Below the pieces are notes generated by a model, which had not been told where the DNA came from, searched no databases, and saw only the letters and a list, made by a program, of their open reading frames with translations. A DNA stretch of 28,951 nucleotides from a virus, in the IMG/VR virus record IMGVR_UViG_3300013101_000062, positions 1 through 28,951 of that record; one strand, 5' to 3'. Positions 1 through 28,951 of the stretch are shown piece by piece. Position 1 is the stretch's first letter, and each line of letters begins with the position of its first letter. Both the position numbers and the translations under genes were made by a program.

Positions 1-168
1 AACAATGATGGGATATTAGATGACACAGGACGCGTAGAAGATCTTACTGTAGGTGAAATTGAGCTTACTAAGATTAGTGTTACTAATACAATACCCGCTG
101 TTGCCAAGAGAATGATCACACCATTACTAATCAACGCAGGCGCTAATAGTTGGTTTAGAGCAAACTAA
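1..168 (+). CDS. Head-tail connector protein, C-terminal end (partial)
   Basis: An open frame enters from the window edge and gives 55 residues before TAA at 166-168. It ends in a P-x-V-A-K-R-M-I-T-P-L-L-I motif and WFRAN. The text 'VGEIELTKISV...PAVAKRMITPLL' resembles the C-termini of phage head-completion/adaptor proteins (the gp6-like or DnaT-like connector group), which dock on the portal. The main support is position: directly before head-closure, tail-terminator and tail-tube genes, the usual order in siphoviruses. The stop codon overlaps the next start (TAATG). The N-terminal part is missing, so the family assignment is tentative. Confidence 0.45.
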   Translation, partial: NNDGILDDTGRVEDLTVGEIELTKISVTNTIPAVAKRMITPLLINAGANSWFRAN

Positions 169-542
169 TGAGCTATAAAAATCTTATTGATTCCAACCTA
201 AATCGTGCTTTCAATCTTGTAAAGGATTTAGCGTTAGATGCAGTATTGTCTAAAAAGTCTGATGTCACATTTGACTTTGCTGCAGGAAGTACTGTCCCAG
301 ATGGTACAATAGAAACTGTAGATGTTAAGATAATAGTCGTAGAAGTCAATAAAGAGAAACAATCAAGCGATAGAAACAATGAGCATAAAGGCGTTAAAAA
401 CAAGATTATGCTTAAGAGAAAAGAGATAGGTGATTTATCTATCTACGATTCCATAAACTACGAAGGCTTTGATTGGAATATTGCATCGACAATAAAAAGT
501 GATGGTTATATAAGCATGTTAGAAGTTCACCGGAGTACATGA
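168..542 (+). CDS. Probable head closure / neck protein
   Basis: A 124-residue soluble protein. No catalytic motif, signal peptide or membrane segment is visible. Beta-rich stretches alternate with charged loops, and the C-terminal part (YDSINYEGFDWNIASTIKSDGYISMLEVHR) looks like the small beta-barrel head-closure proteins that seal the connector and receive the tail (the lambda gpFII / SPP1 gp16 role). The call rests mainly on gene order: connector upstream, tail terminator and tail tube downstream. Start ATG 168 overlaps the upstream stop (TAATG), and its stop overlaps the next start (ATGA), which suggests translational coupling. The likely role is well supported, the exact family is not. 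Confidence 0.5.
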   Translation: MSYKNLIDSNLNRAFNLVKDLALDAVLSKKSDVTFDFAAGSTVPDGTIETVDVKIIVVEVNKEKQSSDRNNEHKGVKNKIMLKRKEIGDLSIYDSINYEGFDWNIASTIKSDGYISMLEVHRST

Positions 543-949
543 TGGGACGATATGAGAATTTACAAACAGAAGTCTTTTCGGTATTTGCCAGTACAGCTTG
601 GGTTGCTGAAACTATAAAAACATATCCAGAAAATTATCTGGCAGTAACACCTGGAGAAGAGTTTTTAAAAGTCTATCCAATCCCTTCGGGGCAAGGTATA
701 AACTTTAACTCAACCTCAGGGTTATTGATAATAGATATATTTGTGTCTGCAGGAGCTGGCCCTTCTAGGGTCAATCAATTGGCAGATAAACTGGATCTAT
801 ATTTAGCGGGTAAAAGCATATCTACAGCGACAGCTGCTGTTTGTCAGTTTCAGGACAGCAGTCTTAAAATCGTTGGTACAGATAAGGATAACTCGTCTTT
901 ATATAGAGCTACTTATACAATACCTTTTAATTATTTTGGAGTACAATAA
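539..949 (+). CDS. Probable tail terminator protein
   Basis: A 136-residue protein. An aromatic N-terminal helix (YENLQTEVFSVFASTAWVAE) is followed by a P-x-x-x-G-x-G-I-x-F motif, a hydrophobic strand (GLLIIDIFV), the acidic helix NQLADKLDLYLAG, and a closing strand pair ending TIPFNYFG. This pattern matches tail terminators (lambda gpU-like, DUF4128-type), which cap the tail tube and join it to the head. It lies immediately before the tail tube gene, the usual place. Two starts are possible, ATG 539 and ATG 542 (ATGATG), with a GGAG ribosome site at about 531. The first overlaps the previous stop. Confidence 0.6.
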   Translation: MMGRYENLQTEVFSVFASTAWVAETIKTYPENYLAVTPGEEFLKVYPIPSGQGINFNSTSGLLIIDIFVSAGAGPSRVNQLADKLDLYLAGKSISTATAAVCQFQDSSLKIVGTDKDNSSLYRATYTIPFNYFGVQ

Positions 950-952
950 ACA

Positions 953-1507
953 ATGGCTCACATTACTTCCATTGGTGCAGGTCTTTATTCTGACCTGTCT
1001 ATCTCTACCGACACCGTTCCTGTAGAAGCTAGCCGCGATCAAACTAACTTTGATGCACTATTTGCTGATGCTGATTTTGGCACTACAGCTCACCGCATTA
1101 CAGACGTGCGTGAGTTTCCTGCTATGGGAACACCTCCTAACGTTGTCAATGTACCAGTATATGGTTCTGCGACTTCACAACAAATCCAGGGACAAGCTGA
1201 TGCTCCTTCAATGGAAATCAGTCTGAACTATGTTGCTTCTGACTGGGCAGCTGGTACTACTCTGGGTGACTTGGTGGGTGATGGTCTACAACACGTATTC
1301 CGTTTCGCACTGTTAAACTCTGAGCCAGGTGGTGCAGAGAATTATGCCTCTTCACTGACAGGTTTGGGCGACGTAGAGAATAGTTATTACTACTGGGTTG
1401 GTAAACTGGAAGCACTGCAGGTAACCCCTCAGCTTACAGATGCTAATACAGCTACAGTAACTATTACTGTACAATCAGATTTCTATGGTGCTTATACCGC
1501 CGTTTAA
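953..1507 (+). CDS. Major tail (tube) protein
   Basis: A 184-residue protein rich in Ala, Thr, Val and Gly, with few charged residues. This is typical of tail tube subunits that stack into hexameric rings around the tape measure. Visible features are an N-terminal arm (ITSIGAGLYSDLSIS), a central V-P-V-Y-G-S-A-T-S-x-Q-x-Q-G-Q-A-D loop like that in siphovirus major tail proteins, and a C-terminal strand (TATVTITVQSDFYGAY). Its codon choice looks more C/G-ending than its neighbours, as expected of a highly expressed virion gene. It is followed at once by a strong hairpin terminator (1522), which would raise the ratio of this protein to those encoded downstream. Confidence 0.75.
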   Translation: MAHITSIGAGLYSDLSISTDTVPVEASRDQTNFDALFADADFGTTAHRITDVREFPAMGTPPNVVNVPVYGSATSQQIQGQADAPSMEISLNYVASDWAAGTTLGDLVGDGLQHVFRFALLNSEPGGAENYASSLTGLGDVENSYYYWVGKLEALQVTPQLTDANTATVTITVQSDFYGAYTAV

Positions 1508-1521
1508 TCTGTAACATTTAG

Positions 1522-1557
1522 AGGGAGTCCCTTCGGGGGCTTCCTTTATTATTATTG
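1522..1557 (+). terminator. Intrinsic terminator after the tail tube gene
   Basis: A 10-bp stem (1522-1531 with 1536-1545, including two G-U pairs) closed by a UUCG tetraloop is followed by the T-rich run TTATTATTATT. A C-G closed UUCG loop is exceptionally stable. Its place between the tail tube gene and the chaperone genes suggests partial termination that lowers downstream expression. Confidence 0.8.
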
Positions 1558-1565
1558 AGAAACAT

Positions 1566-1799
1566 ATGACAGAAGATAAACAGAAACCATTTAGCATGGG
1601 CTATGTTCTGAGAACAACTGCCAAACACATGCGCAAGAGTATTGATATCAGTATTCGTAAAACATTCGAACGTGTAGAAGAATTCGAAGGCTCTGATAAA
1701 GGAGCTGAAGTCTTTAAAACGTTATCCCACTTACATGCGATGAGGAAACAGTTAGATGACTTCCAACTCAAAAATTCAGATCAATTCAAAGGAGCATAA
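1566..1799 (+). CDS. Small conserved-position tail-region protein, function unknown
   Basis: A 77-residue basic, helical protein without membrane segment or signal peptide. The second half (SDKGAEVFKTLSHLHAMRKQLDDFQLKNSDQF) looks like one long amphipathic helix. It lies between the tail tube gene and the frameshifted chaperone, where many siphoviruses carry a small uncharacterised protein. The start at ATG 1566 has only a weak upstream GAGA, so translation may be low. It comes just after the 1522 terminator, so it would be made only from read-through transcripts. A small tail-assembly partner is plausible, but nothing in the sequence proves it. Confidence 0.5.
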   Translation: MTEDKQKPFSMGYVLRTTAKHMRKSIDISIRKTFERVEEFEGSDKGAEVFKTLSHLHAMRKQLDDFQLKNSDQFKGA

Positions 1800-1803
1800 T
1801 AAA

Positions 1804-2109
1804 ATGTCCGAAGGTATTAAAGCTTTAGTAGGCCGTAAAATGAGTAGAAAGACAAAATTCATGGGTACGGAGCTTGTAATTGAAAAACTAACAGTATCAG
1901 AGGTTCTTGATATCCAGGCGAAAGCCAAAGATGCTGGTGAAGACGAATCAGCCGGTCTTGAACTCTTGAAAAGTGTCATTAGATCATCTGCAGAAGGCGG
2001 TATCGATTTAAGTGACGAAGATTTTGACACATTCCCTATTGATGAGTTGACAAAACTCTCAGGCGAGATTATGAAATTCTCAGGAATGAGTGAAGAAAAG
2101 GGAAAGTAG
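1804..2109 (+). CDS. Tail assembly chaperone, short form (lambda gpG-like)
   Basis: A 101-residue acidic protein starting at ATG 1804 with a strong AAAGGAG upstream. An earlier in-frame ATG at 1756 would overlap the preceding gene and lacks such a site. It is predicted to bind the tape measure protein before the tail tube polymerises around it. It lies directly upstream of the frameshift site GGGAAAG and of a second reading frame in the -1 register, the arrangement of lambda G/GT. The motif 'FMGTELVIEKLTVSEVLDIQAKAKDA...GLELLKSVIRSS' resembles the N-terminal domain of siphovirus chaperones. The frame ends in TAG at 2107-2109, immediately after the slippery heptamer. Confidence 0.75.
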   Translation: MSEGIKALVGRKMSRKTKFMGTELVIEKLTVSEVLDIQAKAKDAGEDESAGLELLKSVIRSSAEGGIDLSDEDFDTFPIDELTKLSGEIMKFSGMSEEKGK

Positions 2110-2159
2110 GAATCTCAGATGAGGACTTAACACTGTTCGAGTTAGCTCTTCATCTGGGA
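2100..2159 (+). promoter_or_regulatory. Programmed -1 frameshift site: GGGAAAG plus downstream stem
   Basis: The heptamer GGGAAAG (2100-2106) is read G GGA AAG in the zero frame, so both tRNAs can slip back to GGG AAA. It is the same heptamer used in lambda G/GT. TAG follows immediately. Six bases after the heptamer, 2113-2125 pairs with 2147-2159 in a 13-bp stem (two G-U pairs) around a 21-nt loop. This is the spacing expected of a stimulatory structure. The ATG at 2160 follows the stem but has no ribosome site, so the downstream frame is best explained by frameshifting. Confidence 0.85.
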
Positions 2160-2438
2160 ATGCCCGTTTACAAATTAGCAGCAGAAATGCCGTATGATGA
2201 GTATGTTGCGTGGATGCTTTATTTTGAAAAAAGGCCATACGGTTGGCGAGAAGACTTACGCTCTTACTATCAAATGAAAACCTTCGGCTTAGATAAAAAG
2301 CCTCATGAGATATTTCCTAGTTTAGAATTCATAAGCAAAGTTAGTGAAGACATTCCTATAGGGGAGGCCTTAAAAGGTTCTTATCTACATCACATGATAG
2401 CAGGTGCTAAAGATGGTATAGCTTTACCGGAGGATTAA
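2106..2438 (+). CDS. Tail assembly chaperone, frameshift extension (lambda T-like)
   Basis: This is the -1 frame part of the long chaperone. Read from the slip site it gives about 110 residues (VGISDEDLTLFELALHLGMP...) fused to the ~101 residues of the upstream frame. Aromatic, acidic helices such as AAEMPYDEYVAWMLYFEKRPYG followed by RxDLRSYYQMKTFG match the C-terminal domain of siphovirus GT-type chaperones (E-x-x-x-W-x-x-Y-F-x-x-x-P-x-G). In lambda the T part recruits tail tube subunits to the chaperone-coated tape measure. An internal ATG at 2160 has no Shine-Dalgarno sequence, so separate translation is unlikely. The stop overlaps the next gene's start (TAATG at 2436-2440). Confidence 0.75.
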   Translation, partial: VGISDEDLTLFELALHLGMPVYKLAAEMPYDEYVAWMLYFEKRPYGWREDLRSYYQMKTFGLDKKPHEIFPSLEFISKVSEDIPIGEALKGSYLHHMIAGAKDGIALPED

Positions 2439-2770
2439 TGGGACAGACTATAAAGCTAGTAGGTGTTTCTGCAGAGTTTAAAAGACTTGAAAAACTAAGT
2501 AAAGAAGAGCAACGTAAGCAACTCTTAATAGAATCAGGATTAATGACAAAGTCTTTAGCAAATGCCACCCCAGTAGATACGGGAAAGGCTAAAGGGTCTT
2601 GGCGAATCATACCTCTAAAGTATGATAAAGTGAATGTTGTTAATACCACAGAGTATATTGAGTTTTTAAATAGAGGGAGCTCTAAACAAGCACCTTCTTA
2701 TTTTATTGAAAGAATTGCGCTTAGACATGGCAAGCCTTTAGGTAGTATTGTAAATATCAGGCGAGACTAG
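2438..2770 (+). CDS. HK97 gp10-like tail/neck protein
   Basis: A 110-residue protein with the family's hallmark: a helical N-terminus, then N-A-T-P-V-D-T-G-K-A-K-G-S-W-R, then a strand pair and N-T-T-E-Y-I-x-F-L-N-R-G-S-S-x-Q-A-P-S-Y-F-I. This is the usual 'P-V-D-T-G-x-x-x-x-S-W ... Y-x-x-x-L-E-x-G-x-S-x-Q-A-P' signature of the HK97 gp10 family (neck or tail-completion proteins). In most genomes this gene lies between the head-closure and tail-terminator genes. Here it sits between the chaperone and the tape measure, an unusual place. The start ATG 2438 overlaps the previous stop. Confidence 0.7.
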   Translation: MGQTIKLVGVSAEFKRLEKLSKEEQRKQLLIESGLMTKSLANATPVDTGKAKGSWRIIPLKYDKVNVVNTTEYIEFLNRGSSKQAPSYFIERIALRHGKPLGSIVNIRRD

Positions 2771-2780
2771 TATCTTGTAT

Positions 2781-2819
2781 AGCCCAAGGGTTCTTTAATG
2801 AATTCTTGGGCTTTTTAAT
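2781..2819 (+). terminator. Intrinsic terminator before the tape measure gene
   Basis: A 13-bp stem (2781-2793 with 2800-2812, inner two pairs G-U) with a 6-nt loop is followed by TTTTAATTT. It separates the chaperone/gp10 genes from the tape measure gene, so the long downstream operon depends on read-through or on anti-termination. Confidence 0.85.
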
Positions 2820-2833
2820 TTAAAGAGGGTTTT

Positions 2834-5800
2834 ATGGCTATTCAAATTGAAACAAGATCGGACTCCAAAGCGGCAAGAGCCGATCTACAAAAATTACAAA
2901 AATCTGTAAACAATATAGAGAAATCCACCGTTAATGCAACTAAAGCATTTTCTGGTATGGCTACAGGGATCGTAGCTACAGTGGCTGCAGTTGGAGGCTT
3001 TTCCGTAGTCACGAGCGAAGTTGATAAGTTTAAAAACTTAGAAAACCGTTTAAGAACTGTAACAAGCTCCACTGAAGAATTTGGAATAGCCTTAGCTAAT
3101 GTAAAAGAAATTGCAATTGCTACTAGGTCTGAACTAAGCAGTACTGCAAACTTATATTCTAAAGTAGCATTAGCAGGAAGACGCTTCGGTATTTCTCAAA
3201 AGGCTGTTGGTAATTTTACCAGTGCAGTTACAAAATCGCTAGCTATTTCAGGCGCTACAGCAGCGGAAGCAAGTTCAGCCATTTTACAATTAGGGCAAGG
3301 CTTAGCATCTAACAGATTTGCTGGTGAAGAACTTAGGGCAGTATTTGAAGCGGCCCCTGTGTTTGCTATTCAATTGGCGAAAGGTATGGATGTACCTTTT
3401 GATAGACTAAGAGGGCTCGCTGAAAAAGGGAAGCTTACCTTCTCAACCATATTTAACGCAATCTCTAAACAGCAAAAAGAGATTGATGAAAACTTCAAAA
3501 AGATCGGAGTAACGTATGGAACCGCATTTACGACTTTAGGAAGTGCAGTTAGCATACTAGGTAATGAATTAGGGAAAAGAGTGTTTGGGACTGGAAAAGG
3601 TTTTGCTGATGATATTTATGAGGCAGCGAAAAGCATATTTGACTTTGTCACATCCATCGATTTTCATATTGCTAATATTAAATTACAGTTATCAACACTC
3701 TTAACAGATGTTCTTGTAAAGTATCTTAAAGTACGCGATGTAATAGAAGCGCCATTTATAGCTATTGCTGAGACGGTAAAGAAGCTGCGAGAAGTTCTTA
3801 AAGAAGCAGGCGTATCAGTTGATAACCTTTCTGATAAATTTTTCAAAGCATTCGATGTTCTGGCTAGCGCTATACTATTAATTAAAAATGTGGTATTAGG
3901 CCTTACAGCCTTCTTAGTAGATAAAGTATCAGAAATAGGACCGAAATTATATGACAATATCATTGATGCTGTAGTACGTTTAAAGATAGTTGTTAAAGAG
4001 CTTCTGTCAAGAATCTTTGAGGATATTCCTGAGATAAAACTAGCTGACCTGTTTCCTTCGCTAGACGCTGCAAAAGAACAGTTAATTACTTTTACAGATG
4101 ATACAATTGCTGCATTTGAAAATATGTATTATGAGATAGTAGGCAGCTCTTCTGTCCCCGATATGATAAAAGGTATAATTAAATGGTTTGCCAAGTTATT
4201 AGATGAGCCTTTGAAAACAATGAGTAAGTTTGTAGATGAAAATATTGTACTTGTAGTGCTTCTTGCTAAAGCCGTTACATTGTATTTTCTTATCTTTTCA
4301 AGCCTTAGACATACATTTAGGCAAGTACTTATTATTTTCGCACTAACTATTGCAGGTCTAAGCGCAGCAGGCACTGATCTATCTTCAGTGATGTTAAAAA
4401 TTGGACATATTGTATTAGATGGTGTAGAGTTTATTGCTAACGCTTTTAAATGGCTTTATAAGGTTGTTGTAGGCAGTTCTTATGTGCCGGACTTAATTAA
4501 TAAAATTGATGAGTGGTTTGGAAAATTAAATAAAGATCCTCTGTCGTCTGTCACTAAGTTTACTGACAAGGCTGCAAGTCTCTTTAGTGATTTAAAAGAT
4601 ACAGTAGTGGACCTATTTGATGCTGTAAACAGACTAGATATTGTCAGAGGCTCTAAGCAGTTCTTTGGCATAAAGGATACTTTTGAAGGGAAAGCAGGTA
4701 CAGAAAACATAGATACAGAATCCTATGTTGGAAGAGGGCCTGAAAGAAATGAGAAGAACAGAAGCACAGGACATGACTTCTTTAATTCATTCAATGAGGG
4801 CTCTTCAAGAAGGGCTATGGGTATGGCTATGACAGCCATAATGACAGCGAGTTTATTTGCAGCTTTCACTTCAGAGAGAGTTGTAGGTGCAATAAAAATA
4901 GTAGCTGTTGTAGTAACTGCAGCATTAGTTACAGGTAATATAGAGAGCTTGACAACAGGTCTTGCAAACATTGCCACTAGCTTTGTAGAGTTTGTGATAA
5001 ACGGTTTAAAAGCAGCAGGAAGAGTTGGCAATCTGAGCATTGCTGTGGGTCTTACTGCGATTGTTGCTAAACTATCATTAGCGTTTGCTGCAGGAAGAAG
5101 TTTCTTTTTAGATATTTTAAGAAGATTTTTAACAATCCCTTCAACGCTTGGTGTGGCTGCAACTGAAAGAACACAAAGTGGTATTCTTCGCTTACAAGGT
5201 GCAGCATTAGATCGTAAAAGAGTTAAAGCTGAAAAAGGATTGGCTGATAAGCAGAAAAGTACAGCTAAAAAGTTTGATAAAGCTGTCAATAGGCTAGTGG
5301 GAACTAAAGATGATCGTGGCCAAACGATAACTCAAAAACGGATAGACGCCTTTAGTAGTTCTAAAAATCGTAATTTCCTTGCGTTAGGAGTTAGCAACCA
5401 AGAGAATACAAAGAAGTTAATAAAAGCTAATAAGAATTTAGCCAAGGTGAATACTAAGCTAGCTCCTAAGATTGCCCAACAAATAAAAGGTTTCGCTCAG
5501 ATTCAAAAAGGGTATGATAAACAGCAGAAACAGCTGACTAAAGCTTCAGAAGCACGTACTACTGCATTCAGAACGTCAGTCTCCCAAGCTGGTGGTGCTG
5601 TAGGTGGTGCTGTAGGTTTTGCTCTGGGCGGTCTAATAGGCGCTGATATCGCAGATTCAATGGCTGGATCACCTGCATGGGCAAAGATAGGCGTACAGAT
5701 CGGTACAGCTGTTTTAACATCCACATTAGGTGCAGGACTTGGCGCGATACTGGCAAATGCCACTACAGGTATCTTTGTGTTACTTTATACACAAGCTATT

Positions 5801-8800
5801 AAAAGGCTTGGCGGCTTCCTAATTGCACAATTGGGAATAAAAGCTGCTCAACTGTTTGCTTCTGTTGTAGTCACGCGACTTACTGGTGCATTTGCTCTTG
5901 CAGGTGCAGGCTTAATCGCATCAATCTTAGCCAATACAGTGGCTCAATCATTACTAGGTGCTACGATTCTCGGCGCAGTGATTGCTATCGGAGTACTATT
6001 ATATGCCTTTAGTAGTGAGATTCGTGACTTCTTTCAACCAATGTTTACTGCTATTGTAGACCTTGTCATATGGATTGAAAAACTATATAACGCCATTACA
6101 GATTGGGTCTCTCTGAATGCTGGAGATATAGTTGATGGCATGGTGAGTGTGACGAATACAATCGCAGACAAGCTGCTTGAAGTGTCACCTCAATGGGTTA
6201 AAGAGTTACTTGGGCTAGGTAGCGAGTGGAAGAAAGAACTTGAAGCAACTTCTGAAGAATGGTCAAAGACACTTAATACTCAAGTAGTATTCGAAAGATT
6301 CTTTGGTATTAAATACTTGTCCGATGTATTAGGCTTCGGCAGTGTTCCAAGTCCGTTGCAAAGAGCAGCTGGTGGTTCAATAAGTGGTCCAGGTACAGGT
6401 ACCTCTGATTCTATTCCTGCAATGTTGTCTAATGGTGAATTTGTAATTAATGCAAAGGCTACTAAAGAAAATAGAAATTTACTAGAGAGAATAAATAGCG
6501 GTAATCTACCTAAGTTTGCGGAAGGCGGCTTCATAGATAGGCTAAAAGAGGATTATTCAGGCTCAGGCCTTAGTAACTTATTAGAAGGTTCTTGTTTTCC
6601 AAGAGTAGGTCCACTGATAAAAGAAGCTGTATCTATAGAGAACCCAACTTCAGAAGAAAGTGTAGACTTTTTAAAAAGAGTTAAGGCTGTTTCTGGTGTC
6701 AATAATCTCACAGAGCTACAGACTTATTTGAAGCTATCTGCAGTAGATTGTCTATTTAAGTCTAAAGGTGTAACTGAAGATGCCTTTCAATATATAAGAT
6801 CTGCTATAGAAGCGCTTGTAGGTAGACCTATTCCCAGTATCCCTGATATATCTGATATCAATTCAGTAGTAAAAATGGGTGATTTTGTAGGTTCATTAGG
6901 TGGAAGTCTGACAGAACTTTTATGGGACACAGGTGTATCAAAAGTCAGACCTTATGTTTCATTTGCTCAAGACAAATATAATGAAGGGCTGCCAGAAGAC
7001 CAAAAGAGAATAGAAATATCTGCAATTGATAAAGGTGCCCTATGGGCTGGTGGTGGATTCGGAGTAGGTTCTGTTGCCGGTATTGGGGCTGCAGGAGCAA
7101 ATATTGCAATAGATATCTTTAGCGTAGTGTCAGACTCTATCGGTAAGATAGGACAAGTAAGTAGTAGTGCAGTTAATGGCTTACGAGACATTAAAGAGGT
7201 TGTGCTAGATGAAGTCTGGAAGGGCAATTCGCCTATAGATGGCTTTAAGAAAGTCTTAGGTGATACTAAATTTGACATTGGGAAGATGAAAGATCTAATA
7301 CCCAAGGATGGTATAAGAGGCTTGGGCAAAGGCTTAACTAATCTAGGTGTTTCAATATGGAGTAAAAGCGTCTGGGGTTCACTTAAGAAGTCATTAACTT
7401 TTGGCGGAGTGGGCGGTGCGCTTAGTGGCCTTGCCGGAACTGTAGTAGGCTTTGTTGAAGAGGCTTTAACCGGCGAGGTTGGTGAGAGTGGATTGAGACC
7501 TGACGCATTGTCTTCTATCAGTACTTTCATCAATGATGGAAAGATAGGTTTGGGTGTAAGAAAAGCTATTGTTGGATTTTCCACAGGTGGGCATGTTAAT
7601 GGAGATGGTACAGGTACCTCTGATTCTATTCCTGCAATGTTGTCTAATGGTGAATTTGTAATTAATGCAAAAGCTACTCGTGAGAATAGAAATCTATTGG
7701 AAAGCATAAACAGTGGGCAAGTATCTAAATTTGCAGAGGGTGGGTTCGTACGGCTTAAGAATAGAGCTAAAGAAATATTCACAGGGCCGAAGGATTATGC
7801 TACTCTTGCTGAGTATCCTGATGAGCAAAAGGCTCAACGAATTGCCTCTGATGATGTAGCTGCTAGATTAAGCAGTCTAGGGATAACTGATATTCAATAT
7901 GGCGCGGATATATCGAAATACCAATATCAACCTTTTGTCAACCGTATCACTATTCCAAATCTATATAATCACTCGTCTGACGAACTAGATGCTCAATACG
8001 GCATGGCGTTACATGAAGTGGGGCATGCCGTCGATCTTTTAGGGAAATTTGGGCCAGCCTTATCGTTTGCACAGTCAGCATTCGGGGATACATTAAGACT
8101 TAGTACTGAAGAGCTTAAGACAATTGAGGCAACTCCTGAACAGCTTGAACAGATAGCTCCTGTTCTAAAATACTTAGATGAAAATCAATTAGGCTCTGAA
8201 GCGAATGCTACAAACTATGCATTAGATAATGCAAGGTGGCAAAGCCCAGGACTTACTAAAAGACTTGCTGTAGCACTAAGGACTTATTTTGCTAACCATC
8301 TTGAGAAGTATAACTTTAGAAGCTTACTTAGCGAAGGTTCACCGGAATTATATCAAGCGAATTTTGTAAGTAGCTTTGAAAATTATGAAGCTGCTCTTAG
8401 TGGGCTAGACCTTTTGGATGACGGTGTTTTAAATAAGTCTGCTACGATAACAAACTCTAAGTTTTCGAAGCTATCTAAAATAGAAGACGATTCAATATAT
8501 TTAAACAGCTTTAAGCGAGGGACGCGTTTTAACAGCTCTATAAATGCTGCTAATACAAGTATCTCAGATCTGCTAAGTGAGCAGCTGAATGTGATAGATT
8601 TTGACAGAGATGATGTGAGAAGAACTGGAGAGTACCTTAATGCTTCTAGAAAAAGACTAGATACTCATTTGGCAGAAAATAAAGTAGAACTGTTTGGGCA
8701 TAAGTTCGATGGATACGAAGGTCTACTAGGTCAGGACAATTATGGTACTGTAATCTTAAGAAACGATGTAAATGAAAGAGAAGGTCGTTTAAAGAGAGAC

Positions 8801-11134
8801 TTAGAAATACTTTTAAACTCTATCGATCTTTACAAAAGACTAGCTAATACTGATGTGACTAAGCTTGCTTCAGGTGGACATATCAGTGGGGCAGGTACAG
8901 GAACATCTGACTCTATCCCTGCAATGTTGTCTGATGGTGAGTTTGTTATCAATGCAAAGGCTACCAAAGAAAATAGAAATCTGCTTGAAAGTATAAATAG
9001 CGGTTCTATTCCTAAGTTTGCCTTAGGTGGTTTCTTTAGTGCTGGTTCAGCAGTTGCGAATGCAGCAACAAGTGCAGTTACTCAACCTGATGTGCTTAAA
9101 GTTCAAGAAACTAAAGGGACTTTCTTTAATCTCTTGGGCAATAAAATCTTAGGATTCTTTGAGAAGTTAGTTGGCAAGGGTAATTTCACATCTATAATGG
9201 ATGGCCTCACTACTATATTCGATAGATTTAGCGGTAAGGGTACGTTAGCTAAGAGGTTTACTGAAGAGAAAGACTACAACAAAGCTATAGCTCAATTAAA
9301 TGAAGATCTAAAGAGTTTAGGCTTAGCTACTACAGTAGACCTTTTAAAACAAGCCACTGAGTCTCAGATTAATAGAATTGTCTCAGGTGCAAATAGTTTA
9401 GACCAAGCTAACAAGAGCTTAAAGGAGTCTAAAGATGCAGCAAAAGCTTTAGGAATAGACAAAACTAAGGATGTTTTTCTTGATGAAGATAAGATAACTA
9501 GATTCACTAAAACCCTTGGGAAAGAACTTGAGAGGCTTTCTAATGGACTTGGTAGCGGTAAACCAGAGACCACCCCAGATGTAGGCAAGAAGCTGAAAGA
9601 GCAGTTTGACAATATAAATTCTGCATTTCCTGATCTCGGTATAACTATAGATGAGTTCTTTAGACTGTCTAAGAAGACTATGAAAAAGTTTGAAATAGAA
9701 GCTGATCGTCTAATAGATACAAAAGCTCTACTTGATACTATTCCAGAGACAAAGACAGGCGAGTTTGACAACCGAAAGAAGGCTGTTGAATCTCTATTTC
9801 CTGACTTAGAAGAGCCAGCTATTACTACACGGGCAAAGAGTGTTAAAGATGTTTTAGAACTAGCGCCTCTTTTGGAAAAGTTTAGAAAAGATGGTACTAA
9901 GATACTGAATGAAGAGTTAAATAAAGTAAGATCTTCATTTGAGTTTCTCAGTAAAGGTTTGTCTAAGTTTGGTAAAACAATAGATGAAGATACCTTCGAT
10001 AAGATGTCAGAGTCTGGCCGTAATCTAATAGAGGGATTCTTAAATACTCTCAAGACTCAGTCACAGCTCCTTAAAGGTGAGCCTACTGAAGCTCAAAAAG
10101 CTGCGGCTAAGGAACTCATTGCAGCTGCATCTATAGGAATAGATGAACAGTTAGCGTTAGCTGTACAAACCTATACTAATAGAATAGTAGAGTCAGGTCA
10201 ACAATTTGCACAGAATGTTAAATCAGGTGTGAGAACAGCCTTCTCAGGTGTTTTGACAGGAACAAGTGATATAGAAGATTTAGTGGATAAGCTAACTACA
10301 GCATTTACTACTTCTGTTATAGACACCTTCTTGAATAGTTTCTTTGATGGTCTTGTTGGAAAGGATAGTGCTGTAGGAAAGTCTATGGAACGTCTTGGAA
10401 GGCAGCTATCTACAGGCGGTTTGCTATCAGGCGACCTTCTTGGCAATGGTGGTGGAAGTGCTGACATAATAAAGACAGCAGATGCTGGACTTCAGGATGT
10501 TATTGTAGACAATACCACAAGCGTCACTGGTGCAATCTTGGCAGGCAATGAAGCACAACCTGGATTGTTTAAAGAGATAGGTACTTTATTTACTCTCGGT
10601 TTCCAATCATTGACCAGTATGTTCACTGCTACATCAGGACTTAATAGTGGTGGCGGCGGCCTTGGATTGCTTGGAGGAATTGGTTCGGCATTAGGAGATA
10701 TCGGAGACTTCTTTACTGGTGGCGGTACATCTGCTTCAGCTAACAGTGCATTAGACTTGGTAGACTTCTTAGACTTTGCTCAAGGCGGGCGTGTTTCAGG
10801 TGTTGGTACAGGTACCTCTGACTCTATCCATGCAATGTTATCCAATGGCGAATTTGTTGTCAATGCAAAGGCTTCAAGAGATAATCTTAGACTTCTTACC
10901 GCAATCAACTCAGGTGGTAAGATAAGCCAATTTGCTAGTGGCGGCTTAGTAGAAGTTAATACCAATAGTCCTAGTAGTCAATTTAGTGCCAACGGAGCTA
11001 GTGGTCAACCTAGCGAGCAAGTGTTCAATATCAATATAACCGGAGATGTTACTCAACAGACTCGTAAAGAAATTCAGCATATGATACCTCAGATAGCTGC
11101 AGGTGTTGCTAAACAGAACTTCGAGAGACGTTAG
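2834..11134 (+). CDS. Tape measure protein, very long and modular
   Basis: A 2766-residue protein that sets tail length and is ejected ahead of the DNA. The start ATG 2834 follows AAAGAGGG. Residues 1-230 match the lambda gpH-type tape measure N-terminus (NRFAGEELRAVFEAAPVFAIQLAKGM, then LRGLAEKGKLTFSTIFNAI). Long helical and hydrophobic segments follow, including glycine-alanine membrane-like stretches near residues 485-520, 660-720 and 910-1060. A short element, VGSS-x-VPD, occurs twice (residues 436 and 546). From residue 1180 a 54-residue Gly-rich repeat appears four times and separates three modules: 1234-1584 (unknown), 1639-2013 (HExxH peptidase-like) and 2068-2650 (helical C-terminal tape measure region). 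The end (NINITGDVTQQTRKEIQHMIPQIAAGV) is typical of tape measure C-termini. The chaperone genes upstream support the call. Confidence 0.93.
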   Translation: MAIQIETRSDSKAARADLQKLQKSVNNIEKSTVNATKAFSGMATGIVATVAAVGGFSVVTSEVDKFKNLENRLRTVTSSTEEFGIALANVKEIAIATRSELSSTANLYSKVALAGRRFGISQKAVGNFTSAVTKSLAISGATAAEASSAILQLGQGLASNRFAGEELRAVFEAAPVFAIQLAKGMDVPFDRLRGLAEKGKLTFSTIFNAISKQQKEIDENFKKIGVTYGTAFTTLGSAVSILGNELGKRVFGTGKGFADDIYEAAKSIFDFVTSIDFHIANIKLQLSTLLTDVLVKYLKVRDVIEAPFIAIAETVKKLREVLKEAGVSVDNLSDKFFKAFDVLASAILLIKNVVLGLTAFLVDKVSEIGPKLYDNIIDAVVRLKIVVKELLSRIFEDIPEIKLADLFPSLDAAKEQLITFTDDTIAAFENMYYEIVGSSSVPDMIKGIIKWFAKLLDEPLKTMSKFVDENIVLVVLLAKAVTLYFLIFSSLRHTFRQVLIIFALTIAGLSAAGTDLSSVMLKIGHIVLDGVEFIANAFKWLYKVVVGSSYVPDLINKIDEWFGKLNKDPLSSVTKFTDKAASLFSDLKDTVVDLFDAVNRLDIVRGSKQFFGIKDTFEGKAGTENIDTESYVGRGPERNEKNRSTGHDFFNSFNEGSSRRAMGMAMTAIMTASLFAAFTSERVVGAIKIVAVVVTAALVTGNIESLTTGLANIATSFVEFVINGLKAAGRVGNLSIAVGLTAIVAKLSLAFAAGRSFFLDILRRFLTIPSTLGVAATERTQSGILRLQGAALDRKRVKAEKGLADKQKSTAKKFDKAVNRLVGTKDDRGQTITQKRIDAFSSSKNRNFLALGVSNQENTKKLIKANKNLAKVNTKLAPKIAQQIKGFAQIQKGYDKQQKQLTKASEARTTAFRTSVSQAGGAVGGAVGFALGGLIGADIADSMAGSPAWAKIGVQIGTAVLTSTLGAGLGAILANATTGIFVLLYTQAIKRLGGFLIAQLGIKAAQLFASVVVTRLTGAFALAGAGLIASILANTVAQSLLGATILGAVIAIGVLLYAFSSEIRDFFQPMFTAIVDLVIWIEKLYNAITDWVSLNAGDIVDGMVSVTNTIADKLLEVSPQWVKELLGLGSEWKKELEATSEEWSKTLNTQVVFERFFGIKYLSDVLGFGSVPSPLQRAAGGSISGPGTGTSDSIPAMLSNGEFVINAKATKENRNLLERINSGNLPKFAEGGFIDRLKEDYSGSGLSNLLEGSCFPRVGPLIKEAVSIENPTSEESVDFLKRVKAVSGVNNLTELQTYLKLSAVDCLFKSKGVTEDAFQYIRSAIEALVGRPIPSIPDISDINSVVKMGDFVGSLGGSLTELLWDTGVSKVRPYVSFAQDKYNEGLPEDQKRIEISAIDKGALWAGGGFGVGSVAGIGAAGANIAIDIFSVVSDSIGKIGQVSSSAVNGLRDIKEVVLDEVWKGNSPIDGFKKVLGDTKFDIGKMKDLIPKDGIRGLGKGLTNLGVSIWSKSVWGSLKKSLTFGGVGGALSGLAGTVVGFVEEALTGEVGESGLRPDALSSISTFINDGKIGLGVRKAIVGFSTGGHVNGDGTGTSDSIPAMLSNGEFVINAKATRENRNLLESINSGQVSKFAEGGFVRLKNRAKEIFTGPKDYATLAEYPDEQKAQRIASDDVAARLSSLGITDIQYGADISKYQYQPFVNRITIPNLYNHSSDELDAQYGMALHEVGHAVDLLGKFGPALSFAQSAFGDTLRLSTEELKTIEATPEQLEQIAPVLKYLDENQLGSEANATNYALDNARWQSPGLTKRLAVALRTYFANHLEKYNFRSLLSEGSPELYQANFVSSFENYEAALSGLDLLDDGVLNKSATITNSKFSKLSKIEDDSIYLNSFKRGTRFNSSINAANTSISDLLSEQLNVIDFDRDDVRRTGEYLNASRKRLDTHLAENKVELFGHKFDGYEGLLGQDNYGTVILRNDVNEREGRLKRDLEILLNSIDLYKRLANTDVTKLASGGHISGAGTGTSDSIPAMLSDGEFVINAKATKENRNLLESINSGSIPKFALGGFFSAGSAVANAATSAVTQPDVLKVQETKGTFFNLLGNKILGFFEKLVGKGNFTSIMDGLTTIFDRFSGKGTLAKRFTEEKDYNKAIAQLNEDLKSLGLATTVDLLKQATESQINRIVSGANSLDQANKSLKESKDAAKALGIDKTKDVFLDEDKITRFTKTLGKELERLSNGLGSGKPETTPDVGKKLKEQFDNINSAFPDLGITIDEFFRLSKKTMKKFEIEADRLIDTKALLDTIPETKTGEFDNRKKAVESLFPDLEEPAITTRAKSVKDVLELAPLLEKFRKDGTKILNEELNKVRSSFEFLSKGLSKFGKTIDEDTFDKMSESGRNLIEGFLNTLKTQSQLLKGEPTEAQKAAAKELIAAASIGIDEQLALAVQTYTNRIVESGQQFAQNVKSGVRTAFSGVLTGTSDIEDLVDKLTTAFTTSVIDTFLNSFFDGLVGKDSAVGKSMERLGRQLSTGGLLSGDLLGNGGGSADIIKTADAGLQDVIVDNTTSVTGAILAGNEAQPGLFKEIGTLFTLGFQSLTSMFTATSGLNSGGGGLGLLGGIGSALGDIGDFFTGGGTSASANSALDLVDFLDFAQGGRVSGVGTGTSDSIHAMLSNGEFVVNAKASRDNLRLLTAINSGGKISQFASGGLVEVNTNSPSSQFSANGASGQPSEQVFNINITGDVTQQTRKEIQHMIPQIAAGVAKQNFERR
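4139..4240 (+). repeat. Tape measure VGSS-x-VPD element, copy 1
   Basis: Residues 436-469 of the tape measure protein begin VGSSSVPDMI and continue with IIKWFAKLLDEPLKTMSKFVDE. The same pattern recurs 110 residues later. Related 'VG-x-S-x-x-PDM' elements recur in other tape measure proteins. Confidence 0.7.
4469..4570 (+). repeat. Tape measure VGSS-x-VPD element, copy 2
   Basis: Residues 546-579 begin VGSSYVPDLI and continue with KIDEWFGKLNKDPLSSVTKFTDK. The aligned positions VGSS-VPD, WF-KL, DPL and KF match copy 1. This points to an old internal duplication of about 110 residues. Confidence 0.7.
6371..6532 (+). repeat. Tape measure 54-residue repeat, copy 1
   Basis: Residues 1180-1233: GG then SISGPG, then GTGTSDSIPAMLSNGEFVI, then NAKAT-x-ENRNLLE-x-INSG and a closing KFAEGGF. 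This element is a recognised feature of many tape measure C-terminal halves. Its core is nearly identical in DNA sequence to copy 2. Confidence 0.9.
7586..7747 (+). repeat. Tape measure 54-residue repeat, copy 2
   Basis: Residues 1585-1638. Over a ~72-nt core starting at the GGTACAGGTACC motif, only one base differs from copy 1, although the surrounding modules are unrelated. That suggests a recent duplication or gene conversion. Confidence 0.9.
7748..8872 (+). other. Tape measure module with HExxH zinc-peptidase signature
   Basis: Residues 1639-2013 of the tape measure protein, bounded by repeat copies 2 and 3. The motif MALHEVGHAVDLLG places HEVGH at residues 1727-1731. GSEANATNYALDNAR follows, giving a candidate third zinc ligand, Glu1789, 58 residues after the motif, as in gluzincin-type metallopeptidases. 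The preceding text (ARLSSLGITDIQYGADI...RITIPNLYNHSSDELDAQYG) reads as a small globular domain, not a tape-like helix. A role in cutting an envelope protein during DNA entry, or in tape measure maturation, is inference. Cleavage has not been shown. Confidence 0.65.
8873..9034 (+). repeat. Tape measure 54-residue repeat, copy 3
   Basis: Residues 2014-2067. The protein sequence is close to copies 1 and 2 (GTGTSDSIPAMLSDGEFVI, then NAKATKENRNLLESINSG), but several third-codon positions differ, so it is an older copy. It closes with KFALGGF. Confidence 0.9.
10784..10948 (+). repeat. Tape measure 54-residue repeat, copy 4 (most diverged)
   Basis: Residues 2651-2705, one codon longer than the other copies. 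IPAML has become IHAML and ENRNLLE has become DNLRLLT. It ends QFASGGL near the tape measure C-terminus, the place where this element occurs singly in many other phages. It may therefore be the ancestral copy. Confidence 0.85.
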
Positions 11135-11178
11135 GAACATAACGACAGGGATGTCACTTTTAATTACAGGAGGAATAA

Positions 11179-11844
11179 ATGTACGGTATTCTTAAAAGCA
11201 CAACAAATACAGGCGCGGACAATGAATTAGCCGCACCATTTATGTCCCCATTAGAGATATCATCAAATGTACCAGGCTTCAGTGGTGACACAGTGAGTCT
11301 GAAACGTAGATCAAATACATCAAATACGCAACGATGGGAGCTTTCAGTAAACATGCTTCCAACAAATGACTCAGCAGAGTTCTTTGTAAATAATGTTTCA
11401 AATAGCTTTTCAAATATCATATCTGTGAGAATGCCTCAACTATATATTCAAGGTAATTTCTCAGATGGTAAATCTAATAGGACACCCGTGGGAGCAACTA
11501 AAGGTGCGATAAGTATTATTACCTTAGTTCTACGTGATAGCGTTGCAGCAGGTGTGTCTACATTGAATGTAGACGGTCTTGGCCCATATGAGTTATTTGC
11601 AGGAGACTTCGTGAACTTTGAAGGTGACAGTAAGACATATTTAATCACCGATGCAGGAGCTAGTGGTAACAACTTTACAATCTTCCCAAGCTTACGACAA
11701 GATCATATTGCAGGTGATGAGATGATATTCGGTGACAAGGTCACAATGAGTGCATATTACGATAATTCAAACACCTTTGGCATAAGATACTTAGATGGTA
11801 TTCTTGCTGATCCAGGGGAATATACTTTAATCGAGGCATTATAA
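11179..11844 (+). CDS. Tail tip / distal tail protein candidate
   Basis: A 221-residue beta-rich protein starting at ATG 11179, preceded by a strong AGGAGG. There is no signal peptide. The first ~105 residues (GFSGDTVSLKRRSNTSNTQRWELSVNM) look like the ring-forming domain of distal tail proteins. The middle (NVDGLGPYELFAGDFVNFEGDSKTYLITDAG) forms a small beta domain found in siphovirus tail-tip proteins. It lies between the tape measure gene and two further tip genes, matching the lambda order (H, then M, L, K/I, J). Its stop overlaps the next start (TAATG). The role as a tip or hub subunit is well supported by context; the exact family is not identified. Confidence 0.6.
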   Translation: MYGILKSTTNTGADNELAAPFMSPLEISSNVPGFSGDTVSLKRRSNTSNTQRWELSVNMLPTNDSAEFFVNNVSNSFSNIISVRMPQLYIQGNFSDGKSNRTPVGATKGAISIITLVLRDSVAAGVSTLNVDGLGPYELFAGDFVNFEGDSKTYLITDAGASGNNFTIFPSLRQDHIAGDEMIFGDKVTMSAYYDNSNTFGIRYLDGILADPGEYTLIEAL

Positions 11845-12446
11845 TGAGAGAGATAAGCAATCAAGTGGAGCTATTATTAGAACAGCCCACAATAAATACA
11901 TTCTATTTGTTTTCAATACTAGGCGATAATCTTACCTTATATTATACAACATACTTCAGTGACCTAATCGTCCCTGGACTAGGTACATTTTTATCGGCAA
12001 ACAATATAGCTGACTTTGAGCCTCCTATAATGGAGACAGCGTCTAATAGAGAAAGCTATAAGATTACTTTTACCGATCCTGATTTCAATCTAAGAGCCAC
12101 GGCTGAGTCTGAAATAATCGGCTCCAGGGTAAAGGTCTACATGGGGCTTGTAAATACTACTGCAGGAAATGTTGGCGGTGCTGATACAGATGAGCCTCTA
12201 TTAAATCTTGAAGACATTACACTCGGATTTGATGGCGTATTGGATGCTAAAGAATATGCTATCGATGTGCTTGAACAGTCAGCCATATTCACAATGGAAT
12301 GCTCAACTCCGATTGCCAGCTTAAATACAACTAAGCCATATATCACTTCAAGAGATGCTGTAAGGAATCTCAGTACAGGTGATACATCATATGATCAGGT
12401 CTACGAAGGGTCTGCAACATTGAATCTTGACTGGGGGAAAATCTAA
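11844..12446 (+). CDS. Tail tip / baseplate hub protein candidate
   Basis: A 200-residue protein. The N-terminal half has alternating strands (TFYLFSILGDNLTLYYTTYFSDL). The middle carries ESYKITFTDPDFNLRA, then a V-K-V-Y-M-G strand and an L-G-F-D-G-V-L-D turn. The C-terminus has the sequence DTSYDQVYEGSATLNLDWGK, which I recognise as a recurrent ending of siphovirus tail-tip proteins that sit directly upstream of the J-like protein. Its start (TAATG) and stop (TAATG) overlap both neighbours, so the three tip genes are likely translated together. No zinc or iron-sulfur cysteine cluster like that of lambda gpL is visible. Confidence 0.6.
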   Translation: MREISNQVELLLEQPTINTFYLFSILGDNLTLYYTTYFSDLIVPGLGTFLSANNIADFEPPIMETASNRESYKITFTDPDFNLRATAESEIIGSRVKVYMGLVNTTAGNVGGADTDEPLLNLEDITLGFDGVLDAKEYAIDVLEQSAIFTMECSTPIASLNTTKPYITSRDAVRNLSTGDTSYDQVYEGSATLNLDWGKI

Positions 12447-15400
12447 TGTCATTTGGAATAGCAGCAGCTATATCAGGTTTTATTGGCCTTAGTAGCGCTC
12501 TCACATTAGCACTAAGTGTGGCTTCAGCTTTATATAGAAGTAAACAAGCTAAGGACGCACAGAAAGACGCTGAAGAAGCAGCGGCAGCGGCAGCAGATGC
12601 AGCCAAGGGCTTTAGAGTGACACAAGAAGGTGAGGCCACATCGTTACCTGTAGTATACGGCAGAGCAGCAATAGGCGGCACTCGCGTGTACGCTAATGTT
12701 AAGAGTTCATTCATCAACGGTTCAACTGTAGGACGTAAGGTATTCAATCAAAGCTTAGGTGGAAGCGAGTCGGGTGATAAGAACCAATTCTTATTCACTC
12801 AACAGGCATTGTGCATGGGTGGCATAAATGCAGTATATGCTGCAGATGTTCAAGAAGTTGATTCACAAAATGGTAGATATAGTTTCGGCCAGAAGATCAT
12901 TATTGATTACAACGGTGGTGTAGCCGATCCAACAATGTCAGCCAATTTCGGTGCCAGAGCTAACTCCAGGTTTACTAATGCAGCCTTCGCCACATGTGTG
13001 TTTAAGCTAGATCGTGATGAGTACCAGTATCAAGGTATACCTGATGTAATATTTTATATGGAAGGTATGAAAGTCTATAACATAAATAAATCAGGAAACA
13101 CTTACTCACTATCAGGCTCAAAATCATATTCAAATAATCCTGCAAGATGTCTTCTTGATTATATGACGTCTACCAAGTATGGCAAAGGACTTGATATATC
13201 TGAGTTCGATTTAAAGTCTTTCTATCTTGCCAAACTAATATGTGAAGAAGTTACAATGGCAGCACCTTTGAATGGTGTGCTATGGAATCGCAAGGGCGCT
13301 CCAAGGGATATTAAACTATATGAGATTAATACACCACTAGATACTAAAGCATTTGTTAGAGATAATATTGATGTTATTTTAGGTGCAATGGGAGATGCTG
13401 ATCTTATATGGAGCGCAGGTAAGTTTCGTTTAAATCTATCTTATCCTCATGCGTATGACTATAATACAAAGTCTAAAATAGACACAAATTATGTCTTACA
13501 AGAAGGCACAGGTACAGATACACATCTCTATCGTGCGCTTGTAGATGCCCCTGAGACTACGCCTCAAGTGAATTCTGATTGGGAAAGAGTAGATATAGAT
13601 ATATCAGACGATGATATGTTTATCGACGAAGCCTTTACATCAGTATGGCCTTCAGCTCAGGACAGGCTTAATCATGTAAAAGTAACATTCTTAAATGAAT
13701 CTGAGAACTTTAAAGAAGATAGTATTGAGTGGCCCCTAAAGACTAGCGGGGTGTATGCTACGTATCTTACTGAAGACTCAGGTCTGATATTAGAGTCTTC
13801 CTTCAATCTTGGCTACGTAACTGATACTTATCACGCACAAGCGGAAGCAGAAGAGAGGGTACGTTCGAGTAGAGTAAGGGTGACATCTACATTATCTCTA
13901 ACATTAGATCATTGGAAACTAGAACCAGGTGACTTCTTACATGTCAATAGTAGTGTAATGAGCATACCTGGAGAATTGTATCAAATCGATGTCATTGAAG
14001 TACAAAAGGAAGGATTCCTTAAGGTAGAAGTAGTAAAGTATGATGCCAGGAATCTTGCTTGGAATGCTAAAGATGATGAGGTAATCGAGCAACGTAATGT
14101 CTATGATTTTGATATCGAACAAGCTACAAATCTTCAGTTCGACTTAGAAGGTGCAACAGCAGTAGATTCTGTCGGAAGGCTTAGTTGGACTGCGGCAGAT
14201 GATGTTACAGTAACAAAATATGAGATAAAATATACAACCACGCCTTTAGAGCTAATTGGCGATAGTACGATATGGACTGGCGTGGCAACTACAGGCAATA
14301 CTTATCACGATATAGTAGATTTACCTGCAGGCAGTTACACCTTCACTGTAGTATCAAGTACGAGAACAGGGAGACTTGCCCCTCAATTTAATACAGTGAT
14401 ACCATCTAAGTGGCCAACAATACATGTCGGTGGCGGTGTTCTTGTTTCAAATGGTTCTAGATTATTCTTTGCAACAGTGTATCGTAATTCTATATCTGCC
14501 CCTGCAACACCTACAGGTGGTACTTTCGACTTTGATCTATTTACATTCACAGCAACACCTACAGATTGGTTCAATGTGCCTCCCCTATCAGCAGTTGATT
14601 TATATAAGAGTGACGCAATTGTAAGAGAAGATGGCAGTCCTATCTTTTGGTCTCCGCCAATTCTTATTGAAAATGCAGGGACTTATACTACATTAAGTAG
14701 ACCACTGGTTGGTGTTACTCAAGATGCGAGTGGTAATAACGTAGGGTATGGCGACGCTAATTCTCTATTTGGAGCCATACTTGCATATACTGATGTAACA
14801 TCAGATGCTGGTACTTCATATGCAATTGATAGCACATATAATACCACGGCTAATATATCTAACACGGGTGGCGATAAAGGCACAATCTATGTTACTGACT
14901 TGGTGGGCGATCTGGGTACAGTGGCAGCTAGCGTAACGTATGGTGGTAATACTTTTTATAAAACACTATCCGTGGCAGCATTTGTAGATGGTATCCAAAT
15001 TGACCCTACATTGCCTCCAGCACCAACAGGGATAGTATATACAGAAGGTTTTGGCGTAACGTTTATAGACTTGTCGACATTACCAAACTATACTGTAGGG
15101 CATGGACATGACCACACTAGCGTATATACAAACAGCATAGATGATTTTGGAACAGCTGAATTGGTAGGTGATTTTGAAGGACTATCAGCAAACGTACCAC
15201 ATGAAGTTAATGCGAATCTATACTATTGGCTAACTCACACAACTAATGATGGTTATGAAGGTACCGAATCTGTCTCAGCATTAGTTGGTTCTTCTGCATT
15301 ACTGTTTAGTTACTTTACTGGAGCGCCTTCTACAAATGACACTTGGAATGATCAAGATGCAGTTGCGACTATCCTGTCTGATATTGGGAGAGCACCTAGA

Positions 15401-17170
15401 GAAGGTGATGTAGTTACTTTACAAGACTCTGATTGGGCTGAGAGTAAGAAATATGAAAATGGCGCATGGGTAACTGTATCTAACCTTATAAACGGCAATC
15501 TAGTTGTCACTGACTCTATCACTGCAGACTCAATGGCAGCTAATTCAATAACAGCTGGAAATGCTGCAATAGCAGACTTAGCTGTTACTAATGCTAAGAT
15601 AGCTGATCTGTCTGCGGGGAAAATAACCACAGGTGAATTGGCAGCTTCTCAAGAGATACGTGCAGGTAATAATCTCAGGATTAGCGCAGACGGTTGGATA
15701 GAGAGTTATGAAATATCTAGTACTGCAGAGGATCCTACTGTACAGCGCACTTCAGGTGATTACGTCAGGCTTGATTCAGGTAATGTGTTTGTATATAAAT
15801 ACATACCCGACCTTGGCACTACTGTAGAGTATGCTGTAATCGATAGAGTAGAGACAGGTACTGCTGCTGATGGTGATACCGTACTGATACCTGGGTATTG
15901 GTTGAATCTACCCAATCTCATAGTAAGTCTTAAAGTGGTCACTACATACGTTCCAGGTCATGAAGGTAGGGAACAGAGGATTGAAGCAAGGTATGAGAAT
16001 CTTGTGGAAACCGCTGTAAATAGCTTACGTTATACATTTGATGTATACATGAAGCTGTTATTAGCCGCTGGTGAGATATTGAGAAATGAAACAATTACAA
16101 GTAGAGGCATGAGCATTACTACTACGTATACTAATATATATTCACCTGGTTATAAGTTTCCTGATAACGAATCAACATTTACAGACCCTTACGGAATACA
16201 CCCAATATCTACAGGTGTTCGAATGCACTTTACAAATGTTTATAGCTTTAGGCGAACAGGTGTAGTAGGATACTATTATAACAGAAAGGTCAGATTTAGA
16301 CTAGAAGTGAGAGAGGATAATGCTACCAGTTGGAATCCAGTAGGTCTTAATTATGAGTACGATTTACCAAGCAATACAACACACTCCGAATCATATGATA
16401 TATTAATGCCTTACGAGCCAGCTGGTGTGATACTCGATACCTTTAATCAGATCAGAGTACAAGCATTCTTCACAGATCGTGCAGGCGTTTTTGAGGAGCC
16501 TTGGATCCCTACTATAACTGATGTTATCCCAATAGATGCCCCCGATAGTATGCTATCTAGCTTGGGCTCACCAGCCGTTAGGTGTGATGATGATGCGTAT
16601 CAGATATCTACGTTAGAAGACTATACAGTACCTGAAGGTATGTTTATTCACAAGGTTGTGTATACATATAAGTTAGCCTGGTACGCATCGTTCACACCAG
16701 CATCACCAGCAGAGGTCACTTGTGGAAATGCCTTAGCTACTGTTATAGCCCTAGGCTTTGGTTTAAAAGGTCTTGACACAAGTGCGTATCCACCTAGCTC
16801 CTATGACTTCAATATGATTGAAAGCTCCCCCAGCGGTTTTCCCTTTGAAGAATATACTAATGATCCTGCTAATATACCATGGCCTATTGACTCAGCTAAT
16901 GCTATTTATGATTCAGTAGAGCATGTAGACGAGACGGGTAATTTTAAAACTGATTTCTTCACACTTAATTACTATCAAAACACCTTTATTTATGGGGCGA
17001 CTGTAGATTGGTTTGTAAAGGATATGAAGGCGTCGATACACATAGGCCCGTCACCACCAGCAGTCTACGAGGGCGATTCAGAGTTTAGCATAAATAACTT
17101 TGAAGAAATCTTTGAAGAAAATGAAATGTCCACCAATGGTGAAGTCGCTTGGATAGCCACAGGTCGCTAA
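12446..17170 (+). CDS. Central tail tip / host specificity protein (lambda J-like)
   Basis: A 1574-residue protein forming the tip of the tail and probably binding the host receptor. Residues 5-30 are a hydrophobic segment, followed by an alanine-rich helix (33-55). PVVYGRAAIGGTRVYANV, at about residues 68-85, is the typical start of the J-like tail protein core, which continues to about residue 560. Fibronectin-III-like domains follow: near 574-655 (GRLSWTAADDVTVTKYEIKY then TVVSSTRTGRLAP) and near 855-950. A low-complexity linker at ~1020-1075 has repeated SITADSMAANSITAG / LAVTNAKIADL units, as in trimeric fibre linkers. Residues ~1100-1574 are unrelated to anything I recognise and are probably the variable receptor-binding part. 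Confidence 0.85.
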   Translation: MSFGIAAAISGFIGLSSALTLALSVASALYRSKQAKDAQKDAEEAAAAAADAAKGFRVTQEGEATSLPVVYGRAAIGGTRVYANVKSSFINGSTVGRKVFNQSLGGSESGDKNQFLFTQQALCMGGINAVYAADVQEVDSQNGRYSFGQKIIIDYNGGVADPTMSANFGARANSRFTNAAFATCVFKLDRDEYQYQGIPDVIFYMEGMKVYNINKSGNTYSLSGSKSYSNNPARCLLDYMTSTKYGKGLDISEFDLKSFYLAKLICEEVTMAAPLNGVLWNRKGAPRDIKLYEINTPLDTKAFVRDNIDVILGAMGDADLIWSAGKFRLNLSYPHAYDYNTKSKIDTNYVLQEGTGTDTHLYRALVDAPETTPQVNSDWERVDIDISDDDMFIDEAFTSVWPSAQDRLNHVKVTFLNESENFKEDSIEWPLKTSGVYATYLTEDSGLILESSFNLGYVTDTYHAQAEAEERVRSSRVRVTSTLSLTLDHWKLEPGDFLHVNSSVMSIPGELYQIDVIEVQKEGFLKVEVVKYDARNLAWNAKDDEVIEQRNVYDFDIEQATNLQFDLEGATAVDSVGRLSWTAADDVTVTKYEIKYTTTPLELIGDSTIWTGVATTGNTYHDIVDLPAGSYTFTVVSSTRTGRLAPQFNTVIPSKWPTIHVGGGVLVSNGSRLFFATVYRNSISAPATPTGGTFDFDLFTFTATPTDWFNVPPLSAVDLYKSDAIVREDGSPIFWSPPILIENAGTYTTLSRPLVGVTQDASGNNVGYGDANSLFGAILAYTDVTSDAGTSYAIDSTYNTTANISNTGGDKGTIYVTDLVGDLGTVAASVTYGGNTFYKTLSVAAFVDGIQIDPTLPPAPTGIVYTEGFGVTFIDLSTLPNYTVGHGHDHTSVYTNSIDDFGTAELVGDFEGLSANVPHEVNANLYYWLTHTTNDGYEGTESVSALVGSSALLFSYFTGAPSTNDTWNDQDAVATILSDIGRAPREGDVVTLQDSDWAESKKYENGAWVTVSNLINGNLVVTDSITADSMAANSITAGNAAIADLAVTNAKIADLSAGKITTGELAASQEIRAGNNLRISADGWIESYEISSTAEDPTVQRTSGDYVRLDSGNVFVYKYIPDLGTTVEYAVIDRVETGTAADGDTVLIPGYWLNLPNLIVSLKVVTTYVPGHEGREQRIEARYENLVETAVNSLRYTFDVYMKLLLAAGEILRNETITSRGMSITTTYTNIYSPGYKFPDNESTFTDPYGIHPISTGVRMHFTNVYSFRRTGVVGYYYNRKVRFRLEVREDNATSWNPVGLNYEYDLPSNTTHSESYDILMPYEPAGVILDTFNQIRVQAFFTDRAGVFEEPWIPTITDVIPIDAPDSMLSSLGSPAVRCDDDAYQISTLEDYTVPEGMFIHKVVYTYKLAWYASFTPASPAEVTCGNALATVIALGFGLKGLDTSAYPPSSYDFNMIESSPSGFPFEEYTNDPANIPWPIDSANAIYDSVEHVDETGNFKTDFFTLNYYQNTFIYGATVDWFVKDMKASIHIGPSPPAVYEGDSEFSINNFEEIFEENEMSTNGEVAWIATGR

Positions 17171-17171
17171 T

Positions 17172-17654
17172 ATGAAGTCTATAATCCAGAAGCACCTCAA
17201 GTCATCCGTTGCTAATATAGATGAATTGGTAAAAGAACTTGAGCCTTACAACAAACTCTCAGAGCTACCTCTTGAACATTTTCATGGGGACAACTTATAT
17301 GTTCGCTATGCAATGTACCCAAAAGGTGCGGTCGTCATAGGACGTGTTCACAAATTCAACCATGTCTTTGTGCTGATGTCTGGTGAGGCTACTATTTGGA
17401 CCAGGGACGGTAAGAATAGAGTTAAGGCTCCAGCTATAATAGAGACCAAGGCCGGTACACAACGTGTCGGATACTTTCATGCAAATTCTATGTGTCTTAA
17501 TTGTCATGGACATGAGAGTAATGAAGATATAAGTGAACCTGAAAAGTTCTTCACAACAGAGACTGAGAAAGAATATAACGACTACCTAAAGTTACAAAAT
17601 GATTATGTGAGTGTTGAAGATACAAACCTGGACAGCGGTCTAGAGTCCGTCTAA
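17172..17654 (+). CDS. Cupin-like phage tail-associated protein
   Basis: A 160-residue protein starting one base after the previous stop. The central strands (MYPKGAVVIGRVHKFNHVFV, LMSGEATIWTRDGKNRVKAP, IIETKAGTQRVGYFHANS) follow the cupin double-stranded beta-helix pattern, in which His residues of 'G-x-x-H-K-x-x-H' can bind metal. Such small cupin proteins are often found at the end of siphovirus and podovirus structural regions, sometimes as tail decoration. Cys and His residues near 'MCLNCHGH' could form a second metal site. An acidic, Asn-rich C-terminal tail follows. The fold call is fairly firm; the role is not known. Confidence 0.6.
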   Translation: MKSIIQKHLKSSVANIDELVKELEPYNKLSELPLEHFHGDNLYVRYAMYPKGAVVIGRVHKFNHVFVLMSGEATIWTRDGKNRVKAPAIIETKAGTQRVGYFHANSMCLNCHGHESNEDISEPEKFFTTETEKEYNDYLKLQNDYVSVEDTNLDSGLESV

Positions 17655-17677
17655 AATGCCCACTACTGGTTCCTCCT

Positions 17678-17732
17678 CGTACCCTCACGGTACGTTTCCC
17701 CATTGCCGTTCCCTCGGTGATGGGGCTTTTTT
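17678..17732 (+). terminator. End-of-structural-operon terminator (tandem hairpins)
   Basis: A 6-bp hairpin (17678-17683 with 17689-17694) is followed by a strong 11-bp stem (17698-17708 with 17715-17725, two G-U pairs) with a 6-nt loop and CTTTTTT. It lies just after the last structural gene and before the accessory region, so it most likely ends late transcription. Confidence 0.85.
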
Positions 17733-17908
17733 ACGCAGCCGTCTTGAGGCACTCTATCTCACTTATTTTCAGTCGCCAGAAACATTGAGAGAACTCCGCG
17801 CGACCCCGTTAAATTAACCCTTACGTGGCCTCCCCCATTATCATGGAGGAATACCTTAGTTGGATAGTTCCCAGTAAATATTAATAAAAATATATATATA
17901 AAATAAAA
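17733..17908 (+). promoter_or_regulatory. Non-coding segment with a candidate promoter
   Basis: About 175 bases without a credible gene. The last ~50 bases are extremely A/T-rich (TAATAAAAATATATATATAAAATAAAA). A possible sigma70-type promoter is TTGGAT at 17860-17865 and TAATAA at 17882-17887, spaced 16 bases. An inverted repeat CCTCC/GGAGG surrounds 17830-17849. This would be a logical entry point for host RNA polymerase at the start of the accessory genes. The match is weak and the call is tentative. Confidence 0.3.
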
Positions 17909-17930
17909 TGCGCAAAAAGGGGTATCTTAT

Positions 17931-17960
17931 ATGAAAGAACAACCCCCCAATACGACCTAG
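17931..17960 (+). CDS. Candidate leader peptide in repeat copy 1
   Basis: Nine codons, MKEQPPNTT, preceded by AAAAAGGGG seven bases before the ATG. The stop TAG lies inside the GACCTAGGAGGTC element, so a ribosome ending here would cover the Shine-Dalgarno sequence of the next gene (17972). Two consecutive Pro codons could slow translation. This is inference from sequence; no homologue is known to me. Confidence 0.35.
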   Translation: MKEQPPNTT

Positions 17961-17966
17961 GAGGTC
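17954..17966 (+). promoter_or_regulatory. GACCTAGGAGGTC element 1 (Shine-Dalgarno in inverted repeat)
   Basis: A GACCT/AGGTC inverted repeat with a 3-base centre. In RNA it could fold into a 5-bp hairpin that hides the AGGAGG ribosome site. The ATG of the next gene lies 6 bases after it (17972). Confidence 0.75.
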
Positions 17967-17971
17967 ATATC

Positions 17972-18190
17972 ATGAAAATGAAAAGCTCTAAAATATTAGT
18001 TGATATGTTAAGTAAAGAAGCCTGTAAGGACGTTGCCCGAAAGATGATTATGCTAGGCAGGGATGAAGAACCTTCAAGAAGAGTTTTAGGCGAACTGGCC
18101 ATAGCTCTTGTTGCTTATGAAAATGAGCCTAAATTGCGTAAGCTTTTCTATCTTAAGGATTGCATTCAAAACACGCTCACTGTAATGTAA
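17972..18190 (+). CDS. Small cytoplasmic protein of unknown function
   Basis: A 72-residue basic, probably all-helical protein (MKMKSSKILVDMLSKEACKD then VARKMIMLGRDEEPSRRVLG). There is no signal peptide, membrane segment or known motif. It is the first gene of the accessory region and is preceded by the 58-bp leader repeat and an ideal ribosome site (AGGAGG, 8 bases from the ATG). This suggests strong and perhaps regulated translation. In T7-like phages this position, upstream of the RNA polymerase gene, holds host-takeover genes. That is a context argument only, and no function can be named. Confidence 0.6.
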   Translation: MKMKSSKILVDMLSKEACKDVARKMIMLGRDEEPSRRVLGELAIALVAYENEPKLRKLFYLKDCIQNTLTVM

Positions 18191-18191
18191 T

Positions 18192-18207
18192 AAAAGGTCT
18201 CCTTTTT
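18192..18207 (+). terminator. Small hairpin with T-run between accessory genes
   Basis: AAAAGG-TCT-CCTTTTT forms a short 6-bp stem with a 3-nt loop ending in five Ts. It may act as a weak terminator or RNA end between the first two accessory genes, each of which then begins with its own leader repeat. Confidence 0.35.
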
Positions 18208-18220
18208 GTGTAATTAAAAC

Positions 18221-18279
18221 TGCGCAAAAAGGAGTATCTTATATGAAAGAACAACCCCCCAAATACGACCTAGGAGGTC
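18221..18279 (+). repeat. Leader repeat, copy 2 (59 bp)
   Basis: Near-identical to 17909-17966. The one substitution turns AAGGGG into AAGGAG, a better ribosome site. One extra A shifts the reading frame of the contained mini-gene. It precedes the gene at 18284. Confidence 0.85.
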
Positions 18280-18287
18280 TATTATGA
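18243..18287 (+). CDS. Candidate leader peptide in repeat copy 2
   Basis: Fourteen codons, MKEQPPKYDLGGLL, with AAGGAG nine bases upstream. The reading frame runs through the GACCTAGGAGGTC element. Its stop TGA (18285-18287) overlaps the ATG of the next gene (18284), giving ATGA, so the two could be translationally coupled. The first six residues are identical to the copy 1 peptide. The frame could simply be a by-product of the repeat. Confidence 0.35.
   Translation: MKEQPPKYDLGGLL
18267..18279 (+). promoter_or_regulatory. GACCTAGGAGGTC element 2 (Shine-Dalgarno in inverted repeat)
   Basis: Identical 13 bases to element 1, ending 5 bases before ATG 18284. It carries the AGGAGG ribosome site of that gene. 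Confidence 0.75.
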
Positions 18288-18565
18288 AAAAGTTATTCAC
18301 ATTACTGTTTATTATGTCTTTACTTGTGTCTACCTCTGCCTTGAGCTGGGGAAATTGCGAGGGCAATATAGAGAGCGTTGATGCTGAGGGTCACCTTAAG
18401 ATAATCCTTGTTTATTATAACTCGCCTATACTGTGTCATTTTAAATTAGGCGATGTAACTAGGTATGAGATAGCAAATATACCGAAGTTCAGCACGAAAG
18501 TTGACCCCGTACTCAAGGCAAAGTTTGAAGCGGAAATGGAAGAAACTATTAAGGATGCAAAATGA
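18284..18565 (+). CDS. Small exported protein, unknown function
   Basis: A 93-residue protein with a clear Sec signal peptide: MKK, hydrophobic LFTLLFIMSLLVSTSALS, and a probable cut near residue 20-21. The mature part (~72 residues) contains two Cys (WGNCEGN and ILCHF) that could form one disulfide in the periplasm, and then a charged helix (DPVLKAKFEAEMEETIKDAK). There is no lipobox, so it is not an o-spanin-type lipoprotein. It shares its leader with the first accessory gene. Envelope targeting, for example exclusion of other phages or a lysis role, is plausible but unproved. Confidence 0.6.
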   Translation: MKKLFTLLFIMSLLVSTSALSWGNCEGNIESVDAEGHLKIILVYYNSPILCHFKLGDVTRYEIANIPKFSTKVDPVLKAKFEAEMEETIKDAK

Positions 18566-18566
18566 T

Positions 18567-18698
18567 ATGGAAACATATTTTAGTTTTCTTGAAGTCTTAG
18601 CCTATCTACTGATGTTTGGTAGTATAGGTTACGGCTTACTTATTATCCTGTATTTTATATTTTCACTCGTAATGAAAATGTACAGGCGTTTTGGTTAA
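18567..18698 (+). CDS. Small membrane protein (43 residues)
   Basis: METYFSFLEVLAYLLMFGSI continues through GYGLLIILYFIFSLVM to a basic end, KMYRRFG. This is one long, or two short, membrane segments with a positively charged C-terminus that should stay in the cytoplasm. An earlier in-frame ATG (18555) would add four residues; it sits directly on AAGG, so 18567 is preferred (AAGG 12 bases upstream). The gene begins within a few bases of the previous stop. Size and topology are holin-like, but no endolysin gene is present in the window to support that. Confidence 0.5.
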   Translation: METYFSFLEVLAYLLMFGSIGYGLLIILYFIFSLVMKMYRRFG

Positions 18699-18706
18699 TT
18701 TAATCA

Positions 18707-18719
18707 GACCTAGGAGGTC
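18707..18719 (+). promoter_or_regulatory. GACCTAGGAGGTC element 3
   Basis: Identical 13-base inverted repeat, here without the longer leader. It ends 4 bases before the ATG (18723) of a 19-codon gene. Confidence 0.7.
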
Positions 18720-18722
18720 ATT

Positions 18723-18782
18723 ATGGTTATTCTACCTTACATTATTTTAGGTGTTATTTATTTTGGTATACTTTGGTTTTAA
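18723..18782 (+). CDS. Micro membrane peptide (19 residues)
   Basis: The complete product is MVILPYIILGVIYFGILWF, hydrophobic from end to end and just long enough to cross a membrane once. It is preceded by an ideal ribosome site inside the same 13-bp inverted repeat that precedes longer genes of this cluster, and another copy of the element begins 6 bases after its stop. This argues that it is a real gene and not chance. It would be missed by ordinary gene callers. Possible roles are a regulator of a larger membrane protein, an anti-holin, or a membrane-disturbing peptide. None can be shown from sequence. Confidence 0.5.
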   Translation: MVILPYIILGVIYFGILWF

Positions 18783-18787
18783 ACTAC

Positions 18788-18800
18788 GACCTAGGAGGTC
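18788..18800 (+). promoter_or_regulatory. GACCTAGGAGGTC element 4
   Basis: Identical 13-base inverted repeat preceded by TAC as in elements 1, 2 and 5. It ends 5 bases before ATG 18805 and so fixes that start over an upstream in-frame alternative at 18751. Confidence 0.75.
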
Positions 18801-18804
18801 AATC

Positions 18805-18954
18805 ATGAACATCTATCTTGAAATATTGATGTACATCACTGTTATAGTGGTTGGCGGTATTGTACTGGTAGGTCTCGCCCATCTGACCTTAAAATATGGG
18901 GTAGTTGAATTTAATGGATATATCGATTCTCTCACTAATAGGAGATTGAAATGA
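18805..18954 (+). CDS. Small membrane protein (49 residues)
   Basis: MNIYLEILMYITVIVVGGIV then LVGLAHLTLKYG: one strong membrane segment (residues 5-30), followed by a short soluble tail ending NRRLK. The start ATG 18805 is chosen because the GACCTAGGAGGTC element sits directly upstream; a longer reading from 18751 would overlap the 19-residue gene. The stop overlaps the next start (ATGA, 18951-18954), so the two are probably coupled. Together with the next gene, a TM-plus-coiled-coil protein, this resembles lysis cassettes, but the function is uncertain. Confidence 0.55.
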   Translation: MNIYLEILMYITVIVVGGIVLVGLAHLTLKYGVVEFNGYIDSLTNRRLK

Positions 18955-19235
18955 AACTCTCATCCATTACTTTTATGCTAGTATTTGTTGTAATCGCTAT
19001 GGCTTTTGGCATGTATACACAACATGGTATGTTATACAATTCGCGGTTACAGGTTGATCAAGCTGCTATTGAAATTATACAGCTAGAGACTTCGAACTCG
19101 ATGTTAGAGAGTCGTCTCGACAGAGCCATACGTGATAATCAAGAAGCCGGCAGAATTATACTTGAGCTGGCACTTCGGAAGGATAAGCTACCTGCGGAAA
19201 ATGGGGTATCTTATATGAAAGAAAAAGAGAACTAG
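18951..19235 (+). CDS. Membrane-anchored coiled-coil protein, i-spanin-like
   Basis: A 94-residue protein. One N-terminal membrane segment (residues ~5-22, ITFMLVFVVIAMAFGMYT) is followed by a helical periplasmic region (35-80; DQAAIEIIQLETSNSMLESR, then LDRAIRDNQEAGRIILELAL) with heptad-like spacing. This is the layout of Rz-type inner-membrane spanins, although it is short for that family. No lipoprotein partner gene is visible. The start is ATG 18951 with AGGAG 6 bases upstream. The last ~14 codons, encoding (A)ENGVSYMKEKEN, are formed by a third copy of the leader repeat, so the C-terminus is probably a recent addition. Confidence 0.45.
   Translation: MKLSSITFMLVFVVIAMAFGMYTQHGMLYNSRLQVDQAAIEIIQLETSNSMLESRLDRAIRDNQEAGRIILELALRKDKLPAENGVSYMKEKEN
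19193..19223 (+). repeat. Leader repeat, copy 3 (truncated, inside a gene end)
   Basis: Thirty-one bases match 17909-17939 with two mismatches, up to and including ATGAAAGAA, and then diverge. Here the element lies inside the 3' end of the gene at 18951 and its ATG is in frame with that gene. Confidence 0.8.
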
Positions 19236-19493
19236 TCACTGCTGAATACTTGTATCCCCTGCCATACAGCCTACAAGATAAAGATTCAGTAAACGATGAG
19301 AATCCCTAGTAGCCGGTATGGTCGGCAAACGGGCGGAATGGATAGAGAGTAAGTGAGCCTGCTTACATTTCTATTCAACCGAATACATAGAACCAGGGAA
19401 TCGGGTATTGGTATCCCCTATTAAAAGGCACCCACTAATCAAATTAAGCGTAGATCAAGCGTGTTGTAATTGATCAACTTTCCTACAAACTAC
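19236..19493 (+). ncRNA. Candidate structured RNA between accessory genes
   Basis: There is no credible coding frame in 258 bases. A branched fold is visible. Closing helix GAATCCCT (19300-19307) pairs with AGGGAATC (19395-19402), with one A-A mismatch. Inside it are hairpin GCCG/CGGC (19312-19315 with 19323-19326) and a long hairpin (19340-19353 with 19362-19376, one bulged A) extended by CGG/CCG. The word GTATCCCCT occurs twice (19252 and 19411), and GATCAA/TTGATC form an inverted repeat near 19453-19476. The segment ends at element 5. It could be a regulatory leader of the gene at 19511 or a free small RNA. It does not fit a tRNA or a group I intron core. Confidence 0.4.
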
Positions 19494-19506
19494 GACCTAG
19501 GAGGTC
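19494..19506 (+). promoter_or_regulatory. GACCTAGGAGGTC element 5
   Basis: Identical 13-base inverted repeat preceded by ACTAC, as in element 4. It ends 4 bases before ATG 19511 and closes the structured non-coding segment. Confidence 0.75.
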
Positions 19507-19510
19507 TATT

Positions 19511-19837
19511 ATGAAAACTTTATTGTTAGCTCTATTATTGTCTGTTTCTACTTTCGCTAACGCTGATTGGTTTAGCGATGTGAAAGAAGATACAAGCGAT
19601 TTGTATCAACGTACCGTCCAAGTTACTACAACCTGGTATGGCGAAACTAAAGAAGATGTCAGCAAGTGGTATGGTATACACAAAGACGTCGATAGTATAG
19701 TTGAAAAACTTCATGCATATAACGACTATGAATGTGAAAGTAATATGTCATTCTGTGCTGAGAAAGGAAGACTGTACGAAGAAGTCATGCTTGCACTTAA
19801 TGGTTTCGAAAAAGAAACTACTGTTGAATCTAAATAA
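19511..19837 (+). CDS. Exported protein with repeated Trp-containing helices, unknown function
   Basis: A 108-residue protein with a Sec signal peptide (MKTLLLALLLSVSTFANA, predicted cut before DWF). The mature part begins with two similar units, DWFSDVKEDTSDLYQ and TWYGETKEDVSKWYG, acidic amphipathic helices carrying aromatic residues, followed by a helical region with two Cys (YECESNMSFC), which may form a disulfide in the periplasm. It is translated from the fifth GACCTAGGAGGTC element. It is most likely a periplasmic protein acting on the envelope. Binding to a membrane surface through the aromatic units is inference. Confidence 0.6.
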   Translation: MKTLLLALLLSVSTFANADWFSDVKEDTSDLYQRTVQVTTTWYGETKEDVSKWYGIHKDVDSIVEKLHAYNDYECESNMSFCAEKGRLYEEVMLALNGFEKETTVESK

Positions 19838-19848
19838 GGAGAACTACA

Positions 19849-20217
19849 ATGAAAACTTCATTTAAAATGTATGTACTTACCGCACTGGTGGTCTTACAAT
19901 CGTTCGCGATTATGAGTATCTCTGGTGAACACCGTGCGCTTGGCGAGAGATTTGTTTCAGCTTCAGGTGATACTTATATGCTTATAGAAGCCAATAAGCG
20001 TCTTTATGCAGCACTTGAAGAAGAACGAAGCAATGCTCTAGTAGATGGTACTGCCAAGACTTATAACAGTCTTAAGTCTTGGGTAAAGGGTATCGTCAAA
20101 AATGATGATGATAATGATGAAAAAGTAATTGAAACAAAGATGGAAACTACTGAAAATGCCTACGACAAGGCTTACACTAAAGTTATCACTTATGTAGATG
20201 ATTTTAGAAGTAAGTAG
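19849..20217 (+). CDS. Membrane-anchored helical protein, unknown function
   Basis: A 122-residue protein. Residues 7-25 (MYVLTALVVLQSFAIMSIS) form a membrane anchor or uncleaved signal. The rest is helical and charged (EANKRLYAALEEERSNALVD), with a very acidic stretch NDDDNDEK near residue 85 and a final amphipathic helix. The topology resembles the spanin-like protein at 18951: an N-terminal anchor followed by a periplasmic helical domain. It starts 11 bases after the previous stop with AAGGAG, so it is probably co-transcribed with the exported protein at 19511. The two may act together in the periplasm. No known family was recognised. Confidence 0.55.
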   Translation: MKTSFKMYVLTALVVLQSFAIMSISGEHRALGERFVSASGDTYMLIEANKRLYAALEEERSNALVDGTAKTYNSLKSWVKGIVKNDDDNDEKVIETKMETTENAYDKAYTKVITYVDDFRSK

Positions 20218-20228
20218 GAGGTAAGACT

Positions 20229-20501
20229 ATGTCTGGAAAAGACAACAAAAGTAAGGGTGTGATTTTTACTGTAGAAGGTCTATATGAAAGACTACACCAC
20301 AATGCTGATAAACTTGTAGAAGGCATGTATCAGATGTTATTGCTTTGGTTAGAAGGATTACAGCTAGAGTATGATATTAATAAAGGTCTGAAAGAGATCG
20401 ATGACTTGAATGATGACTATGATGAGTTTTGTTCTAAGATTGATAACATACCTCGTGTACTTAGTATACGTCAGGTGACAAAGATCTTAGACAGCATGTA
20501 A
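20229..20501 (+). CDS. Small acidic helical protein, unknown function
   Basis: A 90-residue protein without signal peptide. The core (VEGLYERLHHNADKLVEGMY then QMLLLWLEGLQLEYDINKGL) forms amphipathic helices, and an acidic turn (DDLNDDYDEF) precedes a C-terminal helix that ends in RQVTKILDSM. The start ATG 20229 has a strong GGAGG 8 bases upstream. It is the last gene before a hairpin and poly-T tract (20508-20562), so it closes the accessory operon. No motif suggests a reaction. Confidence 0.55.
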   Translation: MSGKDNKSKGVIFTVEGLYERLHHNADKLVEGMYQMLLLWLEGLQLEYDINKGLKEIDDLNDDYDEFCSKIDNIPRVLSIRQVTKILDSM

Positions 20502-20507
20502 CCCCTA

Positions 20508-20562
20508 CCCTACCACTTAATTGTGGTAGGGATTCTCTTCTCGCGTGTATTTTTTTTTTTTT
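20508..20562 (+). terminator. Hairpin followed by T13 tract
   Basis: A perfect 9-bp stem CCCTACCAC/GTGGTAGGG (20508-20516 with 20523-20531) with a 6-nt loop is followed, 18 bases later, by 13 consecutive Ts (20550-20562). The distance between stem and T-run is larger than in a standard intrinsic terminator, so the hairpin may mark an RNA end by another route. It lies between the accessory genes and the RNA polymerase gene. Confidence 0.55.
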
Positions 20563-20577
20563 ATTTGGAGTATAATT

Positions 20578-20715
20578 TTGACTAAAGAGATAGCCCTCAT
20601 AGTATCATACATGTTTAGTGTATTGATATATTTTGCCGCATTTGGCATAGGGTGTATTTTATTGGTTAAGGTTCTGCCCTATATATTTAAAATCTTGTTT
20701 TGGGAATATGCATGA
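20578..20715 (+). CDS. Small membrane protein coupled to the RNA polymerase gene
   Basis: A 45-residue protein starting at TTG 20578 with GGAG 8 bases upstream: MTKEIALIVSYMFSVLIYFA continuing through AFGIGCILLVKVLPYIFKIL to FWEYA. One or two hydrophobic segments span nearly the whole length, typical of a small inner-membrane protein. The stop TGA (20713-20715) overlaps the ATG of the RNA polymerase gene (20712) as ATGA. Ribosomes ending here could restart on the polymerase gene, which otherwise lacks a strong ribosome site. The TTG start and small size make the call moderate. Confidence 0.5.
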   Translation: MTKEIALIVSYMFSVLIYFAAFGIGCILLVKVLPYIFKILFWEYA

Positions 20716-21893
20716 ATGGTGTTCTAGTTAACTCTATAAAGAGTAGAATAGATACTGAGATAGCACCTCAAAGTCCGCTCAAATATTTAAAGAGCTTGGA
20801 CATTGAAGAGTGTATCCTAAATGTAATATCTGTAGTGTATCTCTACACCCGTACTAAGAAAGGTATGCATAAGAATGTGACCTATCTTACAGAAGTAATA
20901 TCAGCTATAGGGCATGGTCTCAGGAACAGACAAGGTCTGAAACGGGACTCATCCATAGCAGCTAAGACAGGCGCATTCTTCTTATACAGCTTTGAAGAAC
21001 TCGGGATGATAGAAGTAGTTCTATCCAGAGGAACAAAGAAGCATAATGTATATGTAATAAATGTGCTTGATGATGACAAGCTTGCGAAGCTCTGGGAGAG
21101 CTTACCTGCAAGTAAGATAGAGAAGTTACCTAAAAGTAAACCTTATGCCGCATGGAGTGGCGCTAAACATGAATGTGGAATGTCTCTAATAAAGACAGGA
21201 AATAAAGGTGTCTTAGAAAAGGTTAATTTAGAAGACCATCCAATCATATTTGACTGTGTAAACAAAGCACAGCAAGTAGGTTGGAGGGTGAATGAAGAAG
21301 TATATGATATAAGTGTGTGGGCACTCAGAAACAAAGCAGATGCTTTCTCTGATATATGGGATCAGCATAATCCCCAAGCAAGGGCTACTAAGTTGCGAGA
21401 AGCAAAAGCCGTTGGGATGATAGCTAAGAAGTTCATTGACACAACATTTTATCATTTGTACTATTACGATTTTAGAGGAAGGAAGTATCCATCAACTGCA
21501 TATCTACATGAGCAAGGCGCTGATCTAGCTAGAGGGCTTCTTCTTAGGGAAGATAAGAAAGCTATCGGTAAAGACGGCTTCTTCTGGCTTCTAGTGAGTA
21601 TAGCTTCTAACTGGGCTGGAGATGCAGGTAGAGAAGATGGTGTTAAGACGGATAAGATACCTTTAGAAGCACGATCTAAGTGGGTATTGGATAATGAAGA
21701 AATTATACTGTCTTATGCTGAATCCCCTAAAGTAAATCAAGGGTGGATGAAAGCAGACAAGCCGTGGCAATTTATTGCTGCATGTATTGAGCTAGCTAAT
21801 TTTAGAATATGGCAGATGCAGAAAGAAGCATCGTACATGATGTCATATGATAAGTATGGTTATGAGTCTCATCTTGAGTGTTTTATAGACGGT
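20712..21893 (+). CDS. T7-like single-subunit RNA polymerase, exon 1
   Basis: Encodes residues 1-394 of a phage RNA polymerase (T7 gp1 family) that would transcribe the phage's own genes from dedicated promoters. Start ATG 20712 overlaps the upstream stop (ATGA). YYDFRGRKYPSTAYLHEQGA followed by DLARGLLL matches T7 'MDFRGRVYA...PQGNDMTKGLL'. The exon ends ...ECFIDG, in the middle of motif A: Asp393 corresponds to T7 Asp537, a catalytic metal ligand. An in-frame TAA follows at once (21894-21896), so without splicing only an inactive 394-residue fragment would be made. Joined to exon 2 the protein has 750 residues, against 883 in T7, with the deficit in the N-terminal domain. That could alter promoter melting or lysozyme-type regulation. 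Confidence 0.93.
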
Positions 21894-22602
21894 TAATTGC
21901 GGCTGTCTTAAAATCCTGTTAATTCGGTGGACATCCTTCTGGGACAATGCCGAGCCAAAATACCAACCTAAGTTGGTTTTAGGTGTAACGACTATTATGT
22001 AGAATCAAGTGATTCGAAACACAGGAGTGTATTTATTATGCAAGATATAGTCTCATCTGCATGGCAACATGCAGCAGTTGAGTGGAAGCGCATTGAAGAT
22101 AAGTATTATATATCGTCTGATGGAAAAGTAAAAAGTATTCTCAACAAACGAGAATTAATTTTGAAAACTAGAATAGATCGATATGGGTATGAAATCGTAA
22201 CCTTATGGATATTAGGGAAAGCTTATACTAAGAAAATCCATAGGCTTGTAGCTAGTGCTTTTATAGAAAATCCAAACAATTTAGCGACGGTTAACCATAA
22301 AGATGGTATTAAAATAAATAACCATGCAGCTAATCTAGAATGGAACAGTATAAAAGAAAACCACACACATGCTTTTAAAACAGGATTACATACAGTAGGT
22401 GAAAATAGAATAGCAGGAAAGAAAGTAAAGCTTAATAATAATTCTGTAAGAGAGATAAAAGGTCTTATTAAGGAAGGTCTCTCTAATACGGAAATAGGTA
22501 AGCTATATGGTGTTTCTTGTGGTTGTATATATTCTATTCGTGTGAAAAAAAGTTGGAAGCATATAGACGGGTAGAGATTAACGTACTCTATTGAAGATAA
22601 TG
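21894..22602 (+). ncRNA. Group I intron (709 nt) in the RNA polymerase gene
   Basis: The exon reading frames join perfectly when 21894-22602 is removed. The last exon base is U and the last intron base is G, as group I rules require. P1: exon AGACGGU (21887-21893) pairs with 21902-21908, with U-G at the splice site. The R/S core is present: GUAACGACUA (P7 5' strand, GACUA 21990-21994) and GAUAUAGUC (P7 3' strand, UAGUC 22048-22052). Other helices are 21962-21967 with 21972-21977, P8-like GAATCA/TGATTC (22002-22015), and P9-like CTGCATG/CATGCAG with a GCAA tetraloop (22057-22074). The homing-endonuclease gene starts at 22038, inside the core. Confidence 0.92.
22038..22574 (+). CDS. Intron-encoded homing endonuclease (NUMOD4 + HNH)
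   Basis: A 178-residue enzyme expected to cut the intronless RNA polymerase gene and so spread the intron. A NUMOD4-like domain (about residues 14-65: W-K-R-I-E-D-K-Y-Y-I-S-S-D-G-K-V-K-S) is followed by an HNH domain (67-110) with KKIHRLVASAFIENPN and VNHKDGIKINNHAANLEW, in which His87 of N-H-K-D-G is the expected catalytic base. A C-terminal helix-turn-helix (132-175, VREIKGLIKEGLSNTEIGKL then YGVSCGCIYSI) should contact DNA. The start ATG 22038 has AGGAG 10 bases upstream. The first ~13 codons also encode the P7 3' strand and P9 hairpin of the ribozyme, so both functions share sequence. Confidence 0.92.
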   Translation: MQDIVSSAWQHAAVEWKRIEDKYYISSDGKVKSILNKRELILKTRIDRYGYEIVTLWILGKAYTKKIHRLVASAFIENPNNLATVNHKDGIKINNHAANLEWNSIKENHTHAFKTGLHTVGENRIAGKKVKLNNNSVREIKGLIKEGLSNTEIGKLYGVSCGCIYSIRVKKSWKHIDG

Positions 22603-23673
22603 TCAAATAACGGTAGTCAACATCTCTCAGCTCTTACTAGGGATGAAATAACTGCTCCTCATGTCAATCTTGTTCCTTTAGATCTTCCTGGTGATCTATA
22701 TAAATATGTAGCAGATAATGTCTGGGAAGATATAGAAAAGACTCTTAGTGCTTATAGTAAGGCTGAGATAAAAGAATGTGAAAACTTTATTGACAATTTG
22801 ATTGAAATAAAGAAGCGCATAAACAGCGCCGAACCTAAGAGTGATCTTAGGAAAGAGCATATAGAAGCTATACAGCTGTTCAAGAAGACTAATGATATAT
22901 TACTCGATATCTCTGCTCCAGTCTTCTGGGCAAGGATTAAAGACGCCAAACACAGGAGAAAGGTTGTCAAGAGAAATGTTATGACACTTCCATATGGTGG
23001 TACTGCCTATGGACTTGGACAACAAATGATTGATGACTCTAAGAAACACGGTGTTGAGCAGCTGCTATACATGGAGCACAAGTGGGGAGCTTATATGGGA
23101 AGAGAGGTTTACAATAATTGTAAGCACTCATTAAAACGGCCTATGCAACTTTTGAATGTGTTTGAAGCAGCAGGTAAGAAGGCTGAAGTCGAAGGTCGAT
23201 TTCTGTCTTGGACTGTACCTATGACTGGCTTTCCTGTAGTACAAAACTACACACAAGGCAGAGTTAAAAAGATATGGGTTCAATATGGTCCACCTGATGG
23301 TGAAAGAAATAGTACCGGCTATTTTGATAATACATTTCAACTTGCAATATGTTTCGTGGAAGATGTAAAACCATCTAAAGGTAAGCAATCACAAGGTGCT
23401 TCACCTAATGCCATACACAGTCTCGATGCAGCACATCTAGCCTTGACGGTTCATAGATGTGACTTTCCAGTGACTACTGTGCATGATTCATTTGGCTGCC
23501 TTCTCTCTGACATGCCCGTGTTATTTAGGACAATAAGAGAGACGTTTGTGGAGTTATATTCAAACGATCCTTTGCAAAAACTTATGGAGGATATTGATGG
23601 AGATCTAAGAGGAGTATTAATTGGCGATTTAGATTTATCACTGGTACTAGATTCAGAGTATTGTTTTTCATGA
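22603..23673 (+). CDS. T7-like single-subunit RNA polymerase, exon 2
   Basis: Encodes residues 395-750. It opens with SNNGSQHLSALTRDE, completing motif A (T7 'DGSCSGIQHFSAMLRDE'). Motif B, KVVKRNVMTLPYGGTAYGLG, supplies Lys517 and Tyr525 (T7 Lys631 and Tyr639, the nucleotide-selecting tyrosine). Motif C, TTVHDSFGCL, supplies Asp689 (T7 Asp812). PNAIHSLDAAHLALTV and a C-terminus ending DLDLSLVLDSEYCFS correspond to T7 'PNFVHSQDGSHLRKTV' and the C-terminal 'ESDFAFA' foot. All catalytic residues are present, so the spliced enzyme should be active. The frame is open for 12 bases upstream into the intron without a good start site, as expected of a spliced exon. The stop overlaps the next start (ATGA). 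Confidence 0.93.
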   Translation, partial: SNNGSQHLSALTRDEITAPHVNLVPLDLPGDLYKYVADNVWEDIEKTLSAYSKAEIKECENFIDNLIEIKKRINSAEPKSDLRKEHIEAIQLFKKTNDILLDISAPVFWARIKDAKHRRKVVKRNVMTLPYGGTAYGLGQQMIDDSKKHGVEQLLYMEHKWGAYMGREVYNNCKHSLKRPMQLLNVFEAAGKKAEVEGRFLSWTVPMTGFPVVQNYTQGRVKKIWVQYGPPDGERNSTGYFDNTFQLAICFVEDVKPSKGKQSQGASPNAIHSLDAAHLALTVHRCDFPVTTVHDSFGCLLSDMPVLFRTIRETFVELYSNDPLQKLMEDIDGDLRGVLIGDLDLSLVLDSEYCFS

Positions 23674-24092
23674 TAGAACTTAAAAAGAAGGAAGATCTAT
23701 TAGCTATAAAAGATAATAGACATAGAGAAGTTGTAGCTGAATATCTCGAATTGATATTACCGCTATATGAAGAATCCCCGCCTGAAGATATAGGTTGGCA
23801 ACTGTATCTTGAAAATGCAGCTGATATAGATGTGTTAAGAGATGTGCATCACACTGATGCAGAAGGTAATAATATTTATGTAGAAGAATGGGGCGGCGGC
23901 TGGGAAGCTGTAGATGATTTACTTACCATGTTCCTTGTTACAGTTATTATGAACAACGAATTTGGTATGGCATATTTCGTTCCAAAGGGAGAGTGGATGG
24001 ACGACACTCTCAAGGCAGCTTTGGAAGAAAGATCGGAGACTTGTACATGGTGTGATAATTTCACACTGAGACAACTATCTTTGGACTTATAA
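23670..24092 (+). CDS. Small acidic protein after RNA polymerase, unknown function
   Basis: A 140-residue, strongly acidic protein. ATG 23670 overlaps the polymerase stop (ATGA). The body has aromatic, acidic segments (EESPPEDIGWQLYLENAADI; EEWGGGWEAVDDLLTMFLVT), a hydrophobic helix and a C-T-W-C pair near residue 128 that could join a metal site or disulfide. No membrane segment is long enough to be convincing. Position between RNA polymerase and SSB suggests an early or middle function. An acidic DNA mimic or a host-protein inhibitor is possible but unsupported by any motif. Confidence 0.6.
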   Translation: MIELKKKEDLLAIKDNRHREVVAEYLELILPLYEESPPEDIGWQLYLENAADIDVLRDVHHTDAEGNNIYVEEWGGGWEAVDDLLTMFLVTVIMNNEFGMAYFVPKGEWMDDTLKAALEERSETCTWCDNFTLRQLSLDL

Positions 24093-24106
24093 TAGGAATA
24101 TGATAA

Positions 24107-24670
24107 ATGGCGTTATTGAAAGACTGTGAACTTTGGTATCCTAAATTGGACCCAGAAAAACCAAGTACAAGGTTTAGTAAAAAGAACCCTACTTGGGAGA
24201 TACAGTTAAGGACTGAAAGTAAAGAACAAAAGAAAGAGTGGGAAGACCTTGAATTGAAGGTTAAAGCAGTAATACCTGACGAGGGTGTACCATACTATCG
24301 TGTCAATATAAAGAAGCGTAAATTCAAAGCTGATGGCTCTGAATCTTCTTTTGTTGATGTGATGGATGGTAATCTTCAACCTGTAGAACCTACCTCAATT
24401 GGTAATGGCTCTATTGGCAACGTCAGGATCTTCCAATATGAGTATACTGATAATGATAGTGGCACAAAAGGAATGGCCGCTGTATTGATGGGTATACAAT
24501 TAACTAAACACTTGGTATATGTTCCTCAACCGCACGATGACGATTTTGAAACTACGGACACTGAAACAGTCCGAGAGACACCGGCAGAAGGAGACGAGGA
24601 TGATAGCGAGGCTACGCCTGTCTTAACCCCTGCTGTAAATAAGGATGCAAATCCTGATGATGAATTCTAG
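24107..24670 (+). CDS. Single-stranded DNA-binding protein (T7 gp2.5-like)
   Basis: A 187-residue protein with a beta-rich OB-fold-like core. LWYPKLDPEKP and NPTWEIQLRT open it, YYRVNIKKRKFKADGS is a likely DNA-contact strand, and GNGSIGNVRIFQYEYTD is a typical glycine turn. The last ~40 residues are very acidic and end in NPDDEF. An acidic tail with a terminal Phe is the hallmark of gp2.5-type SSBs, where it binds DNA polymerase and helicase. SSB coats single-stranded DNA at the fork. Its place before the DNA polymerase gene agrees. It is shorter than T7 gp2.5 (232 residues). Confidence 0.85.
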   Translation: MALLKDCELWYPKLDPEKPSTRFSKKNPTWEIQLRTESKEQKKEWEDLELKVKAVIPDEGVPYYRVNIKKRKFKADGSESSFVDVMDGNLQPVEPTSIGNGSIGNVRIFQYEYTDNDSGTKGMAAVLMGIQLTKHLVYVPQPHDDDFETTDTETVRETPAEGDEDDSEATPVLTPAVNKDANPDDEF

Positions 24671-24675
24671 TCAAA

Positions 24676-24720
24676 CAAGTGACCCTTTTCACCTTTACGA
24701 GAGGTGACCTTTTTCACTTG
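24676..24720 (+). terminator. Terminator after SSB
   Basis: Outer stem CAAGTGA/TCACTTG (24676-24682 with 24714-24720) encloses an inner stem TCACCT/AGGTGA (24689-24694 with 24702-24707). A T5 run follows the inner stem. The inner stem plus T-run works as an intrinsic terminator, and the outer stem could form an alternative fold. Confidence 0.65.
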
Positions 24721-24797
24721 ATTGATTGGATGTAGTATACGTGAGGGTCGGCTCCATTTTCTCCTAGGTCATGGGGTCGGCCTAATCGTTTTAATTT
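24721..24797 (+). promoter_or_regulatory. Intergenic segment with direct repeats, possible control region
   Basis: No gene. GGGTCGGC occurs twice (24745-24752 and 24774-24781). Between the copies lies CTCCTAGGTC (24761-24770), the reverse complement of the first 10 bases of the GACCTAGGAGGTC element. The segment separates the SSB terminator from the DUF3310/DNA polymerase genes, so it is a likely site for a promoter. No promoter consensus can be named. Confidence 0.35.
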
Positions 24798-24810
24798 AAA
24801 GGAGATTGAA

Positions 24811-25434
24811 TTGATTTCATCAATATCTAAAATGCGTTTTAAGCATGAAACAGAAGAAAGAGTACGAATAAGTGAATTAAGTATTTACACGACAGTAGCG
24901 TCTCAAGTGAGCTCTACAGATTTTACATATCCATTCTTTATAGCTATCTGGCAAGATGGGCTTTATCATAGTGACGTTACCAATCAAGAAGAGTGGGACG
25001 CACTATTAGAAGCGCTTGAACGTGAGACTGCTTGGAAACCTGAAAAGGTGTTATCAGCCAGCCAGATGACTCCTGAAGAGCGTAAACAAGCAGTGGCCGC
25101 AAGGAACTCAGGAAAGACGGAAGCAAGGACTGCATTTGAACAGGGCTTCATAGATAGTGAAAAGGATCATATAGATCCACCTCATTATAAAGACTTTGTA
25201 CCTGGCTTGCAGTGGTTTGAAGCAGAACAATACCGTGCAAGCTCTCCGGAAGCATTCTTAGACATGGCTCTAAGTCACAGTCGTAAGTATCAAAGCAGAC
25301 TGGGCAAGAAGGATGCTGTGGAGCAAGAGTTAAAGAAGTCACTGTGGTACTTGAAATTTGCAGTGGCATTTGCAATGAATGGATATAAGCCTATACTCGT
25401 AAAGGATATAGATGACATCCTGGCAGGCAAATGA
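24811..25434 (+). CDS. DUF3310-type phage protein (T7 gp1.7 nucleotide kinase-like group)
   Basis: A 207-residue protein starting at TTG 24811, chosen because AAAGGAG lies 6 bases upstream. The C-terminal third carries the DUF3310 pattern: DHIDPPHYKDFVPGLQWFEA, then F-L-D-M-A-L-S-H-S-R-K-Y-Q-S-R-L-G-K-K-D, then L-K-K-S-L-W-Y-L-K-F-A. In T7, gp1.7, commonly grouped with this family, phosphorylates dTMP and dGMP, so a role in nucleotide supply is likely but not certain. The first ~75 residues are an unrelated small domain, and a Gln/Glu-rich helical linker (SASQMTPEERKQAVAARNSG) joins the two. Its stop overlaps the DNA polymerase start (ATGA). Confidence 0.65.
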   Translation: MISSISKMRFKHETEERVRISELSIYTTVASQVSSTDFTYPFFIAIWQDGLYHSDVTNQEEWDALLEALERETAWKPEKVLSASQMTPEERKQAVAARNSGKTEARTAFEQGFIDSEKDHIDPPHYKDFVPGLQWFEAEQYRASSPEAFLDMALSHSRKYQSRLGKKDAVEQELKKSLWYLKFAVAFAMNGYKPILVKDIDDILAGK

Positions 25435-27326
25435 CGCGATGGGTTTGGGATACGGAGAATGATGACTTACTTAGAGATGTTTCCCGTAACTGGATCATTG
25501 CTGCTTATAATCTAGATGAAAAGAAGATGTACCATTGGCTAGAAGGTGACTTTGGGTGGATTGAAGTATTTGATAAAGCCACCCTTATGATAGGCCATAA
25601 TATCCTTGGGTATGATAATCCTGTTCTGGAAAAATTATTTGGCTATACGTTTCCCAAGACTTGTAAATTTAGAGACACTCTTCTTATGTCTCAAATTCTA
25701 AACTATAAGAGGTTCGGTCATGCAGGACATGGCTTGGCTAAATGGGGTGAGTTCTTTAACTACCCTAAGGGTGACTTTCATGATTGGTCACAGTATAGTG
25801 AAGAGATGCGAGACTATTGTTTTCAGGATGTAAGACTTACGGCGAAGGTCTATAAGTATCTTTTAGAGGAATATAAGCGTCTAGTAAAGATAGCCCCTAA
25901 GATGAAGCCTTATATGCAAGCAGAGCATGCTGTCGGGTTATGGACAGGAAAAGCTTCATTGATTGGTTGGCCATTTGATGTAAAGGCAGGTAAAGACTTA
26001 TTTGTTATCTTTGAAGCAGAGATGCAAGTAGCATATGATGCACTATCTCATAAACTTGGCACTACCTCGGTAATGAAGGATAAGAAGTTTGGTGAGGTGG
26101 TGGTAAAGAAGCCTAAATGGATAAAAGCAGGGTGCTATGATGCTCATACAGCTAATTGGTTCGATATTGATCCTTGGAGTGGTTTCGAAGGTGAGGAGAG
26201 ACCGATTGAAGGTGAGTTTTGTAGAGTAGAGTTTAGGCCTCTAAGTCTAGACTCTGTTACTGATGTTAAAGTATTCCTATTTAGAAATGGGTGGGAGCCT
26301 GACACTTGGAACAAAAAATATGATGAAGGTACTAGACAGAAAATACAAACATCTCCTAAGATCACTGAAAGCAGTCTTGAGTTCCTTGGAGGCGATGGCA
26401 AGCTCTATTTGGAATTTCTTACCACGCGTTCTAGATACGGTATACTCAAAACTTGGCTGGAGGTAGTTGATGAGAATGGTAACCTCCATGGTGAGGCGCT
26501 AACCATAGGGACACCATCAATGCGTACTAGGCATAGTATCATTGTCAATGTTCCTTCTGGTGAATTAAATGATGATGGCTCTTCAGTAAGTAAATGGGGG
26601 CCGGAAATGCGTAGGCTTTTCATGAGTAAGCCAGGATGGAAACTTGTAGGCTGTGACTCTGCCGGTAATCAAGCCAGAGGACTAGCACACTATCTTAATG
26701 ACGATGACTTCACAGATACACTACTGAATGGTGATATTCACACATATAATAAGGATAAGGCTAATGACGTGCTTGAAGATATGGGCTATGAGAGAGTGGT
26801 CACAAGAGCGAAGGCAAAAAGAATCTTGTATGCATTTCTATTCGGAGCTGGTGGCGATAAGTTGTGGAGTTATATCTTTAACGGCGTTATGGATAAGAAG
26901 TTAGGTAACAGATTCAAGAAGGGCTTTACAAAAGCGGTTCCTGGATTTGCTGATCTTATTGAGAAGTTGGAGAATATCTTTGGGAAGACTCGTAATAAAG
27001 GTAATGGGTACATCCCTAGCCTGGCTGGTAATCGTATCTATGTTGATTCTTTTCATAAGCTTCTTGTGTATCTTTTACAAGCAGCCGAGAAGATCACCTG
27101 TTCGGCGGCCGTTATGCTGACAATGGAAAGACTAGAAGCAGAAGGAATCCCATATATTCCACTCATTATCATGCATGATGAAGAAGACTTTATGGTACCT
27201 GAAGAGCATGCTGAAAGGGCTGCTCAAATAGGTAAGCAAGCTTTTGTGGATGGGCCAAAACTATTTGGAGTTGAGATAATGGATGGAGACTCCAAGATAG
27301 GAGATAATTGGTATGAAATTCACTGA
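25431..27326 (+). CDS. Family A DNA polymerase with 3'-5' exonuclease (T7 gp5-like)
   Basis: A 631-residue replicative polymerase. N-terminal proofreading motifs: Exo I D7-T-E9, Exo II GHNILGYDNP, Exo III YCFQDVRLTAKVY. Polymerase motif A is GWKLVGCDSAGNQARGLAHY, with Asp409 as metal ligand. Motif B is RAKAKRILYAFLFGAG (Lys463, Tyr467, Phe471), and motif C is IIMHDEEDF (Asp583). Tyr467 matches T7 Tyr526 (E. coli Phe762). The motif A Glu of most family members (T7 Glu480) is Gln414 here. A T7-like thumb insertion (about residues 225-310, KKPKWIKAGCYDAHTANWFD... then VEFRPLSLDS) is present, so a thioredoxin-type processivity partner is possible. Length is below T7 gp5 (704). Confidence 0.93.
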   Translation: MTRWVWDTENDDLLRDVSRNWIIAAYNLDEKKMYHWLEGDFGWIEVFDKATLMIGHNILGYDNPVLEKLFGYTFPKTCKFRDTLLMSQILNYKRFGHAGHGLAKWGEFFNYPKGDFHDWSQYSEEMRDYCFQDVRLTAKVYKYLLEEYKRLVKIAPKMKPYMQAEHAVGLWTGKASLIGWPFDVKAGKDLFVIFEAEMQVAYDALSHKLGTTSVMKDKKFGEVVVKKPKWIKAGCYDAHTANWFDIDPWSGFEGEERPIEGEFCRVEFRPLSLDSVTDVKVFLFRNGWEPDTWNKKYDEGTRQKIQTSPKITESSLEFLGGDGKLYLEFLTTRSRYGILKTWLEVVDENGNLHGEALTIGTPSMRTRHSIIVNVPSGELNDDGSSVSKWGPEMRRLFMSKPGWKLVGCDSAGNQARGLAHYLNDDDFTDTLLNGDIHTYNKDKANDVLEDMGYERVVTRAKAKRILYAFLFGAGGDKLWSYIFNGVMDKKLGNRFKKGFTKAVPGFADLIEKLENIFGKTRNKGNGYIPSLAGNRIYVDSFHKLLVYLLQAAEKITCSAAVMLTMERLEAEGIPYIPLIIMHDEEDFMVPEEHAERAAQIGKQAFVDGPKLFGVEIMDGDSKIGDNWYEIH

Positions 27327-27483
27327 TAGAGCAGAAGAGTATTGTCCGGTCTGTGAACGTATTGTAGTTGCAGTAAACGTTGATAGGCTGGACGCTGGTT
27401 TAGATGATGTACCTATATTTGTGCATGATGATATACCGCACAATATTACAGACATAATGGCCTTGAGCTGGGGGATACAATGA
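27313..27483 (+). CDS. Tiny protein with CxxC, possibly zinc-binding
   Basis: A 56-residue protein (MKFTDRAEEYCPVCERIVVA then VNVDRLDAGLDDVPIFVHDD, ending ...SWGIQ). It begins inside the last codons of the DNA polymerase gene, in another frame, and its stop overlaps the next ATG (ATGA). Y-C-P-V-C-E-R plus F-V-H-D-D-I-P-H supplies two Cys and two His that could bind one zinc. It is conserved in position but of unknown role; coupling suggests co-translation with the polymerase. Confidence 0.5.
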   Translation: MKFTDRAEEYCPVCERIVVAVNVDRLDAGLDDVPIFVHDDIPHNITDIMALSWGIQ

Positions 27484-27779
27484 GTGATTGGAGTAAGATG
27501 GATCAGATACACAGACAAATACTGTATTCACTAGAAAAGTATATGAAGAAAAAACACCCTAGCTTAAAAAGTCCTGATTATATTAGGACTAAGCATTATA
27601 GTCCTCAGTGGAAAATAATAGGTAGTGTATACTATTATAAAATGCCCACTAAAAAGATAGCAGTAATGATTGATAAAGATTATAATATACTGACTAGCTT
27701 TGATGGGATACCGCAACCCTTGTTTGATGCATTCTTAAGAAATGCAGGAGTTAGAATTGAAACGAAAGGTATTGATTGA
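27480..27779 (+). CDS. Small basic protein, unknown function
   Basis: A 99-residue, Lys- and Tyr-rich protein (DQIHRQILYSLEKYMKKKHP then VYYYKMPTKKIAVMIDKDYN). A helical N-terminal part is followed by three or four predicted strands and a C-terminal helix (QPLFDAFLRNAGV). There are no Cys pairs, membrane segments or nuclease motifs. The ATG overlaps the preceding stop (ATGA). Lying between DNA polymerase and the 5'-3' exonuclease, it may be an accessory replication protein, but no family was recognised. Confidence 0.55.
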   Translation: MSDWSKMDQIHRQILYSLEKYMKKKHPSLKSPDYIRTKHYSPQWKIIGSVYYYKMPTKKIAVMIDKDYNILTSFDGIPQPLFDAFLRNAGVRIETKGID

Positions 27780-27933
27780 AGATGCCACTCTCGAACTAAA
27801 GAGAACTGGTTTAAATACTTTTACTTTAGAAGGAAATGGGTTTAAAATTAGTGAAATTGGTGAAGTTGAGGTTTTTATAAGGGATACTGTAACTATCACA
27901 ATGCCGCCAATTCTAGTGGAGAAAGAATGTTAG
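27757..27933 (+). CDS. Small beta-rich protein, unknown function
   Basis: 58 residues from TTG 27757, which has AGGAG 6 bases upstream. An in-frame ATG at 27742 has no ribosome site and would extend the overlap with the previous gene. The sequence (LKRTGLNTFTLEGNGFKISE then IGEVEVFIRDTVTITMPPIL) suggests four short strands. The stop overlaps the start of the exonuclease gene (27927), which points to coupling. No function can be assigned. Confidence 0.45.
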   Translation: MKRKVLIEDATLELKRTGLNTFTLEGNGFKISEIGEVEVFIRDTVTITMPPILVEKEC

Positions 27934-28760
27934 CTATAATAGATGGAGACATCTTAGCGCATAATGCATGTAGACCTCGTTGGCGCGATAAGGCAAAAAT
28001 CGTCAACGGGGTCAATTATGTCAGCTTGGATGATGACGGTAATAAGCAAGAGTTAGAGTTCGACAAGGAAGAAGACACACAATATCTATTAGATTCCTGG
28101 GAAAACTTTAAGGACGACTTAGATAAAATGTTAGACAGACTCTATATAGACAAATATATAATGGCTGTAAAGAGTCCTACTAACTTTAGAGACGATATGT
28201 ACCCTGATTATAAGATGAATCGTCGTAAGCAACAGATGAGGAAACCTCGTAAGCAGAATATGTTTGTACCTTCTATTCGTAAGCTAGCAGTAACCCAAGG
28301 GTATGCGGTATATGCTCATGATAGAGAAGCTGATGATTACGTGAGGATATGGGCAGAAGAAGCCAGGAGAGTTGGTGAAGATTTTATTGTATGTTCAGTC
28401 GATAAAGATCTTCAGTGTATACCTGGAAAACACTGGTTAATGCATCATGAGAAAATATTAAATATTACGGAAGATGGTGCACGTACTCATTACTATCAGC
28501 AACTTCTTAAGGGTGATCCTACAGACAACATACCTGGCCTGCCTGGGATTGGCCCTGTTGCCGCTCGTGATCTTGTATGGGATTGTCGTAATGATGGTGA
28601 CTTTCAGGAAGTAGTCGTGGAGTGTTATGTAGCACAATACGAAGGTGAGTGGAAGCAATGGTTACTATCTAACGGTAAGATGATTCATATCCAACGAGAC
28701 ATGGATGACTATTTTACATTGGAAGATTGGCCCTTTGCAAAGGAGATTGAATCGTTATGA
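27927..28760 (+). CDS. 5'-3' exonuclease (FEN / T7 gp6-like)
   Basis: A 277-residue flap-nuclease-type enzyme that removes RNA primers and degrades DNA from the 5' end. The metal-binding carboxylates are visible: D6-G-D8 (AIIDGDILAH), E134-A-D136-D137 (HDREADDYV) and D159-K-D161 (CSVDKDLQCIPG). The helical arch is FRDDMYPDYKMNRRKQQ with its basic residues. The helix-hairpin-helix H3TH segment, GDPTDNIPGLPGIGPVAARD (about 196-215), binds the duplex. In bacteria this domain is fused to Pol I; here, as in T7, it is separate and lies just after the polymerase gene. Its last codon overlaps the next ATG. Confidence 0.9.
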   Translation: MLAIIDGDILAHNACRPRWRDKAKIVNGVNYVSLDDDGNKQELEFDKEEDTQYLLDSWENFKDDLDKMLDRLYIDKYIMAVKSPTNFRDDMYPDYKMNRRKQQMRKPRKQNMFVPSIRKLAVTQGYAVYAHDREADDYVRIWAEEARRVGEDFIVCSVDKDLQCIPGKHWLMHHEKILNITEDGARTHYYQQLLKGDPTDNIPGLPGIGPVAARDLVWDCRNDGDFQEVVVECYVAQYEGEWKQWLLSNGKMIHIQRDMDDYFTLEDWPFAKEIESL

Positions 28761-28951
28761 ACATGATTCCTGATAAACCATATATCTACATACCTACGAC
28801 TGTCCCTAAGATAGCTCTCATCAACAACGGTCATTGGTCGTTTCCAAGTCAAATGGGTGATAAGAAATATGTAGGATTTATTTATGTCATACGTGATAAC
28901 TACATGGGTAAGTTCTATCTAGGTAAGAAGCAGTATAGAGGAGCGGGAAAG
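28757..28951 (+). CDS. GIY-YIG-like endonuclease, N-terminal part (runs off the window)
   Basis: 65 residues are visible from ATG 28757, which overlaps the exonuclease stop (ATGA) and has AGGAG 11 bases upstream. VGFIYVIRDNYMGKFYLGKK looks like the GIY-YIG core in its phage form (G-F-I-Y ... G-x-F-Y-L-G-K-K), as in T4 Seg-type enzymes. The catalytic Arg and Glu would lie beyond the window end, so activity cannot be judged. It could be a free-standing mobile endonuclease or a DNA-processing enzyme. Confidence 0.5.
   Translation, partial: MNMIPDKPYIYIPTTVPKIALINNGHWSFPSQMGDKKYVGFIYVIRDNYMGKFYLGKKQYRGAGK

Follow-up and report, generated by a model that had tools for sequence, protein, structure and literature searches.

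The closest described counterparts of the element analyzed here are short repeats at the ribosome-binding sites of actinobacterial phages. Genomes of cluster K mycobacteriophages carry 11-19 copies each of the 13-bp Start-Associated Sequence (SAS), GGGATAGGAGCCC, at ribosome sites; about half of these have an upstream extension (ESAS), and the sequence, described as asymmetric, is found across three subclusters (PMC3203893). Its authors argued that the SAS is more than a good Shine-Dalgarno (SD) sequence but did not find its role (PMC3203893). Microbacterium phages of cluster EF have ten copies of a 13-bp motif, GGGAAAGGACCCC, likewise at ribosome sites and each linked to a conserved stretch upstream (PMC7302621), and the function of the SAS was left open in both the 2011 and the 2020 papers (PMC3203893, PMC7302621). 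The consensus sequences of both motifs begin with GGG and end with CCC. Two further systems bear a partial likeness, namely, the promoter early stem-loops (PeSLs) of T4-like phages, which are short repeated cassettes among small accessory genes that promote gene shuffling (cited in PMC4503421), and the coat operator of MS2-type phages, in which the SD lies within a small hairpin before the start codon (PMC9894550).

The window, that is, the whole stretch of DNA analyzed here, is a virus record of 28,951 bp that resembles a siphovirus fragment and encodes a T7-like RNA polymerase. Its tail genes, with a distal tail protein and a J-like protein, are of the siphovirus type and are followed by a block of small genes (17.9-20.5 kb) and, downstream of it, by the genes for the T7-like RNA polymerase, an ssDNA-binding protein, a T7-like DNA polymerase and an exonuclease. 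A hairpin is located on either side of the block:

17698..17725, + strand: terminator-like hairpin at the end of the tail gene operon, ahead of the block
20508..20531, + strand: strong hairpin separating the block from the RNA polymerase gene

For the DNA polymerase, the nearest cultured relative is phage DSS3_VP1 (37% identity), which is classified in the Naomviridae, and about 70 IMG/VR loci contain relatives of the DNA or the RNA polymerase. The order J, small genes, RNA polymerase is seen in several long IMG/VR relatives; the tail protein 17172, used as a query, yields no close relatives among the records searched. Elsewhere in the window, the RNA polymerase gene (20700-23673) is interrupted by an HNH endonuclease ORF (22038-22574). 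The gene is uninterrupted in relatives such as L127 and has insertions at other points in L130, L131 and L184-L186; these insertions are probably intron-borne or free-standing homing endonucleases, and no Rfam intron reaches the threshold in the window. Three to four internal repeats of ~110-162 nt (6363-10885) lie within the gene of a 2766-aa protein, probably the tape measure.

An exact-match search finds the 13-mer GACCTAGGAGGTC five times within 1.55 kb of the window, always on the + strand, with no further copies in the window at up to one mismatch. The copies and the genes they precede, with the properties of the products read from the sequence, are:

17954..17966, + strand: hairpin ribosome-site element copy 1, exact match, before gene 17972-18190
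17972..18190, + strand: 72-aa small protein of no family, without signal or membrane segment
18267..18279, + strand: element copy 2, exact match, before gene 18284-18565
18284..18565, + strand: 93-aa protein with a signal-peptide-like N-terminus
18707..18719, + strand: element copy 3, exact match, before the 19-aa ORF 18723-18782
18723..18782, + strand: ORF of a 19-aa hydrophobic peptide (MVILPYIILGVIYFGILWF)
18788..18800, + strand: element copy 4, exact match, before gene 18805-18954
18805..18954, + strand: 49-aa hydrophobic membrane peptide
19494..19506, + strand: element copy 5, exact match, before gene 19511-19837
19511..19837, + strand: 108-aa protein with a signal-peptide-like N-terminus

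The first-pass annotation of this DNA had reported five identical ribosome-site elements before genes for a small cytoplasmic protein, two exported proteins and two membrane peptides, and both the copies and the gene types agree with the sequence. The gap between the element and the start codon, given there as 4-5 bases, is 4 or 5 in four copies but 3 in copy 3 (5, 4, 3, 4 and 4 bases to the ATG for copies 1-5, with AGGAGG-to-ATG spacers of 7, 6, 5, 6 and 6). In 300 simulated windows matched to it in composition (Markov orders 1, 3 and 5), no 13-mer occurs more than three times; five identical start-site copies are far above chance.

The arms of the element, GACCT and AGGTC, show perfect 5-bp complementarity around the 3-base loop AGG, and its SD core, AGGAGGT, comprises 7 bases complementary to the 3' end of 16S rRNA. 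The reading of the element as a recurring ribosome-site module that can fold into an SD hairpin is supported; because all five copies are identical, the arms display no covariation, so that base pairing as such is a prediction. The GACCT arm and the last C, which lie beyond the AGGAGGT match to 16S, are invariant in all five copies. At the block genes 18951, 19849 and 20229, the SD is of the ordinary kind and the GACCT arm is missing. Searches of the window for Rfam families and for tRNAs detect none. The product of ORF 18951-19235 is a 94-aa protein with an N-terminal membrane segment and a weak Rz-like spanin match (E 0.05), and the block may include lysis genes among its members.

In several respects, this arrangement resembles the SAS: a 13-bp ribosome-site repeat, in five copies, lies directly (3-5 bases) upstream of the starts of genes from different families, is conserved beyond what 16S pairing needs, and is rare outside its own phage cluster. 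There are also differences. GACCTAGGAGGTC deviates from the SAS consensus at more than two positions, and conservation across the cluster, a feature of the SAS, does not extend to the window element, which is absent from the related records searched; furthermore, the SAS belongs to phages of a Mycobacterium host and is present in more copies, whereas the window has perfect 5-bp arms, a better inverted repeat than either the SAS or the EF motif, and a T7-like RNA polymerase. The EF motif differs in sequence and host, and its linked upstream sequence is not a recognized phage RNA polymerase promoter. The window element works like both motifs but belongs to neither by sequence, and SAS and EF motifs are the closest known kind. 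The first-pass annotation knew of no described system of this type; the SAS/ESAS elements provide the precedent.

A motif, TGCG..AAA..RGTATCTTATATGA or TGCGS.AAA..RGTATCTTATATGAWA, is present in one to three copies in the small-gene blocks of relatives; its core has 79 matches in the relatives compared with three for the reversed control, and the version with fixed spacing is found in 16 of 27 records when whole records are searched. In the window, the motif and the cassettes around it are located as follows:

17910..17932, + strand: promoter-like element GCGCAAAAAGGGGTATCTTATAT, with the motif conserved at the same place in relatives
18222..18244, + strand: second promoter-like element, motif match
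19194..19216, + strand: third promoter-like element, motif match, within the 3' end of ORF 18951-19235
17905..17966, + strand: promoter-leader-ribosome site cassette, copy one of a direct repeat
18217..18279, + strand: copy two of the same cassette, the pair flanking gene 17972

From its position and conservation, the motif is likely to be the promoter of the phage RNA polymerase. The motif is directly upstream of element copies 1 and 2 and ~280 bases upstream of copy 5; copies 3 and 4, which are 81 bases apart in the same apparent operon, have no such motif of their own. Predicted transcripts starting just after TATAT often have a 5' hairpin (mean z -1.08, n=55 leaders, 53% below -1), and in the first two leaders of the window the 13-mer is the sole predicted hairpin. 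Repeated leaders that combine promoter and hairpin seem to be a general feature of this phage group. In the relative L172, one 5'-terminal hairpin, GAATAGGAATAATCCTAT, recurs behind the promoter at three places (6237, 8353 and 8769). Between the third promoter and copy 5, ~255 bases (19236-19490) contain no convincing gene and include a strong local hairpin (~19337-19375); as a structured RNA, the long leader 19217-19510 was rejected, its stability not being in excess (z -0.45).

Copies 1 and 2 sit in a duplicated promoter-leader of ~62 nt in which 33 of 36 upstream bases are alike, and the identity of these two copies is, judging by their flanks, due to recent duplication; given that the duplication flanks gene 17972, recombination could excise this gene cleanly. 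The upstream flanks of all other copy pairs have 8-17 of 36 bases alike. Copies 2 and 5 additionally have TATTATGAAAA downstream in common, and copy 3 has only the 13-mer in common with the others. The suggestion of the first-pass annotation that the element is a linker by which small gene cassettes recombine is partly supported, by the duplicated leader and by the leader similarities and the gene difference between L203 and L204 described below, but copies 3-5 share little beyond the 13-mer. Given that the flanks of copies 3-5 have largely diverged with all 13 bases intact, selection appears to act on the 13-mer, including its 5' arm. Leader copying is apparent in relatives as well: the leaders that follow the promoter are more similar within than between genomes (mean scores 5.9 vs -1.9; 0 of 2000 permutations). 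PeSLs join a promoter to a stem-loop rather than to a start-site hairpin and are repeated between accessory genes; in the window, a promoter-leader is repeated at copies 1 and 2, and copies 3 and 4 have no promoter motif.

The 13-mer itself is absent from all 26 related records searched, so that a switch shared by the phage group of the window is not supported. The first-pass annotation had proposed a shared switch and asked for such a search, with absence from relatives as one half of its refutation test. No promoter followed by the element was found elsewhere in IMG/VR. SD-centered hairpins as a class number 22 in the small-gene blocks of relatives compared with 15 expected, a count reached in 11 of 300 shuffles, so that any general enrichment is only marginal.

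Beyond this group, a scan of viral sequences for the 13-mer before ATG lists at least 119 loci, and among these listed loci the 13-mer or its form GACCTNGGAGGTC is single-copy in all but two. In one listed locus, L024, GACCTNGGAGGTC stands close to a start three times, and the same number is found in its relatives L204 and L203, the latter from a contig of 54.7 kb. In L203 and L204 the arms are constant, and whether copies of one genome or orthologous sites of the two are compared, only the first loop base varies; this conservation is weak evidence on its own because the two are ~93-95% identical overall. A 21-kb stretch of L203 has no protein match to the window and lacks the window promoter, so by this comparison L203 and L204 represent an unrelated phage group. 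An 81-aa gene of L203, flanked by ~73-bp leader repeats, is absent in L204, a case in which a small gene and its leader were gained or lost together. Among other viral sequences, a contig of 71% GC (L021) has two exact copies, at 361 and 5561, one before an ATG and one before a GTG, and across loci L006-L124 the 13-mer stands singly at gene junctions (CCGGGGCAATGTGACCTAGGAGGTCGATGTGAGC-like and GGCGCGGTTAAAGACCTAGGAGGTC) in many further phages. Many single-copy viral loci represent one recurrent junction context readable as ...DLGG, where the C-terminal codons may also provide the SD for the gene downstream, a coincidence of coding and SD sequence. In bacteria, the extended pattern has 52 scattered matches in genome_contigs, many of the alphaproteobacterial ones in one recurrent junction context, ACGACCTGGGAGGTCAAGCGATG; the 14 genomes checked have one to three scattered copies each and no motif set, and the reading of the element as a host motif was rejected.

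The repeated ribosome-site hairpin module is real, specific to this phage, not conserved in its relatives and has a described precedent. With a probability of roughly one half, it is a translation-initiation module private to this phage and comparable in action to the SAS, provides strong or coordinated translation, and owes its spread in part to the copying of promoter-leader cassettes. The strong SD AGGAGGU, 5-7 bases from the AUG and embedded in a 5-bp hairpin with a 3-nt loop, would serve five accessory genes in a block whose transcription apparently starts at promoters of the phage RNA polymerase; the predicted hairpin would not block the ribosome site but hold it in a local structure that melts easily, and the module may have reached new genes partly through cassette duplication, with selection then preserving the 13-mer alone. 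In favor of this best explanation are the five start-site copies, a 5' arm that has no SD role and is nevertheless identical in all of them despite largely diverged flanks, the low predicted stability of the hairpin relative to SD-16S pairing, the conserved promoter motif, the leader similarity within genomes, the three sites in L203 and L204 and the likeness to the SAS; the absence from relatives, the marginal enrichment of SD-centered hairpins there and the recent duplication behind copies 1 and 2 count against it. Copying alone, with recent duplicates of one leader homogenized by recombination and the hairpin functionless beyond an ordinary strong SD, is possible if unlikely: it fits the 62-nt duplication that bears copies 1 and 2, the sequence downstream of copies 2 and 5, the leader similarity within genomes of relatives and the gene present in L203 but not in L204, yet copy 3, with only the 13-mer in common with the others, the 13 bases kept between the diverged flanks of copies 3-5, and identical arms in a phage unrelated to this one speak against it.

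The identity of all 13 positions would also be expected if a phage or host RNA-binding protein recognized GACCU-NGG-AGGUC and jointly repressed or activated the five genes in the manner of the MS2 coat protein. The constant arms and variable loop base in L203 and L204 and the high predicted pairing probability of the hairpin in four of the five sequence contexts fit such a translational operator, which we nonetheless regard as a minority possibility: no candidate binding protein was identified, relatives of the phage lack the element, and the 14 bacterial genomes checked lack the motif as a set. The MS2 operator is a single, more stable site with a known protein ligand (PMC9894550). That the window phage and the L203/L204 group each adopted this sequence as an operator read by a trans-acting factor, supplied by host or phage, that coordinates several genes is quite improbable. 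Although the hairpin covers part of the SD, an RNA-only switch, be it a thermometer or simple occlusion, that opens without any factor is very unlikely. The predicted fold of the 13-mer has -4.1 kcal/mol compared with -11.4 kcal/mol for SD-16S pairing, and in the MS2 coat system expression reaches 80%, 100% and 20% with hairpins of -6.6, -7.9 and -9.5 kcal/mol, respectively (PMC9894550); being weaker than the hairpins that block MS2 translation, and even than those that leave it at 80-100%, the hairpin alone should not silence genes. The element is probably not a strict on/off switch, to judge from these energies, but a bound protein could silence genes via the hairpin. Very little likelihood attaches to a dimeric DNA-binding protein that would regulate transcription from GACCT-N3-AGGTC: the perfect 5-bp inverted arms would suit it, but the distance to the start codon and the orientation are fixed, with the SD always on the sense strand, copies 3 and 4 are inside an apparent operon without a promoter motif of their own, and the block shows no sigma-70-like excess.

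Independent hairpin versions of such sites in two unrelated phage groups, outside the actinobacterial phages with SAS and EF motifs, suggest that ribosome-site repeats private to a phage are a design that recurs. The version in the window sits, at copies 1 and 2, directly behind putative promoters of the phage polymerase, and the self-complementary arms are a concrete, testable feature of these ribosome sites.
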